NCBI RefSeq assembly: GCF_001187505.1
Contig: NZ_CP012150.1
Coordinates: forward strand, 7,040,048-7,104,047
Length of the DNA: 64,000 nucleotides
Origin: Mycolicibacterium goodii
GTDB taxonomy: Bacteria; Actinomycetota; Actinomycetes; Mycobacteriales; Mycobacteriaceae
Direction: 5' to 3'
Every line of letters begins with the position of its first letter. Position 1 is the stretch's first letter. This document shows, in pieces, positions 1 to 64,000 of this stretch. The notes below the pieces were generated by a model. That model was given only the letters and a program-made list of their open reading frames with translations, ran no database searches and was not told the origin of the DNA. Position numbers and translations under genes: made by a program.

Positions 1-1
1 G

Positions 2-145
2 CTTTGGCTGTCGCTTAATTACGAGGGTGGCGCTCCCCTTGACCTGGTGTACCGCCCGATTGCCGTTACCGACCGTGCGATCACCCTCAGCTACATAGGG
101 CGCGGAAATTCAATTCAATGGATACGCAAAGACGACTCGGGCTAG
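2..145 (+). CDS. C-terminal end of an unknown protein (partial)
   Basis: The frame is open from base 2 to a TAG at 143-145 (47 codons) and reads as a normal protein tail of alternating hydrophobic and polar residues, including LDLVYRPIAVTD, so it is probably the end of a gene that starts before the window. No family is recognised. It has no cysteine pair, membrane segment or catalytic motif. It could still be a chance open frame, because high-GC DNA has few stops. No further gene is seen on this strand until 463. Confidence 0.4.
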   Translation, partial: LWLSLNYEGGAPLDLVYRPIAVTDRAITLSYIGRGNSIQWIRKDDSG

Positions 146-462
146 CCGAAAAGAGTGAAGACATCCCGTCGGAAACCTTCGGGCCGTCCAATGGCTTCCC
201 GGATTCTCTTCTGAAAAGTTGCTCGAATGAACTACGGAGCGAGCGCAACCCCGCGGTCGATATATGCCGCCACCTTGGGGCGTGGGTACATCGCTGATCA
301 TCGCCCCAGTGAGCACATTGGCAACCCGCCAACTGCCAGCATGACTTGCAGCTATCAACCGCTCGAGCGCCAAAATCGCCGCAACAAAAGGGTGTGCCGA
401 TTGCCGTTCCGAAACCCGATATCGGCGGGCCTCGCGTGCAACCGGTCTTTGATCCGCGGTAA
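146..462. other. Intergenic stretch, no gene recognised
   Basis: These 317 bases hold only short open frames with arginine/serine-rich, non-protein-like translations on both strands. No tRNA, strong hairpin or repeat was seen. The region probably contains the promoter of the small membrane protein at 463. Confidence 0.4.
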
Positions 463-798
463 GTGACTGCGATGACGACCCAGCTGAAACCTGCTGCCCT
501 GCGGGTAGCTCTTTACGCACTCGGTGTCGGCGTCGGCATAGGGGCGTCCCTCGCGGCAAGTCTCCTGCTCGGCATGCTCGGCTTTCCGCCTGGGTATGCG
601 CTCTACAACGGGTTTTTTCTCGTCATCGTGTCCTGGGTCGTCGTCGCGGCGCTGGCGTACTGGCGAACGCGTCAGCGGCCGTCGGGGCAGCGGTGGAGTT
701 TGGCTGCCTTCTTGACAGGGGTCGTGACGTTTTCGCTGATCGGCGGCGTGAGCGTGCTGCTGAGAACACCGCAGTTCTTGATCTTCTGGCCGCGGTGA
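463..798 (+). CDS. Small membrane protein, unknown
   Basis: This 111-residue protein has three likely membrane segments, at roughly residues 12-40, 47-68 and 80-102, with a short basic stretch (WRTRQRPSGQRW) between the second and third. That fits a small integral membrane protein of the cytoplasmic membrane. No family motif is recognised. Two starts are possible: GTG at 463, or ATG at 472 three codons later (MTTQLKPAALR); neither has a strong ribosome site. A GC-rich hairpin at 888-911 lies about 90 bases after the stop. Function unknown. Confidence 0.55.
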   Translation: MTAMTTQLKPAALRVALYALGVGVGIGASLAASLLLGMLGFPPGYALYNGFFLVIVSWVVVAALAYWRTRQRPSGQRWSLAAFLTGVVTFSLIGGVSVLLRTPQFLIFWPR

Positions 799-887
799 CG
801 ACAAAGGTCCTCCACCGCAGTCGGAGGTGGCGGTCTTGGCCGCCGCGTCGGCCCAGACGGTGACCATGCCGGCCCCCACAAACCAAA

Positions 888-911
888 CAGGCCCCCTCGA
901 AAGGGGGCCTG
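888..911. terminator. Hairpin, probable original tRNA-Tyr terminator
   Basis: A perfect 10-bp stem (caggccccct with agggggcctg) closes a CGAA tetraloop. It lies just beyond the duplicated tRNA-Tyr end at 918-974, on the downstream side for the minus-strand tRNA. It is therefore most simply the terminator that served tRNA-Tyr before the element inserted. There is no U-tract, as is usual for mycobacterial terminators. Confidence 0.55.
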
Positions 912-917
912 ACCTGG

Positions 918-974
918 GTGGCAGGTGCAGGATTCGAACCTGCTTAGGCGTAAGCTGACGGATTTACAGTCCGC
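918..974 (-). repeat. Duplicated 3' end of tRNA-Tyr (attachment-site remnant)
   Basis: These 57 bases match the 3' part of the intact tRNA-Tyr (5447-5503) at 55 positions, covering the anticodon loop (GTA on the minus strand), the variable arm, the T arm and the acceptor end. The two differences are cttagg against cgtagg and agctga against agccga. The 5' half of the tRNA is absent, so this is not a working tRNA. It marks the far end of an element that integrated into the tRNA 3' end; the differences suggest an old insertion. Confidence 0.85.
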
Positions 975-1259
975 CCGTGTTGGCGTTTGTTTTGTTGGTG
1001 TGCAACGACGTGTAGGAAAACCGGCAGGTCAGCGAGTTGGCGGCGTTGGTGTCCCGTATTCCGTCGCAGAACTATTGCGGGCGATCTGCGGGCGATCCAG
1101 TGCACGGTGACCGCTCGGCAGCTCCGCGCACCACCTCCACTGCGGCATTGTCGCCAGCGTGTACCTTCATCCGGCCCGAAAAGGTTTAGTCAGACCCGGA
1201 GCCGCGGGCGTAGCGTTGGCCCGGCGTCCGACCCGAGAGATGAAGGAGGATGGCGAGTC

Positions 1260-1730
1260 GTGAATGCAGGTGAGGTCAGCCCAGAGCACAGCCGAAAGCT
1301 TGTCAGCGCTCTCACGGTTGCCCGGCGGGTATCAGATGAGCTCCAGCTGAAGTCGATGGTCCTCGGATACAACGTCATAGGCGAAGCTGGCATCAAGCTC
1401 GACCCGGGCGCTGATCCGTACATCGACTTCAGGGTCTGGCGAGTCGATCAGCATCAACAGACAGGCAGCGGACAGACGTTTTCGTCGGTCGACGAGGTCG
1501 AGACATACCTGACCTACCTCGCTAGCCTGCCCGTCTACTGTCTCGATTTGGTTGGCAACGTCGCCATGAAGATCGTCTCGGAGAACCACACGCCGTTCAC
1601 CGTCGTCACAGACCCCGTGACCGGCCACGAGTTCTACTTGCGGACGGTCGACCTGGAGACGATCCACCAGTTGCGCGTTCACAGCGACGAGCCGCCGCCC
1701 GTAGGAAATTGGTACCGCCTACCTGAGTGA
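1260..1730 (+). CDS. Unknown cargo protein, first gene of the element operon
   Basis: The GTG start at 1260 is chosen because a strong ribosome site (aaggagg, 1243-1249) lies at the right distance. The frame is open further upstream, but that part reads as arginine-rich noise. The 156-residue product begins VNAGEVSPEHSRKLV and has a helical, charged N-terminus, a mixed middle with many aromatic residues (YIDFRVWRVD) and the tail GNWYRLPE. It has no signal peptide or membrane segment and no recognised family. Its stop overlaps a possible GTG start of the next gene (GTGA, 1727-1730), so it is probably cotranscribed with the two HEPN-like genes. A role with them is inference from position only. 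Confidence 0.65.
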   Translation: MNAGEVSPEHSRKLVSALTVARRVSDELQLKSMVLGYNVIGEAGIKLDPGADPYIDFRVWRVDQHQQTGSGQTFSSVDEVETYLTYLASLPVYCLDLVGNVAMKIVSENHTPFTVVTDPVTGHEFYLRTVDLETIHQLRVHSDEPPPVGNWYRLPE

Positions 1731-1837
1731 CCAGCGGCAGACTACGGACGCGACACACTTCCGCGTCCAGCGAACTTTCCGGTGCCCGGCGTGTCCATCC
1801 GAGGACGTCGACTGGTCCGCCGATAGCGTCCGTGTTC

Positions 1838-2680
1838 ATGGCGGATGCCGAACGCAACCCCACCTACCTCCGCGACCTCGCCGGGCACGTCGCGGCCTTC
1901 CGCGACGCATTCAAGTCGTTCCTCGCACTGCACACGGACACCTACCGAGGGCCGGGCATGGGACTACTGCCCGCCGTGATGCCGTTAGACGGTTCCGATC
2001 CGGCCGAGGTTGATGAAGTCCGAGCCCGTGTGTCCGAGGCGGCGGGGCGTGCACGTCGGGCACCCGCCTTGACCGGTTGCGTGATCGGCGTCGTGAATCC
2101 GAACGGGCAACGGAACGTCGTGGACCCGATCGCGGCATGGCACACCGTCACGCAACCCAAACCAATGCTCGAACCGGCGAACATCATCGACGCGTGCAAC
2201 CAGATGATCGGCTCCCTCGGGGAAATGGCCGACCAGGCCGAAGCCGAGTTGCCGCCGACGGTCGACGTCGCCGAGATGCACCCGGCGGTGTGGGGTCAGG
2301 CCGCCCGGTTGTGGCGCGACGGCCACTATCGCCAGGCGGTATCTGCGGCCGCGGAAGGCGTGGTCGGGTTGGTGAAGTCGCGTACGGGACGACGGGACAT
2401 CGACGACACCTCGCAGTGGCAACAGGCGTTCTCCAAGGACGATCCCGAACCGGGCAAGCCGCGTCTCCGGTGGCCGAGCGACCAGACCGACAAGACCGTG
2501 ATCTCGATGAACAGCGGCCTACGCCAATTCGCGCCCGGCGCACAGATGACGATCCGCAATCCCGCCGCGCACGGACCCGGCGAACTGACCCAGCAGGAGG
2601 CCGTCGAACGGTTGTCAGTGCTCAGCTTGTTGGCGCGGTGGGTCGACCATTGCGACCTCATCGAAGCGCCCCGCACATGA
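1838..2680 (+). CDS. TIGR02391/Ymh-family protein with HEPN-like motif
   Basis: With the ATG at 1838 the product is 280 residues. The C-terminal 135 residues resemble the TIGR02391 (Ymh) family: MHPAVWGQAARLWRDGHY followed by a helix leading into the AV-A-A segment near residues 148-175, and RNPAAH at 240-245. R-x4-H is the signature spacing of HEPN ribonucleases, so RNA cleavage is possible but unproven. The N-terminal half (helical, residues 1-75) is not recognised. The frame is open back to a GTG at 1727 that overlaps the preceding stop; those 37 extra residues are Ser/Arg-rich and look non-coding. A TAGCGT at 1823-1828 could be a -10 for a leaderless message from 1838. The stop overlaps the next start (ATGA), indicating translational coupling. 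Confidence 0.7.
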   Translation: MADAERNPTYLRDLAGHVAAFRDAFKSFLALHTDTYRGPGMGLLPAVMPLDGSDPAEVDEVRARVSEAAGRARRAPALTGCVIGVVNPNGQRNVVDPIAAWHTVTQPKPMLEPANIIDACNQMIGSLGEMADQAEAELPPTVDVAEMHPAVWGQAARLWRDGHYRQAVSAAAEGVVGLVKSRTGRRDIDDTSQWQQAFSKDDPEPGKPRLRWPSDQTDKTVISMNSGLRQFAPGAQMTIRNPAAHGPGELTQQEAVERLSVLSLLARWVDHCDLIEAPRT

Positions 2681-3696
2681 TCCACACATGGCGGGTGAGT
2701 ACGCGACTGATCGTCCCCAAATATCGCGCCAACGAGCCCGCCGTGGGCGAAACCCTTGAGTTCGGGAGCCGCTTGCCCGTGCAAGCCAGAAAGTACGGGG
2801 GCATCCCTGTCGCCGTGCGAAAGCTGCCGGGCGAGACGCCGAAGATGTACCTATCAGATCAGGCACCGTCCGTCCCAGATCAGTCGCGAGAGATCGTCGA
2901 ACTTGTCGCTGATGTCCAGGTTCCGGCTAAAGAGCATTCGTTTACTGATGCGATAGAGCGATACAGTCCCGTATTCGGAGCCGTGATCGACCTCTTAGCT
3001 TTCGATATGGCGGCCGTGCCGGAGGTCGCAGGTGTGGAGATGGTCGACATCTCACCGCCCGTTTCGGTCGGGGACGAACGCACCGCCCATCGTTTCTCGT
3101 CACCCCCGTTCGACCGCTACATGCGATCTCAAGAGATGCTCTCGATCGAAGGTCGTCAGCTCGGTGTACTTCCAGAGTCCATCGACCTCGATTCCAAGAC
3201 GTCGGCCGCTCTCCGCTGGTTCGTGAAAGCTCTAGGCACGGACGTATTGCACGACCAATTCATCTTCCTGTGGATCGCGCTGGAAATCCTTTGCGGGATG
3301 ACTCCGAGCATTAGCGTTGAGCAAACCTATCGGGCGCGGTGTGGGCATGAGATACCGGAATGCCCTGAGTGTGGGAAGTCCACAGCGAAAAAGGTCGAGG
3401 GGTCCACCAAGAAGGCGTTTCTGCAAAGCTACGGGGTGCCCACGGACAAGACCGACGAGCTTTGGCGGATGCGTCAAATGATGCACGGCGCAATCAGCTT
3501 CGATTCAAAGCGGGTCGAGGGGCTCAGTCATCTCGTCCCACCACTGCGAGCCGTCGTCGCAACGGATCTCAAGAAGCGGCTGTCTTCAGACTGGCCCTTG
3601 GTTGCGCTACAGGCCGGGTACATCATGCACCCGGCGATCGCATTCGGCGGCTCTCGGCCAGTCACGGCCGACGAGATCAGCCCTCTGATGGCGTAG
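2677..3696 (+). CDS. HEPN-like protein with embedded zinc ribbon (ApeA-like)
   Basis: The ATG at 2677 overlaps the upstream TGA by four bases. The 339-residue product has an N-terminal beta-rich region (residues 1-150) of unknown kind. A C-terminal helical region follows with FLWIALEILCG (197-207), a zinc-ribbon-like insert (C222, H224, C229, C232 in CGHEIPECPEC) and ELWRMRQMMHG (261-271). R264/R266 with H270 gives an R-x3/5-H motif, the arrangement seen in ApeA-type HEPN domains of antiphage proteins. The family assignment is by motif and architecture only. Coupling to the Ymh-type gene suggests the two products act together. There is no membrane segment, so it is likely cytoplasmic. Confidence 0.65.
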   Translation: MIHTWRVSTRLIVPKYRANEPAVGETLEFGSRLPVQARKYGGIPVAVRKLPGETPKMYLSDQAPSVPDQSREIVELVADVQVPAKEHSFTDAIERYSPVFGAVIDLLAFDMAAVPEVAGVEMVDISPPVSVGDERTAHRFSSPPFDRYMRSQEMLSIEGRQLGVLPESIDLDSKTSAALRWFVKALGTDVLHDQFIFLWIALEILCGMTPSISVEQTYRARCGHEIPECPECGKSTAKKVEGSTKKAFLQSYGVPTDKTDELWRMRQMMHGAISFDSKRVEGLSHLVPPLRAVVATDLKKRLSSDWPLVALQAGYIMHPAIAFGGSRPVTADEISPLMA

Positions 3697-4228
3697 ACCG
3701 GCGGACCGCCGAGTCTGGTTGCGGCGCAACCACACCCGTCGCGGCCAACGCCCGTCGATCGTCCACGTCGGGCCGCGGCCGCCGAATTTTTGGGCCGCGC
3801 AATAAAAAACCGTGACTACCGCGGGCGGAAGTCACCCGCACCCCCCTACCCAACATTCTCGGGGGTGGGGTCCGGCACCGGTCCGCTCTCCCGTGGCGGG
3901 TGGCCAGGCGACCACAGACGGGCCGCTCGACGTCGAAGCCCGACAAGGACACGCCTCGCCGCCGCTCGGCCGCCCACGGCCAGCCAGGGCCGCGAGAACC
4001 GGGCGCGCGCCGACGATCGCGGTGTGTTGCGCTCGGTCGCGGCTGCGGCACGCCGCTCGACGTCGCGTCGCGGGATGGCCTGTTGGTGGTCGCGGTGATC
4101 CCGGCGCGCACGAAAGAAACCCGCCGGGATCACCGCGCCGCTGCCGGGCATGGAGGTTGCCCGTCGCCGAACCCGGCGCGCGGTCCGAGGGTGGGTCGCC
4201 CGCCCCATCCCCCCGGAGGTCTAGCGGA
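3697..4228. other. Gene-poor part of the element
   Basis: These 532 bases are very GC-rich. All frames give arginine/proline-rich, non-protein-like translations, so I see no gene. The stretch contains a short inverted repeat (cgcggcc 3774-3780 with ggccgcg 3793-3799) just after the cargo operon and a stronger hairpin at 4091-4137. It is probably decayed phage DNA. Confidence 0.45.
4091..4137. terminator. Strong hairpin, 16-bp perfect stem
   Basis: The arms cgcggtgatcccggcg (4091-4106) and its exact complement (4122-4137) enclose a 15-base loop rich in A. It lies beyond the minus-strand phage-gene fragment, so it could terminate that transcript. It could also close the plus-strand cargo operon, which ends about 400 bases earlier. 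No U-tract is present. Confidence 0.45.
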
Positions 4229-4441
4229 TCAGTAGAACCAACCCGATTCGGCGCGGTCGCCGTTCGCGGTGTCGGCGGCGTGCCCAACCTCCGACATGGG
4301 CACCGCGGTCTCGGCGGGCACGGCGGCGAGCACGTCCGCCATGCCCGGATCGGCGGTGATCAGTTCGACCCAATGCTTGCGGCGGGCTGGGGTGATCTTG
4401 CCCTTGGTCACCGCTTCGTCGACGGCGGCCTCGACGTTCGC
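4229..4441 (-). pseudogene. C-terminal half of a phage protease/scaffold gene
   Basis: On the minus strand, from about 4441 down to a stop at 4229, the translation contains VEAAVDEAVTKGKITPARR, a WVELITADPGMADVL segment and ETAVPMSEVGH. This resembles the C-terminal scaffold region of Mu-I-like phage proteases of actinobacterial phages. The frame can be opened at 4492, but the first 18 residues do not fit the family. The matching middle part of such a protein is found on the opposite strand next to it (4492-4710). The two pieces are head to head, so the gene has been broken and one half inverted. Recognition is from remembered family sequences only. Confidence 0.5.
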
Positions 4442-4491
4442 TGCGAAGAAGATCACCGGCCTAAGCGGATAGCCAGAAGGGCACGGACACA

Positions 4492-4710
4492 ATGACTTTC
4501 ACCGATGAACAGATCGCGGCGTTGCTCGAAACCCTCGGACTACCGGCCGACACCGACGACCCTCAACTCGTCGTCGACACCGTGGCCGACCTCGCCGCCC
4601 AGGCGGTTGGGATGAACCCCGAACAGCCGTCGACGGTGGCCGCGGCCGCACGTCGGCACGGCCTCGAACTCGTCGACCACGACACCCACGAGGCGCTCAA
4701 GCGCGATGCG
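4492..4710 (+). pseudogene. Middle part of a phage protease/scaffold gene
   Basis: The translation from ATG 4492 (MTFTDEQIAALLETLGLP, then a segment ending in EALKRDAA near residue 72) resembles the acidic helical segment that precedes the C-terminal scaffold region in Mu-I-like phage proteases. After residue 72 the frame runs into proline/serine-rich noise because it overlaps the integrase remnant in another frame. The continuation expected here lies inverted at 4229-4441. A separate small intact gene is possible but less likely, since the homologous half sits next to it. Confidence 0.45.
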
Positions 4711-5430
4711 GCGATCTTGCGGCCTTCGGCGGGCCCGCCAACCCCGCCGACGGCATGGACCTACCCCGCCTCCCCGAGACCGAGCAGCGGTACCTCACGC
4801 ACGACCAACTCCACCGCGTCGCCGTCGCGTCCGGCCACCTCCGCACCCTCGTCCTCCTGCTCGGTTATTGCGGCCTGCGGTTCGGCGAAGCGGCGGCGCT
4901 ACAGGTTGCCGATGTCGACGTGACCGCGCGCCGGATTCGGGTCCGCCGATCGGTGACGTACGTCCGCAAGACCGGGCTGGTGGAGGGTCCGACGAAGAAT
5001 TACAGCAGCCGGACGGTGCCGGTGCCCGCGTTCGTCGCCCGTCTGCTGGCAACCGAGATCGCGGACCGTGATGGGTCGGCATTGGTGTTCACGTCGGCGC
5101 GCGGCGGCGGATACCTCACCCTCGGCCAAGCGCGGTACACGTTCCAGAAGGCGACGGCGGCGGTCGAGGGATGCGACGGCGTGCGCCTGCACGATCTGCG
5201 GCACACGTGCGCGTCGTTGGCGATCAGCGCGGGCGCGAACGTGAAGGTGGTGCAACGGCTGCTCGGGGCACAAGACCGCGGTGCTCACCCTCGACCGATA
5301 CGGGCACCTGTTCCCGGACGACCTCGACGCCGCGGCCGACGCTTTCGACGCCGCCGCGGAATCTACTGCGGGCGGCCTGCGGGCGGTCGTGTCCAGCGAC
5401 GCAATCAGGCCCGCCGAAAAGCGGGCCTGA
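4710..5430 (+). pseudogene. Tyrosine integrase, N-truncated and frameshifted
   Basis: The remnant carries the catalytic domain of a phage-type tyrosine recombinase. It includes NPADGMDLPRLPETEQRYLT at the domain linker, YCGLRFGEAA with the first catalytic Arg, and LHDLRHTCASLAI with the H-x2-R box. The N-terminal arm- and core-binding domains are missing. After RLLG an extra G in the run at 5265-5268 shifts the frame. The shifted frame continues correctly as HKTAVLTLDRYGHLFPDD, holding the last catalytic His and the nucleophilic Tyr, to a TGA at 5428-5430. The gene ends 17 bases from the attachment repeat and faces tRNA-Tyr. An assembly error could explain the one-base shift but not the missing N-terminus. 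Confidence 0.8.
5406..5429. terminator. Hairpin at the integrase end
   Basis: A perfect 9-bp stem (caggcccgc with gcgggcctg) with a CGAAAA loop overlaps the last codons of the integrase and lies just downstream of the minus-strand tRNA-Tyr. It can end transcription in both directions. It resembles the hairpin at 888-911, so the element brought a replacement terminator along with its tRNA end. Confidence 0.55.
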
Positions 5431-5447
5431 ACTGCGACATCACGGAG

Positions 5448-5530
5448 TGGCAGGTGCAGGATTCGAACCTGCGTAGGCGTAAGCCGACGGATTTACAGTC
5501 CGCTCCCATTGGCCGCTCGGGCAACCTGCC
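5448..5530 (-). tRNA. tRNA-Tyr (anticodon GTA)
   Basis: Read on the minus strand, the 83-base gene has the acceptor stem GGCAGGT/ACCTGCC, a D arm, the anticodon loop CTGTAAA with GTA, a long variable arm typical of tRNA-Tyr (class II), the T arm GCAGG-TTCGAAT-CCTGC and a discriminator A at 5448. CCA is not encoded. Its 3' end is duplicated at 918-974, and the 57-bp repeat 5447-5503 is the attachment site of the adjoining element. It is divergent from yajQ, with about 108 bases between them. Confidence 0.95.
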
Positions 5531-5638
5531 TGTCCTCGCGCCGCCCCGTTTCCGGTTTGGTGCGACTAGCAGGGTACAACGAGGATGTACCCAAACTACA
5601 AACCGGCAGGACTCACGAGGGAGAGGAGAGGCGGTCCA

Positions 5639-6130
5639 ATGGCGGATTCCAGCTTCGACGTCGTCAGCAAGGTCGACCGTCAGGAGGTCGACAACGCGCT
5701 CAACCAGGCCGCCAAGGAGCTGGCCACCCGGTTCGACTTCCGCGGCACCGACACGGCCATCGCCTGGAAGGGCGACGAGGTGATCGAACTCACGTCCAGC
5801 ACGGAGGAGCGCGTCAAGGCCGCCGTGGACGTCTTCAAGGAGAAACTGGTCCGCCGCGACATCTCCATGAAGGCCTTCGACGCCGGCGACCCGCAGCCCA
5901 GCGGCAAGACCTACAAGGTGACCGGCACCATCAAGCAGGGCATCAGCAGCGAGCAGGCCAAGAAGATCACCAAGCTCATCCGCGACGAGGGCCCCAAGGG
6001 CGTCAAGGCGCAGATCCAGGGCGACGAGATCCGCGTCAGCTCCAAGAAGCGCGACGACCTGCAGGCCGTCATCGCGCTGCTCAAGGGCGCCGACCTGGAG
6101 GTCGCCCTGCAGTTCGTGAACTACCGCTGA
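5639..6130 (+). CDS. yajQ: YajQ-family nucleotide-binding protein
   Basis: The 163-residue product begins [20 protein letters not shown] and matches the YajQ family (DUF520) over its full usual length, with [14 protein letters not shown] near residue 35 and the family C-terminus VALQFVNYR. YajQ proteins have two RNP-like folds and bind nucleotides such as cyclic di-GMP in some bacteria; the mycobacterial role is not settled. The ATG at 5639 is preferred over an open upstream ATG at 5585 because a purine-rich ribosome site (gagaggagag) precedes it and it matches family length. It is the Rv0566c counterpart. It converges on the monooxygenase gene, with stops only a few bases apart and a hairpin at 6152-6186. 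Confidence 0.92.
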
Positions 6131-6134
6131 CCCG

Positions 6135-7517
6135 TCACCTCGACACTGACGAAAATGCCGCTGAGACGCGCGTCCGGCGGCATTTTTGTCGGTCTGGGCG
6201 CGGAGTGGCGCCGAGCCGCGCCAGGCCGTAGTGCCCACGCAGCGTCGTGGCGGTGTACTCGGTACGGAAGAGCCCACGCCGTTGCAGGATCGGTACGACG
6301 TGCTCGACGAAATCCTCCAGCCCGCCCGGGAGATACGGCGGCATGACGTTGAAGCCGTCGGCAGCACCCTCGGTGAACCACTCTTCGAGGTCGTCGGCGA
6401 CCTGCTGCGGTGTCCCGGCGAACGTGCGATGCCCCCGGCCGCCACCGAGCTTGGCGATCAATTGCCGCACCGTCAGCGACTCACCGGCGGCGAGGTCCTT
6501 GACCAGTTGATAACGGCTCTTGTTGCCTTGGATCTGCTCGATCGGCGGCAGCGGAGGCAGTGGCGCATCCAGTGAGTGCGCGGTGAGGTCCACGCCGAGC
6601 ATCTGCGACAGTTGGCGCAGCGAGTATTCCGGCGAGATGAGGTCGGTGAACTCCTGCTCGAGTTCCTGCGCCGCCTGCTCGGTCTCCCCGAGATACACCA
6701 CGATGCCGGGCAGGATCTTCACGTCGTCGGGACTGCGGCCGAACTTCACCGCGCGGGCCTTCACGTCGCGGTAGAACGCCTTGCCCTCGTCGAGGGTGCG
6801 CTGCGCGGTGAAGATCGCCTCGGCGTAGCGCGCCGCGAAATCCTTTCCGGTCTCCGATGATCCGGCCTGCACCAGCAGCGGTCGTCCCTGCACCGAGCGC
6901 GGTGAGTTCAGCGGCCCGCGCACCCGGAACCGCTCGCCGGTGTGGTTGATCGGATGCACCTTGTCGGGGTCGGCGAAGATCCCGCTGTGCGCGTCGAGCA
7001 CCAACGCGTCGTCTTCCCAGCTGTCCCACAACGCCGTGGCGATGTCGACGAATTCGGCGGCCCGTGCGTAGCGACCGGCGTGGTCGGGAATGCCGTCGAC
7101 CCCGAAGTTGGCCGCCTCGTCCTCCCCCGCCGAGGTGACGATGTTCCATCCGGCTCGCCCGCCGCTGATGTGGTCGAGCGATGCGAACGCCCGCGCCAGC
7201 GTGTAGGGCGCGTTGTAGCCGGTGCTCGCGGTGGCGATCAGTCCGATGTGCTCGGTGACGACGGACATCGCGGTGAGCAGCGTGATGGGCTCGAAGATGG
7301 TCTGCGAGTTGTGCTTGACGCGCGGACCCACCGCAAGGGTGTCGGCGAAGAACACCGAGTCGAGCCTGCCCCGCTCGGCGAGCTGCGCCAGCCGCTGAAA
7401 GTGGGTGACGTCGGTGAGGTTTCGCGCGTCGGTACGCGGGTGACGCCAGGCGGCCTCATGGTGGCCGACGCCCATGAGAAACGCATTGAGATGTAGTTGC
7501 CGCGGCTGTGCCGTCAT
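6135..7517 (-). CDS. FMN-dependent monooxygenase, NtaA/SnaA/DszA type
   Basis: The 460-residue product is a luciferase-like flavin monooxygenase of the NtaA/SnaA/DszA branch. The N-terminus has LNAFLMGVGHHEAAWRHP, the middle ISGGRAGWNIVTS and the conserved GPLNSPRSVQGRPLLVQAGSS region, and YLPGGLEDFVEHVVPILQ lies near the C-terminus. Such enzymes use reduced FMN and oxygen to oxidise sulfur or nitrogen compounds. It follows the ABC permease gene by 22 bases, so it is the last gene of a transporter operon and probably acts on the imported compound, likely an organosulfur compound. The ATG at 7517 is chosen; the open frame reaches 7607, but the extra 30 residues do not fit the family. No partner flavin reductase gene is adjacent. 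Confidence 0.88.
   Translation of the reverse strand: MTAQPRQLHLNAFLMGVGHHEAAWRHPRTDARNLTDVTHFQRLAQLAERGRLDSVFFADTLAVGPRVKHNSQTIFEPITLLTAMSVVTEHIGLIATASTGYNAPYTLARAFASLDHISGGRAGWNIVTSAGEDEAANFGVDGIPDHAGRYARAAEFVDIATALWDSWEDDALVLDAHSGIFADPDKVHPINHTGERFRVRGPLNSPRSVQGRPLLVQAGSSETGKDFAARYAEAIFTAQRTLDEGKAFYRDVKARAVKFGRSPDDVKILPGIVVYLGETEQAAQELEQEFTDLISPEYSLRQLSQMLGVDLTAHSLDAPLPPLPPIEQIQGNKSRYQLVKDLAAGESLTVRQLIAKLGGGRGHRTFAGTPQQVADDLEEWFTEGAADGFNVMPPYLPGGLEDFVEHVVPILQRRGLFRTEYTATTLRGHYGLARLGATPRPDRQKCRRTRVSAAFSSVSR
6152..6186 (+). terminator. Rho-independent terminator of yajQ
   Basis: A 10-bp perfect stem (aaaatgccgc 6152-6161 with gcggcatttt 6177-6186) ends in a T-run on the plus strand, a textbook intrinsic terminator 20 bases after the yajQ stop. 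It lies inside the last codons of the convergent monooxygenase gene, whose C-terminal residues are therefore dictated by the hairpin. Confidence 0.8.
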
Positions 7518-7539
7518 GGTCGTGGTGTCATCTTTCTTC

Positions 7540-8388
7540 TCAGGTGGTCGCACGCCAGCCCGACAACCGCGCCTCGATCGCGACGAGGATGCCGTTGAAC
7601 ACCACACCCACCAAGGCGATCGTGACGATGCCGGCGTACATGTTGGGGATCTGGAAGTTGAGCTGCGAGGCGGTGATCAAATACCCCAGCCCGGCTTTCG
7701 CGCCCACCATCTCGGCGGCGATCAACACCAGGATCGACGACGCCGCCGCCATGCGCAGACCGGTGAAGATGGTCGGCACGGCCGCGGGCAGGATCACCTT
7801 CTGGAACAACCGGATCGGGCTCAGCCCGAGGGACCGTGCCGATTTGATCAGCAGCGGGTCGACGGTGCGTACCCCCGAGATCGTGTTGAGCAGGATCGGG
7901 AACGAGGACGCGTAGATCACCAGCGCGACCTTCGAGGTCTCCCCGATGCCCAGGATGAGGACGAACACCGGCAGCAGTGCCAACGCCGCGGTGTTGCGGA
8001 ACAACTCCAGAATCGGATTGAGGAAGTCGGCGACCTGCCGGTACCACCCGATGGCCACGCCCAGCGGGATGCTCACCAGGATCGCCAACGCGAATCCGGC
8101 GAGCGCCCGAGACAGGCTGGCCGAGACATGTTCCCACAGCTGGCCGTTGCCCAGCAGGGTGAACCACGCCTCGACCACCTGGCTCAGTGGCGGCAGGAAA
8201 ACGCTGTCCACCAACCCGATACGCGGGGCGGTCTCCCACACCGCGAGGAACAACGCGATGACGACGACGGGGCGCACCAACCGCCAGGCCAGGGTGCGCA
8301 ACTGTCGAGCGCGCCCAGGTGCGTCCGCGACGACGGGCGATGTGACGACGGGTGCGCGGGGGTCGAGAACCGCCGTGTCGCTAGACAT
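7540..8388 (-). CDS. ABC transporter permease, SsuC/TauC type
   Basis: The 282-residue protein has about six membrane segments and the binding-protein-dependent permease loop (EVFRNTAALALLPVFVLILG-like region near residues 140-160, followed by the EAA-type segment with RSLGLSPIRLF). This places it in the SsuC/TauC branch of aliphatic sulfonate, taurine and nitrate importers. The start overlaps the ATPase stop by 8 bases, showing tight coupling. It would form the membrane channel with the ATPase at 8381-9184 and the lipoprotein at 9181-10248. The exact substrate cannot be read from sequence. Confidence 0.9.
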   Translation of the reverse strand: MSSDTAVLDPRAPVVTSPVVADAPGRARQLRTLAWRLVRPVVVIALFLAVWETAPRIGLVDSVFLPPLSQVVEAWFTLLGNGQLWEHVSASLSRALAGFALAILVSIPLGVAIGWYRQVADFLNPILELFRNTAALALLPVFVLILGIGETSKVALVIYASSFPILLNTISGVRTVDPLLIKSARSLGLSPIRLFQKVILPAAVPTIFTGLRMAAASSILVLIAAEMVGAKAGLGYLITASQLNFQIPNMYAGIVTIALVGVVFNGILVAIEARLSGWRATT

Positions 8389-9184
8389 GCGTAATCTCCT
8401 GACTCTTGGCGCGCTCCACCTCGTCGTGCAGAAGCGACCAGATGTGGTGGCGCTGCTCGCGGAACCCGGCGCTCGAGCGCACGTCTTCGCCGCCGCGGTC
8501 GATCTCGACGTCGACGATCTGCTTGATCCGGCCGGGCCGCGAGGTCAGCACCGCGACGCGCTGCCCGAGGTACAGCGCCTCGTCGATGCCGTGCGTGATG
8601 AACAGGATGGTCTTGCCGGTGGCCTCCCAGATCCCCAACAGCTCGTCCTGTAACGACTCGCGCGTCTGCGCGTCCAGCGCCGCGAACGGTTCGTCCATCA
8701 GCAGCACCTCCGGATCGAAGGCCAGGCTCCGGGCGATCGCCACCCGCTGTTTCATGCCGCCGGACAACTCGTGCGGGTAGCGATCGGCAAAAGCCGCCAG
8801 CCCCACCAGTTCCAGGTAATACTCGGCGCGCTGCTTGCGCTCGGAGGCGGGCAGGCCCTTGGCCTCCAGACCGAACTCGATGTTCTTGCGTGCGGTGCGC
8901 CACGGCAGCAGCGCATACTGCTGGAAGACGATGCCGCGGTCCAGCCCGGGTCCGGTGATCGGGACGCCGTCGAGCAGGATCTCTCCCGACGTCGGTTGGC
9001 TCAACCCGCCGAGCAGGTCGAGCAGCGTCGACTTGCCGCACCCACTCGGGCCGACCAGGACGAGAAACTCCCCGGCCGCCACGTCGAGGCTGATGTCGTC
9101 GATCGCCGTGAACGTGGACTTCTCACCTCGGACGTCGAAGTGCTTGGTGACGTTGCGTAGCCGCAACTTCGGTTCGTCGCTCAT
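8381..9184 (-). CDS. ABC transporter ATPase, SsuB/TauB type
   Basis: The 267-residue ATPase has Walker A (GPSGCGKST, near residue 42), a Q-loop (VFQQYALLPW), the ABC signature (LSGGMKQRVAIARSL) and Walker B (VLLMDEPFAALD), followed by an H-loop (FITHGIDEAL). It belongs to the nitrate/sulfonate/taurine importer group and powers uptake at the inner face of the membrane. It overlaps the substrate-binding gene by 4 bases and the permease gene by 8, so all three are one operon read from about 10250 downward. All catalytic motifs are intact. Confidence 0.92.
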   Translation of the reverse strand: MSDEPKLRLRNVTKHFDVRGEKSTFTAIDDISLDVAAGEFLVLVGPSGCGKSTLLDLLGGLSQPTSGEILLDGVPITGPGLDRGIVFQQYALLPWRTARKNIEFGLEAKGLPASERKQRAEYYLELVGLAAFADRYPHELSGGMKQRVAIARSLAFDPEVLLMDEPFAALDAQTRESLQDELLGIWEATGKTILFITHGIDEALYLGQRVAVLTSRPGRIKQIVDVEIDRGGEDVRSSAGFREQRHHIWSLLHDEVERAKSQEITHV

Positions 9185-10248
9185 TTCTTCGCCAATGCTT
9201 GCCCGTCGGGACCACTGTCGGTGGGGTAGGTGCCGTTGGCATACGGGTTGAACTCGTTGGTGTAGAGGTCTTTTGCCTTCAGCTCACCCTCTTTGAGCTC
9301 ACCGTTGCACACCAGCCAGTCGATCCAGGTCTGCAGCTCACGTTCGGCGATCACCGCCCCCGCTACGGGCAGGCCCGAGCTGCGCCAGTAGTCGATGGTC
9401 TTGGTGTCCTCGTTGCGGTGGCGGTTGTTGATGATCTCGCGGAACTTGGCCACCACCTCGTCGCGCGGTGTCACCTGGGTCCAACGGATCGCGCGCGCCG
9501 TGCCCTGCACGAAATCGGCGGCGGCGTCGCGGTTCCTGGCGATGAAGTCGTCGCGCATCACGTAGGTGCCGTAACTGAACGCGCCGAACAACGCCTTGTC
9601 GGTGAACAACGGCCGGATACCGCCGCGTTCCTGCGCGGTCTCACGCCAGATGCCGTTCATCGCGGCGACGTCGATCTGCTTTTCCCGCAACGCCTGTTCG
9701 GTGTTGACCGGCGGGACCACCGTCAACGTCACGGTCTTGATCTCGTCGTTGGACAGGCCCTGCTGGGCCAACCATTCGCGGGTGAGGAACTCGTGGTGCG
9801 CGCCGAGGGTGTTCATGCCGACCTTCTTGCCGATCAGGTCACGCGCGGTGCGGATCGGGCTGTCCTCGAGCACGAAGTAGCCGGTGTACTCGCCGTCGTC
9901 GGCGCCGTAGGAGCTCAGCACCGAGGTGATCGGCGCGCCCGCGGCGTTGAGCTTGACCACCGCCCCGTTGAACGCCGAGCCGACATCGATGTCGCCGGTC
10001 GCCACCGACTGGATGTCCTGCGGGCCGCTGGTCGTGTTGCCGACCCACTCCAGCTTGATCTTGTCGTAGTAGCCGAGTTCTTCTGCAAGTTCCTGGAATT
10101 CGACCTGCCCGGCCCACCCCTGATACCGGACCACGGTCCTGCCGTCGGCGGTCTGTGCGGAGTTCTGCGACGATCCGCACGCCGCCGACACCAGGGCGGT
10201 GGCAAGTAGCGCGACGATCGGCGCGAACACCGAACGTTGTGGCCGCAT
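9181..10248 (-). CDS. Substrate-binding lipoprotein, SsuA/TauA type
   Basis: The 355-residue protein starts with a lipoprotein signal (VALLATALVSAACGSS; lipidated Cys near residue 24) and continues as a type II solute-binding protein: YQGWAGQVEFQELAEELGYYD, a TGDIDVGSAFNG stretch, and LIGKKVGMNTLGAHHEFL. It is the extracytoplasmic receptor of the sulfonate/taurine-type importer and the first gene of the four-gene operon that ends with the monooxygenase at 6135. A good ribosome site (ggaggg) precedes the ATG at 10248. A short palindrome at 10292-10302 lies in the promoter region. The ligand is inferred only from the family and the partner monooxygenase. Confidence 0.88.
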   Translation of the reverse strand: MRPQRSVFAPIVALLATALVSAACGSSQNSAQTADGRTVVRYQGWAGQVEFQELAEELGYYDKIKLEWVGNTTSGPQDIQSVATGDIDVGSAFNGAVVKLNAAGAPITSVLSSYGADDGEYTGYFVLEDSPIRTARDLIGKKVGMNTLGAHHEFLTREWLAQQGLSNDEIKTVTLTVVPPVNTEQALREKQIDVAAMNGIWRETAQERGGIRPLFTDKALFGAFSYGTYVMRDDFIARNRDAAADFVQGTARAIRWTQVTPRDEVVAKFREIINNRHRNEDTKTIDYWRSSGLPVAGAVIAERELQTWIDWLVCNGELKEGELKAKDLYTNEFNPYANGTYPTDSGPDGQALAKK

Positions 10249-10291
10249 GACGGCCCTCCCCCCATAGACGAACTGTTGTCGAACTCGGCCA

Positions 10292-10302
10292 TGTTGACAA
10301 CA
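10292..10302. promoter_or_regulatory. Possible operator of the ABC/monooxygenase operon
   Basis: TGTTGACAACA is an odd palindrome with perfect 5-bp arms, 44 bases upstream of the binding-protein start. A related half (tgttgtcgaa) lies at about 10274-10283. The position suits a repressor or activator site, but no regulator gene is adjacent and the match could be chance. Confidence 0.25.
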
Positions 10303-10323
10303 AATGGGGGTCGCGTGACCCTT

Positions 10324-10349
10324 TGCGCTCGCCGGGAGTCGAACCCCGT
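10324..10349 (-). other. tRNA T-arm-like fragment
   Basis: On the minus strand this reads CGGGG-TTCGACT-CCCGG followed by CGAGCGC-A, the layout of a tRNA T arm, 3' acceptor strand and discriminator. One T-stem pair is mismatched and no D or anticodon arm lies upstream, so it is not a tRNA gene. It could be the leftover 3' end of a tRNA used as an attachment site, or chance. Confidence 0.3.
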
Positions 10350-10433
10350 GCAGATGCCGTCATACGAATCGAGAGTGACGAAAATACCGCGTGGGACACC
10401 TCTGCCACAGCATTTCTCGTTCTCGGCGAAGGT

Positions 10434-11222
10434 TCAGGCGCCGCCATACCGGGGTTGCAGGATCGGGGCGAGCGCGCCGAGCGGGATGTGCGCCTGCACG
10501 GTGCCGCCGTCCATCGACCACTGCATGACGCCGGGGGTGAAGTCGGTCGGCCGATCCCGACCCACCGGATAGTCCGGCATGTAGACGATCAGCTCGTCGG
10601 GTGTCAACGCCCACGCCTTGTAGGCGCCGGAGTACACCTTGTCCGGCGTCCAGCGGTCCACGACGAACGGATAGGTACCCGGCTGGTGCGGGGGTGGGGC
10701 CTGATCAAGTGCCTGGATGACGAACGGTTCGGCCAGCGGCGGGATTTCGATCAGCGGATCGACGCCGGGCTTCATGAGGTCGGCGAGTTGCAGCCGCCGG
10801 CCCTCGGCCATGTCGAATGTGAATGTGCGATAGGCGTTGTTGAAGTCCGGTCCGTCGGCGTGATAGGTCTCGCGGAACACCACCGACAGCGCGTCGCTGT
10901 GCCGGAAGATCTGGTAGTTCGCCTCGCCAAAGCTGTCGGCGACCATCTTCTGGCCTGCCCTCATCCAGTTGCCCACCAGCGTGGACAGGTAGTCGCGCAC
11001 CACCGGACCGGCCACCTGGTCGTCGACGAGCTCGCCGGGGATGGCGACCTTGATGTCGCGGGTTGCCTTGCGGTCGGACTCCATCGACAGGTGGCAGTAC
11101 GGCCCGTCCATCCGTCCGGCGAGATCGTCACAGAATGACACCGCCGACGCTCCGGCAGGCGGGGCCGTCACGAGCGCGGCGACCGTCAGTGCCGCGCCGA
11201 TCAGTGGGGCCAGCCGCGTCAT
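10434..11222 (-). CDS. Secreted MPT64-like (RsiV/DUF3298) protein
   Basis: The 262-residue protein begins with a secretion signal (MTRLAPLIGAALTVAALVTAPPAGASA) and then resembles the MPT64/RsiV-type fold of mycobacterial secreted proteins. It has an IKVAIPGELVDD start of the first domain, a YRTFTFDMAEGRRLQLADLM-type segment near the centre and the tail TVQAHIPLGALAPIL. Two early cysteines (SFCDDL, GPYCHL) may form a disulfide. Its ATG lies two bases after the stop of the Mce-associated gene, so it is the last gene of the mce operon. Proteins of this kind often trail mce clusters, but their role is unknown. Confidence 0.75.
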   Translation of the reverse strand: MTRLAPLIGAALTVAALVTAPPAGASAVSFCDDLAGRMDGPYCHLSMESDRKATRDIKVAIPGELVDDQVAGPVVRDYLSTLVGNWMRAGQKMVADSFGEANYQIFRHSDALSVVFRETYHADGPDFNNAYRTFTFDMAEGRRLQLADLMKPGVDPLIEIPPLAEPFVIQALDQAPPPHQPGTYPFVVDRWTPDKVYSGAYKAWALTPDELIVYMPDYPVGRDRPTDFTPGVMQWSMDGGTVQAHIPLGALAPILQPRYGGA

Positions 11223-11224
11223 GC

Positions 11225-11896
11225 TCAGGGCAGCTCGACTTTGCTTGCTTTCCATTGCCCGTCGATCTTCTCCATGGTCATCTTGATGCGGCTGCGGTCG
11301 ATCCGCGGATCCGGCACGGCGGTGTTCTGCACGGACTGGTCGACGAAGAGCAACACCACGACCTTGTCCTTGGTCGCTGACTGCACCGCCGATTCCACGA
11401 CCACCCCGTGCGCGGTGGCCTTGTTCTCGATCAACAGCTGGCGCAGCTGCATGCTCGATTGCGAGTACATGTCCTTGAATTCGCCCGTGGCGCCGGCGAG
11501 CACCTGGTCGAAGTTTTCGTCGACCTTGTTCGAGTCGATGCTGGTGAGCACCTGGGCGTAGTTCGCCGCGGCATCTCTCGCCTGGTTCCCGGCCTGCATC
11601 ACCTGTTTGGTCTGCCACAGCTGCCAGCCCAGGAAACCGCAGCCACCCACCAGTGCGGCGATGAGAATGCCTGCGGCGAGTCCCCGTACGCTTCGGCGGC
11701 GGTTCGGCTTGATCGCCGTAGCGACGGGCTTCTCCTCGGTGGCTTCCTCCGGCGCTTCCTCCGCGCACGGGGGCTCGGATTCTGTTGCGGCCGTGTCGAC
11801 TTCCGACGCGGTGTCGTCGTCGACGGTTTCTGTTGTTGAGTCGTCCTCGACGACTTCGTCGAAAACGTCCTTGCGCTTGTCGGTCTTGAGCTTCAC
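11225..11896 (-). CDS. Mce-associated membrane protein
   Basis: The 223-residue protein has an acidic, Asp/Glu/Thr-rich cytoplasmic N-terminus (residues 1-60), a basic patch (NRRRSVRG), one membrane segment (near residues 68-90, AAGILIAALVGGCGFLGWQLW) and an extracytoplasmic domain. That is the layout of the Mas/Mam proteins encoded after mceF. In M. tuberculosis such proteins stabilise the Mce complex. It starts 27 bases after mceF and ends two bases before the MPT64-like gene, consistent with one transcript. Function is assigned from domain layout and position. Confidence 0.85.
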   Translation of the reverse strand: MKLKTDKRKDVFDEVVEDDSTTETVDDDTASEVDTAATESEPPCAEEAPEEATEEKPVATAIKPNRRRSVRGLAAGILIAALVGGCGFLGWQLWQTKQVMQAGNQARDAAANYAQVLTSIDSNKVDENFDQVLAGATGEFKDMYSQSSMQLRQLLIENKATAHGVVVESAVQSATKDKVVVLLFVDQSVQNTAVPDPRIDRSRIKMTMEKIDGQWKASKVELP

Positions 11897-11923
11897 GGTG
11901 ATCTCCTTCGGGTGAGGGCGTGG

Positions 11924-13180
11924 CTACCGGGGAGGTTCGATCGGTAGCGTCGGTCCTCCGTAGGGCGTGGGAATGGTGTAACGGCCCCTGGGTGTGGGAT
12001 CGGTCTGCCGACCGAGGTCGGCACCCGGCGGCGGCCCGGCCGTGTCGTCGTCGGCCGGTCGTGGCGCGTTCTTCGCGCCGCGGACCAGCACGCCCGGGTG
12101 GACGTCGGTGCAGTAGGTGTACATGAACGGCTCGGGGTAATCCGCCGATGAGGGTGGCAGTTTCGGTGTGCCGTAGTCGCAGGTGTAGCGCGGGTAGGCC
12201 TCGGCCGTCCCCCACAGCCCGCCGTCGTGTACCGCGGACCCGATCGCGTCGAGCACCGAGGTGCGGTAGGACGGGAACAGCGCGTTGAGCGCGGGCACCC
12301 GCAGGTAGAGCAGCCGCGAGGCGGTGGTGAGGTTGCCCAGCAGCTGCACCATGGTGTCGGAGTTGTCGAGGAACAAGTTGTCGACCGCTGCCAGGGTCTC
12401 CGGTGTCTGGTTGGTCAGTCGACGGTAACCCTCGCGCATCTTGTCGATGCCGGTGAAGGTTTCGGTGAGATTGTCCGAGGCGACGCCGATGCCGGGGTTC
12501 TTGTCGGCGAGCATCGTGAACACCACCCGGCTGGTCCGCAGCAGCGAACTGGTCTGCGGCAGCACCGAATCGAGTGTGGAGAGCAGGAAGGTGCCGCCGT
12601 CGACGATGTCGGCGAGCTTCTGCGGCCCGGCGTCGGTGAGGCTCAGCTCGCGCTTGATGAGCTCGATCTTGGCGGTGTCGACCTGTCCGAGTGCGCCGTC
12701 GGCGTCGGCCAGCAGATTCGCCAGGCTCACCGGCACGGTGGCGCGGCCCTGTTCGATCACGGCGCCGTCGGCGAGGAACCGGGTCGATCCGCCTGTGGGC
12801 GCGTCGATGAAGTCGATGTACTGTTCACCGGCCGGCGACAGTCCCGACACCCGGACATCGCTGGACTCCGGGATCTTCACCGACGACTTCACCCTGACGA
12901 CGGCGGCGACCCCGGTGGGCGTGATGTCGAGGCGTTCCACCCGGCCGATCGGCACGCCCCGCAGCGTCACGTCCTGATCGGGCAGAAGTCCTGCCGATTC
13001 CGGTAACTCGACGGTGAGCCGGTAGTCCGATTCGAGCGGGTTCACCTGCAGCGCCCCGAAGAACAGGTAGGTCGTCGCGACGACGAGCGTCATGATCAGC
13101 CCGAGCGCCGACAGCCAGGCCCGCTTGCGGTACCCGAAACGGACGAGGTCGACGATCCGGTCGGCGATGGCGGGGATCAT
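11924..13180 (-). CDS. mceF: MceF subunit of lipid transporter
   Basis: This 418-residue Mce protein has one N-terminal membrane anchor (near residues 20-45), then the MCE domain (ESDYRLTVELPESAGLLP, VTLRGVPIGRVERLDI), a long helical region with many leucines (residues 150-310) and a proline-rich tail. Mce subunits form a hexameric tube carrying lipids across the mycobacterial envelope toward the YrbE permease. It overlaps mceE by four bases (ATGA) and is the sixth mce gene of the operon. Which lipid is carried, and which numbered mce operon this is, cannot be decided here. Confidence 0.93.
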   Translation of the reverse strand: MIPAIADRIVDLVRFGYRKRAWLSALGLIMTLVVATTYLFFGALQVNPLESDYRLTVELPESAGLLPDQDVTLRGVPIGRVERLDITPTGVAAVVRVKSSVKIPESSDVRVSGLSPAGEQYIDFIDAPTGGSTRFLADGAVIEQGRATVPVSLANLLADADGALGQVDTAKIELIKRELSLTDAGPQKLADIVDGGTFLLSTLDSVLPQTSSLLRTSRVVFTMLADKNPGIGVASDNLTETFTGIDKMREGYRRLTNQTPETLAAVDNLFLDNSDTMVQLLGNLTTASRLLYLRVPALNALFPSYRTSVLDAIGSAVHDGGLWGTAEAYPRYTCDYGTPKLPPSSADYPEPFMYTYCTDVHPGVLVRGAKNAPRPADDDTAGPPPGADLGRQTDPTPRGRYTIPTPYGGPTLPIEPPR

Positions 13181-14421
13181 CGTGGGGCCTCGGCCGGAGC
13201 CGGGGCCGGGGCCTCGGCCGGCGGTGCGGGCGCGGCCACGCGCGGGTCGACGATGATCTCGCCGGGTTCGGTGGGGCTGGGGATCACCGGAACCTGCGGC
13301 ACGCCGGGGCCTTTGCCGACGACCCGTTCCTGCAGGCGGAGCAACGTGTACTTGAGCGTGCCCACCAACTGGTGCCAGTCCGACCGCTTCGGCCCGTGCA
13401 ACCCTTGGTCACCGGCGTAACCGATGTCCGGGATTGAGCCGAGGATCAGACGGTCGACACTCGCGTCGAGCGCGATCGCACCGGAGCTCATCGACTTGAT
13501 GAACGGCGGCAGCAACCGGTTGAGCGCGTAGAGCGTCGCGTCCGGTGCCAACGCGACGTCGTTCCAGGCCCGGGCAACGGTGTTCGCGTCGGCGATGACG
13601 CTGCGACCGCTGGCGTCGGTACCGGCGATCGACGGGAACTTGCGCAGCTGGTTGGCGACATCACCGAGCTGGGTGACCAGGTCCGCGATCTGCGTGGTGT
13701 GCTCCGCGAGCGTGTCCGTGGCGGGCCGGGCCTGCGCCATCACGTCGCTGAGTGTCTGGTTCTTGGCCGAAATCTGTTGGGCCAGTAGTGATGTCTCCGA
13801 CATCGCGGTCGAGATCTGCTCCGACCGCGCCGTCAGCGTCGCGAGCGTGTTGTTGGTCTTGCGGATCAGGTTGCCGAACGCCTGCCCCTGATCGCCGGTC
13901 GCCTTGCCCATGCCGTTGATGAGGTTGGTGAAGTTGCGCACCGCACCTCCGTTGACGAGGATCGCCGCGGAGCTCAGCACCGATTCGACGGTCGCGGCGG
14001 CCGCCGTCGACCGCAGATCGATGGTGTCGCCGTCTTTGAGCAACGGCGTACCGGACTCGACCGGGCCAGGCGGTTTGATCGCGATGAAGACGTCACCGAG
14101 CGGTGTCGCGGAACGTAGTTCGGCGGTGCTGCCCTGCGGCAGCCGCACGCCGTCCATGATCCGCAGCCCGGTGACCGCGGTGTAGTTGCGCGCGACGATC
14201 GATTCCAGCTGACCGATGTCGGCGCCGGCGAGCTTCACCTTGGCGTTGGCCGGCAGGTTCAGCGCGTTGGAGAACACCGCGGTGATCCGGTAGCCGCCGG
14301 AGCCGACACCGGGTGCCGGCAGCGGAAGGTCGGCCAGACCGTTTGTCGCGCAGCCGGAGACGACGACACATACGGTCAGCGCAAGGGCCGCGACGAATCG
14401 TGACTTCCGAACACCCGCCAT
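13177..14421 (-). CDS. mceE: MceE lipoprotein subunit
   Basis: The 414-residue product starts MAGVRKSRFVAALALTVCVVV and carries a lipobox ending in SGCATN, the hallmark of the MceE (Lpr-type) subunit, the only lipoprotein of the six. The MCE domain follows (YRITAVFSNALNLPANAKVKL, GADIGQLESIV), then a helical region and a Pro/Ala-rich tail. The ATG at 14421 shares one base with the mceD stop (TGATG). An upstream frame to 14538 lies inside mceD and is not used. It acts in the same transport tube as its neighbours. Confidence 0.93.
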   Translation of the reverse strand: MAGVRKSRFVAALALTVCVVVSGCATNGLADLPLPAPGVGSGGYRITAVFSNALNLPANAKVKLAGADIGQLESIVARNYTAVTGLRIMDGVRLPQGSTAELRSATPLGDVFIAIKPPGPVESGTPLLKDGDTIDLRSTAAAATVESVLSSAAILVNGGAVRNFTNLINGMGKATGDQGQAFGNLIRKTNNTLATLTARSEQISTAMSETSLLAQQISAKNQTLSDVMAQARPATDTLAEHTTQIADLVTQLGDVANQLRKFPSIAGTDASGRSVIADANTVARAWNDVALAPDATLYALNRLLPPFIKSMSSGAIALDASVDRLILGSIPDIGYAGDQGLHGPKRSDWHQLVGTLKYTLLRLQERVVGKGPGVPQVPVIPSPTEPGEIIVDPRVAAPAPPAEAPAPAPAEAPR

Positions 14422-15542
14422 CACTTCTGCCCCATCGCCGCGAGTCCGTCGAGCATGGAGCTCAACCCGAAGTCGGGTCCGAAATCTTGCAACGTCCCGG
14501 TGCTGCAACCCAACTGCCGCAGACCCATCATGTTGCACACCTCTTTGATCAGCTGGTTGTCGAACAGCAGCTTGTCGGTGACCACCTTGACCCGCAGCGC
14601 GCCGTTCTTCTGGTCGGCGACGTTGTACAGGTTGTCCAGGGTCATCGGTGCGACGTCGAGCAGTTCCTTGACATCGCGGTTGTGGTCGACGGCGACGGTG
14701 TTCAGCACGACGTCACCGTTGGCGACCATGTCTTTGATGGTCTCCCGGTGGGTCTCGAGCACCTGGCCGGTGTGGGTGAGCACCTCGTTGATCTTCTTGC
14801 CGGTGGCCCCGCTGCCGAGGTCCTCGTCGGCGACGATTTGGCTGAGCGCCCGCACCGACGAACCGAATTCGCGCATCATGGCGTCGTTGTCGGCGGCGGC
14901 TCGCGACAGCGAGCTCAGGTTCCCGACGATGGTGGTCAGCTGATCTCTGGTCACCTGACCGCGATCGGCGCTGAGCCGCAACGCGTTCGACAGTTCACCG
15001 AGCGCGTCCTTCATCTGCCTGCCGTTGCCGTCGACGATGGCCGCACCGGAGCCGAGGACGTCGGCGATCGGGCCGTTACCCGTGCCGTCGCCGCGCAGCG
15101 AGCCCGCGAGCTTGTCGAGAACGTCGAGCACCCGCGCGAATTCGACCGGGGTGCGGGTGCGGTTCAAGCCGATGGTGTCGTGGTTCCGCAGCGTCGGGCC
15201 GCCGCGGTACGGCGGGGTCAGCTCGATCTGGCGGTCGGTGAGGATCGAGTTCGAGATGGTGGCCGCCTGGACGTCGGCGGGAATCTTGACCCCCTTGTCG
15301 ACCGTGAACTGCACCTCGACGTAGCCGTTCTTGTTGCTGATCTTGTCGACCTCGCCCACCGGCATCCCGAGGACCGCGACCACGTTGCCCTGGTAAAGCC
15401 CGGCGGCGCTGTCGAACTGCGCGGTGACGGTGATCGCGTCCATCTGCTGGTTGACGTACGCGCCGCCGACGGTGAGGACCACCCCACCGAGCACCGCCGC
15501 GGCGAGCAACGCCGCGACCACCTTGTTCTTGAGGAGTTTCAT
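14421..15542 (-). CDS. mceD: MceD subunit
   Basis: The 373-residue product has an N-terminal membrane segment (MKLLKNKVVAALLAAAVLGG), an MCE domain (ITVTAQFDSAAGLYQGNVV, VLGMPVGEVDKIS) and a long helical C-terminal region ending with two cysteines (EVCNMMGLRQLGCSTG). Fourth of the six Mce subunits by order. The start at 15542 overlaps the mceC stop by four bases. An in-frame upstream extension to 15608 is inside mceC and unlikely. All features are consistent with an intact gene. Confidence 0.93.
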   Translation of the reverse strand: MKLLKNKVVAALLAAAVLGGVVLTVGGAYVNQQMDAITVTAQFDSAAGLYQGNVVAVLGMPVGEVDKISNKNGYVEVQFTVDKGVKIPADVQAATISNSILTDRQIELTPPYRGGPTLRNHDTIGLNRTRTPVEFARVLDVLDKLAGSLRGDGTGNGPIADVLGSGAAIVDGNGRQMKDALGELSNALRLSADRGQVTRDQLTTIVGNLSSLSRAAADNDAMMREFGSSVRALSQIVADEDLGSGATGKKINEVLTHTGQVLETHRETIKDMVANGDVVLNTVAVDHNRDVKELLDVAPMTLDNLYNVADQKNGALRVKVVTDKLLFDNQLIKEVCNMMGLRQLGCSTGTLQDFGPDFGLSSMLDGLAAMGQK

Positions 15543-16579
15543 TTGCAGTCCTGGAAGTACGGGATCATGCCGAATTGCTCGGCCCGGCCGCTGATGGCGC
15601 ACATCCACGAGTCGATCAGCAGACCGCTGGAGGCGTTGAAGTCGATCGCGTTGCCGGTACCGGTCATGTTGGCGATGTTGCGCAATGCGATCGGCGCGGT
15701 CTGCAGGATGCTGCGCAGCATGCCGTCGTTCTTGCCGAGCAGCGCCGACAGTTCACGCAGATCGGTGAGCAGCTTCTCCAGCTCGGGCCGATCGTCGATC
15801 ACGATGCCGCTCAGGGTCTGCACCAGGTTGGTGAGCGCGTCCATCATCGCGTGGAAGGTCGCGCGCCGGGCGACGAACTCCGCCAGCAGCGAGTTGCCCT
15901 GGTTCATCAGGCTGCCGATGGTGGACTTCTGCCGGTACAGGGTGTTGCTGACCAGCTCGGTGGTCTTCAGCAGCTCACCCAGTTGGTCGCGGCGTTGCGC
16001 GATGATCGTCGACAGGGTGTGGGTGTTCTCCAATGCCTGCGGGATAACCGGCGGCAGGGTTTCCAGTTGCTTGCCGAGGATCTGCAGCGTCTGCGCGAAC
16101 TTGTCGGAGTCGACCTGCTCGAAGGTGGTGGTGACATCGGTCAACGCCTCCTGCAGGTCGTAGGGCACGTCGGTGTGCGACAGGTCGAAAATCCTGTCGG
16201 GCAGCGAACCGTCGCCCGCGGGCTCCAGCGCGAGGTAGCGCGAACCGAGGATGGTGGTGACCATGATCTTCGCGCGCGAATCCGCGCCGAGCGCAACGTC
16301 GTTGCGGACCTTGATCTTCGCCTCGACGTGATCGCCGGCCAGTCGCATGCTCTTGACCTCGCCGACGGGGATGCCCGCGATCGTCACCGGGTTGCCTGCC
16401 TTGAGCGCGGCGGCCTGCAGGAAGCGCGCGGTGTACTGCGTGTAGCCGATGTCGGCGACCCGTACCAGCAGCATCCCCCCGATCAGCACCGACACCACGG
16501 CGACCGCGACGACGCCGAGCCACAGGCGGTTGTAGTTCTCCAGTGGCTTGCGTCGCTTGGCTTTTCGCGCCTCAGCCAT
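15539..16579 (-). CDS. mceC: MceC subunit
   Basis: The 346-residue product has a basic N-terminus (MAEARKAKRRKPLENYNRL), one membrane segment (residues 20-42) and an MCE domain (YTARFLQAAALKAGNPVTI, AGIPVGEVKSMRL), followed by helices with leucine repeats and a C-terminal cysteine pair (SWMCAIS, YFQDC). It overlaps mceB by eight bases and mceD by four. It is shorter than MceC proteins that carry long proline-rich tails. Part of the Mce lipid-transport tube. Confidence 0.93.
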   Translation of the reverse strand: MAEARKAKRRKPLENYNRLWLGVVAVAVVSVLIGGMLLVRVADIGYTQYTARFLQAAALKAGNPVTIAGIPVGEVKSMRLAGDHVEAKIKVRNDVALGADSRAKIMVTTILGSRYLALEPAGDGSLPDRIFDLSHTDVPYDLQEALTDVTTTFEQVDSDKFAQTLQILGKQLETLPPVIPQALENTHTLSTIIAQRRDQLGELLKTTELVSNTLYRQKSTIGSLMNQGNSLLAEFVARRATFHAMMDALTNLVQTLSGIVIDDRPELEKLLTDLRELSALLGKNDGMLRSILQTAPIALRNIANMTGTGNAIDFNASSGLLIDSWMCAISGRAEQFGMIPYFQDCK

Positions 16580-17627
16580 CGGCCATGCTCCTGCACTTGG
16601 GGGTGTGTTGCGCCTTGTTGCCGGGGGTCGCCGCGTCGACGATGATCGGCGTGACGTCGTTGAGGCCCGGGAAGAACGCGGTGGCGTTCAGCTCACACAG
16701 GTAGGCGTTGGCGTAGGTGCCCTCCTGGGTGATCCGCGCGAAACCCTTCAGCATCAGCGGAAGATTGGCACCGACGAACGCCAGTTGCGGTTCGATCCCG
16801 ACCAGGTGGGCCGCGAAACCCGGTTGGCGCTCGACGAGTTCGTTGAGCGCCGGGTACACCTGGTCGGAGATCGTCGACAGTTGGCGGACCACCTTGGCGA
16901 TCGAGCCCATCGAGTCCACCAGTTCGGGACGGCGCGCCTCGAACGTCGCCACGACCGATTGGGCCTGCGAGATGATGTGGTCGAGGTCGTCGTTGTGCCG
17001 GGCGAGGTTGGCGGCCACGGTGTTCAGGTCGGTGATCACCGTGCCGAGTTCCTCGTCGCGCCCGGCGAATGCCTCGGTGAGTTCGGCGGTCTGGTCGACG
17101 AGCGCCGTGATGGAGCCCGCGTCGCCCTGTAGTGACTGGATGACGCCCTCGGTGAGGTTGTTGGCGTATTTCGGGTCCAGCACGCTGAACAGCGGCTCGT
17201 ACCCGTTGAGCAGGGTGCCGACGTCGAAGGACGGGTCGGTGCGTTCGACCGGGATCACGGTGCCTGCGGGCAGCGGGGTGGGATCGCCCTGCTTGCCGAG
17301 GGACAAACCGAGATACCGCTGGCCGACGATGTTCTGGTAGGTCACCGATGCGACGGTGTTGCCGAACACCTGTTGATCGTCCTGCACCACGAACGACACC
17401 TTGGCGTGGCTGCCGTCGAGTTCGATCTTCTCCACGCGGCCGACGCGAACCCCGGCCATGCGCACGTCGTCGCCCTCGCGTAACCCGAACACGTCGGTGA
17501 ACACCGCGGTGTACGGCACGGTGTTCCCGGCCACGTCGCGGCGCAGCGTGACGTAGACCATCCAGGTCAGCGTCAGCGCCACCACCATGAACAACGACAG
17601 CCCGATGAGCGCACCGCGATCTTTCAT
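16572..17627 (-). CDS. mceB: MceB subunit
   Basis: The 351-residue product has an N-terminal membrane segment (ALIGLSLFMVVALTLTWMVYV), an MCE domain (YTAVFTDVFGLREGDDVRM, AGVRVGRVEKIELDG) and a long helical region. Cysteines near the C-terminus (YLCELN, PKCRSM) match the usual MceB pattern. It starts four bases inside mceA and overlaps mceC by eight bases. Second Mce subunit of the operon; no truncation or frameshift seen. Confidence 0.93.
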   Translation of the reverse strand: MKDRGALIGLSLFMVVALTLTWMVYVTLRRDVAGNTVPYTAVFTDVFGLREGDDVRMAGVRVGRVEKIELDGSHAKVSFVVQDDQQVFGNTVASVTYQNIVGQRYLGLSLGKQGDPTPLPAGTVIPVERTDPSFDVGTLLNGYEPLFSVLDPKYANNLTEGVIQSLQGDAGSITALVDQTAELTEAFAGRDEELGTVITDLNTVAANLARHNDDLDHIISQAQSVVATFEARRPELVDSMGSIAKVVRQLSTISDQVYPALNELVERQPGFAAHLVGIEPQLAFVGANLPLMLKGFARITQEGTYANAYLCELNATAFFPGLNDVTPIIVDAATPGNKAQHTPKCRSMADG

Positions 17628-19240
17628 CGGGGCTCCTCTCCTGCAGGCGGTTCGGCGAGCGACACGGTCGTCCCGCGCGCCACGGGCCCCAGCAGCAGCT
17701 GGGTGGCGGTGCTGACCGGCTGACCGGTGATCACGCTGAGCGTCACCCGTTCCTGTTCACTGCCGACCGGTCCGACGTTGCCGCCGAACGACGCGGGCAC
17801 GGCCTCGGCGGGCAGCGGTGGCGGGCCACCGGATTTCGGCAGCGGCGGGCCACCGGGTTTCGGTGCGACCGGCGCCAACGGCGACTGGTTGACCGCGGGC
17901 GGCGGTGTCGGCGGCAGCGCGGGATTCGCCGAGCCGGGCACCGGCGGTGCGGGGAACATCCCCGGCGGCAGTGGCGGATTCGGATCGGACAGGTCCGGGT
18001 TCGGGTTGAGGTAGGGCGGGCCGACCGCGACCAGGTTTCCGTTCTCACCGACGACGGTGCCCGGCGGAGGAGCCAGGTCCTCGGGCGGCTGGTAGTTGCG
18101 CGGCAGCATCTGGTCGGGCAGCGCGGGCCGGGTGACCACCAGGGGTGCGGTGAAGCAGCTCGGGCCCTTGAGCTCACCGTACTGCGGGCAGTCGGCGCGG
18201 GTGTAGGTGTAGGTCGGCGTGAACGACAGGTTCATCCGCATGTTGCCGATGTTGCGGTCGGGTCGCCACACCTCTTGGAAGAACTTGTCGGACAACTGGT
18301 TCAGCTTGACGAACGCCGGCAGCCAGTGGCGCGAGGTGTCGGCGAGGTTGCCCACCACCGGGGTGAGCTCCGAGGTGATGGTCACCATGCGGTCGGTGTG
18401 GTTGTTCAGCGCGGTGCGGGTGGTGCCGAGGGTGTTCATGCCCGCGCTGATCAGCGCGTCGAGCTGGGACCGCTGCTCCACCAGCGTCTGCATCGGCCGC
18501 ACGGCCGTGTGCAACGCGTCGACCAACTCCGGCGCGGTCTGCTGCAGACCGCGGGTGGCGTCGATGAGCGCCGAGACCGTCGTGGGCGCGGCCGGGTCGG
18601 TGGCCACGATCGAATCGACCTCGTCGATCAGCCGGTTCAATTGCGCTCCGGCGGTGAGCAATTGGGTGCGGCGCCCCTCGGTGGCGGCGTTGACCGCGGC
18701 GAGCAGGCCGACCGTGTGGTCCTCGCGGCCGCGCCCGGTGGCGGCGAGGATGTCGCGCAGCTTGCTGATCGTGGTCTGGAACAACACCGTCGGCAGTTCG
18801 GTGTCCTCGGGGATGCGGGCCCCGGCGGAGATCGGGCCGGGACCCGAACCGGGCGCCTGCCCGGGGTCGACCAGCTGCACCGAGGACACCGCGAACACGT
18901 TGCTCGGCACCACACGGGCGGTCACCGTGCTCGGGATCGACCTCGCATATTCGGGATCGAGGTTGATGTGGACGTAGTTGGGCTCGCCGTGGGCGGCCGG
19001 GGTGACGTCCTCGACCATGCCGACCAGCACGCCGTGGTACTTGACGTCGGAGCGTTGCGGCAGACCGTCGCCGACGTTGACCAGCGCGGCCACCACCCGC
19101 ACATACGGATCGAGCCGGCCGGTCGCCTTGACCAGCAGGACCGTCGAGATCAGCCCCGCGACAACGAGAACGGCCAGACCGCAGCCCAGCAGCTGTCGGT
19201 CGGATGGTCCGCGCCCGTCGAGTTCGATCGAGTTCCCCAT
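17624..19240 (-). CDS. mceA: MceA subunit with proline-rich tail
   Basis: The 538-residue product is longer than most MceA proteins because of a proline/glycine-rich tail (about residues 395-500). An N-terminal membrane segment (LLGCGLAVLVVAGLISTVLLV) precedes the MCE domain (VRVVAALVNVGDGLPQRSD, YHGVLVGMVEDVTP). The ATG at 19240 lies just after the yrbEB stop; a frame open to 19261 overlaps yrbEB. The disordered tail may reach into the cell wall. First Mce subunit of the operon. Confidence 0.92.
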   Translation of the reverse strand: MGNSIELDGRGPSDRQLLGCGLAVLVVAGLISTVLLVKATGRLDPYVRVVAALVNVGDGLPQRSDVKYHGVLVGMVEDVTPAAHGEPNYVHINLDPEYARSIPSTVTARVVPSNVFAVSSVQLVDPGQAPGSGPGPISAGARIPEDTELPTVLFQTTISKLRDILAATGRGREDHTVGLLAAVNAATEGRRTQLLTAGAQLNRLIDEVDSIVATDPAAPTTVSALIDATRGLQQTAPELVDALHTAVRPMQTLVEQRSQLDALISAGMNTLGTTRTALNNHTDRMVTITSELTPVVGNLADTSRHWLPAFVKLNQLSDKFFQEVWRPDRNIGNMRMNLSFTPTYTYTRADCPQYGELKGPSCFTAPLVVTRPALPDQMLPRNYQPPEDLAPPPGTVVGENGNLVAVGPPYLNPNPDLSDPNPPLPPGMFPAPPVPGSANPALPPTPPPAVNQSPLAPVAPKPGGPPLPKSGGPPPLPAEAVPASFGGNVGPVGSEQERVTLSVITGQPVSTATQLLLGPVARGTTVSLAEPPAGEEPR

Positions 19241-19241
19241 G

Positions 19242-20099
19242 TCAGCCGCCGAACCGTGCACCCGCGTCGACCGACCACAACGCCATGGTCAGCAGCATGT
19301 TGACGATGATCACCACGGTGATGCTGGCCCGCATGGCGTGTCCGGCCGCGACGCCGACGCCCACCGGACCGCCCGAGGCGTAGAACCCGTAGTAGCACTG
19401 CACCGTGGAGGCGATCCACACGAAGATCATGGTTTTCAGCAGCGAGTACAGGATGTCCTGTCCGGAGAGCATCAGCGTGAAGTAGTGCAGGTACGAACCC
19501 GTCGACCCGCCGCTGATCAGGAACACCACGGTCTGGGTGGTCAGGTAGCTCACCGCCAGGCACATCACGTACAGCGGGATCACCGCGACCACCGCGGCCA
19601 TCAACCGCGTCGTGACCAGGTACGGAATCGGCCGGATCGCAATGGAATCGAGCGCGTCGATCTCCTCGGCGATGCGCATCGATCCGAGTTGCGCGGTGAA
19701 GCGGCAGCCCGCCTGGGTGGCGAACGCCAACGACGCGGCGATCGGCGCGAGTTCGCGCGTGTTGACCAGTGAGGAGATGATGCCGGTCGCCGGGCCGAGG
19801 CCGAGCAGGTCCAGGAAGTTGTAGCCCTCGATACCGACGAGGGCTCCGACGGTGATGCCGAGAACGACGGCAACGCCTGCGGTTCCGCCGCCGACGACGA
19901 GAGATCCGTTGCCCCAGGCGATGTCGGAGAGCAGCCGGACGAACTCGCCGCGGTAGTGCCGCAGCACGATCGGGACCGCGGCCACCGCGCGCACGAAGAA
20001 CACCAGCATGTGCCCGAGCCGGATGATCGGCTTGGAGGCACGCTGCCCGAAGCGCACCCACGGGGCGAGCAGAGTCGGGACGTATGGCGATGCGGTCAT
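19242..20099 (-). CDS. yrbEB: YrbEB permease of Mce transporter
   Basis: This 285-residue MlaE-type permease has five to six membrane segments, the family signature NTRELAPIAASLAFATQAGCRF, and EEIDALDSIAIRPIPYLVTTR, the EQ-loop-like segment that contacts the ATPase. It pairs with YrbEA to form the membrane permease of the Mce importer. The ATPase (MceG/Mkl) is encoded elsewhere in mycobacteria and is not in this window. The start at 20099 lies one base after the yrbEA stop; an upstream in-frame extension overlaps yrbEA. Confidence 0.93.
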   Translation of the reverse strand: MTASPYVPTLLAPWVRFGQRASKPIIRLGHMLVFFVRAVAAVPIVLRHYRGEFVRLLSDIAWGNGSLVVGGGTAGVAVVLGITVGALVGIEGYNFLDLLGLGPATGIISSLVNTRELAPIAASLAFATQAGCRFTAQLGSMRIAEEIDALDSIAIRPIPYLVTTRLMAAVVAVIPLYVMCLAVSYLTTQTVVFLISGGSTGSYLHYFTLMLSGQDILYSLLKTMIFVWIASTVQCYYGFYASGGPVGVGVAAGHAMRASITVVIIVNMLLTMALWSVDAGARFGG

Positions 20100-20100
20100 G

Positions 20101-20970
20101 TCACAGGCCCACTCGCGGGAAGAGCATGATGTAGAGCTGGCTGATCGCGACATTGACGATCATGAGCAACAGGATCGATTCGACGACCGCGGCGTTCACC
20201 GAGTTCGCCACACCCGTCGGCCCGCCCACCGTCGACAGGCCCTTCTGACAGGACACCACGGCCACGATGGCGCCGAAGATCACCGCCTTGACCAACGCGA
20301 CGATCATGTCGCCGGTCGTCGCGAACGACGCGAACGTGGCCACGAAGCTGCCTGGGGCGCCGTCCTGGAAGTAGACGTTGAACATGAAGCTCGCGAGGAA
20401 CCCGACGAAGCACACCACCCCGGTCAGCGCGACGCCGATCATGACGGCCGCGGCGAAGCGCGGCACGACGAGCCGTTTGATCACCGAGACGCCCATGACC
20501 TCCATGGCATCGGTCTCGTCGCGCATCTTGCGGGAGCCGAGGTCGGCGGTGATCGCCGAACCCACCGCGGCGGCCATCAGCACGGCCGCGGTCAGCGAGG
20601 CGGCCTGCCGGATCACGGCCAGCCCGCTGGCCGCGCCCGCGAGCGACGTCGCGCCGACCTGACCGGCCAGCAGGGCGAACTGGATGGACAGGGTTACGCC
20701 GATGGGCAGCGCCACCAGCACCGTCGGCACGACGGCGGTGCCCGCCATGAACGCGCCCTGGCGGATGAACTCCTGCCACTGGAACCGGCCGGTGAACAGC
20801 TCGGTGAACAGGTACTGGACGGTGCGCACGCCGAGGACGAACTGATCACCGACCGTGGTCAGCGAGGCGATCGGGTGACGCCTGACGTAGCCGGTGGCCC
20901 ACTTCTCGATCGCGTCGGTGCCCCGCTCCGGCGCCGCGCCCTCCGACACATGTTCGGGCGAGGTGGTCAT
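20101..20970 (-). CDS. yrbEA: YrbEA permease of Mce transporter
   Basis: This 289-residue MlaE-type permease is the first gene of the mce operon. It has membrane segments throughout and the signature AAVGSAITADLGSRKMRDE followed by TDAMEVMGVSVIKRLVVPR. The N-terminus (about 35 residues) is cytoplasmic and charged. It is followed by yrbEB with one base between. The 557-base gap upstream, shared with the divergent gpsA, must hold the operon promoter. No TetR, FadR or MarR-type regulator gene, common beside mce operons, is adjacent. Confidence 0.93.
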   Translation of the reverse strand: MTTSPEHVSEGAAPERGTDAIEKWATGYVRRHPIASLTTVGDQFVLGVRTVQYLFTELFTGRFQWQEFIRQGAFMAGTAVVPTVLVALPIGVTLSIQFALLAGQVGATSLAGAASGLAVIRQAASLTAAVLMAAAVGSAITADLGSRKMRDETDAMEVMGVSVIKRLVVPRFAAAVMIGVALTGVVCFVGFLASFMFNVYFQDGAPGSFVATFASFATTGDMIVALVKAVIFGAIVAVVSCQKGLSTVGGPTGVANSVNAAVVESILLLMIVNVAISQLYIMLFPRVGL

Positions 20971-21527
20971 CCGATCCCGTTACGCGTAGACACCATCAAT
21001 CCTCCCGGTAACGAGACGCCCCCCACGGGTAACTCGCAGTGGTTCGCACCGTAGCTGTGGCCGTCTCGCGCCGTCAACAGTCCGCCGAATACTCATTAAC
21101 TTATCGGCAACGGGCCACGGAATCCGCAGCATGTGCGCCGCGGGCCCCCGATTTTCCGCCGTCCGCGGGCCGAGGGGTCCGGTCGTAAATTGTCGGCAAG
21201 GTAAACCCCGGTGCATCAACGTGTTTGACAATTTCCGCCGAGTCGCGCCATCCGCATCCCGTACGTGCAGACATGCCACCCCCCGTGGAACGGCCCGCAT
21301 CCCCGGTTTGCGTGCAGAATATGCACGTTAACTTGGGCCGTGTACGCCGAATCGGAAAATTCGCCGCAAGAGATTTGCCACGATGTCCGTCACCGGCGAA
21401 CGTCGGCTCGTGTGCGACATCCCCGAGAAGTTTCGTACACGAGCCAACATTCGGCGGTCAGGACAGTTCGATCCCTAGTTCACGAAGTCACCGTCAACGG
21501 ACGCGCTTCGGCAATACGCTGATCGCC
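20971..21527. other. Divergent intergenic region between mce operon and gpsA
   Basis: These 557 bases hold no convincing gene. They are more AT-rich than the flanks around 21085-21110 (tactcattaacttatcgg), a likely promoter region for the mce operon. Near gpsA they contain a long imperfect palindrome at 21390-21460. Promoters for both directions are expected here, but I cannot assign -10/-35 boxes with confidence. Confidence 0.5.
21390..21460. repeat. Long imperfect palindrome upstream of gpsA
   Basis: Arms 21390-21417 and 21433-21460 are complementary at 23 of 28 positions, including the uninterrupted core ggctcgtgt, around a 15-base loop. It lies 67 bases before the gpsA start, so in gpsA mRNA it could fold as a leader hairpin. 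Its size and shape resemble the palindromes at 30645, 44120, 53263 and 59705. Confidence 0.6.
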
Positions 21528-22553
21528 ATGGCAGCATCGCTACGCGTACCCAAGGTCGTCGTACTCGGCGGGGGCTCCTGGGGCACCACGGTCGCCTCGA
21601 TCTGCGCGCGGCGCGGACCGACACTGCAGTGGGTCCGGTCGGAGGAAACCGCGAAAGACATCAACGAGAACCACCGCAACTCGCGGTATCTCGGCGACGA
21701 GTGCGTCCTACCGGAAACCCTCAAGGCCACCAACGATTTCAGTGAGGCCGCCAACTGCGCCGACGTCATCGTGATGGGGGTGCCCTCGCACGGCTTCCGC
21801 GGGGTGCTGCAGGAGCTCGCCCGCGAGCTACGGCCGTGGGTGCCGGTGGTGTCCCTGGTGAAAGGTCTGGAGCAGGGCACCAACATGCGGATGAGCCAGA
21901 TCGTCGACGAGGTGCTGCCCGGCCATCCGGCAGGCATCCTCGCCGGGCCGAACATCGCCCGCGAGGTCGCCGAGGGCTACGCCGCGGCCGCGGTCCTGGC
22001 CATGCCCGATCAGCACCTGGCCGCCAAACTCGCAGAGTTGTTCCGCACCAAGCGGTTCCGCACCTACACCACCGACGACGTGACCGGCGTCGAGATGGCG
22101 GGCGCGCTGAAGAACGTCTACGCGATCGCCGTCGGCATGGGCTACTCGCTGGGCATCGGCGAGAACACCCGCGCCATGGTCATCGCCCGCGCCGTGCGGG
22201 AGATGGCCAAGATGGGCGAGGCCGTCGGCGGACAGCGCGACACGTTCGCCGGGCTGGCGGGCATGGGTGATCTCATCGTCACCTGCACCAGCCAACGCAG
22301 CCGCAACCGCCACGTCGGCGAACAACTCGGGGCGGGCAAGAAGATCGACGAGATCATCGCGTCGATGAACCAGGTCGCCGAGGGTGTCAAGGCCGCCAGC
22401 GTGATCATGGAGTTCGCCGACCAGTACGGGCTCAACATGCCGATCGCCCGCGAGGTCGACGCCGTGATCAACCACGGGTCGACCGTCGAACAGGCCTACC
22501 GCGGCCTCATGGCCGAGAAGACCGGCCACGAGGTGCACAGCTCGGGGTTCTGA
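21528..22553 (+). CDS. gpsA: NAD(P)-dependent glycerol-3-phosphate dehydrogenase
   Basis: The 341-residue enzyme has the N-terminal dinucleotide-binding motif VVLGGGSWGTTVAS, the GpsA signature with catalytic lysine (EMAGALKNVYAIAVGMG) and the GMGDLIVTCTSQRSRNR segment. It interconverts dihydroxyacetone phosphate and sn-glycerol 3-phosphate in the cytoplasm, feeding phospholipid synthesis. It is the Rv0564c (gpdA1) counterpart in this conserved block. The ATG at 21528 (MAASLRVPK) gives normal family length; the frame is open to 21225, but the added residues look random. It converges with the XRE-cupin gene, only two bases separating the stops. Confidence 0.95.
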   Translation: MAASLRVPKVVVLGGGSWGTTVASICARRGPTLQWVRSEETAKDINENHRNSRYLGDECVLPETLKATNDFSEAANCADVIVMGVPSHGFRGVLQELARELRPWVPVVSLVKGLEQGTNMRMSQIVDEVLPGHPAGILAGPNIAREVAEGYAAAAVLAMPDQHLAAKLAELFRTKRFRTYTTDDVTGVEMAGALKNVYAIAVGMGYSLGIGENTRAMVIARAVREMAKMGEAVGGQRDTFAGLAGMGDLIVTCTSQRSRNRHVGEQLGAGKKIDEIIASMNQVAEGVKAASVIMEFADQYGLNMPIAREVDAVINHGSTVEQAYRGLMAEKTGHEVHSSGF

Positions 22554-22555
22554 TC

Positions 22556-23149
22556 TCAGCTGCCACGCACCGCGGCGGAGAAGTCCTCGGCTCCGACCGG
22601 GGGCGCGATGGTCCACAACACCTCGGCCTCTTCCGCGGTCGGGTTGTGCCAGTCGTGTAGCTGCGTGGCACCGAAGGTCAGACAGTCACCGACGTTCAGC
22701 ACCACGGTCTCGTCGTCCACGGTGATGCTGAGGGCACCCCGCAACACGTAGGCCACGATCGTCGCGGCATCGAGGCGGTATGCACCGCCCGACCCTCCCC
22801 CTGGCCGCATCACGGTGCGCATGACCTGCACGTGGTGCTCGGTTTTCGGGGTGAGCAACTCTTCGCGGACGCCGTGGCCGCCCATCTCCAGCGGTGCTCC
22901 GGCACCGCTGCGGACAATCGGTGCGGCCGGGTACTCGAAGAGGTCGCCGATGCCGATTCCCAGCGCGTCGCAGATCCGCATCAACACGGGGACCGACACG
23001 TTGGTCATGCCGCGCTCGGCCAGGCTGAGGAACCCCTTGGTCACCTCGGCCTTTGCCGCCACATCGGTCAGGCTCATCCCGCGTTCGCGGCGAAACTGCC
23101 GCAGCCTCCTGCCGGCGCGACCCATCCCCGACTCTGCGCTGCCCGTCAA
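22556..23149 (-). CDS. XRE-cupin transcriptional regulator
   Basis: The 197-residue protein has an XRE helix-turn-helix (residues 13-67: LRQFRRERGMSLTDVAAKAEV, TKGFLSLAERG) followed by a cupin_2 domain (about residues 115-185; AYVLRGALSITVDDETVVL, LHDWHNPT). This is the SutR/PuuR-type architecture, in which the cupin senses a small molecule or metal. It is divergent from the dehydrogenase gene with 128 bases between. That gap holds an 18-bp-arm inverted repeat overlapping the promoter region, a strong candidate operator. It probably represses the dehydrogenase-permease operon and itself; the inducer is unknown. Confidence 0.9.
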   Translation of the reverse strand: MTGSAESGMGRAGRRLRQFRRERGMSLTDVAAKAEVTKGFLSLAERGMTNVSVPVLMRICDALGIGIGDLFEYPAAPIVRSGAGAPLEMGGHGVREELLTPKTEHHVQVMRTVMRPGGGSGGAYRLDAATIVAYVLRGALSITVDDETVVLNVGDCLTFGATQLHDWHNPTAEEAEVLWTIAPPVGAEDFSAAVRGS

Positions 23150-23191
23150 TGCACCCCTCGATCGGTCGTCGTCAGACGTTGACGATCACTT

Positions 23192-23236
23192 GTTTAGTGG
23201 TATAAAACACCCTCCAGCTGTTTTATGGCACTGAAC
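23192..23236. promoter_or_regulatory. Inverted-repeat operator for the XRE-cupin regulator
   Basis: Arms 23192-23209 and 23219-23236 are complementary at 15 of 18 positions, with the core ATAAAACA/TGTTTTAT exact, separated by nine bases. The stretch is AT-rich against its GC-rich surroundings and lies midway between the two divergent starts (23149 and 23278). A dimer or tetramer of the XRE-cupin protein binding here would control both directions. Confidence 0.7.
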
Positions 23237-23277
23237 GATACCGCTGAGGTACCTCTCGCACACAGAAAGGCCATCTG

Positions 23278-24420
23278 GTGTCCGTACCTGACAACGCCCA
23301 GAACAAACCCGCCCCGATGAGCATCCGGGCCGCCGTGTTCGACGGCACCATCACCGTCGAGTCGGTTGAACTCGCGGCGCCCGGGCCCGGCGAGGTGCGC
23401 GTGAAGATCGCCGCCGCGGGCGTCTGCCATTCCGATCTGCACGTCACGACCGGTGCCTGGGACGTACCGACGCCGGTGGTGCTCGGGCACGAGGGTTCCG
23501 GGGTCGTCACCGCGGTCGGCGAAGGGGTCGACGATCTCGAACCCGGTGACCACGTCGTGCTGAGCTGGGTGCCGGGCTGCGGAGAGTGCCGATACTGCCG
23601 GGCCGGGCGGCCCGCCCAATGCTCGCTGGTGGCCAACGTGGTCGCCGCCCGGGGGACGCTGTACGACGGCACCACCCGGTTGTCCAACGAACGCGGGACC
23701 GTCCACCACTACCTCGGGGTGTCCTCGTATGCCGAGCAGGTCGTGGTGCCGCGCAGCGGCGCCGTCAAGGTCCGCAAGGATGCGCCGCTGGAAGACATCG
23801 CGATCGTCGGTTGCGCGATCGCGACCGGAGTCGGCGCGGTGCGCAACACCGCGGGGGTCCAGGCGGGTTCCACGGTCGCGGTGATCGGCTGCGGCGGCGT
23901 GGGCCTGGCCTGCGTGCAAGGCGCCCGCCTCGCCGGCGCATCACGCATCGTCGCCATCGATGTGGTTTCCGAAAAACTGGAATTGGCAACGCAACTCGGT
24001 GCCACCGACACCGTCGACGCCGGGGCCACCGACGACGTCGTCGCCGCCATGCGCGAGATCGAAGCCGACGGTTATGACTACGTGTTCGACGCCATCGGCA
24101 AGATCACGACCACCGAACAAGCCATCGCCGCACTGGGTCTCGGCGGAGCCGCGGTCATCGTCGGCCTGCCCCCGCAGGGCGAGCGAGCCAGCTTCGACCC
24201 GCTGGCCCTCGCCGAGGGCGATCAGCGGATCCTCGGGTCCAACTATGGCTCCGCGGTGCCCGAGCGCGACATCCCCGCACTGGTCGACGAGGTCATGGCC
24301 GGAAACCTCGACCTCACCTCGATGATCTCCGGACGCCGGCCTCTCGACGAGGCCGCCGCCGCGCTCGCCGATCTCGCCGCCGGACACGCGCTGCGTCAAC
24401 TCCTCATCCCCTCCGCCTGA
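23278..24420 (+). CDS. Zinc-dependent alcohol dehydrogenase
   Basis: The 380-residue protein is a medium-chain, zinc alcohol dehydrogenase. It has the catalytic-zinc residues (GVCHSDLH; GHEGSGVV), the four-Cys structural-zinc loop (GCGECRYCRAGRPAQC) and the coenzyme fold (IGCGGVGLACVQGA) with Asp after the second strand, indicating NAD. It oxidises a primary alcohol to an aldehyde in the cytoplasm. The GTG at 23278 follows a good ribosome site (agaaagg). It is separated by 18 bases from a permease gene and controlled from the operator at 23192-23236, so its substrate is probably what that permease imports, perhaps an amino alcohol. That last point is inference. Confidence 0.92.
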   Translation: MSVPDNAQNKPAPMSIRAAVFDGTITVESVELAAPGPGEVRVKIAAAGVCHSDLHVTTGAWDVPTPVVLGHEGSGVVTAVGEGVDDLEPGDHVVLSWVPGCGECRYCRAGRPAQCSLVANVVAARGTLYDGTTRLSNERGTVHHYLGVSSYAEQVVVPRSGAVKVRKDAPLEDIAIVGCAIATGVGAVRNTAGVQAGSTVAVIGCGGVGLACVQGARLAGASRIVAIDVVSEKLELATQLGATDTVDAGATDDVVAAMREIEADGYDYVFDAIGKITTTEQAIAALGLGGAAVIVGLPPQGERASFDPLALAEGDQRILGSNYGSAVPERDIPALVDEVMAGNLDLTSMISGRRPLDEAAAALADLAAGHALRQLLIPSA

Positions 24421-24438
24421 CCGGAATCGAGAACCACT

Positions 24439-25878
24439 GTGACCGAATCTCTTCAGACCGATCCCCGATCCGACGCAGGCGACGCCGGGCTGCGGCGCGG
24501 CGTCATGGGTGGCGGTGAGCTCGCCGCCCAGGCGATCGCCAACATCGCACCGAGCGCCGTGATCGCGTTCACCGCCGCGGCGATCTACACCACCGCGAGC
24601 GGCGGCACGTGGATCTCGTTCGCCCTTGCCACCGTGGTGATCCTGTCCGTCGGCTATTGCATATCGCAGTTCGCCAAACGGCGTTCGTCGGCGGGTTCGC
24701 TGTACAGTTACGCCGCAACCGCTCTGGGGCCCTTCGGCGCGTACCTGACCGGCGTCAGCCTGCTGATCGGGTGTTTCGGCATCGCGGCCGGATCCCTCAG
24801 CGGCGCGGTCGCCTACACCGCGACGCTGCTCACCCAGCTCGGGATCCCGGTCCACGGACTGGGCGCCCAAGTGGTGCTCGCGGTACTGCTCGGAGCGCTT
24901 GCGACGCTGTTTACCATCCGCGGGATTCGACTGTCTGCCCGGGTTTCACTTGTGCTGGAACTGATTTCGGTGTCGATCATCACGCTGCTGCTGGTCGTCA
25001 CGTTGATCCACCTCGGCCCCCGCGCCTTCGACGCCGGCCAGTTCACCTTCGACGACCTCCAACCGTCGGGTATCGCCGTCGGCATGGTGTTGGCGATCCT
25101 CGGGTTCGTCGGCTTCTCCAGCGCCGATGCCCTCGCCCGCGAGGCCAAGGATCCCTACCGCGCGGTGCCCCGCGCGATCATGTGGAGCGCCGCAGGCGTC
25201 GGCGTGCTGTACGTGTTCGCCGCCTACACGCAGGTCGCCGCGCTCGGCCCGGCGCTCGGCGAGTCCGCGCAACCCCTCGACGACATCGCCACGCTGGTCG
25301 GCATGCCGACGTGGTTCAACCCGATCCTCAACTTCGGTATCGCGGCATCGTTCTTCGCCGTGGTGGTCGCGCCGATGAACGTGATCGGGCGCATCCTCTA
25401 CGTGATGGGCAAGGAGGGCGTGGTGCCGTCGGCCATCGGCCGTACCCACCCCACCCACCTGACCCCGCACCGGGCCCTGCTCTCGGTGGGACCGCTGGTG
25501 ATCGCCGTCCCCGTCGTGCTGTACCTGTGCGACGTCGACGCCATGGATGTCGTCACCTGGGTGGACACCTACGGCACCTACGGCTACATGGTGGCCTATG
25601 CGGCGGCCGCGCTGGCCACGGTCGTCTACCTGCGCAGCATCCACGCCAGGGTTCCGCTGGTATGGCCCGCCGCCACGGTGGCCATCGTGTCGATGGCATA
25701 CGTGTTCTACGCCAACGTGTATCCGGTTCCGCCGTTCCCGCTCAACATCATCCCGTGGCTGTTCATCGCCACGATCGTGGTGGCGCTCGCCTGGTACGGG
25801 ACCCTGCGCAGGCGTTCGCCGCAGGTCATCTCCAGGATCGGCACCAGCGACGTGGAGACGCTCGAGGGCGTCGGCTGA
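24439..25878 (+). CDS. APC-superfamily amino acid/amine permease
   Basis: The 479-residue protein has about twelve membrane segments and the APC-family start, a GGG-E-A-Q-A-I-A-N-I-A-P-S stretch near residue 25. A conserved loop FVGFSSADALAREAKDPYRAVPRAI lies after segment 6. Members carry amino acids, polyamines or ethanolamine by proton coupling. It lies 18 bases after the alcohol dehydrogenase gene, with a GTG start, so both form one operon under the XRE-cupin regulator. The substrate is not determined; the partner enzyme suggests an amino alcohol or a compound degraded to an alcohol. Confidence 0.88.
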   Translation: MTESLQTDPRSDAGDAGLRRGVMGGGELAAQAIANIAPSAVIAFTAAAIYTTASGGTWISFALATVVILSVGYCISQFAKRRSSAGSLYSYAATALGPFGAYLTGVSLLIGCFGIAAGSLSGAVAYTATLLTQLGIPVHGLGAQVVLAVLLGALATLFTIRGIRLSARVSLVLELISVSIITLLLVVTLIHLGPRAFDAGQFTFDDLQPSGIAVGMVLAILGFVGFSSADALAREAKDPYRAVPRAIMWSAAGVGVLYVFAAYTQVAALGPALGESAQPLDDIATLVGMPTWFNPILNFGIAASFFAVVVAPMNVIGRILYVMGKEGVVPSAIGRTHPTHLTPHRALLSVGPLVIAVPVVLYLCDVDAMDVVTWVDTYGTYGYMVAYAAAALATVVYLRSIHARVPLVWPAATVAIVSMAYVFYANVYPVPPFPLNIIPWLFIATIVVALAWYGTLRRRSPQVISRIGTSDVETLEGVG

Positions 25879-25879
25879 A

Positions 25880-26404
25880 TCAGCCGAGCTGGAACGTCGG
25901 CTTGAAGTCCGACTCCTGCTCGCCGATGACGTAGCTGCCGGCCGGGCTGATCACGAAGCCCGCCTGATTGCGTCCGTCGATGCAGGCCGTCGTCACACCG
26001 TCGGTGCCGCAGCTGATGGTCTGGTAGCTCAGCCGCGTGTTCGGCGGCAGCGGCTTGGCGTTGTCGACGACGGCGAACACCGGCGCCGGCGAGCTCGCGA
26101 AGCCGGGCACGCCGGGCCCGCCGCTGACCAGGTTGGCGCCGTTGGGTGCGGCGGGGATGGGACCGCTGCACCCGTAGCTCCCGGTGCGCTGCAGTACGCA
26201 GGTGATGCCCTCACCGATGCTGAACGCGTACCAGTTGTTGTCCATCACGGCGTACTCCGAGGTCTTGACCGGCGGATACGCGTTCACATTGGGAACCGTG
26301 GGCGGCGGCGGCTCGGGCAGCGGATCGGCCATACCGACACCGGGAACGCCCATCACTGCCGCCCCCGCGGCGCTTACCAGCCCAACCAGCAGTCTCGTCA
26401 GCAC
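25880..26404 (-). CDS. Exported protein, unknown
   Basis: The 174-residue product has a clear secretion signal (MLTRLLVGLVSAAGAAVMG, cleavage likely after GMADP), a short proline-rich linker and a domain with four cysteines (GITCVLQRTGSYGCSG, ISCGTDGVTTACIDG) that probably form two disulfides. It fits small secreted proteins common in mycobacteria, but no family name is recognised. It converges with the permease gene, one base separating the stops. Likely located in the cell wall or secreted. Confidence 0.78.
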   Translation of the reverse strand: MLTRLLVGLVSAAGAAVMGVPGVGMADPLPEPPPPTVPNVNAYPPVKTSEYAVMDNNWYAFSIGEGITCVLQRTGSYGCSGPIPAAPNGANLVSGGPGVPGFASSPAPVFAVVDNAKPLPPNTRLSYQTISCGTDGVTTACIDGRNQAGFVISPAGSYVIGEQESDFKPTFQLG

Positions 26405-26450
26405 GCCGCTACCCTAACCCGGCCCCATCCGCCGGGCCAGCGGTTCGGCG

Positions 26451-26750
26451 TCAGCCGCATTTGAGGTCGACGTACACCGTGGTGTAGCGGACGAACTCCT
26501 CGGTGTTGCCGCGCGAGGACTGCCGCAGCTCGGTGACGTCACGACCGGGACGCACCGCGCTCACCGTGCAGTTGTCGCTCGATTTGTTGCCGACCCTGGT
26601 TTGGATGACTCGGTAGCCCTCCGACTGCAGTTGCCGGATGGTCTCGTCTGCCGACGTGTCGCCCGTGGGTGCCGCGCCTGCGGTGCCTGCGAGAGCCATC
26701 CCGGTCATGGCGAGACCTGCGGTAACTGTGGCGATGATCGTGGTTCGCAT
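26451..26750 (-). CDS. Small exported protein, unknown
   Basis: The 99-residue product has a signal peptide (MRTTIIATVTAGLAMTGMALAGTAGA) and a short mature domain with one cysteine pair (DNCTVS and the final DLKCG). It resembles small mycobacterial secreted proteins with a DETIRQLQSEGYRVIQ-type helix-strand start, but I know no function. It is the second of two exported-protein genes on this strand; 46 bases separate it from the first. An AT-richer region with repeats lies upstream. Confidence 0.75.
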   Translation of the reverse strand: MRTTIIATVTAGLAMTGMALAGTAGAAPTGDTSADETIRQLQSEGYRVIQTRVGNKSSDNCTVSAVRPGRDVTELRQSSRGNTEEFVRYTTVYVDLKCG

Positions 26751-27088
26751 CGGAATTGCCTTTCTTTTCTGTCCGAATGTGATTTCAGCCTATGAACGCA
26801 ATTCGTGGCGGGCCAGGAATTCATAGCGGAGCCAAACATTTCAATCGGACATGAAATTCATAGGGAATTCATACGTTCGGGTGGGCCTTCTGGCCGCGAA
26901 TCCGTCGGGCGTGATGTCGGAAAGCTCACGGCCACAACGCTTGTGAGCGTCACGAGGCGTCACGCGGGCGGACCGTCGCGGCGTGGACAAATCGGCCGAT
27001 CGAAATGGGGATAATTGCGGGATCAATTTTTTTTGCCCATTCTCGGCGACTTCTAGGAATTCTCCGGCGCGGGTGTCGATCGGTCGGC
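26751..27088. other. Intergenic region with ATTCATA repeats
   Basis: No gene is supported in these 338 bases. Three copies of the 9-mer (g/a)aattcata lie at 26817-26825, 26854-26862 and 26865-26873, upstream of the small exported-protein gene. An eight-T run at about 27027-27034 lies past the end of the response-regulator gene. The repeats may be protein-binding sites. Confidence 0.35.
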
Positions 27089-27862
27089 TCAGTCGGCGGG
27101 CCGCAGCATGTAGCCCACACCGCGAATCGTGTGGATCATCGGGTCGCGACCGGCGTCGACCTTCTTGCGCAGATAGGAGATGTAGAGATCCACGATGCTG
27201 GTTCTGCCGCCGAACCCGTATTTCCACACCCGGTCCAGGATCTCGGCCCGGCTCAACGCGCGTCGCGGATTGCGCATGAGATAGCGCAACAATTCGAACT
27301 CGGTGGCGGTCAACGTGATCGGCTCGCCACCGCGGGTGACACCGCGGCTCGCACTGTCGAGCACCATGTCGCCGACCTTGAGCACCTCGTGGGCAGGCGG
27401 TGTGGTGTGGGCGTAGCGCCGCAGCAGCCCGCGCAATCGAGCCACCAGTTCTTCCAGACTGAACGGCTTGATCATGTAGTCGTCGGCACCGGCGGTCAAA
27501 CCAGAAACCTTGTCCAGCACGGAATCTCGTGCGGTGAGGAACAGCGTGGGGGTATAGGCGCCGGACTGGCGGACCCGTTGCAGGACCTGCATACCGTCCA
27601 CGTCCGGCAACATGATGTCGAGAATTACGACGTCCGGGTCGATTTCGTTGAACTTGACCACCGCGTCGCGCCCGTTGCGGGCGACCTCCACGGTCCAGCC
27701 CTCGTAGTACAACGCCATCTTCACCAGGTTGGTCAGTGCCGGTTCATCGTCGACCAGCAACACCCGGATCGGCGACCCGTCCGCACGCTGGATGCGTGGC
27801 AACTGCCCGAGGATGGCCTGACGCGGTCGCGGAGAGTGCTCGGATACCGAGATGGCCGTCAT
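27089..27862 (-). CDS. OmpR/PhoB-family response regulator (orphan)
   Basis: The 257-residue regulator has a receiver domain with the acidic pocket (LLVDDEPAL), phospho-acceptor Asp (VVILDIMLPD), conserved Thr (LFLTARD) and Lys (YMIKPFSLEEL). A winged-helix output domain follows (TATEFELLRYLMRN, IVDLYISYLRKKVD, IHTIRGVGYMLRP). It has a 30-residue extension before the receiver. The ATG at 27862 is used; the frame is open to 27991. No histidine kinase gene is adjacent on either side, so it is an orphan regulator here. It is divergent from the SulP-carbonic anhydrase gene across 439 bases and could control it. Confidence 0.9.
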   Translation of the reverse strand: MTAISVSEHSPRPRQAILGQLPRIQRADGSPIRVLLVDDEPALTNLVKMALYYEGWTVEVARNGRDAVVKFNEIDPDVVILDIMLPDVDGMQVLQRVRQSGAYTPTLFLTARDSVLDKVSGLTAGADDYMIKPFSLEELVARLRGLLRRYAHTTPPAHEVLKVGDMVLDSASRGVTRGGEPITLTATEFELLRYLMRNPRRALSRAEILDRVWKYGFGGRTSIVDLYISYLRKKVDAGRDPMIHTIRGVGYMLRPAD

Positions 27863-28301
27863 ATGCCCATTGTGCGGAGCGTGCAGCAACTTGTCACCAC
27901 GTTCACAGACTCTTCTCAGGTACGGCTCATATCCACGGCTCGCTATGACGCAGGTCACTTGGATGTCAGCGTCAGAATTGTTGCGACACAATCATTTCCA
28001 ATCACTGACGTCAATAATGCAGTTCGGTGCCTCGGAATAGAATCCCGCTCATCGGTGTTGCGGCACGCCCCCTGCGACCAAAGATTTGCGTTCTCTATGC
28101 GTCGGGCGGAGTTCCTTGACCACGCCGAATCACGATAAATACTCTCGCCCTTGGTGATTGGACGGTGCACGACGATTCGATCCCGTCATGGATCCCGGTA
28201 GCACTGCGTATCAACACCTTTCACTGACAACGATGTCGCACCATCCTCCGAGCCGGCGACGGCGCCGGCGTGGGCCGCTCACTTCCCGACAGGAGTTCGA
28301 C
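27863..28301. other. Divergent intergenic region, AT-rich
   Basis: These 439 bases between the response regulator and the SulP gene contain no convincing gene. Around 27970-28030 they are markedly more AT-rich than the flanks (caatcatttccaatcactg). Near-repeats of caatcatttc/caatcactga at about 27989-28006 could be regulator half-sites. Promoters for both genes are expected here. Confidence 0.4.
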
Positions 28302-30473
28302 ATGCAGCAGCAAACCCTTCAACAGCGAGCGAGGGCGGTGATGCGTTATGACGCGCCCGCCTCGCTGGTGGTCTTCCTGGTGGCGTTGCCGCTGTCGCTG
28401 GGCATCGCGGTGGCCTCCGGGGCACCGGTGCTGGCCGGCCTGATCGCCGCCATCGTCGGCGGTATCGTCGCCGGCGCACTCGGCGGCTCCCCGCTTCAGG
28501 TCAGCGGCCCGGCGGCCGGGCTCACCGTGATCATCGCGGGCCTGGTGGCACAGTTCGGCTGGGCCGTCACGTGTGCGATCACCGTGGCCGCCGGCCTGGT
28601 GCAGGTGCTGCTCGGGATGAGCCGGGTGGCCCGGGCAGCCCTGGCCATCTCGCCCGTCGTCGTGCACGCGATGCTCGCCGGGATCGGCGTCACCATCGCG
28701 CTACAGCAAGTGCACGTCCTGCTCGGCGGTGAGGCCAACAGCTCCGCGTGGGCCAATATCACCGAGCTTCCCGAGCGGCTGGGCTCGATCCAGGGTGCGG
28801 GCCTGCTCCTCGGTACGCTCGTCATCGCGATTCTCGTCGGCTGGCGGTGGATGCCGGCACCGGTCCGGCGGGTTCCCGGGCCGCTCGTGGCGATCGCCGG
28901 CGTCACCGCGGTCAGTATCGCGCTGCCGTGGGATGTCAGCCGGATCCGGCTCGACGGCTCCCTCCTCGACGCGATCGCACTGCCGAGCCTGCCCGACGGC
29001 AACTGGGGCGCGTTCGCCACCGGCGTGTTGACCGTCGCGCTGATCGCGAGCGTGGAGAGCCTGTTGTCGGCGGTGTCCGTCGACCGCATGCACACCGGGC
29101 CGCGCACCGACTTCGACCGCGAGATGATCGGCCAGGGCGCGGCGAACATGGCCTCCGGTGCGCTCGGCGGCCTGCCCGTCACCGGTGTGATCGTGCGCAG
29201 TTCCGCCAACGTCGCGGCGGGGGCACGTACCCGCGCGTCGGCGATCCTGCACGGCGTGTGGCTGCTGATGTTCGCGTTGCCCTTCGCCGGGTTGATCCAG
29301 TTGATCCCCACGGCGGCGCTCGCCGGCCTGCTGATCGTCGTCGGCTGCCAGCTGGTCAAGCGTGCGCACATCGAAACTGCTTTGCGCACCGGCGATCTCG
29401 CGGTCTATGCGGTGACGCTGGCCGGCGTGGTGTTCCTCAACCTGCTGGAGGGTGTGCTGATCGGCCTCGCGCTGGCGGTCGCGCTGACGGTGTGGCGGGT
29501 GGTCCGCGCGAAGATCGTCGCCGAGCCCAGCGGCCCGGACTCGTGGCGCGTCACCGTGGAAGGCTCGTGCACATTCCTGTCGCTGCCCAAACTGGCCGGC
29601 GCGCTGGCCTCGGTGCCAGCGGGGGTGCATGTCACCGTCGAACTGTCCGTCGACTTCCTCGACCACGCCGCACACCAGACGCTCGACGAGTGGCGTCGTC
29701 AGCACACCGCGACCGGCGGCACGGTCGACATCCACGACGTCGGCCCCGTCGAACTCGTCAGCGCGGTCAGCGGTCCGCCGGTCCGCGGCTTCACCCCGTT
29801 CGACAAGCGCTCAGGCGTCGTGCCGTGGAGTTCATGGCATCGCGGCGGCAACACCACCTCGGTGCTGCACGGGCTGGCGGCCTACCACCGCCGTACCGCC
29901 CCGGTGCTGCGGCCGCACATGCAGGAACTCGCCCACGCGCAGCGGCCCGAAACCCTGTTCATCACCTGCACCGATTCGCGCATCGTGCCCAACGTCATCA
30001 CCAGCAGCGGACCCGGTGACCTGTTCACCGTCCGCAACGTCGGCAACCTCATCCCCGCGGCACAAACCGATGCGTCGATGGAGGCCGCGATCGCGTTCGC
30101 GGTGGACCGTCTGCACGTCAGGTCGGTGGTGGTGTGCGGGCACTCCAGCTGCGGTGCGATGCACGCCCTGCTCAACGACACCCCGCCCCGCGGCGCAGGC
30201 GACGAACATCTGAAGGCGTGGCTGGCCGAGGGGCAGCGCACGCTCGCGGCGTTCGACGGCGGCAACCATCCCGTGGCGCGGTCCGCGGCGGCCGCGGGCT
30301 TCGGCACCGTCGACCAGATCGCCATGGTCAACGTCGCCGTGCAGGTCCAGACGCTGCGCGAGCACCCGCTGGCCGGTGAAGTCGAGGTGATCGGGCTGTT
30401 CTACGACATTCCGACCGCCGCGGTGCTGCAGGTGACCCCGACCATGGTCGAGACCCTGGCCGACGCGGCCTGA
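28302..30473 (+). CDS. SulP transporter fused to beta-carbonic anhydrase
   Basis: The 723-residue protein joins a SulP-type anion transporter (residues about 10-400, ten or more membrane segments, with SGPAAGLTVIIAGLVA and ALGGLPVTGVIVRSSAN), a STAS-like cytoplasmic region (about 405-490) and a complete beta-carbonic anhydrase (about 520-723). The anhydrase keeps all zinc ligands and the catalytic Asp-Arg pair: C556, D558, R560 in CTDSR, and H614, C617 in CGHSSCG. The enzyme probably interconverts CO2 and bicarbonate at the mouth of a bicarbonate transporter. The same architecture occurs in M. tuberculosis Rv3273. The ATG at 28302 follows a good ribosome site (acaggag); an upstream extension to 28158 is arginine-rich noise. 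Confidence 0.93.
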   Translation: MQQQTLQQRARAVMRYDAPASLVVFLVALPLSLGIAVASGAPVLAGLIAAIVGGIVAGALGGSPLQVSGPAAGLTVIIAGLVAQFGWAVTCAITVAAGLVQVLLGMSRVARAALAISPVVVHAMLAGIGVTIALQQVHVLLGGEANSSAWANITELPERLGSIQGAGLLLGTLVIAILVGWRWMPAPVRRVPGPLVAIAGVTAVSIALPWDVSRIRLDGSLLDAIALPSLPDGNWGAFATGVLTVALIASVESLLSAVSVDRMHTGPRTDFDREMIGQGAANMASGALGGLPVTGVIVRSSANVAAGARTRASAILHGVWLLMFALPFAGLIQLIPTAALAGLLIVVGCQLVKRAHIETALRTGDLAVYAVTLAGVVFLNLLEGVLIGLALAVALTVWRVVRAKIVAEPSGPDSWRVTVEGSCTFLSLPKLAGALASVPAGVHVTVELSVDFLDHAAHQTLDEWRRQHTATGGTVDIHDVGPVELVSAVSGPPVRGFTPFDKRSGVVPWSSWHRGGNTTSVLHGLAAYHRRTAPVLRPHMQELAHAQRPETLFITCTDSRIVPNVITSSGPGDLFTVRNVGNLIPAAQTDASMEAAIAFAVDRLHVRSVVVCGHSSCGAMHALLNDTPPRGAGDEHLKAWLAEGQRTLAAFDGGNHPVARSAAAAGFGTVDQIAMVNVAVQVQTLREHPLAGEVEVIGLFYDIPTAAVLQVTPTMVETLADAA

Positions 30474-30486
30474 GGATCGGCCCATC

Positions 30487-30536
30487 TTCGGCACCGTTCG
30501 GCACCCTTCGGCACCGTTCGGCACCCTTCGGCACCG
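30487..30536. repeat. 10-bp tandem repeat, five copies
   Basis: Five head-to-tail copies of ttcggcacc followed alternately by g or c, directly after the SulP-carbonic anhydrase stop. The alternation makes it a 20-bp unit repeated two and a half times. Likely a minisatellite that varies between strains by slippage. Confidence 0.85.
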
Positions 30537-30644
30537 CGAACGTGCGCGTCTGCTGCCCGACACTCCGTGTGCGGCAGCATGCGCGCGCACGCTCACGCGC
30601 GGCGAGCGTGCGTGTTGTGTCAGCTCGGAACTCATATCGAGCCC

Positions 30645-30710
30645 GGCGTCGCTCGTAACGCCACGGCGGAAAAACGCGCTCGCGGCCGCCACTACGTTAC
30701 GAGCGGCGCC
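30645..30710. repeat. Intergenic palindrome (family member a)
   Basis: Arms 30645-30669 and 30686-30710 pair at 20 of 25 positions around a 16-base loop. The stretch cgtaacgccacggcggaaa (30654-30672) is identical to 53267-53285 in another palindrome of this window, so the two belong to one dispersed repeat family. Confidence 0.7.
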
Positions 30711-30829
30711 GACCAGCGCACGCCTACGCGCGACGCGGACGTGAACGCACGCTCAGACGCCGCGAGCGTGCATCAAATGCCGACCGCGAGCGGCGTGTTG
30801 TCGAACAGACACGCACCCTCGCGGTGCAG

Positions 30830-30859
30830 GGGCAAGGGCAAGGGCAAGGGCAAGGGCAA
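30830..30859. repeat. GGGCAA tandem repeat, five copies
   Basis: Five perfect copies of gggcaa lie three bases beyond the htpX stop codon (on the htpX strand, TTGCCC repeats). A slippage-prone tract at a gene end; it could change the 3' end of htpX mRNA but not the protein. Confidence 0.85.
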
Positions 30860-30862
30860 GGA

Positions 30863-31763
<901 letters not shown>

Positions 31764-31838
31764 TCAACTAGAAACTCCGGAAATGTCCCCGACAGTTACT
31801 CGACAGTTGAACGCCCAGCAACCCGTTTCGGTTCCTGC

Positions 31839-32846
31839 TCAGCCCTCGCGGCTGACGGTGTAGTCCACGAGCACCGCCAGCGCCCTGCGGCCAGGGCCCT
31901 CCGGCAGATGCGACAGCTCTTCACGGGCCTGCGCCGCATACGACGCGACGGTCTGCTTGGCCTTCGTCAGCCCGGGTGAGCGGCGCAGCAGCGCCAGGGC
32001 CTCGGCGACGTCCTCGTCACGCTCGACCGGCCCGGCCAGCAGGTCACGCAGCCGGTCCGCGTCGGCTCCGGTCTCGCGCAGCGCGTACAGCACCGGCAGG
32101 GTGTGCACGCCTTCACGTAGATCCGTACCAGGGGTTTTGCCGGATTCGTCGGGATCGCTGTCGATGTCGATGATGTCGTCGGAGATCTGGAACGCCGTGC
32201 CGACGATGCCGCCGAGCCGGCTCAGCCGCTCGATCTGCTCATCGTCGGCGCCGGAGAACGTCGCGCCGAAACGGCCCGACGCCGCGATCAGGCACGCCGT
32301 CTTCTCATAGACGACCTTGAGGTAGTGGTCGATGGAGTCGACGTGGTCGGCCGCGCCGCGCGTCTCCCGCATCTGGCCGGTGACCAGCTGAGCGAATGTG
32401 TCAGCAATCACACGCACCGCGTCGGGACCCAGGCGCGAGACCAGTCGGGAGGCCGTGGCGAACAGATAGTCGCCGGCCAGGATCGCGATGTTGTTGCCCC
32501 AGCGGGCGTTGGCGCTCTGCGCGCCGCGGCGCATCTGCGCCTCGTCCATGACGTCGTCGTGGTACAGCGTCGCCAGGTGCACGAGCTCGATGACCGCGCC
32601 CGCCACCGTGACCTGCCAAGCATCCGGCTCCGGACCGAGTTGCGCCGACAGCACCGTGAACAGCGGACGGAATCGTTTGCCGCCGGCCTGGAACAGGTGC
32701 TGGACCGCCTCGGCCATCAACTCGTCGGCTTTGCCCAGCTCATCGGACATCAGGTCCTCGATGCGGGCCACACCGTCGCGGACGTCGGCGGCGAAGGACG
32801 GATCGCCGAAGTCAACGCCTGCCACCACGGTCGCTGGGGTACTCAC
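31839..32846 (-). CDS. grcC1: Polyprenyl diphosphate synthase
   Basis: The 335-residue protein is a trans-prenyltransferase with both aspartate-rich motifs (LYHDDVMDEA and ISDDIIDID), the GGKRFRPL substrate motif, and the GDYLFATAS segment. It extends allylic diphosphates with isopentenyl diphosphate, most likely to make the menaquinone side chain, given the neighbouring menJ and men genes. The GTG at 32846 gives family length; an upstream frame to 33080 lies inside menJ on the opposite strand. It is divergent from menJ with only 21 bases between the starts, so their promoters must overlap. Counterpart of Rv0562. Confidence 0.93.
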   Translation of the reverse strand: MSTPATVVAGVDFGDPSFAADVRDGVARIEDLMSDELGKADELMAEAVQHLFQAGGKRFRPLFTVLSAQLGPEPDAWQVTVAGAVIELVHLATLYHDDVMDEAQMRRGAQSANARWGNNIAILAGDYLFATASRLVSRLGPDAVRVIADTFAQLVTGQMRETRGAADHVDSIDHYLKVVYEKTACLIAASGRFGATFSGADDEQIERLSRLGGIVGTAFQISDDIIDIDSDPDESGKTPGTDLREGVHTLPVLYALRETGADADRLRDLLAGPVERDEDVAEALALLRRSPGLTKAKQTVASYAAQAREELSHLPEGPGRRALAVLVDYTVSREG

Positions 32847-32867
32847 TCTGCCAACATACTGGGAACC
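32847..32867. promoter_or_regulatory. Overlapping divergent promoters of grcC1 and menJ
   Basis: Only 21 bases separate the GTG of grcC1 and the ATG of menJ. CATACT at 32855-32860 is a fair -10 for menJ, eight bases before its ATG. On the other strand TATGTT in the same spot is a fair -10 for grcC1. Both mRNAs would be leaderless, common in mycobacteria, and the two promoters would compete. Confidence 0.5.
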
Positions 32868-34088
32868 ATGAACACCCGAGCGGATGTGGTCGTCGTCGGA
32901 GCCGGACCGGCTGGTTCGGCGGCCGCCGCATGGGCCGCACGCGCAGGTCGCGACGTGATCGTGGTCGACGCCGCACAGTTTCCCCGGGACAAGGCGTGCG
33001 GGGACGGGCTGACGCCACGGGCCGTCGCCGAACTGCAGCGCCTCGGGATGGCGCCGTGGCTGGACACCCGGATCCGGCACCGCGGGTTGCGGATGTCGGG
33101 TTTCGGCGCCGACGTCGAGATCCCATGGCCGGGTCCGTCATTCCCGGCGACCAGCAGCGCGGTGCCGCGCACCGAACTCGACGACCGGATCCGCTCGGTG
33201 GCCGCCGACGACGGCGCCAAGATGATGCTGGGCGTGAAAGTCGTTGACGTGACCCGCGATTCGAGCGGCCGGGTGGACGCCGTGGTGCTTGACGACGGCG
33301 GCACGATCGGCTGCGAACAGCTGATCGTGGCCGACGGTGCCCGCTCGACGTTGGGCCGGGTGCTGGGCCGCACATGGCACAGGGAAACGGTGTACGGCGT
33401 GGCGATTCGCGGGTACATCGCCAGCCCCCGCGCGTCCGAACCGTGGATCACCTCGCACCTGGAACTGCGCTCCCCCGAGGGCGAGGTGCTGCCGGGCTAC
33501 GGCTGGATCTTCCCGCTGGGCAACGGCGAGGTGAACATCGGCGTCGGCGCGCTGGCGACCGCCAAACGCCCCGCCGAGGCCGCGCTGCGGCCGCTGATGT
33601 CCCACTACGCAAACCTGCGCCGGGAGGAATGGGGTTTCACCGGTGAGCCGCGCGCCGGGTTGTCGGCGCTGCTGCCGATGGGCGGCGCGGTGTCCGGGGT
33701 GGCCGGGCCGAACTGGATGCTGATCGGCGACGCGGCGGCGTGCGTGAACCCGCTCAACGGCGAGGGCATCGACTACGGGTTGGAGACGGGCCGGCTCGCC
33801 GCCGAACTGCTGGGCTCGGCAGATCTGTCCCGGGCCTGGCCGGCACTGCTGCAGGAGCACTATGCGCGTGGATTCTCGGTGGCGCGCAGGCTCGCGCTGC
33901 TGTTGACGCTGCCGCGGTTCCTGCCGATGACGGGTCCGGTAGCCATGCGGTCGACGAAACTCATGACGATCGCGGTGCGGGTGATGGGCAATCTGGTGAC
34001 CGAGGAGGACGAAGACTGGATCGCCCGGGTGTGGCGCACGGCCGGGCTGGCGTCGCGCCGGTTGGATCAGCGAAAGCCGTTCAGCTGA
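32868..34088 (+). CDS. menJ: Menaquinone isoprenyl-chain reductase (MenJ)
   Basis: The 406-residue flavoprotein of the geranylgeranyl reductase family has an FAD-binding N-terminus (VVVVGAGPAGSAAAA), the family motif PRDKACGDGLTPRAV, GYGWIFPLG, and the second FAD motif GDAAACVNPLNGEGIDYG. The M. tuberculosis counterpart Rv0561c saturates one double bond of the menaquinone tail, giving MK-9(II-H2). The position next to grcC1 and near menD, menC and ubiE supports the same role. Start ATG 32868, probably leaderless. It converges with an aldehyde dehydrogenase gene 13 bases beyond the stop. Confidence 0.93.
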   Translation: MNTRADVVVVGAGPAGSAAAAWAARAGRDVIVVDAAQFPRDKACGDGLTPRAVAELQRLGMAPWLDTRIRHRGLRMSGFGADVEIPWPGPSFPATSSAVPRTELDDRIRSVAADDGAKMMLGVKVVDVTRDSSGRVDAVVLDDGGTIGCEQLIVADGARSTLGRVLGRTWHRETVYGVAIRGYIASPRASEPWITSHLELRSPEGEVLPGYGWIFPLGNGEVNIGVGALATAKRPAEAALRPLMSHYANLRREEWGFTGEPRAGLSALLPMGGAVSGVAGPNWMLIGDAAACVNPLNGEGIDYGLETGRLAAELLGSADLSRAWPALLQEHYARGFSVARRLALLLTLPRFLPMTGPVAMRSTKLMTIAVRVMGNLVTEEDEDWIARVWRTAGLASRRLDQRKPFS

Positions 34089-34101
34089 CGGGCCGAACTG
34101 C

Positions 34102-35544
34102 TCAGGACGCCACGTACACCACCTTCAGTTTGGTGAAGAACTCCTGGGCGACATGCCCTATCGAATAGGGCCCGAGCCCGCTGGCGCGCACACCGCCGAA
34201 CGGTACGTGCGGCTGGCTGGCCGTGCCGTGGTTGACGTGGACCATCCCGGTGTCCACCTCGCCGGCGAAGGCCAGCGCCGCGGCGAGGTCTTTGGTGAAC
34301 ACCGAACCCGCAAGTCCATAGTCGGAATCGTTGGCAACGTTGATCGCCGTGTCGGTGTCGGGCACCCGGATGATCGACAGCACCGGGCCGAACACCTCCT
34401 CCCGGGCCACCGCCATATCGGGTGTCACGTGGTCGAGCACGGTCGGGGCCAGGTAGGGCCCGGTCGGGGTCTCGGTCCGGCGGGTAACCACCACGGCGCC
34501 CGCCGCGATCGCGCCTTCGACATAGTCGGCCGCTTTGTTGCGCGCCGATGCGGACACCAACGGCCCGACATCCACCGGGTCGGTTCCCGGCCCGACGCTC
34601 AGCGCGTCGTACTCGGCGGCGATCCGTGCGCTCACCTCGTCGGCGACCGATTCGTGCGCGATGACTCGGCTGATGGCGGTGCACCGTTGTCCCGTCGCTT
34701 GGATCGACGCGCTGACGATCTCGGCAACGGCACGCTCGACATCCGCGCCGGCATCGACGTATGCCGCGTTCTTGCCACCGAGTTCCAGTTGAACCGGGAT
34801 GAGGCGCTCCCCGGCCGACCTGGAGATGCGACGCCCGACGCCGGTCGACCCGGTGAACGAGATCGCGTCGACGCCTGGGTGATTGACGAGGGCTTCGCCG
34901 ACCTCTGCACCACGGCCGCACACGACATTGACGACGCCTGCGGGCAGTCCGGCCTTTTGCAGCAGGTCGGCGAGCCGCAACGCGCTCAACGGAGACTGCT
35001 CTGCCGGTTTGACCACCACGGCGTCTCCGGCTGCAAGCGCCGGCGCGATCTTGCGGACAGGAGCGACGATCGGAAAATTCCACGGGGTGATCGCGGCGAC
35101 GGTGCCCACTGGTACGCGAGTGGTGTACACCAGTGTTCCCGGACGCGCGCTGGGGAACGTCTGCCCGTCGGCGCGCAGTGCCTCACCGCTCATGAATCGG
35201 ATCTCCGCGACGGCGCGGTCGACCTCGCCCAGGCTTTCCTTGAGCAGCTTGCCCATCTCGGCGGTCGCCGTTGCGGCGAGATCTTCGCGGACCTCGGCGA
35301 GCAGCCCGGCCCACCGCGCCAGGACGTCGGCCCGCTGAGACGGCGATGTGGCGGCCCAGCCGGGCTGGGCGGAGCGCGCCGCGCGGACGGCGGCATCGAC
35401 GTCAGCGGCTTGCGACAGCGGCACTTCACCGATGCTCTCGGCCGTGGCCGGGTTGATCACCGATTGCGTGCGCTCCGGCGTCACAGTGGTTCCACCAATA
35501 CGATTGCCTTCCACCCTGGCGGTGGTGAGGTTGTCAAGAGTCAT
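34102..35544 (-). CDS. NAD(P)-dependent aldehyde dehydrogenase
   Basis: The 480-residue enzyme has the aldehyde dehydrogenase core: the Asn of TPWNFPI, the cofactor loop FTGSTGVGRRI, the general-base Glu in LELGGKNAAYV, the nucleophile Cys in TGQRCTAIS, and EEVFGPVLSI. It resembles semialdehyde dehydrogenases and oxidises an aldehyde to an acid. It is the last gene of a five-gene minus-strand operon (hydroxyacid dehydrogenase, GntR regulator, RraA-like aldolase, iron alcohol dehydrogenase, this gene), 48 bases after the iron alcohol dehydrogenase gene. Probably removes an aldehyde produced by that pathway; the substrate is not known. Confidence 0.92.
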   Translation of the reverse strand: MTLDNLTTARVEGNRIGGTTVTPERTQSVINPATAESIGEVPLSQAADVDAAVRAARSAQPGWAATSPSQRADVLARWAGLLAEVREDLAATATAEMGKLLKESLGEVDRAVAEIRFMSGEALRADGQTFPSARPGTLVYTTRVPVGTVAAITPWNFPIVAPVRKIAPALAAGDAVVVKPAEQSPLSALRLADLLQKAGLPAGVVNVVCGRGAEVGEALVNHPGVDAISFTGSTGVGRRISRSAGERLIPVQLELGGKNAAYVDAGADVERAVAEIVSASIQATGQRCTAISRVIAHESVADEVSARIAAEYDALSVGPGTDPVDVGPLVSASARNKAADYVEGAIAAGAVVVTRRTETPTGPYLAPTVLDHVTPDMAVAREEVFGPVLSIIRVPDTDTAINVANDSDYGLAGSVFTKDLAAALAFAGEVDTGMVHVNHGTASQPHVPFGGVRASGLGPYSIGHVAQEFFTKLKVVYVAS

Positions 35545-35592
35545 GGTGTCGTAGGCGGCTGCGCCGCTCTCCTCTCCGATAGGTCTGTGGTC

Positions 35593-36759
35593 TCACAGCG
35601 CCTGGGCGAGCAGCGCGGCGAGATCGTCGCGGTCTGCCTCGCGCGGGTTCGCAAGGACGTTGTCGCTGCGGACCGCCAGGTCGATGATGCGATCGAAATC
35701 CGCGGGAGTCACCCCGAATTGGGACAGCCGGCAGTCCATTTCGATGTCGCGGTAGAGCGCGCCGAGCGCGGCATCCAGGTCGTCGGCCGTCGGGTCCAAC
35801 GCTGCCGCCACGCGTTCGTACCGGTGGGGCTCTGCCTCCGCGTTGAACCGGCACATCGGCGGCAACATCATCCCGACGGCAAGGCCGTGCGGAACTGAGT
35901 GTGTGGCCCCCATCGGAACCCCGAGCGCATGCCCCAGGCCGAGCCGGGTGGCGTTGGCGGCAAGTTCGGCGATGCAACTCGCGGCGAGCATCCCGGCCCT
36001 GGCCTCCAGATTTCCCGGAAAGTGGTATGCCGTCCGCAGATTGGCGCCGATGAGGTTGATGGCCTGCAGCGCCATGCCTTCCGAGATCGGGTTGTTCCAT
36101 GCGCTGCCGTAGGACTCGATCGCATGGCAGAGGGCATCGAGACCGGTGGCGAGGGTGAACTTCGGCGGCAAACCCACTGTGAGCGCGGGGTCGAGGATCG
36201 CCCACTGCGGCATGATCGCCATGGATGCGATCGAAAGCTTCGCTCCCGCAGCGTGATCGGTCAGGACGGCGAATTTTGTTACCTCGCTTCCCGGCCCGGC
36301 GGTGGTCGGGATCGCGATCACCGGCAGTGGATCCTCGCGCACCTTGTCCGGACCGGTGAGCTCGGCCGCCGTGACGCCGTTGGTCGCGACCGCGGCGGCC
36401 GCTTTTGCCGCGTCCATCGCGCTGCCACCACCGAGGCCGATCACACCGTCGTGCGCATTTTGCACGAGCAACGTCCCTATCCGGTCGACGAGATCGGTCG
36501 ACGGATCGGACTCGACCTCGGCGAACAACTCGAACCGGATGTCGGCCGCCCGCAGCGTGTCCGCGACGCGCGCGGGAATGTCGGTGGCCGCCAACCCGCG
36601 GTCGGTGACGACAAGTGGATATTTCACCCCGGTGTCGCGGGTGATGTCGGGCAGTCGGGAGAGTACGTCACGACCGAAAACGATCGTCGTCGGCAGACTG
36701 TAGGTCACCGGACGCAACGGATCGCGGACTCGAGCGGTCGGGGTGACGACGCCGGTCAT
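35593..36759 (-). CDS. Iron-containing alcohol dehydrogenase
   Basis: The 388-residue protein is a group III metal-dependent alcohol dehydrogenase. It has the cofactor motif GVIGLGGGSAMDAAKA, PTTAGPGSEVTKFAV, and metal-binding signatures (TGLDALCHAIESYGS; LGHALGVPMGATHSVPHGLAVG) with the Asp and His ligands present. It reduces or oxidises short alcohols and aldehydes. The gene lies between the RraA-like aldolase and the aldehyde dehydrogenase genes in a GntR-controlled operon, where it could act on a pathway aldehyde or hydroxyacid. ATG at 36759 with a reasonable ribosome site (aaggag). Confidence 0.92.
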   Translation of the reverse strand: MTGVVTPTARVRDPLRPVTYSLPTTIVFGRDVLSRLPDITRDTGVKYPLVVTDRGLAATDIPARVADTLRAADIRFELFAEVESDPSTDLVDRIGTLLVQNAHDGVIGLGGGSAMDAAKAAAAVATNGVTAAELTGPDKVREDPLPVIAIPTTAGPGSEVTKFAVLTDHAAGAKLSIASMAIMPQWAILDPALTVGLPPKFTLATGLDALCHAIESYGSAWNNPISEGMALQAINLIGANLRTAYHFPGNLEARAGMLAASCIAELAANATRLGLGHALGVPMGATHSVPHGLAVGMMLPPMCRFNAEAEPHRYERVAAALDPTADDLDAALGALYRDIEMDCRLSQFGVTPADFDRIIDLAVRSDNVLANPREADRDDLAALLAQAL

Positions 36760-36784
36760 GTTTGAATCTCCTTGCGTGTGTTGA

Positions 36785-37468
36785 CTATCGGACGGGTTCG
36801 GCCTCGACCAGCGTGAGCACCCGATCGATCCAGCTGCGATCCCAGGTGCCCGAGGCGATGGCCTGGTGCTCCGCGCTTTCCGCGTCGCGTTTGCGTTCGG
36901 CGGCCGCGAGGATCTCTTCGCTTCGGTCCCGGGGGATCACCGCGATACCGTCTTCGTCGCCGATGATCAGATCACCCTCGCAAATCACAATGCCCCCAAC
37001 GGAAACCGATCCACGGATCTCGCCGGGGCCGTCCTTGTACGGACCCAGATGGGAGAGCCCGCGCGCGAACACCGGCGGTGCGGCCATGGCCAACTCGCTG
37101 CGGTCACGAACGGCTCCGTCGACGACGACGCCGGCGAGCCCGCGAGCGGCCGCGTACCTGCCCATCAGGCCGCCGATGATCGCGCGATCCGTCGCACCTC
37201 CGGCGGCGACGACGAGGACCTCCCCGGGCCGGGCGATGTCGAGGGCTTTGTGGACGACGAGGTTGTCGCCGGGCCGGGTGTGCACCGTCAGCGCGGGTCC
37301 GACCATCGTGGTCCCCGCGGGCAACCCCGCGATGGGCAGGATGCCCGGCGCACCGGCCCATCTGCCGAACACATCGGAAACCAATGAGGTGGCCAACGTA
37401 CCGAGCCGGGTCAGCGTCTGCTGGGTGGGCAGTTCAGTACTGGGGTGGATACGGCATTCGACGGTCAT
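36785..37468 (-). CDS. RraA-like aldolase/decarboxylase
   Basis: The 227-residue protein belongs to the RraA-like family: VSDVFGRWAGAPG, then DNLVVHKALDIARPGEVLVV, GGLMGRYAAARGLAGVVVDGAVRD and IRGSVSVGGIVICEGDLIIGDEDGI regions. True enzymes of this family (HMG/CHA aldolases) split 4-hydroxy-2-oxoacids to pyruvate with a bound magnesium; the GxxxDRxxx-type motif region is represented by GAVRDRSEL. Its operon partners are dehydrogenases, so an aldolase role is more likely than RNase E inhibition. The start overlaps the GntR stop by four bases. Confidence 0.85.
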   Translation of the reverse strand: MTVECRIHPSTELPTQQTLTRLGTLATSLVSDVFGRWAGAPGILPIAGLPAGTTMVGPALTVHTRPGDNLVVHKALDIARPGEVLVVAAGGATDRAIIGGLMGRYAAARGLAGVVVDGAVRDRSELAMAAPPVFARGLSHLGPYKDGPGEIRGSVSVGGIVICEGDLIIGDEDGIAVIPRDRSEEILAAAERKRDAESAEHQAIASGTWDRSWIDRVLTLVEAEPVR

Positions 37469-38151
37469 CCAGGTCCTTCCGAACTTGCGGGGTTGAGTCT
37501 TCTGAGCTGATCGATCATCAGGTCTTCGCCGGTCTGCAGATGCGCGATGAGCGCTCGTTCGGCACCGGCGAAGTCGCCGACGGCGATGGCGTCGGCGATC
37601 GAAGTGTGTTCGTCGAGGGTGGCGTCGGCGCGGCCCTCCGCGGAGGTGGTGAGGAAATGCCGTCCGCGATCGATCTGTTTTTCCAGCACGCGGTACATCT
37701 GCCTGAGCCGCTCGTTGCCGCTGCAGGCCACGATGCGGGAGTGAAAGGCGTTGTCGCGCGCGAAGTAATCGCCGTATGCGTCGGCCGGTATCGGATGTGA
37801 GTAGCCGTCGAAGAAGTGGACGAGTTCGGCCGTGACCTTCGGGTCGGGCCGCTTCGCGAGCTCACGTAATGCCTCGGGCTCGAACAGTCGGCGCAGCTGG
37901 AACAGTTCACGCACGTCGCGTTCGGTGAACTGGCTGACTTCCCAGCCGCGGCCCCGTGGCGTCACCAACCCCGTCGACTCCAGCCGGTGCAGGGCCTCTC
38001 GGACCGGGGTGCGGCTGACACCGAGTTGTCCGGCCAACTCGGGCTCCCGCAGCGCCTGGCCCGGCTTGAGCTCGCCATTGATGATGGCGTTCTGGATCTG
38101 CTCGAGGGTCACGTCGGCGAGTACCACGGTAGGGATTGCGCGCAGGCTCAT
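37465..38151 (-). CDS. GntR-family (FadR/FCD) regulator
   Basis: The 228-residue regulator has an N-terminal winged helix (LEQIQNAIINGELKPGQAL, ELAGQLGVSRTPVREALHRLE) and a C-terminal FCD ligand domain with the metal/ligand residues Asp-His-His-type (ARDNAFHSRIV, DEHTSIADAI). Such proteins usually sense a small acid. It lies within the operon it probably controls, overlapping both neighbours by four bases. The palindrome ATGTATACAT at 39317-39326, between this operon and the divergent MFS gene, contains the TGTATACA core typical of FadR/VanR-type sites. Confidence 0.92.
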   Translation of the reverse strand: MSLRAIPTVVLADVTLEQIQNAIINGELKPGQALREPELAGQLGVSRTPVREALHRLESTGLVTPRGRGWEVSQFTERDVRELFQLRRLFEPEALRELAKRPDPKVTAELVHFFDGYSHPIPADAYGDYFARDNAFHSRIVACSGNERLRQMYRVLEKQIDRGRHFLTTSAEGRADATLDEHTSIADAIAVGDFAGAERALIAHLQTGEDLMIDQLRRLNPASSEGPG

Positions 38152-39281
38152 GGGGCCCCATCCTTCCGTACCAGCCGCTGCGACAAGCCCAGCTCGTCCG
38201 CCAACGCTTCGAGATCGGCGATGACGGGCCCCGGAAGGAGCAGTCCGTCACGGTCCGCGGCCGCTGCGGCGAGGTCTTCACGTTCACCTGGCAGCAGCAC
38301 CCGGCTCATCCCCTCGGCAGGCGGAAGTGCGTGGACGTCGGCGACGAACCGACGGACGTTGTCGTCGAAGGCGGCTCGGCTGCCGAAGCTTTCCGGCGCG
38401 ATCGCGATGAAGATGTGGCCGACGCGCTGCGGCCGATCCCACTGCTCGTACATGTCACCGATCTGTGTTCCGGTGATGCCGGAAAGCATGGTGCCGCAGA
38501 GCAACTCGACACCCATGGCGAGCCCGGAGCCTTTCGGACCGGCGAACGGCAGCACCGCGCCCTCGATGGCGGCGACGGGATCTGTCGTCGGGCGCCCTTC
38601 GGCGTCGACCGCCCATCCGTCCGGCACCCGGCCCTCCCCCGACCGCGCCATCGAGATGATCTTGCCGCGAGCGGCGTTACTGGTCGCCATGTCGAGGACG
38701 ATCGGCGGCCCATCGGGTCGCGGGATCGCGTAGCCGAGCGGGTTGGTGCCGACGGCGCGGGTGCGACCGCCGAAGTAGGCCATCACCGCGGGCCCGTTGG
38801 TCGCGGCCAGGCCGACCAGTCCGGCCTTGGCGATTCGCTCGAGAAAGTAGGCCAGCGTTCCGCAGTGGTTACTGTTCACGACGCCCACGACGCTGATCCC
38901 GTGGGCACCGGCGACCTCGATCGCGACCCTGGTGGCCGCGTCCGCGGCGACCTGCCCCGGCGCATTGTGCGCGTCGACCACCCGAGCGGCCGTCGGGCCA
39001 CTCACCTGCGGCTCGGCGTTCGGATCGACCAAGCCGGCCCGGGCCCGCCTGCTGTAGATGCGCGTTCGGGTGACGCCGTGACTGCTGACGCCGCGGCGAT
39101 CGGCGTGTACGAGCGAATCGGCGACCAGCTCGGCCCGGTCGGCGGGGTATCCGGAGCCGACCAGCACCGCGGCGACCAGTTCCCGCAACGACGCCAGGTC
39201 GACGTGACGGCTCGGCCCGGCTGCCGGCCCGCCGGCGGCCCCGTTGATGTCGTAGCCGTCAGCCACCTGTTCAGTCGTCAC
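38148..39281 (-). CDS. LDH2-family malate/L-lactate-type dehydrogenase
   Basis: The 377-residue protein is an LDH2/YlbC-type NAD(P)-dependent 2-hydroxyacid dehydrogenase: LVHADRRGVSSHGVTRTRIY with the catalytic His, VVNSNHCGTLAYFLE, GGRTRAVGTNPLGYAIP and PFAGPKGSGLAMGVELL. It oxidises a 2-hydroxyacid to the 2-oxoacid, the step that would feed the RraA-like aldolase. The GTG at 39281 is chosen over an upstream frame to 39326 because gaggag stands correctly before it. First gene of the minus-strand catabolic operon and divergent from the MFS gene. Confidence 0.9.
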   Translation of the reverse strand: MTTEQVADGYDINGAAGGPAAGPSRHVDLASLRELVAAVLVGSGYPADRAELVADSLVHADRRGVSSHGVTRTRIYSRRARAGLVDPNAEPQVSGPTAARVVDAHNAPGQVAADAATRVAIEVAGAHGISVVGVVNSNHCGTLAYFLERIAKAGLVGLAATNGPAVMAYFGGRTRAVGTNPLGYAIPRPDGPPIVLDMATSNAARGKIISMARSGEGRVPDGWAVDAEGRPTTDPVAAIEGAVLPFAGPKGSGLAMGVELLCGTMLSGITGTQIGDMYEQWDRPQRVGHIFIAIAPESFGSRAAFDDNVRRFVADVHALPPAEGMSRVLLPGEREDLAAAAADRDGLLLPGPVIADLEALADELGLSQRLVRKDGAP

Positions 39282-39304
39282 CGAGCGCTCCTCACCAAAC
39301 CGGG

Positions 39305-39331
39305 GTTGACTTGTGTATGTATACATATACT
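39305..39331. promoter_or_regulatory. Divergent promoter with GntR-type operator
   Basis: TTGACT (39305-39310) and TATACT (39326-39331) form a plausible promoter for the MFS gene, with 15 bases between. The perfect 10-bp palindrome ATGTATACAT (39317-39326) sits between them and contains TGTATACA, the usual core of FadR/VanR-type GntR sites. Binding here would block the MFS promoter and probably the divergent catabolic operon. Confidence 0.6.
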
Positions 39332-39405
39332 GTATCGCGTATCCCGACGGGCTTCAAATCAACCACTCGCCGCGGCCTTTCACTCTTTGTCCAAAGGAGA
39401 TCGTG

Positions 39406-40782
39406 TTGAGTACCAACGCAGGTACATCCACTCCCGACATCGCCGAACTGACCGGCAGCCCGCACGGCACGCCGAACCGACTGCGCGCCGCGTTCGGCAG
39501 CGCCGCAGGCACCACCGTCGAAAATTTCGACTTCGTCGCCTACGGCACCGCGGCCGCGCTGTACTTCGGACCGGTGTTCTTCCCGAACGAAGACCCGCTG
39601 ATGGGCACGCTCCTGTCGTTCACGACGTTCGCGCTCGGGTTCGTCGTGCGCCCGCTCGGTGGGCTGCTCGGCGGATACTTCGCCGATCGCATCGGCCGCC
39701 GACCGGTGCTGATCGTCGCCCTCATCGTGATGGGCCTGGCCACATCGGCCATCGGCCTGCTGCCGACCTATGCCGCCGTGGGCGTCCTGGCGCCGGTGTT
39801 GCTGACGATCTGCCGGCTCATCCAAGGCCTGGCCTACGGCGCCGAGTGGGGAGGCGCTGTCCTTCTCACCTACGAACACGCCCCGTGGAAACACAAGGGC
39901 CTGTACACCGCGATCCCCCAGGCGGGGGTCCCGTTCGGCAACATGGCCGCCAGTTTGGTGTTCCTGGCCAGCGTCGCCCTTCCCGGCGACCTCGCATGGC
40001 GGGTACCTTTCCTGTCCAGCACCGTGCTGGTCCTGGTCGGCCTCTTCCTGCGACTGCGCGTGCAGGAGTCACCGGCCTTCACCGAGGCGAAAGAGACCGG
40101 GGCCGTGGAACACAACCCGGTCGCGTCGATGCTGCGCCACAGCTGGCGCAATCTCGTTCGAGCGCTGCTGCTCCGCGCCGCCGAGAACGCCGGCTACGCG
40201 ATCGGGATCACCTACATCAGCTCGTATCTCGTCGAGCGCGACCTCGGCGAACGATCAACCGCCGTCCTGGCCATCGCCATCGCGGCGGGTGTCGGCTGCA
40301 TCGCGGTGCTGCTGTGGGGCGATCTTTCCGACCGAATCGGCAGGCGCAGCGTCTATCTCATCGTCTCGGCCGGTATGGCGTTGTTCGCGGTCCCGATCTT
40401 CATGATGCTCAACACCGGGATCGTCGGCGTCATCATCGTGGTCTTCCTGATCACGTTCTGCTTCGTCGAGAACGGTCTGGCCGCGGTGCAGGCTCCGTGG
40501 TTCTCGGAGATGTTCCCGGTTGCCACCCGCGCGTCGGGAATCTCGATGGCGTATCAATTCGCCGCCGTCATAGGCGGATTCACACCGCTCATCGCGGTGG
40601 CGCTGTACGGCGCGATGGGGTGGATCGGGCCCGCGCTGCTCTACGCGGCCTTCGGGCTCCTCGGTTTCTGCGCTGCCCTCGCGACGCCGGAGACGTGGGG
40701 CCGCGAACGCAGGGCCGAGGTCGCAGCCCAGGTCGCGAAGTTCGACACCGCAAGCGATCCGTTGCTCCAGGCGTCGAAATGA
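39406..40782 (+). CDS. MFS transporter, metabolite:H+ symporter type
   Basis: The 458-residue protein has twelve likely membrane segments and the signatures of the MHS branch of the major facilitator superfamily (ProP, ShiA and relatives): GTTVENFDFVAYGTAAALYF, GGYFADRIGRRPVL and GLAYGAEWGGAVLL, with RxGRR repeated at GDLSDRIGRRSVY. Members import organic acids with protons. The TTG at 39406 is chosen because aaaggag stands six bases before it; GTG at 39403 is an alternative. Divergent from the catabolic operon across the GntR-type operator, so it probably imports the hydroxyacid degraded there. Confidence 0.9.
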   Translation: MSTNAGTSTPDIAELTGSPHGTPNRLRAAFGSAAGTTVENFDFVAYGTAAALYFGPVFFPNEDPLMGTLLSFTTFALGFVVRPLGGLLGGYFADRIGRRPVLIVALIVMGLATSAIGLLPTYAAVGVLAPVLLTICRLIQGLAYGAEWGGAVLLTYEHAPWKHKGLYTAIPQAGVPFGNMAASLVFLASVALPGDLAWRVPFLSSTVLVLVGLFLRLRVQESPAFTEAKETGAVEHNPVASMLRHSWRNLVRALLLRAAENAGYAIGITYISSYLVERDLGERSTAVLAIAIAAGVGCIAVLLWGDLSDRIGRRSVYLIVSAGMALFAVPIFMMLNTGIVGVIIVVFLITFCFVENGLAAVQAPWFSEMFPVATRASGISMAYQFAAVIGGFTPLIAVALYGAMGWIGPALLYAAFGLLGFCAALATPETWGRERRAEVAAQVAKFDTASDPLLQASK

Positions 40783-40798
40783 TGATGCAGCGACTCGC

Positions 40799-41278
40799 TC
40801 AGCGGTTCAGCATCCAGATGCGCGTCGACAACAGCGTCGCGAACGCACACCACAGCGGGTAGGGCGCGAGGATCCCGGCGCGCGGACCCTGGGCTCGCAC
40901 CGCCCGCCGCGTGAGGTCGGCACTGCTGGCCGTGAGTGCCGCGGCGGTCACCGCCGCGGCACCGAGGCGACGCTGCGAGAAGAAGATCCACGACCAGCTG
41001 GCATTCAGTGCGAGGTTGGCGCCGAGGGCCACCGTGAACGCACGAGCCTGATCGTCGCGGCCCGCGGAGCGCAACCGCTCCAGGGTCGACGCCGACACCA
41101 CGGCGATGTCGGTGTAGAGGATCGGCCAGACGATCGGAAATGCCTGTCGCGGCGGCTGAAACGATGGCTTGCGCAGCGCGGCGTACCAGGAGGACTCCGC
41201 CGGCCGGCTCGCCAGGCCGCCGACAAGGGCCGTCGCCAACGTCGCTGATGCTGTCTTCACCACGGTGATCGGTCGCAT
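40799..41278 (-). CDS. tspO: TspO/MBR-family membrane protein
   Basis: The 159-residue protein has five membrane segments and the TspO pattern: SSWYAALRKPSFQPPRQAFPIVWPILYT near residue 30, NLALNASWSWIFF, and a C-terminal YPLWCAFATLLS. TspO proteins bind porphyrins and sterol-like ligands in membranes and affect stress responses. It ends 17 bases from the convergent MFS stop. No porphyrin genes are adjacent. Located beside the CobW gene on the same strand with 22 bases between, so the two may share a transcript. Confidence 0.9.
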   Translation of the reverse strand: MRPITVVKTASATLATALVGGLASRPAESSWYAALRKPSFQPPRQAFPIVWPILYTDIAVVSASTLERLRSAGRDDQARAFTVALGANLALNASWSWIFFSQRRLGAAAVTAAALTASSADLTRRAVRAQGPRAGILAPYPLWCAFATLLSTRIWMLNR

Positions 41279-41300
41279 GCCGCCCTACATACCCCGGCGG

Positions 41301-42308
41301 TCAGACGACGTAACGCTGCACGCCGAGAATGGCCCGATCGTCGGGCGGCTCGGTGGCCACACAGTCCCGCAGCGCACCGTGCACCGTGTCGACGGACATG
41401 TCGGTTCCGATCAGCACCAGCGACGTGCGACGCGGTTCGCCGTCGTCCCAGCGGCTCCGCTCGAACCGCAGCGATGCACCCACGAGTTGCAGTACGAACT
41501 TGCGGCCTTCGCCGGCGGGACCGAAGTCGACGAAACCCTTCGCCCGGTACATTCCGGCGGGCCGGTTCTTGAGGAAATCCATGAACCGCCGCGGGTTGAT
41601 CGGCGTGCTGGTGGCGAACTCGACGCTCTGGAACCTCGCGTGCTCGTGATCGTCGTGTTCGTATGTCTCCCAGAGCATTTCGTCGAGGCTCAGCTGCGCG
41701 GCCCTGGGGATCTGCTGCGGTGGATCGATGAGCAGCTCCGGGTCGATCCGGCCGAATTCGGTGAGCAGCAAGGGAACCCGATCGTTGACGGCGGTGATCT
41801 TGGCGCGTATCGCCTCCAGTTCGGCGTCGCTGACCTGATCGGCCTTGTTGACGACGACGAGGTCGGCCACTTGGACGTTGTTGCCCAGCTCGGCGCGGGT
41901 GGCTTCGACGGCGTCGACGACGAGCACGAGCCCCGCGTAGTGGTAGCGCTTGTCGTCGGCCATGGCGATGGTGCGGGCGAGCGCGGCGGGTTCGGCGAGT
42001 CCGCTGGCCTCGACCACGATGAGGTCGAGGCGCGGTTTGACGGCCGCGAGCTTGCCGAGCATCTCCCCTGCCTCGTCGGCGTCCACCGCGCAGCAGATGC
42101 AGCCATTGGTCAGCCCGGCCATCGCGTCGACCTGACCCGCCACCAGCATGGCGTCGATGTTCACCGCGCCGAAGTCGTTCACCAGGGCGCCGATGCGCAC
42201 GCCGCGGCTGTTGCGCAGCAGGTGGTTCAGCAGTGTCGTCTTACCTGCCCCCAGATATCCGGCGAGGGCCAGCACGGGTACCGATCCGGTTGTCCTCACC
42301 CGGCCCAT
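41301..42308 (-). CDS. CobW/G3E-family GTPase (putative metallochaperone)
   Basis: The 335-residue protein is a COG0523 GTPase with Walker A (GYLGAGKTTLLN), the metal-binding CxCC motif (GCICCAVD), Walker B-like VVEASGLAEP and the guanine motif (VVNKADQV). A CobW_C domain follows. Such proteins hand zinc, cobalt or other metals to target enzymes. The ATG at 42308 is chosen; the frame continues to 42395 through a palindrome. A Zur-box-like sequence sits at 42320-42334, twelve bases before the start, which would make this a zinc-responsive chaperone. It does not adjoin cobalamin genes. Confidence 0.9.
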   Translation of the reverse strand: MGRVRTTGSVPVLALAGYLGAGKTTLLNHLLRNSRGVRIGALVNDFGAVNIDAMLVAGQVDAMAGLTNGCICCAVDADEAGEMLGKLAAVKPRLDLIVVEASGLAEPAALARTIAMADDKRYHYAGLVLVVDAVEATRAELGNNVQVADLVVVNKADQVSDAELEAIRAKITAVNDRVPLLLTEFGRIDPELLIDPPQQIPRAAQLSLDEMLWETYEHDDHEHARFQSVEFATSTPINPRRFMDFLKNRPAGMYRAKGFVDFGPAGEGRKFVLQLVGASLRFERSRWDDGEPRRTSLVLIGTDMSVDTVHGALRDCVATEPPDDRAILGVQRYVV

Positions 42309-42319
42309 CGTAGGGTTGT

Positions 42320-42334
42320 TGAGAACTGTTTTCA
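42320..42334. promoter_or_regulatory. Possible Zur box before the CobW gene
   Basis: On the minus strand this reads TGAAAACAGTTCTCA, an imperfect palindrome agreeing at 11 of 15 positions with the mycobacterial Zur core TGAAAATCATTTTCA. It lies twelve bases upstream of the CobW start, where a repressor would block transcription. CobW-like GTPases are often in Zur regulons. Confidence 0.4.
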
Positions 42335-42344
42335 GTAAGCGGGG

Positions 42345-42428
42345 GCGAGCGTGCGTGGAGTGCTGCTGGATGGCGGCGTGTCGGGGAGCGGACACGCACT
42401 CTCGCGGTGCTGATTAAGCTGATTAAGC
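42345..42428. repeat. Intergenic palindrome and short direct repeat (family member e)
   Basis: gcgagcgtgcgtg (42345-42357) pairs with 42393-42405 at 12 of 13 positions, enclosing a second hairpin (gcgtgtc 42376-42382 with gacacgc 42391-42397). tgattaagc is repeated in tandem at 42411-42428. It lies between the end of ubiE and the start of the CobW gene and shares the gcgagcgtgcgtg word with the repeats near 30600. Confidence 0.55.
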
Positions 42429-42447
42429 GGTGCCTGGGAAGTGGTGG

Positions 42448-43137
42448 TCAGGCCGGCTTGGTTGCGGCGTGCAGCGCCACGATGCCGCCGGTGAGGTTGC
42501 GCCAGCGCACCTCGGACCAACCCGCCTCGCCGATCTGGCGGGCGAGTTCGGCCTGGGTGGGCCAGGCGCGGATGGATTCGGCGAGATAGACATAGGCCTC
42601 GGGATTGCTCGACACCGCCGTGGCCATGGCAGGCAGCGCCTTCATCAGATACTCCTTGTACACCGTCGAGAACAGCCGGTTGGTGGGGGTGGAGAACTCG
42701 CACACCACCAGGCGGCCGCCCGGCTTGGTCACCCGGGCCATCTCCCGCAGACCTGCCTTGTGGTCGACGACGTTGCGCAGCCCGAAGCTGATGGTGATCG
42801 CGTCGAACACGCCGTCGGCGAACGGCAGCCGGGTGGCGTCTCCGGCGACCTTGGGCACCTGGCGCGACGCGCCCGCCGACAGCATGCCGACCGAGAAGTC
42901 CGCGGCCACACACCAGGCACCCGATTTGGCGAGCTCGACGGTGGACACCGCGGTTCCGGCGGCCAGGTCCAGCACCTTGTCCCCCCGCCCGATACCCAGG
43001 GCCGACTTCGTCTCGCGACGCCAGAACCGGTCCTGGCCGAGCGAGAGCACCGTGTTGGTCAGGTCGTAGCGCTTCGCGACGGCGTCGAACATCGACGCCA
43101 CCTCGTGGGGGTTCTTCTCCAGGCTCGCTCGACTCAC
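42448..43137 (-). CDS. ubiE: Demethylmenaquinone methyltransferase
   Basis: The 229-residue class I methyltransferase matches UbiE/Men[22 protein letters not shown] motif [16 protein letters not shown], and the family signature [33 protein letters not shown] stretch follows. It adds the ring methyl group in the last step of menaquinone synthesis. The GTG at 43137 gives normal length; the open frame extends far upstream on this strand only because it runs antisense to the SDR and aconitase genes. Counterpart of Rv0558. Confidence 0.95.
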
Positions 43138-43290
43138 GACGCCGACGCTACCGGGCGCCCGGCAAAAGACTGACAGTGACCGAAACTGTGGCCCTCGACC
43201 GTTGCTTTCTGTGAACATCCTGCGGCCGGGAATGGGCGCCCACCTCGCACGCCTTGAACCGCACAGGTCGAATACGCAGAAGGGTTTCAT

Positions 43291-44115
43291 ATGAGTGAGA
43301 AAGTCTGGTTCATCACGGGTGCCTCGCGAGGCTTCGGCCGGGAGTGGGCAATAGCCGCCCTCGATCGTGGCGACAAGGTCGCCGCCACCGCGCGCGACAC
43401 GGCCACCCTGGCCGATCTGGCCGACAAGTACGGTGACGCGCTGCTGCCGCTGCAACTCGACGTCAACGACCGCGCCGCCGACTTCGCCGCCGTCAAACAG
43501 GCCCACGACCACTTCGGGCGCCTCGACATCGTCGTCAACAACGCCGGCTACGGGCAGTTCGGCTTCATCGAGGAGCTGTCCGAGGCCGAGGTCCGCGACC
43601 AGATCGAGACGAACGTGTTCGGTGCGCTGTGGGTGACGCAGGCCGCGCTGCCGTTCCTGCGGGCGCAGCGCAGCGGACACATCATCCAGGTGTCGTCGAT
43701 CGGCGGTATCACCGCGTTCCCGCTCGTCGGGATCTACCACGCGTCGAAGTGGGCGCTGGAGGGCTTCTCGCAGGCACTCGCCCAGGAGGTCGCGTCGTTC
43801 GGCATCCATGTGACGCTCATCGAGCCCGGCGGGTTCTCCACCGACTGGGCCGGTTCCTCGGCCAAGCATGCGACCCCGCTCGCCGACTACGACGAGCTGC
43901 GCGAGGCCACCCACAAGGCGCGGGCGCAGCGCAATTCCAAGCCCGGTGACCCGAAGGCGTCCGCCTCGGCGGTGCTGAAGATCGTCGACGCCGAAAAGCC
44001 GCCGCTGCGGGTGTTCTTCGGTGAGCGTCCGCTGCAGATCGCCAAGGCCGACTACGAGAGCCGGCTCAAGGTCTGGGAAGAGTGGCAGCCCGTCGCCGTC
44101 GAGGCACAGGGCTGA
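43291..44115 (+). CDS. Short-chain dehydrogenase/reductase
   Basis: The 274-residue protein is a classical SDR: cofactor motif [10 protein letters not shown] with an NADP-type Arg, NNAGYG, the catalytic Ser (QVSSIGG) and YHASK, then PGGFSTDW. The substrate cannot be inferred; close relatives are annotated only as oxidoreductases. Start ATG 43291 follows agaaggg. The gene stands alone on the plus strand between ubiE and the aconitase gene. A large palindrome (44120-44186) starts five bases after its stop and probably ends its transcript. Confidence 0.92.
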
Positions 44116-44119
44116 GGTT

Positions 44120-44186
44120 TGCGCCGACGCTACGGTTTCTTGCGTGAAATGCGCGAATTTGCACGAGAAACCGTAGCCTCGGCGCA
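44120..44186. repeat. Intergenic palindrome (family member b), probable terminator
   Basis: Arms 44120-44146 and 44162-44186 pair over 24 positions with one mismatch and a two-base bulge; the loop is 15 bases. It follows the SDR stop by five bases and precedes the aconitase gene by 36. It would form a very stable stem in RNA. Confidence 0.75.
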
Positions 44187-44221
44187 GTTTCAACCCGGGG
44201 TGGCCCGGGAAGCCTGAGGGG

Positions 44222-46177
44222 ATGCCGCCGCAGAGTGTCACCCAGAAGCTGATCGGATCGCATCTCGTCTCCGGGGACATGACGCCCGGGGACGAGATCG
44301 CCATCCGCATCGACCAGACCCTCACCCAGGACGCCACCGGAACCCTGGTCATGCAGGAACTGGAGGCGCTGGAACTCGACCGGGCCCGCACCGAGGTCAG
44401 CGTCCAGTACGTCGACCACAACCTGCTGCAGACCGACGAGAAGAACGCCGAGGACCACGAGTACCTGCGCACCGCGGCGCAGCGGTTCGGCCTGTGGTTC
44501 TCCAAACCGGGCAACGGGGTGTCACACCCCACCCACATGCAACGGTTCGGCATCCCCGGCAAGACCATGGTCGGTTCCGATTCCCACACCCCGGCGGCGG
44601 GGTCACTGGGCATGCTGGCGATCGGCGTCGGCGGCCTTGAGGTGGCACTGGCCATCGCCGGTGAGCCGCTGCACCTGCGGATGCCCGAAGTGTGGGGCAT
44701 CCGGATGGAAGGTGAACTGCCGCAATGGTGTTCGGCCAAAGACGTCATCCTGGAGATGCTGCGCAGGCACGACGTCAAAGGCGGGTTGAACCGCATCCTG
44801 GAGTACCACGGCCCGGGCCTGGCCGGGTTGTCGGCGATGGACCGCCACGTCATCGCCAACATGGGCGCCGAACTCGGCGCCACCACCACGGTGTTCCCCA
44901 GCGACGACGCCGTACGCGAGTTCCTGGTGGCCGAGGACCGCGGCGACGACTGGATCGAACTGCTCGCCGACGACGGCGCCGAGTACGACATCGACGAGGT
45001 GATCGACCTGTCCGAGATCGAACCGCTCATCGCCAGGCCCTCGTCACCGGGCAACGTCGTTCCCGTCGCCGAGGTCGCGGGCGAACCCGTCGCCCAGGTG
45101 GTGATCGGCTCCAGCGCCAACCCCGGACTGCGGGACTTCGCGATCGCCGCGGCGATGGTGCGCGGCCGCCAGACCTCACCCGCGGTCAGCTTCGACGTCA
45201 ACCCCACCTCCCGCGAGATCCTCACCGACCTGACGAAGATGGGCGCGACGACCGACCTCGTGGTCAACGGGGCCCGCATCCACCAGGCCGGATGCATGGG
45301 CTGCATCGGCATGGGTCAGGCCCCCGCCACCGGCCGCAATTCGCTGCGCACCATGCCCCGCAACTTCCCGGGCCGGTCGGGCACCAGGGAGGACTCGGTG
45401 TGGCTGTGCTCGCCGGAAACCGCTGCCGCGTCGGCGATCACCGGTGTGATCACCGACCCGCGGCAGTGGGCCAAAGACAACGGCGTCGACTACCCGACCC
45501 TCGACCTGCCGTCGCGGCACACCGTCAACACCGCCATGCTGGTGGCGCCGCCCGAACCCGAGCAGGCCAAGAAGGTAGAGGTGGTCAAGGGCCCCAACAT
45601 CTCCGCGCTGCCCGACCTGAGGCCGCTGGCCGATGACATCGAGGCGCCCGTTTTGCTCAAGGTCGGCGACAACATCTCCACCGACGAGATCTCCCCCGCA
45701 GGCGCCAGGGCCCTGCCGTTCCGCTCGAACATCCCCAAGCTCGCGATGTTCAGCTTCACCCAGGTCGACGAAACCTATCCGGAGCGTGCCCAATCCACCC
45801 CGCAGGGCCACATCGTCGTCGGCGGGGAGAACTACGGGCAGGGATCGTCACGGGAACACGCGGCCATCGCGCCGCGCCATCTCGGACTGCTGGCGGTCAT
45901 CGCCAAATCGTTCGCCCGGATCCACTGGCAGAACCTGGCCAACTTCGGAGTGCTCGCGCTGGAGTTCGTCGACAACGCCGACTACGACGGCATCGACCGC
46001 GACGACGTGCTCGCGCTGTCCGACCTGCGCGAGGCGGTGCACGACAACGGCCCGCTCGTCGTCACCAACACCACCAAGAACACCACTTTCTCGGTGCGGC
46101 ACCGGCTTTCGCCGCGCCAGATCGACCATGTGCTCGCCGGTGGGCTGATCCCCTGGCTGGCCCACCAGCCGCACTAG
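44222..46177 (+). CDS. Aconitate hydratase-family protein (short, atypical Fe-S ligands)
   Basis: The 651-residue protein has the aconitase layout: catalytic large domain with [17 protein letters not shown] and a C-terminal swivel domain ([32 protein letters not shown]). Two cluster cysteines are clear (C358 and C361 in [10 protein letters not shown]). The third canonical ligand, in the GSCTNSS motif of aconitases, is replaced by IGSSANPG (S297-S298); another Cys occurs at LCSPET (C396). So this is a distinct subfamily that may ligate the cluster differently or act on another hydroxyacid such as methylcitrate or homocitrate intermediates. The main mycobacterial aconitase is about 940 residues and encoded elsewhere. 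Its TAG overlaps the convergent mgtA stop. Confidence 0.88.
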
Positions 46178-47301
46178 GCGGCGCGGAGGCTGCGCTGGCC
46201 GACGACGGCCTGGTAATGGCCGATGAGCTCATCGCACACCACGGGCCAGGTGCGGGCGAGCACGCTGCGCCGGGCCGCCACGGCGTAGCGGGGGCGCTCG
46301 GCGATCAGGTGCTCGACCGCGGTGGGCAGGGCCTTCTCGAACTCCTCGACATCCAGCAGCAGGCCGGTTCGGTACGGCGCGACCAGATCCCGCGGACCAC
46401 CCGCGTTGGGCGCGATCACCGGCACCCCCGAGGCCATCGCCTCCTGCACGGTCTGGCAGAACGTCTCGTGTTCGCCGGGGTGGACGAAGACGTCCATGCT
46501 CGCGTAGGCGGTCGCCAGCGCCGCACCGCGCAGCTCGCCGGTGAAAACCGCTGCAGGCATCAGGTTTTCCAGTTTCGCGCGGTCGACGCCGTCGCCGACG
46601 ACGACGAGTTGCAGATCGTCGCGGTTCGCGAGCACCGCGAGTCGCTCGACGTGCTTCTCGGGTGCGAGCCTGCCGACGAATCCGACGATCGGCTTCGCGT
46701 CCGGTGACCACGTGCGCCGCAGCTGCTCGTCGCGCGCCGACGGCACGAATCCGGTGACGTCGACCCCGCGACCCCACCGGTGCACGCGGGGAATCCGGTG
46801 GGCGGCAAGATTTTCCATCGCCGAGGTGGACGGCGCGAGGGTGCGGTCGGCGCGGCTGTGCAGATGCCGGGTCCAGGCCCATGCCGCGCGGGACGCCACG
46901 CCGATGCCGTAGCTCTCGGCGAAACCGGCCACGTCGGTCTGGAACACCGCGACCGTCGGGACGCCGAGATGCCGTGCCGCGTGCAGACCGCCGTATCCCA
47001 ACAACGCCGGAGAGGCCAGGTGCACGACGTCGGGGTCGAAGCCGCGCAGCACGCCGACCATGCGCGGGCGGGGTATGCCCAGCGGCAGCGACGTGATCTT
47101 CGGGAACATGCGCGAGGGCACCCGGTGCACCCGGACCCCGTCGTGGATCCGGTCGGCGGGCGGTTGACTGCGGGGTGTGTCCGGGGCGATGACGAGCACC
47201 TCGTGCCCGGTGCGGCGGAGATGCTCGATGACCCGCAGCACCGAGTTGGTGACGCCGTTGACGTTCGGGAGAAAGGACTCTGCGACGATGGCAACGCGCA
47301 C
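46174..47301 (-). CDS. mgtA: GT4-family mannosyltransferase MgtA
   Basis: The 375-residue glycosyltransferase begins [20 protein letters not shown], a GT4 N-terminal fold, and has the C-terminal donor-binding motif [22 protein letters not shown] with the conserved E-x7-E. The M. tuberculosis counterpart Rv0557 (earlier called PimB) moves mannose from GDP-mannose to a glucuronosyl-diacylglycerol lipid. The GTG at 47301 gives family length; longer in-frame extensions overlap the divergent thioredoxin-like gene region. It is part of the conserved men-mgtA-ubiE block and converges on the aconitase gene, the two stops sharing CTAG. Confidence 0.9.
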
Positions 47302-47409
47302 GTCACCATGGTCTGCGGCGCACCTTGCCACCGGGTTGCGTCCCGGGATACGACACACGAAAACCTGATGCCCGCGAAGGATGCCGCGCGTCCCGATAAG
47401 GTTGCGGCC

Positions 47410-48087
47410 ATGCGGGTGACGCGGGTGTTGGGTGCGGTACTGGCGGCTGCCGTCCTCAGCACGGCCGGTTGTGCGCGGGTGGTCGAGGGCACGCCGCAGG
47501 CCAACACCGACCCACCCGGCAGCGAGATCACCGAGGACGGCGCGGGAATCCTCATCGGCTACCACGCCGCGCCGGTGCGCATCGAGATCTTCGCCGAACC
47601 GCAGTGCCCGCCGTGCGGCAGGCTGCAGCGTGACTACGGCGACGAGATCGCCGAGTACGTCGGTGCGGGCAAGCTGGCGGTGATCTACCGGCCGATGACG
47701 TTCCTCGACCTCGCGGGCCCCGGCTACTCGGCGCATGTGGCCAACGCGTTGTTCCTGGCCGCGGGCCCGGACACCGACGCCATGACGTTCCAGAAGTTCG
47801 TGCAGGACCTGTGGACGCATCAGGATCCCGAGGGCAGCCCGGGACCCACCGACGACGAGCTGGCCGACCTGGCCGCCGACAGCGGGATCTCGGCCGACCT
47901 CGTCGAGCGCATCCGGTCCGGCGACGAAGGCGTCGACGTCGACGAGATGGCCGAGCAGAACGTCGACTACCTCACCGATGTGGCGGGAGCCGTCGCGACG
48001 CCCGCGGTCTACGACCTGACCGGGGACCAGCTGGTGCTGCTGCGCGACGAGTGGTTGTCGGATCTGATGCTGGGCCTGGGTTCGTAG
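47410..48087 (+). CDS. Thioredoxin-fold (DsbA-like) lipoprotein
   Basis: The 225-residue protein has a lipoprotein signal ([15 protein letters not shown], lipidated Cys near residue 21) and a thioredoxin-like domain with active site CPPC ([12 protein letters not shown]), a helical insert, and the cis-Pro loop VATPAVYD. That is the DsbA/DsbG-like oxidoreductase pattern, acting outside the membrane on disulfides. ATG 47410 gives a normal signal peptide; ATG 47368 in frame is an alternative. It is divergent from mgtA and converges with the DUF3592-like gene one base after the stop. The M. tuberculosis block has no equivalent here. Confidence 0.85.
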
Positions 48088-48088
48088 A

Positions 48089-48586
48089 TCAGGTCCGGCG
48101 CTGCAGCAGCCACAGACCGACCAGCGCCGCGCCGGCGATCATCCACCCCACCACGGCGATCGATCCGGCCGGGATGATCGCCAGTGCCGCATTGCGGTCA
48201 CGCACCCGCACCAGGTCCGGGTTGTTCTTGTCGTACTCGACGTAGATACGCATGCCGGTGTCGAGTTCGCTCGGGTACAGCACACCGAGTTCGGGGCGGT
48301 AGGTGACCCGGTCGGGGGTGACGAACTCGATGGTCGACCGGCGCGGGCCCGCGCTGAGCACCTCGGCCGCGGCGACGCCCATGTTGCGCTCGATCTGCCG
48401 GTCGTTGCGCCAGGCGCCGAGCACCAGCAGGACCGACTGCAGCGTCACCAGACAGGCCACGAGCACAATCCCGATGCGCACGCGTCGGATGATGCGCTGG
48501 CGACGGGTCTCGCCGGGCTCGCCGTAGAGATGCGGGATCACCACCTGCGCGGCGGCCCGCACGCGTTCGGCGCCGGGCACCCTCAC
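48089..48586 (-). CDS. DUF3592-like membrane protein (Rv0556-like)
   Basis: The 165-residue protein has two membrane segments (near residues 38-60 and 133-157) flanking an extracytoplasmic beta-rich domain ([36 protein letters not shown]), the pattern of DUF3592 proteins. The GTG at 48586 overlaps the menD stop (GTGA), so it is translated after menD. Its role is unknown. It keeps the same place next to menD in M. tuberculosis (Rv0556), which suggests a link with the quinone genes, but that is only positional. Confidence 0.85.
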
Positions 48587-50226
48587 AGGGCCGCCTTGAT
48601 CGACGCGTGCAGCGAGCGCAGCGATGACCGGTCGGCCTTCACCTCCAACACCCGCATGCCCTGAGCCGGTTCTTCGAGCGCAGCACCGAGTGCGTCGACC
48701 TCGATCTGGTGGTAATCGACGTGGTAGGCGCGGCACAACGCGCCGATGTTGACGTCGTGCGGTGTCCCGAAGATGCGCGACGAGACGTCGGAAAACCGGG
48801 GATCCCCCTGTTCGAGCAGTTCGAAGATGCCGCCGCCGTTGTCGTTGGACACCACGATGGTCAGGCTGGGGGGCGTCGGCTCGGTGGGCCCGATCAGCAG
48901 ACCCGAACTGTCATGCACGAACGTCAGGTCGCCGATCAGCGCGACGGTGCGTCCGTCGTGCGCGAGCGCCGCGCCGATGGCCGTCGAGATGGTGCCGTCG
49001 ATGCCTGCGACGCCGCGGTTGGACCGCACCTTGATGCCGTGCGGCCGCAGCCCGACCAGCGCCGCGTCCCGGACCGGGTTCGACGCGCCGAGCACCAGCT
49101 GATCACCGGGGCGCAGCGCGTCGGCCACCGCCGCGGCGACGTGCAGGCCGGTGGTCATCGGATGGGCGACCAGTTGCCGACGGACCGCGTTGACCGCGTG
49201 CTCGTTGAGTTCGGCGCACCTGCGCAGCCAGGCCGGGCTCGGGGCGCCGCTGGTCACCGCGCGGGTGCCGGTGGCCTGCGAGTTGCCGGACACGTCGGGC
49301 CAGCGCGGCCCCGTCGTCAGCGCGTAGACCGGCACCGACGGATCCGCCAGCAACGCCGACACCGGCCGGTGCAGCGTCGGGCGGCCCAGCATGATGACCT
49401 GCTTGGGGTGCGCGAGCCGCAGCGCGAGCGGATGCAGCGGGTTGGCGGCAGGCGGTGCGGTGGGTTCGGCGACCGTCGGCAGCTCGGCCAGGTTCGGGTG
49501 CGCACCGGCGCCGTGCCCGGCGATGACGACGGTGTCCGGCGTGAGGTCGATGTCCAGCGGCTGGTCGAACGTCACCGGCGGGGTGTGCGTCCACGGCTTG
49601 CCGCCGGGCCTGCCGGGCGGGATCGCGCCGCCCGCGGGCTCGGCCGGATCGGGCACCAGCGGCTCGCGCAGCGGAATGTCGAACTGCACCGGGCCGGCAT
49701 TGGCGCTGCGCGCGCCGGTCGCGGCGACCAGCACGCGGCACGTGGCCGAGCGCCACTGCGCATTGAGAGTGTCCAGATCGGCCGCGTTGGGGCCGGTGAG
49801 GTCCGGGGCCAGGCCGAGGCTGATGGCGGCGCGGACCTGTGTGCCGAAGTAGCCGAGCTGCTCGAAGGTCTGGTTCGCGCCGGTGCCGAGCATCTCGTAG
49901 GGCCGGTTGGCGCTCAGCACGATCAGCGGAACCCGCGCGTAGTTGGCCTCCACCACCGCCGGGCCGAGATTGGCCACCGCGGTGCCCGAGGTCATCGCGA
50001 CACACACCGGGGCGCGTTCGGCCACCGCCAGCCCGACTGCCAGGTAGCCGGCCGTGCGCTCGTCGATGCGCACGTGCAGCCGGATCTTGCCGGCCCGGTC
50101 GGCGTCGGACAACGCAAACGCCAGCGGTGCGTTACGTGAGCCGGGGCACAGGACCACGTCGCGGACCCCGCCGCGGACGAGTTCGTCGACGACGATGCGG
50201 GCCTGTGTCGTCGATGGGTTCACCAC
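48583..50226 (-). CDS. menD: SEPHCHC synthase MenD
   Basis: The 547-residue protein is a thiamine-diphosphate enzyme that joins isochorismate and 2-oxoglutarate, the first committed step of menaquinone synthesis. It has the N-terminal MenD signature [16 protein letters not shown] with the glutamate of [34 protein letters not shown], and a C-terminal cofactor region ([33 protein letters not shown]). All domains are present at normal length. Two adjacent GTG codons (50226, 50223) are possible starts, the first overlapping the bpoC stop. Counterpart of Rv0555. Confidence 0.95.
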
Positions 50227-51044
50227 TACAGCTTATTCGCCAGCAGGTTGGTGACCTTCTTGCCGCCGTGCTCGGCAAAGAAGTTCAAGATCGCGGCATT
50301 GACCTCCTGCGGCTTCTCGATGAAGCCCAGATGGCCGGTGTCGGGGATCTCCAGGTAACGCCCGTTGGGGATCGCGTCGGCGACCTCGCGGCCCAGGTGG
50401 GCGGGCAGCACGACGTCGTCGGCGAACCCGATCACCAGCACCGGGTGGGTGATGGACCGGTACGCGGGCAGCCGGTTGGTCTCGGGCCCGACGTCGAGTT
50501 GGGTGCGCAGGCCGGGGGTCTGCTTGGTGGGCCACATCGTGAACATCTCGCTCCAGTCCCGCACGAACGCATCGTCGTTCAGAGTCTTGGGCGAAAAGCT
50601 CTCCAGCATGCGGACTTTCGCGTCGAACGCGGGCGGCAGCTCGACACCGGACAGCGACAGGTCCCGCTCGGCCTTGCGGAAGAACTCACGCGCGTGGTCG
50701 TGGCGGCCGCGGGTGGCCATCAGCGCCGCCGAGTGCACCAGGTCGGGCCGGGCCACCATGAGTTCCTGCGCGAGGAACGAGCCCATCGACACCCCGACCA
50801 GGCGCGCCGGTGCGGCGTCGAGCTTCTCGATGAGCGCGGCGGTGTCGGCGACCATCTGGTCGGTGCCGAAGCCTTCGGCGTTCTCGGTGGCGCCCACCCC
50901 GCGGTTGTCGAACGTGATGACGCGGTAGCCGGCCCGCTGGAAGTCCGGCACCTGGTTCAGATGCCAGGTGCGGCCGGCCCCACCGCGGCCGGCGATGAAC
51001 AGCACCGCGTCGCCTTTACCCCGGTCGTCGTAAGCCAAGTTCAC
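50226..51044 (-). CDS. bpoC: Alpha/beta hydrolase BpoC, possible MenH
   Basis: The 272-residue alpha/beta hydrolase has the nucleophile elbow GVSMGSF, the acid in [10 protein letters not shown], and the catalytic His in [11 protein letters not shown]. Rv0554 was named BpoC as a bromoperoxidase-like protein. Its fixed place between menC and menD suggests that it acts as SHCHC synthase (MenH), which is also an alpha/beta hydrolase; this is inference. The GTG at 51044 starts [11 protein letters not shown]. The stop overlaps the menD start. In this window two DJ-1/PfpI genes separate it from menC. Confidence 0.88.
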
Positions 51045-51081
51045 CTGGCTGACGCTACTTGATGGCGCTCAGTGCATCAGC

Positions 51082-51813
51082 TCACGCGGTGCGACGTGCG
51101 CCGCCGCGCCCGCGTACCCGGCGGATGGCCTGATCCCAGGCCAGCAGCACGCTCGCCTTGAGCGGTTCGGGTTTGATCATGTCGCGGCCCAGCAGCGCGG
51201 TGGCACCCGCCTTCGTGGTGGCCGACGCCTTGGACATGTGCCCGGCGTCGAACGGCGGCTGCGGATCGTACTCGATGAGCAACTGGATGGCCTTGGCCTT
51301 CGTCTCGCCCGCGATCTGCCCGGCCAGCCACATGCCCAGGTCGATCCCGGCGGACACGCCCGCCGCGGTGATCACCTTGTCGTCGGCGCGCACGATGCGC
51401 TCGTCGCCAACCGGGGTGACACCGAGCACCTTGAGGGCACCGAGCGCGCCCCAGTGCGACGTCGCGCGCTTGCCGTCGAGCAGACCGGCCGACGCCAGCA
51501 CCACCGACCCCGAGCACACCGACGCCACCCAGGTGGCCGTGGGATGGACTGCGCGCAGCCAGTCGAGCAGCCGTTCGTCGCGCGCGGCGGCCGAGGTGCC
51601 CGGCCCGCCGGGCACCAGCACCACATCGGGCGACGGGGTCTCGTCGAAGCTGTGGGTCGCACCGACCATCAGGGCGCCGGAGTCGGCGGTGACCGGGCCC
51701 GGTTCGTGCCAGACGAACCGCACCTGGGCGTCGGGCAGGTTGCGCAGCACCTCGTAGGGGCCGATGAAGTCGAGCGCGGTGAACGCCGGGTACAGCACGA
51801 TGGCGATCTGCAT
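51082..51813 (-). CDS. DJ-1/PfpI-family protein
   Basis: The 243-residue protein is a DJ-1/PfpI member: MQIAIVLYPAFTALDFIGPYEVL at the start, VVLVPGGPGTS, and the nucleophile elbow SVCSGSVVLASAGLL with Cys, followed by ATSHWGAL. It resembles isonitrile hydratases and the sensor domain of GlxA regulators. The ATG at 51813 follows a ribosome site (aggagc). Directly upstream on the same strand (14 bases) is a GlxA-type regulator with the same domain plus an AraC domain, so the pair arose by duplication and probably respond to related compounds. Confidence 0.88.
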   Translation of the reverse strand: MQIAIVLYPAFTALDFIGPYEVLRNLPDAQVRFVWHEPGPVTADSGALMVGATHSFDETPSPDVVLVPGGPGTSAAARDERLLDWLRAVHPTATWVASVCSGSVVLASAGLLDGKRATSHWGALGALKVLGVTPVGDERIVRADDKVITAAGVSAGIDLGMWLAGQIAGETKAKAIQLLIEYDPQPPFDAGHMSKASATTKAGATALLGRDMIKPEPLKASVLLAWDQAIRRVRGRGGARRTA

Positions 51814-51827
51814 GGTTGCTCCTGGTG

Positions 51828-52814
51828 TCAGCGTCCGGTCCTGGTGAGCGCGGACGTCTTGCGATACTGATCGGGCGAGATGCCCAAGCGGCGAACGAAG
51901 TTGCGGCGCATGGTTTCCGCGGTGCCGAACCCGCACCGGGCGGCGATCGCGGCGACGGTGTCGTCGCTCTCCTCGAGCTGACGACGCGCCGCGTCGACGC
52001 GGATCCGCTCGACGTACAGTCCCGGGGACTCCCCCACCTCTTCGGTGAACACCCGCGTGAAATGCCGCGGGCTCATCGCGGCGCGTTGGGCGAGATCCGA
52101 GATGCTGTGGGCGCCACCGGGGTCGGCTTCGATGGCGTCCTGGACGGCGCGGACCGGCGCCCGCCTGGCCCGCGGCATCCACACCGGTGCGGCGAACTGG
52201 GTCTGCCCGCCGGGGCGGCGCAGATACAGCACGAGCCAGCGCGCGACGTTCTGCGCGACGTCGGTGCCGTGGTCGTCCTCGACGAGCGACAACGCCAGAT
52301 CGATGCCTGCGGTGACGCCCGCCGCGGTCCAGATGCGTTCCGAACTACGGACGAAGATCGGCTCGGGATCGACTGCGACCGAGGGGAATTCCTCGGCAAG
52401 CCGGCGGGCCCAGGCCCAGTGCGTGGTGGCCGGGCAGCCGTCGAGCAGCCCGGCCTCGGCGGCCAGGAACGCGCCCGTGCACACCGTCACCACCCGCCGG
52501 GCATGATCGGCCGCGGTCTTGATCCAGTTGACGACGTCCCGGTTGCGGCGGGCCTCGTCGACGCCGACGCCACCGGGGATGACGACGGTGTCGATGCCGC
52601 CTCGCGGATCGGGCGCAGGCGAGGCGACGAACTCCAGGCCGGTCAGCGTGGTGACGCCGGCGCCGTCGGGCGAGGCCAGCGTGACCGTGTAGGCCTGCTC
52701 CTCGCGGCCCTGCCCGGCCAGCCACAGCGCGGCGCCGGTGAACACGTCGAACGGGCCGACCAGGTCCAATGCCTGGACACCGGAGTATCCGAGGATCACC
52801 ACCGACCGCGTCAC
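51828..52814 (-). CDS. GlxA-family regulator (PfpI + AraC domains)
   Basis: The 328-residue regulator has an N-terminal DJ-1/PfpI domain (VVILGYSGVQALDLVGPFDVF, VVIPGGVGV, VCTGAFLAAEAGLL) and a C-terminal AraC-type DNA-binding domain (ISDLAQRAAMSPRHFTRVF, VAAIAARCGFGTAETMRRNF). The GTG at 52814 is used, since upstream ATG/GTG codons give non-family residues. It probably activates the downstream DJ-1/PfpI gene. This pair is inserted between bpoC and menC compared with M. tuberculosis, where these are neighbours. Confidence 0.9.
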   Translation of the reverse strand: MTRSVVILGYSGVQALDLVGPFDVFTGAALWLAGQGREEQAYTVTLASPDGAGVTTLTGLEFVASPAPDPRGGIDTVVIPGGVGVDEARRNRDVVNWIKTAADHARRVVTVCTGAFLAAEAGLLDGCPATTHWAWARRLAEEFPSVAVDPEPIFVRSSERIWTAAGVTAGIDLALSLVEDDHGTDVAQNVARWLVLYLRRPGGQTQFAAPVWMPRARRAPVRAVQDAIEADPGGAHSISDLAQRAAMSPRHFTRVFTEEVGESPGLYVERIRVDAARRQLEESDDTVAAIAARCGFGTAETMRRNFVRRLGISPDQYRKTSALTRTGR

Positions 52815-52917
52815 ATGTCCAGTGTCGGTGACCCGATCCGTGGCGTCTACGCCATGGATCCCACAGATCAGGACATGCGCGCGCTTTGTGAGCTTGCGTT
52901 CGTGATGCCGGACGGGC

Positions 52918-53109
52918 TCACAGGACGTCGACGTTGGGCTCGTCGCCGAGAGGGTTCCTGGCGTCGGAGCAGATCGACGAATGGCCGTTGGCGAAGGCCG
53001 GATTGGTGTAGCACAGCACATCGTGTGACGGGTTGGCAGCCGCGGTGGGGGCCAACGTGACCGCAGCTGCGGCCGCCAGGGCGGCTATGAGGAGTCGTGA
53101 CATGACCAT
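52918..53109 (-). CDS. Small secreted peptide, unknown
   Basis: The product is 63 residues (MVMSRLL; the start may instead be the second Met at 53103). A strong signal peptide (SRLLIAALAAAAAVTLAPTAAA) leaves a mature peptide of about 38 residues with two cysteines (VLCYTN, SICSDA) that could form one disulfide. A ribosome site (aagaaag) precedes it. It resembles other tiny two-Cys mycobacterial secreted proteins; no function known. It stands alone between the GlxA-type gene and menC. Confidence 0.65.
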   Translation of the reverse strand: MVMSRLLIAALAAAAAVTLAPTAAANPSHDVLCYTNPAFANGHSSICSDARNPLGDEPNVDVL

Positions 53110-53262
53110 CGTTCTTTCTTGAGGTGGGATTCCCCCTCGACGTATGCGGGCGACGCGGGTTGTGCCTGGCGTCCACCGAATTTCGTCATACGCGTAGTCT
53201 CGGGCGGCGGTCGACTCCTCGGCGTCCGTAGTGCACTACTTAGATTTTTGGCGGCGGCCTCG

Positions 53263-53318
53263 CGTGCGTAACGCCACGGCGGAAATTCCGCGCTTTCTCC
53301 GCCCTGGCGTTACGCACG
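53263..53318. repeat. Intergenic palindrome (family member c)
   Basis: Arms 53263-53283 and 53298-53318 pair at 20 of 21 positions around a 14-base loop. The first arm shares 19 identical bases (cgtaacgccacggcggaaa) with the palindrome at 30645-30710. It lies 17 bases beyond the menC stop and may end menC transcription. Confidence 0.8.
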
Positions 53319-53334
53319 GCGCAGGGCAGACGCG

Positions 53335-54297
53335 TCACAGCAGACGGTGACAGGCGCGCACGCGGTCGATCCACCACTGCCGACGCGGCGCCGGGGCCGC
53401 GAGCGCCTGCAGCCGCGCCGGGTCGGGCACCGCGGGTCGGACCGGGAGGCTGCCGTCGACCGGCACCCGCGGCTCGGCGATGTCCTCGACGAACAGTCCC
53501 CCGGTGCCCAGCCCGCACGCGTGCCGCAACTCGGGTAACGCCGCCGCGGCCAGCAGACCCCGACCGATGCCCACCGACGAGTCCAGCGCGCTCGACACCA
53601 CGATGGGAATGTCGATCTGCGCGGCCACGTCGAGCATGCGCCCCACCCCGCCCAGGGGCGCCACCTTGAGCACCGCGATGTCGGCGGCGTGCGCCCGTAC
53701 CACGCGCAGCGGATCCTCGGCCTTGCGGATCGACTCGTCTGCCGCGATCGGCACGTCGATCCTCTTCCGCAGCGCGGCGAGCTCTTCGACTGTGGGGCAG
53801 GGCTGTTCGAGATACTCGAGGTCGCCGTCGGCGGTCAGGGCGGCGGCGGCCTCGACCGCCTCGTCGACGCTCCACCCTCCGTTGGCGTCGACCCGCACGA
53901 CGGGCACCTCGGCGCGCACGGCGTTCACCCGTGCGACGTCGTCGGCCAGCGTCTGCCCCGGCTCGGCGACCTTGACCTTGGCGGTGCGGGCCCCGGGGAA
54001 TCGGGCGAGCACCTCGGCGACCCGCTCGGCGGGCACCGCAGGCACCGTCGCGTTGATCGGCACCCGGTCACGACGGGCCTCGGGGGCGGGCCGGTACGCG
54101 GCCTCCAGCGCCGAGGCCAGCCAGGCCGACGCCTCCGGCGGCTGATACTCGACGAACGCCCCGAATTCACCCCACCCGGCGGGCCCGTCGATCAGCGCGA
54201 GTTCCCGCACGGTGATCCCGCGGAACCGCACCCGCATCGGCAGGGCGACCACGTGCAGGCGTTCCAGGATGTCGTCGAGCGCAGGCACATCGGTCAC
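53335..54297 (-). CDS. menC: o-Succinylbenzoate synthase MenC
   Basis: The 320-residue enolase-superfamily enzyme dehydrates SHCHC to o-succinylbenzoate in menaquinone synthesis. The catalytic lysine pair is TAKVKVAE, metal ligands are in VRVDANGG, YLEQP and AADES, and the second base Lys is in VLKVAPLGG. SSALDSSVGIG follows. All catalytic elements are present. It starts at ATG 54297, 26 bases after the antigen-85-like gene on the same strand. Counterpart of Rv0553. Confidence 0.94.
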   Translation of the reverse strand: MTDVPALDDILERLHVVALPMRVRFRGITVRELALIDGPAGWGEFGAFVEYQPPEASAWLASALEAAYRPAPEARRDRVPINATVPAVPAERVAEVLARFPGARTAKVKVAEPGQTLADDVARVNAVRAEVPVVRVDANGGWSVDEAVEAAAALTADGDLEYLEQPCPTVEELAALRKRIDVPIAADESIRKAEDPLRVVRAHAADIAVLKVAPLGGVGRMLDVAAQIDIPIVVSSALDSSVGIGRGLLAAAALPELRHACGLGTGGLFVEDIAEPRVPVDGSLPVRPAVPDPARLQALAAPAPRRQWWIDRVRACHRLL

Positions 54298-54323
54298 GCC
54301 GTCAATGATGCCCGCACCCTGGA

Positions 54324-57028
<2,705 letters not shown>

Positions 57029-57211
57029 GCGTGGATGCTACGACGTGACAACGGGTGCGCAGGGGACGCGCGCAGAAGTTCGTGTCGCCGACGGTGGTGC
57101 AGGCCGGCGCGCTCCGTGCCTTCTGACCCGCGGATGAGAAACGCGATGAGAAATGCGCGCGGGCCGAGTCGGTTCAGTGAGACGTCCCACTCGACAGAAG
57201 GAGAACCAACG

Positions 57212-57664
57212 ATGTCGCGCTACATGCTGATCATGCGATCCACGCCCGAGGCCGAGGCCGCTCTGGCCGAGCAGAACGTCGACTTCGACGAGATCATCGC
57301 CGAAATGGGCCGCTACAACGAGGAACTCATCAAGGCCGGGGTGATGGTGGCCGGCGAAGGACTGACCGACCCGGAGGAGGGTTTCGTCGTCGACTTCGAC
57401 ACCGACCCGCCGACGGTCGCCGACGGCCCCTACCCCACCGCCAGGTTCGACGGCTTCTGGATTCTCGATGTGCCGTCGAAGGACGAGGCCAAGAGGTGGG
57501 CGGCCAAGTGTCCGCTGGGCACCGGCGTGACGCTGGAGGTGCGGCGCATCGCCGACGTCGAGGAGTTCCCGCAGGACAACGAGTGGGTTCAGCGTGAGAT
57601 CCAGTGGCGCGCGGAGTTGGCCGAGAAAGCCGCCGCCGAGGCCCGCGCACTCGCCGCCCGCTGA
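57212..57664 (+). CDS. YCII-related (DGPF) domain protein
   Basis: The 150-residue protein has the DGPF/YCII fold: MSRYMLIMRSTPEAE, VAGEGLTDPEEGFVVDF and the ADGPYPTARFDGFWILDV motif, with the Asp-Gly-Pro that names the family. It ends in an alanine/glutamate-rich helix. Relatives are often encoded beside ECF sigma factors or act as ring-cleaving lactonase-like proteins, but no sigma factor gene is adjacent. ATG 57212 follows a strong ribosome site (agaaggag). Cytoplasmic; function unknown. Confidence 0.88.
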   Translation: MSRYMLIMRSTPEAEAALAEQNVDFDEIIAEMGRYNEELIKAGVMVAGEGLTDPEEGFVVDFDTDPPTVADGPYPTARFDGFWILDVPSKDEAKRWAAKCPLGTGVTLEVRRIADVEEFPQDNEWVQREIQWRAELAEKAAAEARALAAR

Positions 57665-57721
57665 GAACAGTGGCGGGGCCTCCCCGGCGGACCCCTCAGC
57701 CGCCGGGGAGCCCCCACCAGT

Positions 57722-57940
57722 TCATGGGTGGCACGGGTCGGTGGTCACCGCGACGATGCCGACCGGTTGCGCGGCCGCCGGGTATGCGTCGATCTGCTGT
57801 GCGCACGGCGTGGCGCGCTGCGTCCATGAGCCGTCCTGCCCGGCGAGCATGACCGCGGCGGAGACCAGGGCGCCGAACACCGCGCACAGGGCAGCGTCGT
57901 AGACGGTGATCGCCGTGCTCGGGCGGTGGGTGGTCGCCAT
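57722..57940 (-). CDS. Small single-pass membrane protein, unknown
   Basis: The 72-residue product starts at ATG 57940 (MATTHRPSTAITVYDAALC), preceded by gaggagg. One hydrophobic segment (residues 16-36, ALCAVFGALVSAAVMLAG) is followed by an external-looking tail with two cysteines (ATPCAQQ and TDPCHP). It may be a small anchored or secreted protein. No family is recognised. Convergent with the YCII gene and divergent from fadD8. Confidence 0.6.
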   Translation of the reverse strand: MATTHRPSTAITVYDAALCAVFGALVSAAVMLAGQDGSWTQRATPCAQQIDAYPAAAQPVGIVAVTTDPCHP

Positions 57941-58056
57941 CTCAGCCTCCTCGCTCACCTGCGACGATAGGAGCGTCCATGCGGGGTGGCATGCGTAGCG
58001 GACTACCTGCTTTGTGCGCCTCGACCCGAGTTCAGGGGGATCGACTGCACCATTTC

Positions 58057-58074
58057 TGGAACACGTTCTAGTCT
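58057..58074 (+). promoter_or_regulatory. KstR-type operator over the fadD8 promoter
   Basis: TGGAACACGTTCTA (58057-58070) fits the published KstR consensus TnnAACnnGTTnnA at every fixed position. TAGTCT (58069-58074) overlaps its end as a likely -10, with the ATG eight bases further on, suggesting a leaderless transcript. KstR is the cholesterol-responsive repressor of mycobacteria, so this gene is probably induced by sterols. Confidence 0.7.
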
Positions 58075-58081
58075 GGTATGC

Positions 58082-59701
58082 ATGACCCAGGTGAAAAGCT
58101 CCTCGCCCGATCTGCTGCGTCACCCCACCCACTCCGGCCACCTGACCGTGGCAGCGCTCAAACGCAACCGGGACAAGCCCGTGCTGTTCCTCGGCGACAC
58201 CACACTGACCGGCGGCGAACTCGCCGACCGCATCAGCCAGTACATCCAGGCGTTCGAGGCGCTCGGCGCGGGCAGCGGAGAAGGCGTCGGCCTGCTGTCA
58301 CTGAACCGGCCCGAGGTGCTGATGATCATCGGCGCAGGCCAGACCCAGGGCTACCGGCGCACCGCGCTGCACCCGCTGGGATCCCTCGACGACCACGCCT
58401 ACGTGCTGTCCGACGCCGAGGTCACGACGCTGATCATCGACCCGACGCCCGCGTTCGTCGAACGCGCGCTCGGGCTGTTGGAGAAGGTCCCCACGCTGCG
58501 GCAGATCCTCACCATCGGGCCGGTCCCCGAGGCGCTGGCCGGGGTGGCCACCGACCTGAATGCCGAGGCCGCGAAGTACCCAGCGAAGCCGCTCGTCGCG
58601 GCCGAGCTGCCGCCCGACCACATCGGCGGGCTGACCTACACCGGCGGCACCACCGGCAAGCCCAAGGGTGTGATGGGCACGGTCCGCTCGATCACCACGA
58701 TGACGACGATCCAGCTCGCCGAGTGGGAATGGCCGGAGAATCCGCGCTTCCTGATGTGCACACCGCTGTCGCACGCCGGTGCGGCGTTCTTCGTGCCGAC
58801 GATCGTCAAGGGCGGCGAGATGATCGTGCTGCCCAAGTTCGATCCGGGTGAGGTGCTGCGCGTCATCGAGGAACGACGCATCACCGCGACCATGCTGGTG
58901 CCGTCGATGCTGTATGCGCTGCTGGACCATCCCGACTCGCACACCCGCGACCTGTCGTCGCTGGAAACCGTGTACTACGGCGCGTCGGCGATGAACCCGG
59001 TGCGGCTGGCCGAGGCGCTCAAGCGGTTCGGCCCGATCTTCGCGCAGTACTACGGCCAGTCCGAGGCTCCGATGGTGATCTCCTACCTGGGCAAGAAGGA
59101 TCACGACGAGAAGCGGCTGACCTCCTGCGGGCGTCCCACCATGTTCGCGCGTACCGCGCTGCTCGACCCGCAGGGCAACCCGGTGCCGCAGGGCGAGGTC
59201 GGCGAGATCTGCGTGTCCGGCCCGCTGCTGGCCGGGGGCTACTGGAAATTACCGGACGAGACGTCCCGGACTTTCCATGACGGCTGGCTGCGCACCGGCG
59301 ACATGGCCCGCGAGGACGAGGACGGCTACTGGTTCATCGTCGACCGGGTCAAGGACATGATCATCACCGGTGGCTTCAACGTCTTCCCGCGTGAGGTGGA
59401 AGACGTTGTCGCCGAACATCCTTCGGTGGCACAGGTGTGCGTGATCGGCACGCCCGACGAGAAGTGGGGCGAGGCCGTGACCGCGGTGGTCGTGCTGCGC
59501 CCGGACGCCGACCGCAGCGACGAGGCCGTCGAACAGCTCACCGCGGAGATTCAGGCGTCGGTGAAGGAACGCAAGGGTTCGGTGCAGTCGCCCAAGCAGG
59601 TCATCGTCGTCGACTCCGTGCCGGTGACCGCGCTGGGCAAGCCTGACAAGAAGGCCGTGCGCGCCCAGTTCTGGGAGGGCGCGGCCCGCGCGGTCGGGTG
59701 A
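58082..59701 (+). CDS. fadD8: Fatty-acyl-CoA ligase, FadD8-like
   Basis: The 539-residue adenylate-forming enzyme has the ATP loop TYTGGTTGKPKGVMG, the A5 motif YYGQSEAP, WLRTGDMARED, the hinge DRVKDMIITGGFNVFPREVED, and the C-terminal catalytic Lys region (VTALGKPDKKAVR). It activates a carboxylic acid as acyl-AMP and then CoA thioester. Its place at the end of the block matches Rv0551c (fadD8). The KstR-type site overlapping the promoter suggests a sterol-derived substrate. ATG 58082 is chosen for the promoter spacing; upstream in-frame codons look non-coding. A strong hairpin follows the stop. Confidence 0.9.
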   Translation: MTQVKSSSPDLLRHPTHSGHLTVAALKRNRDKPVLFLGDTTLTGGELADRISQYIQAFEALGAGSGEGVGLLSLNRPEVLMIIGAGQTQGYRRTALHPLGSLDDHAYVLSDAEVTTLIIDPTPAFVERALGLLEKVPTLRQILTIGPVPEALAGVATDLNAEAAKYPAKPLVAAELPPDHIGGLTYTGGTTGKPKGVMGTVRSITTMTTIQLAEWEWPENPRFLMCTPLSHAGAAFFVPTIVKGGEMIVLPKFDPGEVLRVIEERRITATMLVPSMLYALLDHPDSHTRDLSSLETVYYGASAMNPVRLAEALKRFGPIFAQYYGQSEAPMVISYLGKKDHDEKRLTSCGRPTMFARTALLDPQGNPVPQGEVGEICVSGPLLAGGYWKLPDETSRTFHDGWLRTGDMAREDEDGYWFIVDRVKDMIITGGFNVFPREVEDVVAEHPSVAQVCVIGTPDEKWGEAVTAVVVLRPDADRSDEAVEQLTAEIQASVKERKGSVQSPKQVIVVDSVPVTALGKPDKKAVRAQFWEGAARAVG

Positions 59702-59704
59702 CGT

Positions 59705-59776
59705 TTCTGCGCGAGGAGACGCGTAGGTACCCCAAACCCCTCGTCCTGGGGTACTTTCGCGTCTGCTCGCGCAGAA
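59705..59776. repeat. Intergenic palindrome (family member d), bidirectional terminator
   Basis: Arms 59705-59734 and 59747-59776 pair at 27 of 30 positions around a 12-base loop. It fills the whole gap between two convergent genes (stops at 59701 and 59780), so both transcripts must end in or pass through it. Confidence 0.85.
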
Positions 59777-59779
59777 GAA

Positions 59780-60505
59780 TCAGGCCGGGGCGCCAAGTTC
59801 GGTCGGCACCGGCGTGCGCGCCAGTTCGCGTAGGTAGTCGGCGAAGCCGTCGGGCGCGCGGCCCGACCGACGGGCGGAGGTTTCCACCGACAGGTCGCCG
59901 TCGCGATGGACGCTCATTCCGTGGGCTTCGAAACGTTCAGCGAGTTCGGCGTCCTCACTGGTCTTCAGCGCGCGGAAGCCGCCGACCGACCAGTAGGCGT
60001 CGGAGCGGAAACCCATGTTGGCGCCGTGGACATGATCATTGCTCTCGCTGAAATCCCGTCCGCCCACCCGAACGCCGCCGAGCACCATGTCGGCATCGAA
60101 CTCGGCCGCGGTGGTCGTCATCTCGACGAGCCAGTCGGCGGGCACGGCGGTATCGGCATCCGAGGTGGCGTACCAAGTGCGGGCCGTGTCGGGACGCAGC
60201 GAGCGGGCGTACGCGAAACCCGCGGCGCGCGCGGCACCGACGTTGCCCGCGTCGATCGACACGAAGTGCACATCGGAGCCGAAGTCCCCGGCAAGCTCCT
60301 CGCTGCCGTCGGTGCAGGCGTCGAGAACGACGACGATCTGTACGGGCACCGGCACGCACATCGCGGCGGTGACCATCGCGCGAAGTGACATCGGCAGGTG
60401 GGCGCGTTCGTTGTGCGCGGGGATGACGACGACGATCTGGACGGCGATCTGATCGACTTGGCTTTCCAGCATGCGTGCTTTGTGCCCCGTCGCTGAACTT
60501 TTCAC
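59780..60505 (-). CDS. Family 2 glycosyltransferase
   Basis: The protein (241 residues from GTG 60505, or 230 from ATG 60472) has a GT-A fold: VVVIPAHNERAHLPMSL, VVVLDACTDGSEEL, the donor/metal motif TSDADTAVP, and GANMGFRSDAYWSVGGF with the downstream EDAELAERF acceptor motif. It uses a nucleotide sugar; the acceptor is unknown. GTG 60505 overlaps the ureD stop (GTGA), suggesting that it was translationally coupled to the urease-type operon. There is no membrane segment. Confidence 0.88.
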   Translation of the reverse strand: MKSSATGHKARMLESQVDQIAVQIVVVIPAHNERAHLPMSLRAMVTAAMCVPVPVQIVVVLDACTDGSEELAGDFGSDVHFVSIDAGNVGAARAAGFAYARSLRPDTARTWYATSDADTAVPADWLVEMTTTAAEFDADMVLGGVRVGGRDFSESNDHVHGANMGFRSDAYWSVGGFRALKTSEDAELAERFEAHGMSVHRDGDLSVETSARRSGRAPDGFADYLRELARTPVPTELGAPA

Positions 60506-61179
60506 ACCTGTTCGCGACGAAACGACATTCGGTCAGAAAAGTGCGACATCAGGGTGGAGCGGAGGACCCCGCCGTCGGCGGCGGCGATCCGCACGGCCCA
60601 GCCCGCGGCGTTGGGCAGATCGCTGACACCCACATACACCGCCCGCCCGGACAGGTCGGTGAGGGATTCGAGTGCCGCGGCGGCACACCGATCCGATCCG
60701 ATGAGGTAGACCGTGCCGAATGCGGTGAAGCGGTCCGTCGCGGGCCGGGCGTCGAGCAGCTGCGCGTCCATCGCGAGCAACGCGCCGTCGGGCGTGCGGA
60801 TGCTGACCGTGGATTCGAGGCTGCCGAAGTCGCCGCCGCTGAGGTCGGGGTGCAGCACGACGGTGTCGACGACGACGGCGCGGCCGCCGGGTTCGACGCA
60901 CACCTCGATGTGCTGGCGGTGCCGGGCGTGCGCGGTGAGGATGCGCGGCGCCGGGTCGAACCGCAACCGGCTGTGCGCATCGACGAACAGACGCGTTTTC
61001 TCGACCGACGGGTCACCGCCGGCGACACCGCTGATCAGCGTGGCGCCCTGCCCGTTGACCGCGGCCCAGCCACCGTCGACCACCTCGATGCGTTGGCCGA
61101 TCGTATCGCCGGGGATGACCGTGCCCGCGGCGTTCTGCAGGGTCAGCGTGCCGCACCCGGGCCGCGGTGCGCTCGGCAA
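60502..61179 (-). CDS. ureD: Urease accessory protein UreD
   Basis: The 225-residue product fits UreD (UreH): GCGTLTLQNAAGTVIPGD, IEVVDGGWAAVNGQGATLIS, and RLRFDPAPRILTAHARHRQHIEV, where other members carry the conserved W/F-x-P-x-P. The TTG at 61179 is the likely start, four bases after the ureG fragment stop. The family usually runs about 210-280 residues, so the gene looks complete. UreD works with UreF and UreG to load nickel into urease, but here ureF is missing and ureG and ureC are broken, so it probably no longer has a role. Confidence 0.75.
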   Translation of the reverse strand: MPSAPRPGCGTLTLQNAAGTVIPGDTIGQRIEVVDGGWAAVNGQGATLISGVAGGDPSVEKTRLFVDAHSRLRFDPAPRILTAHARHRQHIEVCVEPGGRAVVVDTVVLHPDLSGGDFGSLESTVSIRTPDGALLAMDAQLLDARPATDRFTAFGTVYLIGSDRCAAAALESLTDLSGRAVYVGVSDLPNAAGWAVRIAAADGGVLRSTLMSHFSDRMSFRREQV

Positions 61180-61182
61180 GGC

Positions 61183-61387
61183 TCACACGAACAGCACTTC
61201 GCGTTCGAGCACGTCCATGAGTTCGTCGATACCGTGGCCGTTGCGGGCACTGATCGCGACAACCGTTCTGCCGCTGCGCACTTCGTCGGCCTCGCGGCGC
61301 ATCAGGCCGAGGTTCACCCCGACGTGCGGGGCGAAGGTCGACCTTGTTGTTCACCAGCAGATCGCAGCGCAGCACTCCGGGGCCACC
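61183..61387 (-). pseudogene. ureG: C-terminal fragment of ureG
   Basis: After a fusion junction near 61385, GGPGVLRCDLLVNNKVDL matches the GTPase UreG from its guanine-recognition motif on (consensus NKxD). One extra base at about 61332-61336 shifts the frame, and the continuation APHVGVNLGLMRREADEVR leads to a normal UreG end at 61183. The first half of UreG, with the P-loop, is absent. It is joined in frame to the ureC fragment (LHDMG then GPGV), so a deletion removed the ureC end, ureF and the ureG start. Confidence 0.75.
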
Positions 61388-62384
61388 CATGTCGTGCAGG
61401 AAATCCTCGGCCACCATGGCCTGCGGGCTGATGCGGGCCTCGGCGAACGCGATGTCCTCTGGCGCTTCCCAGTTCATAAGATGGGCCGCCATGGTCATCG
61501 GCACACCCCCGTCGAGACCACCCAGCGTGTACGGGTTGGGGGGTTGGTGGTGCCCGGGATGACGTTGTCGTAGCTGACGCACCGGATCAGGTCGGGCGCG
61601 TGCCCGCCGCCCGCACTCTCGACGTGGTAGAGGGACGGTCCGATCATCGATCGTCAACATCGTGGTCTCGGAGAACCCGAACTCGTTGATCGAGTCGATG
61701 TGCAGGTGCACCGCGAAATCCGCGGAATCGGCGGCCTGCAAGGTCTTGTCGATGACGTCGGGCGACGCCCCGAAGTCCTCGTGGATCCTGACCGCGCCCG
61801 CGCCCGAACGACACGTAGTTCCTCGGGCTGTAGTCACCGGCCTTGAGGAACATGCCGAGGTTGCGCGGTCCGCCGGTGGCGACCTCGAACGACGGGCCCA
61901 GCGAACCACCGATGAGCGTGGTGGTGCCCGTGGACAGCGCGTGTTCGGTCTGCTGCGGCGAGATCAGGTGCGCGTGGGTCTCGATGGCGCCCGCCGTGAC
62001 GATCATGCCCTCGGCCGGGATCGGCGTGGTGGCGGTGCCGACGACCATGCCCTCGGTGACGCCGGGCGTGGTGTCCGGGTTGCCCGCCTTGCCGATCCCG
62101 ACGATGCGGCCGTCGCGGATACCGCTGTCGCACTTGATGATCCCGGTGACCGCGTCGATGACGCCGGCGTTCATGATCACGTAGTCCAGTGCACCGTCGG
62201 ACGATTTGGACGACGGCCGGTAGCCTTCGCCGTCGCGCACGGATTTGCCTGCCCCGCCGAGCAACTCGTAGCCGGGCACGGTGTGGTCGTGCTCGACCTC
62301 GACGAACAGATCCGAATCGGCCAGGCAGATCCGGTCGCCCCTGGTGGGACCGAACATGCGGGCATAGGCGCGGCGGTCGATCTT
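61385..62384 (-). pseudogene. ureC: N-terminal two-thirds of a ureC-like gene, frameshifted
   Basis: From 62384 the translation is urease alpha-like: KIDRRAYARMFGPTRGDRI, LADSDLFVEVEHDHTVPGYE, the nickel motif THAHLISPQQ, and IGGSLGPSFEVAT. Frameshifts at about 61799-61804, 61638-61645 and 61535-61543 must be corrected to read on through [21 protein letters not shown] and [19 protein letters not shown]. The lysine that bridges the nickels in ureases (KLHEDWG) is Arg here (VRIHEDFG). The sequence stops at FLHDMG, where it is fused to ureG. The N-terminus is fused to a urease gamma-like end. Non-functional as it stands. Confidence 0.8.
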
Positions 62385-62465
62385 GGTGCCGTCGGGGAAC
62401 GGGGCGTCGACCATCACCATGCGCACCAGATCGGGCACACCGGGTTCACAGTCCTTGGCCTGGCG
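62382..62465 (-). pseudogene. C-terminal fragment of a urease gamma-like gene
   Basis: A short stretch, EPGVPDLVRMVMVDAPFPDGTK, corresponds to the end of urease gamma (consensus EGVPxMxxExQVEATFPDGTK). It is joined upstream to dimethylformamidase-like sequence and downstream directly to the ureC start at the shared TK, so the rest of gamma and all of the beta part are missing. Too short to be a gene. Confidence 0.6.
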
Positions 62466-62680
62466 TGGATGCGTTGCGGGCGGCCGGGATACGTCCCGTT
62501 GACCGGGCAGTCGATGACCTCCGCTTTGAATCCCGGTCCGCTCGGATGGGTGTCGCCGTGGATCAGTTTGACGAGTTCGGCACGGTAGGACGCGGGCCCG
62601 TCGCAGTTGACGTAGAAGTCGACGCTGCCACCCTGCTCGACCGACCATTTGCCGCCATAGCCGATGAGCCGCAGCAGCGG
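62466..62680 (-). pseudogene. N-terminal fragment of a dimethylformamidase large-subunit-like gene
   Basis: In a frame different from its neighbours this reads LRLIGYGGKWSVEQGGSV, DFYVNCDGPASYRAELVKL, GDTHPSGPGFKAEV and PVNGTYPGRPQRIHA, resembling the N-terminal beta domain of the large subunit of N,N-dimethylformamidase. The start is lost and the remaining 600 or more residues are gone; sequence switches to urease gamma after RIHA. Recognition is from remembered family features. Confidence 0.55.
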
Positions 62681-62684
62681 CGGG

Positions 62685-63044
62685 CCGCATCCTGAGGATC
62701 TCGGTCTGGGCGGCCTGCTCGTCGGTGAACACCCGATCATCGACGAATGTGGGTGCTACGCCGCGGGTCCCGGACAACCGGGCGATGCGCCACCGGTGTT
62801 CCGGTTCGGTGCAGACGATCACGAGTTTGCCGCCGAACGCGCCGACGGGTTGCATGCGCATGCGGGTCAGGACCCGGTCGAGTTGCACGTCGTCCTGGAT
62901 TCCGCCGTGCGCGCCGATCGCGCTTCCCGGCCGTTCCGTGCGCAACACCGAGAAACCGGCCACACCGTGGAAGTCCTCGACACTGGCCGCGATCTCGCCG
63001 ATCATCCGCTGCTGGGTGGAATCGTCCTGTGGAATCGGGATCAT
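62685..63044 (-). pseudogene. Dimethylformamidase small-subunit-like gene, 3' truncated
   Basis: The first 120 residues from ATG 63044 include QLDRVLTRMRMQPVG, EPEHRWRIARLSG and DRVFTDEQAAQTEILRMR, a pattern resembling the small subunit of N,N-dimethylformamidase (about 130 residues). After residue 120 the frame runs into noise because it is fused to the large-subunit fragment in another frame. It is the first of five remnants in a row on the minus strand; its own promoter region (63045-63175) is shared with the broken HAD gene. Confidence 0.5.
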
Positions 63045-63175
63045 CTGCTCACGCTATGGACCTCGCACCGCCGCCACCATCGGGCAAATGACGGATATTG
63101 CGTCGAAAACCCTTGGTGAGAAACCCATTCGGAAACGTCCCGGAAATACTGGCGCGCCTCCGTAACATGGAGGTC

Positions 63176-63274
63176 ATGGTCAAGGCGGTGTTGTTCGACT
63201 TCTCGGGGACGTTGTTCCGCCTCGAGGAGGACGAGAGTGTCGCTTGCCATGAGGATGGGACCAGTGTGACCTGA
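63176..63274 (+). pseudogene. HAD-family hydrolase cut by an IS element
   Basis: MVKAVLFDFSGTLFRLEEDES is a typical HAD-phosphatase start (motif I DFSGT, with the nucleophile Asp). The native sequence stops at 63237, where the left end of an IS21-type element begins; the frame then runs to a TGA at 63272-63274 inside the element. A second ATG at 63167 in frame is an alternative start. The rest of the gene should lie beyond the far end of the element, outside the window. Confidence 0.75.
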
Positions 63275-64000
63275 TTTTTGCCAGGGTGATGGGACCACCT
63301 GGATTGCCAGTTATGGGACCACCGGCGCGTCGCGTCGGTGGTCTTTTCATCTGTCCGTTCGATCGCCGTGACGGCTCAAAGTCACGGAGGTCGCCGGCAT
63401 GGCTTTTCGGGAGGTCAGTGTGAACGAGATCAGGGAAGTGCTGCGGGTGTGGCTGGGGGTGGCGGGACTCCCGGCGCCGGGGTACCGCACCATTGCCGCG
63501 CATTGCGGCTTGGACCGCAAGACGGTGCGCCGCTATGTCGAGGCCGCCCAGGCGGCGGGTTTGCGTCGTGACGACGACGTCAGCGCGGTCGATGACGTGT
63601 TGATCGGGATGGTTGCCGAGGCGGTGCGTCCGGTGCGCCCCGATGGCCACGGGGTGGCGTGGGAGCAGCTGGTGGGGTTCGAAGATCAGATCACCGCCTG
63701 GGTGGGCGGCACCGGTGAGCATCGGCCGTTGACGGTGACCAAGATCCACACCCTGTTGGCCCGGCAGGGGTGCGTGGTGCCGTATCGGACGTTGCACCGA
63801 TTTGCCAGTGAGCGTTGCGGTTTCGGCCGCAAAGACCTCACGGTGCGGGTTGCCGATGGTGATCCCGGAGTGGAGTGCCAGGTCGACTTCGGCTATCTGG
63901 GGATGCTCACCGACGCTGCTGACGGGCGGCGCCGCAAGGTGCACGCGCTGATCTTCACCGCGGTGTACTCCCGGCACATGTTCGTGTGGTTGTCGTATTC
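63238..64000 (+). mobile_element. IS21-family insertion sequence, left part
   Basis: The left end begins TGTCGCTTGCC at 63238, with the TG start typical of IS21 elements. Three copies of ttgcca-n2/4-atgggacca follow (63244-63263, 63278-63297, 63304-63321), the multiple terminal repeats of this family that bind transposase. An istA-type gene starts at 63399 and runs off the window. The helper gene istB and the right end are expected beyond 64000. It interrupts a HAD hydrolase gene. Confidence 0.88.
63399..64000 (+). CDS. istA: IS21 transposase IstA (partial)
   Basis: The frame from ATG 63399 (MAFREVSVNEIREVLRVWL) is open to the window end, 200 codons. It has the IstA N-terminal helix-turn-helix (YRTIAAHCGLDRKTVRRYVE) and the start of the DDE catalytic domain, with the first Asp in VECQVDFGYLG, followed by VHALIFTAVYSRHMFVWLSY at the edge. 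A ribosome site (ggagg) lies ten bases before the ATG. The later catalytic Asp and Glu are outside the window. It cuts and joins DNA at the element ends together with IstB. Confidence 0.92.
   Translation, partial: MAFREVSVNEIREVLRVWLGVAGLPAPGYRTIAAHCGLDRKTVRRYVEAAQAAGLRRDDDVSAVDDVLIGMVAEAVRPVRPDGHGVAWEQLVGFEDQITAWVGGTGEHRPLTVTKIHTLLARQGCVVPYRTLHRFASERCGFGRKDLTVRVADGDPGVECQVDFGYLGMLTDAADGRRRKVHALIFTAVYSRHMFVWLSY

Follow-up and report, generated by a model that had tools for sequence, protein, structure and literature searches.

The window, a 64,000-nt stretch close to one end of the coordinates of the 7.1-Mb single-contig genome of Mycolicibacterium goodii, contains a 4529-bp element (918-5446) at a tRNA-Tyr gene, bounded by 67-bp direct repeats that copy the 3' part of this gene. 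The left attachment-site copy (918-984) is diverged and is identical at 61/67 positions to the right copy (5447-5513), which belongs to the intact tRNA-Tyr (GTA) gene on the reverse strand (5447-5530). Three genes within the element are intact, P1 (1260-1730), P2 (1838-2680), and P3 (2677-3696), all on the forward strand, with the phage genes surviving only as fragments of a head-maturation protease (4229-4601) and of a tyrosine integrase (4755-5360, forward strand). The integrase fragment comprises the C-terminal catalytic part of the enzyme, with the N-terminal half missing and the similarity in this frame stopping near residue 172, a frame break judged by eye. A further 33 nt at 1072-1104 resemble the 3' end of the integrase fragment (5363-5395) at 79%, and are possibly the trace of an earlier tandem element.

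Comparison with five relatives shows an empty site in two (L064 and L065), where the left flank, alignable from window positions 880 and 876, leads directly to the tRNA and a YajQ-like gene; in another two (L062 and L063) the left-side match is confined to the tRNA part. A dead, tRNA-integrated element, as proposed in a sequence-only reading of this DNA, is borne out by the tRNA-Tyr repeat at both ends, the empty site in relatives, and the fragmentary phage genes. The remaining relative (L061, from genome G670) carries a different insertion of ~4 kb at the same tRNA-Tyr (5925-9535), with an integrase-like gene (judged by eye), a protein with a HELIH motif, and a Fic protein scoring as SoFic (PADLOC, E 1.5e-91), and this tRNA-Tyr may repeatedly have hosted defence cargo.

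All three open genes proposed by the sequence-only reading are present, and for each the gene's own frame outscores the five other frames; whole-length open frames arose by chance in 66 (P1), 54 (P2), and 1 (P3) of 2000 shuffles, and openness alone is weak evidence for genes in this DNA. The same reading had joined the three in an operon through GTGA and ATGA overlaps, of which the latter, 4 nt between P2 and P3, is present. The former disappears because P2 starts at 1838, leaving a gap of 107 nt after P1: relatives of P2 align from the ATG at 1838 and not from 1727, and 1727-1837 has a non-coding score of -7.6, compared with +57.5 for the rest of the P2 frame, with the gene caller placing the start at GTG 1832, two codons before the ATG. 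P1, a 156-aa orphan with a strong Shine-Dalgarno-like GAAGGAGG, has one relative among 5.8 billion proteins searched by a word-based method, no match in viral contigs, plasmids, or phages, and only itself among 301 genomes; one of its antisense frames also scores positively (12.7, compared with 33.5 in sense), and the first gene call here favoured an antisense ORF. Both P1 and P3 are absent from all 35 other P2 loci (tblastn, E 1e-4), and neither matches a nucleotidyltransferase family in Pfam, as the neighbour in a HEPN-MNT pair would. The three-gene operon was rejected on the 107-nt gap, the orphan status of P1, and this 0/35 co-occurrence; P1 probably lies outside the P2-P3 unit, as a bystander or separately acquired accessory.

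The start of P2 is accompanied by the sequence TAGCGT-N8-ATGG (1824-1841, forward strand), retained in the window and the three closest P2 loci (L041, L042, and L043) despite divergence of the spacer, which is further evidence for the start at 1838. This is likely a -10 element with a leaderless start of P2. It resembles the leaderless start type of mycobacteria. No sigma-70 consensus site was found in 980-4300. In nine sequences with 153 called genes, TANNNT-N8-start precedes three of them, namely P2 of L043, P2 of L044, and a protease gene beside P2 in L043, a count that leaves out P2 of the window, L041, and L042, for which the caller starts a few codons upstream. The protease gene of L043 has the TAGCGT-N8-start signal, as does P2, and the two may be regulated together. 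A CGGCRTGTC block upstream of the -10 element, at ~1786-1795 in the window and at the same place in L041, L042, and L043, is possibly an operator.

P2 (280 aa) is by its sequence a HEPN protein of the Ymh/TIGR02391 family, with an N-terminal domain followed by a C-terminal Ymh-type HEPN domain (residues about 146-271). It matches Pfam Hypoth_Ymh (PF09509) at 2.5e-24 (85.9 bits, compared with a curated cut-off of 25) and TIGR02391 at 2.4e-12 (47, compared with a cut-off of 39.45), and the residues R240, N241, and H245 of its R240-N-x3-H245 motif, which conforms to the Rx4-6H pattern, are invariant in 51/51 rows of an alignment of P2 with 50 relatives picked from the best 120 of 456. A Ymh-like C-terminus with R-x4-H had been recognised in the sequence-only reading, and both profiles and the motif confirm it. 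In the predicted model (pLDDT 86.6, pTM 0.57), R240 ends a helix spanning residues 219-240 and H245 lies in the loop before the last helix (252-271), a placement expected of the HEPN motif. Members of the P2 alignment also weakly match HEPN models of defence systems. The closest named relatives are from Mycobacterium and Mycolicibacterium, no match to P2 was found in phages, and comparison with a 91% identical relative gives a dN/dS of 0.10 (0.058/0.584), which spans the time before and after decay of the element together.

P3 (339 aa) has a beta-rich N-terminal domain (residues 1-155) and a HEPN-like helical domain (about 163-308), into which a zinc ribbon (C222, H224, C229, and C232) is embedded between helices 191-207 and 241-251. 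Of the proposed ligands, C229 and C232 are conserved in 68/68 rows of an alignment that includes P3 itself, H224 in 67/68, and C222 in 56/68, in agreement with the zinc ribbon of the earlier reading. The R-x3/5-H motif suggested alongside it holds in its x3 form, with R266, Q267, and H270 of R266-Q-M-M-H270 invariant in 68/68 rows; the x5 form fails, with arginine at position 264 in 25/68. Rx4-6H spacing is typical of the HEPN superfamily, not universal. As the Rx3H of P3 is one residue short of this canonical spacing, P3 is filed here as HEPN-like. Structural searches with its confident predicted model return HEPN ribonucleases as the best matches to the helical domain, with weak Z scores, and weak and mixed matches to the N-terminal domain; searches by sequence with P1, P2, and P3 returned no solved structure, with best matches at E 0.34 or worse.

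P3 has no match in Pfam, NCBIfam, PHROGs, or PADLOC, and of the 68 alignment members none matches, at E 0.1, any of the HEPN models of Pfam and PADLOC or any PADLOC model at all, the last result bearing on ApeA only if the set includes an ApeA model. The P2 and P3 profiles are unlike, and the idea of P3 as a visibly diverged P2 was dropped because the hhalign probability is only 0.2%. The family to which P3 belongs comprises 139 proteins at E 0.001 or better, P3 included, and is an undescribed family, probably HEPN-like, with an embedded zinc ribbon. P3 itself was not found in the public genome contigs, viral contigs, plasmids, and phages searched, and occurs only in its own genome among overlapping sets of 301, 394, and 198 genomes, and in 0/19 P2-carrying genomes. 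The second codon fits ATGA coupling in five of the six closest P3 relatives and 36/113 others, compared with 6/120 P2 relatives, a weak test since the six closest share N-terminal sequence. The G+C contents of P1 (0.60) and P3 (0.59) set against that of P2 (0.67) hint at different recent histories.

P2 relatives at E 1e-40 occur in 19/396 genomes of the genus sample, the M. goodii genome included. Besides the window, 35 distinct loci of the P2 family were compared, 29 from whole genomes (some distant, down to 27% identity), five from plasmids (drawn from 51 matching plasmid records), and one from a viral contig, with eight of the 29 whole-genome loci read with long flanks and the rest with flanks of ~1.5 kb or less. 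In six of the 35 (L005/L043, L006/L047, L019/L041, L020/L042, L036, and L037), P2 is adjoined with a 4-nt overlap by a transmembrane (TM) protein unrelated to P3, so labelled by eye from a hydrophobic start and an apparent membrane helix, and a weak seventh case is a 31% match to this protein near P2 in L013. The TM protein is present at 3/3 loci with at least 80% identity to P2 and overlaps a P2 relative in 2/2 matching plasmid records, with no match in viral contigs, and no overlapping partner of P2 is found among the called genes of L035, L038, L039, L040, L044, and L046. The fixed trio of sensor, ribonuclease, and third partner envisaged in the sequence-only reading is not supported, given the 0/35 occurrence of P1 and of P3; the scattering of homologues without their neighbours, named there as grounds for refutation, applies to the trio and not to a module of P2 with an exchangeable partner.

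Two Rhodococcus plasmids (L036 and L037) have the P2-TM pair in a common gene neighbourhood that includes annotated DprA and NYN-domain genes, and at two further loci the P2-TM pair is immediately preceded by a trypsin-like protease gene (L042, 3891-5120; L043, 10360-11586), which lies beside an integrase-like gene and near tRNA-Val. A second P2 subfamily (41-43% identical, ~295 aa) is found in many mycobacterial genomes (L007, L008, and L022-L033), and its neighbours in the two contexts read (L045 and L046) are a small gene upstream and a convergent one of ~430 aa.

Of the loci compared, the closest to that of the window is L041, with a P2 91% identical, carried on a 10.2-kb element between perfect 44-bp repeats that encodes a capsid, scaffold, protease, replication-initiation-like protein, and integrase. 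This satellite-like element combines the integrase and capsid genes by which mycobacterial PICIs are recognised, and its capsid matches 163 phage records, all at <60% identity and at 37-39% among the 20 matches listed. The element in the window lacks this combination of an integrase and a major capsid gene, with no more of a capsid than some 30 nt, at most, that match the L041 capsid gene at its end, and its head-protease remnants match L041 in opposite orientations, 4247-4441 collinear with the L041 order and 4439-4601 inverted. By blastn, window 1824-2670 matches L041 9129-9975 at 86%, after which the similarity stops, to resume at window 3694-3738 and L041 10523-10567 (80%, 36/45 identical, E 1.5e-4), right after the P3 stop in the window and right after the TM-gene stop in L041. 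Upstream of 1824 the two are alignable in a short block only (49% over 44 nt). Because the similarity breaks and resumes around both genes, P3 occupies the slot of the TM protein in a homologous element, and the two appear from this alignment to have been swapped at one slot, in either order. With the TM protein in P2 relatives and P3 in the window, the gene downstream of the Ymh-HEPN gene appears, on gene order, to be exchangeable. The idea of a terminator following P3 was dropped for its weak fold z-scores (-1.57, and -0.12 in L041).

Taken together, P2 and P3 are marginally probable as a two-gene abortive-infection module, the cargo of a decayed, capsid-bearing PICI/phiRv2-like satellite. 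The gene structure, conserved motifs, confident P3 model, cargo position, and location of P3 in the partner slot are the observed base of this reading, and the proposal that a dead element carries two HEPN-like proteins as its cargo is supported by the Ymh profile of P2, the invariant motifs, and the P3 model. From these we infer translational coupling of P2 and P3, RNase activity, a complex, a phage trigger, and defence. In such a module, the N-terminal domains of both proteins and the zinc ribbon would either restrain the HEPN active sites or detect a product of the phage, and upon activation the paired HEPN domains would cut RNA and so stop growth of the infected cell. A P2-P3 heterodimer is possible because HEPN domains are typically dimeric (PMC11087260). 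A more elaborate, combinatorial form, in which a constant Ymh-HEPN gene brings its own start signal and precedes a swap slot for a TM or zinc-ribbon HEPN-like partner, and P2-P3 would form a phage-switched, satellite-spread hetero-HEPN RNase with Rx4H and Rx3H half-sites, is unlikely.

The two genes with a stop-start overlap on a mobile element would also suit a toxin-antitoxin or addiction module in which P2 and P3 divide between them the roles of HEPN toxin and antidote, stabilising the element, and HEPN toxins are common in such pairs (PMC7641770). However, P2 stands without an overlapping partner at the six loci given above and elsewhere with two unrelated partners, which is odd for an obligatory antidote, and P3 keeps an apparent catalytic motif. 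Furthermore, no nucleotidyltransferase or antitoxin family is recognised in P3 or the TM protein, with matches of 2/68 P3 relatives to the RelB antitoxin (best E 0.031) taken as chance, and we hold this alternative to be distinctly improbable. A catalytically dead P3, acting as a regulator or adaptor of P2 as the only RNA-cutting enzyme, would account for the departure of Rx3H from Rx4-6H spacing and for the filling of the slot in relatives by a TM protein of no recognised enzyme family; the invariance of R266, Q267, and H270 suggests more than structure, however, and this arrangement is unlikely.

The sequence-only reading also had the cargo maintained by selection once the element was dead, which is plausible. 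A module that benefits the host would be expected to persist in this way, with recent decay also compatible with the data. That P2 and P3 are merely decaying passengers, not yet broken and without current function, is favoured by the dead element, by open frames of P1 and P2 that are not rare in shuffled sequence, and by the G+C of P3 at codon position 3 (0.71, compared with 0.97 for the host gene next to it), a value that suits a recent arrival. Against this, three frames are intact amid fragmentary phage genes, with the putative catalytic residues and zinc ligands also intact, and we consider mere passage as improbable as the addiction module. The abortive-infection module remains our preferred reading.

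Among known systems, P2 shares its C-terminal domain and RNx3H motif with Ymh/TIGR02391 (PF09509). Ymh is listed among the HEPN families with a conserved Rx4-6H, occurring as solos and fusions and in restriction-modification contexts; the available portion of that source (PMC3710099) mentions neither the N-terminal domain of P2 nor overlapping exchangeable partners. Literature searches, with most subscription journals outside their scope, found no paper naming TIGR02391 or pairing 'RX3H' with HEPN, and, over titles and the starts of abstracts, no description of a Ymh-HEPN/zinc-ribbon pair. The P3 family, with its Rx3H and embedded zinc ribbon, is a candidate new class of HEPN proteins that can be put to the test. 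Like ApeA and the ApeA-NTD1 HEPN proteins (PMC3710099), P3 has a mostly beta N-terminal region followed by a HEPN-like part; its N-terminal domain, however, has about half the length of ApeA-NTD1 (300 aa), and a zinc ribbon is embedded in P3.

The plan of P2 alone, an N-terminal part with a C-terminal HEPN on a mobile phage element, is that of Tha, a 301-aa HEPN defence protein of a Staphylococcus aureus prophage and a phage-triggered, non-specific RNase acting in an abortive-infection-like manner, in which an unknown N-terminal part precedes a C-terminal HEPN with structural matches including 5yep and Csm6 (PMC11087260). Tha carries the motif R265NSIMH270 (Rx4H) and is triggered by a tail protein, with neither a zinc ribbon nor a HEPN partner mentioned in the text available from that source, and P3 would supplement the plan with another HEPN-like half that bears a zinc ribbon. 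The P2-TM loci are likened, by description, to HEPN-TM of phage-inducible islands (Fillol-Salom 2022, via PMC11087260), where a HEPN and a membrane protein are carried on a satellite, whereas the window has the HEPN-like P3 in place of the TM protein. Membrane proteins of defence systems are believed to be cell-suicide effectors (PMC9122126), a role that by analogy would be fitting for the TM protein at the sister loci, and the clean swap of P3 and TM protein beside the same Ymh-HEPN gene offers a direct way to probe which parts of HEPN-based immunity are constant and which exchangeable. Finally, candidate mycobacterial PICIs are compact elements with integrase and capsid genes, related to phiRv1 and phiRv2 (PMC10654092). 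L041 fits this definition and the element in the window is a ruin of such an element with a Ymh-HEPN pair as cargo, tying mycobacterial PICI-like elements to candidate defence cargo.
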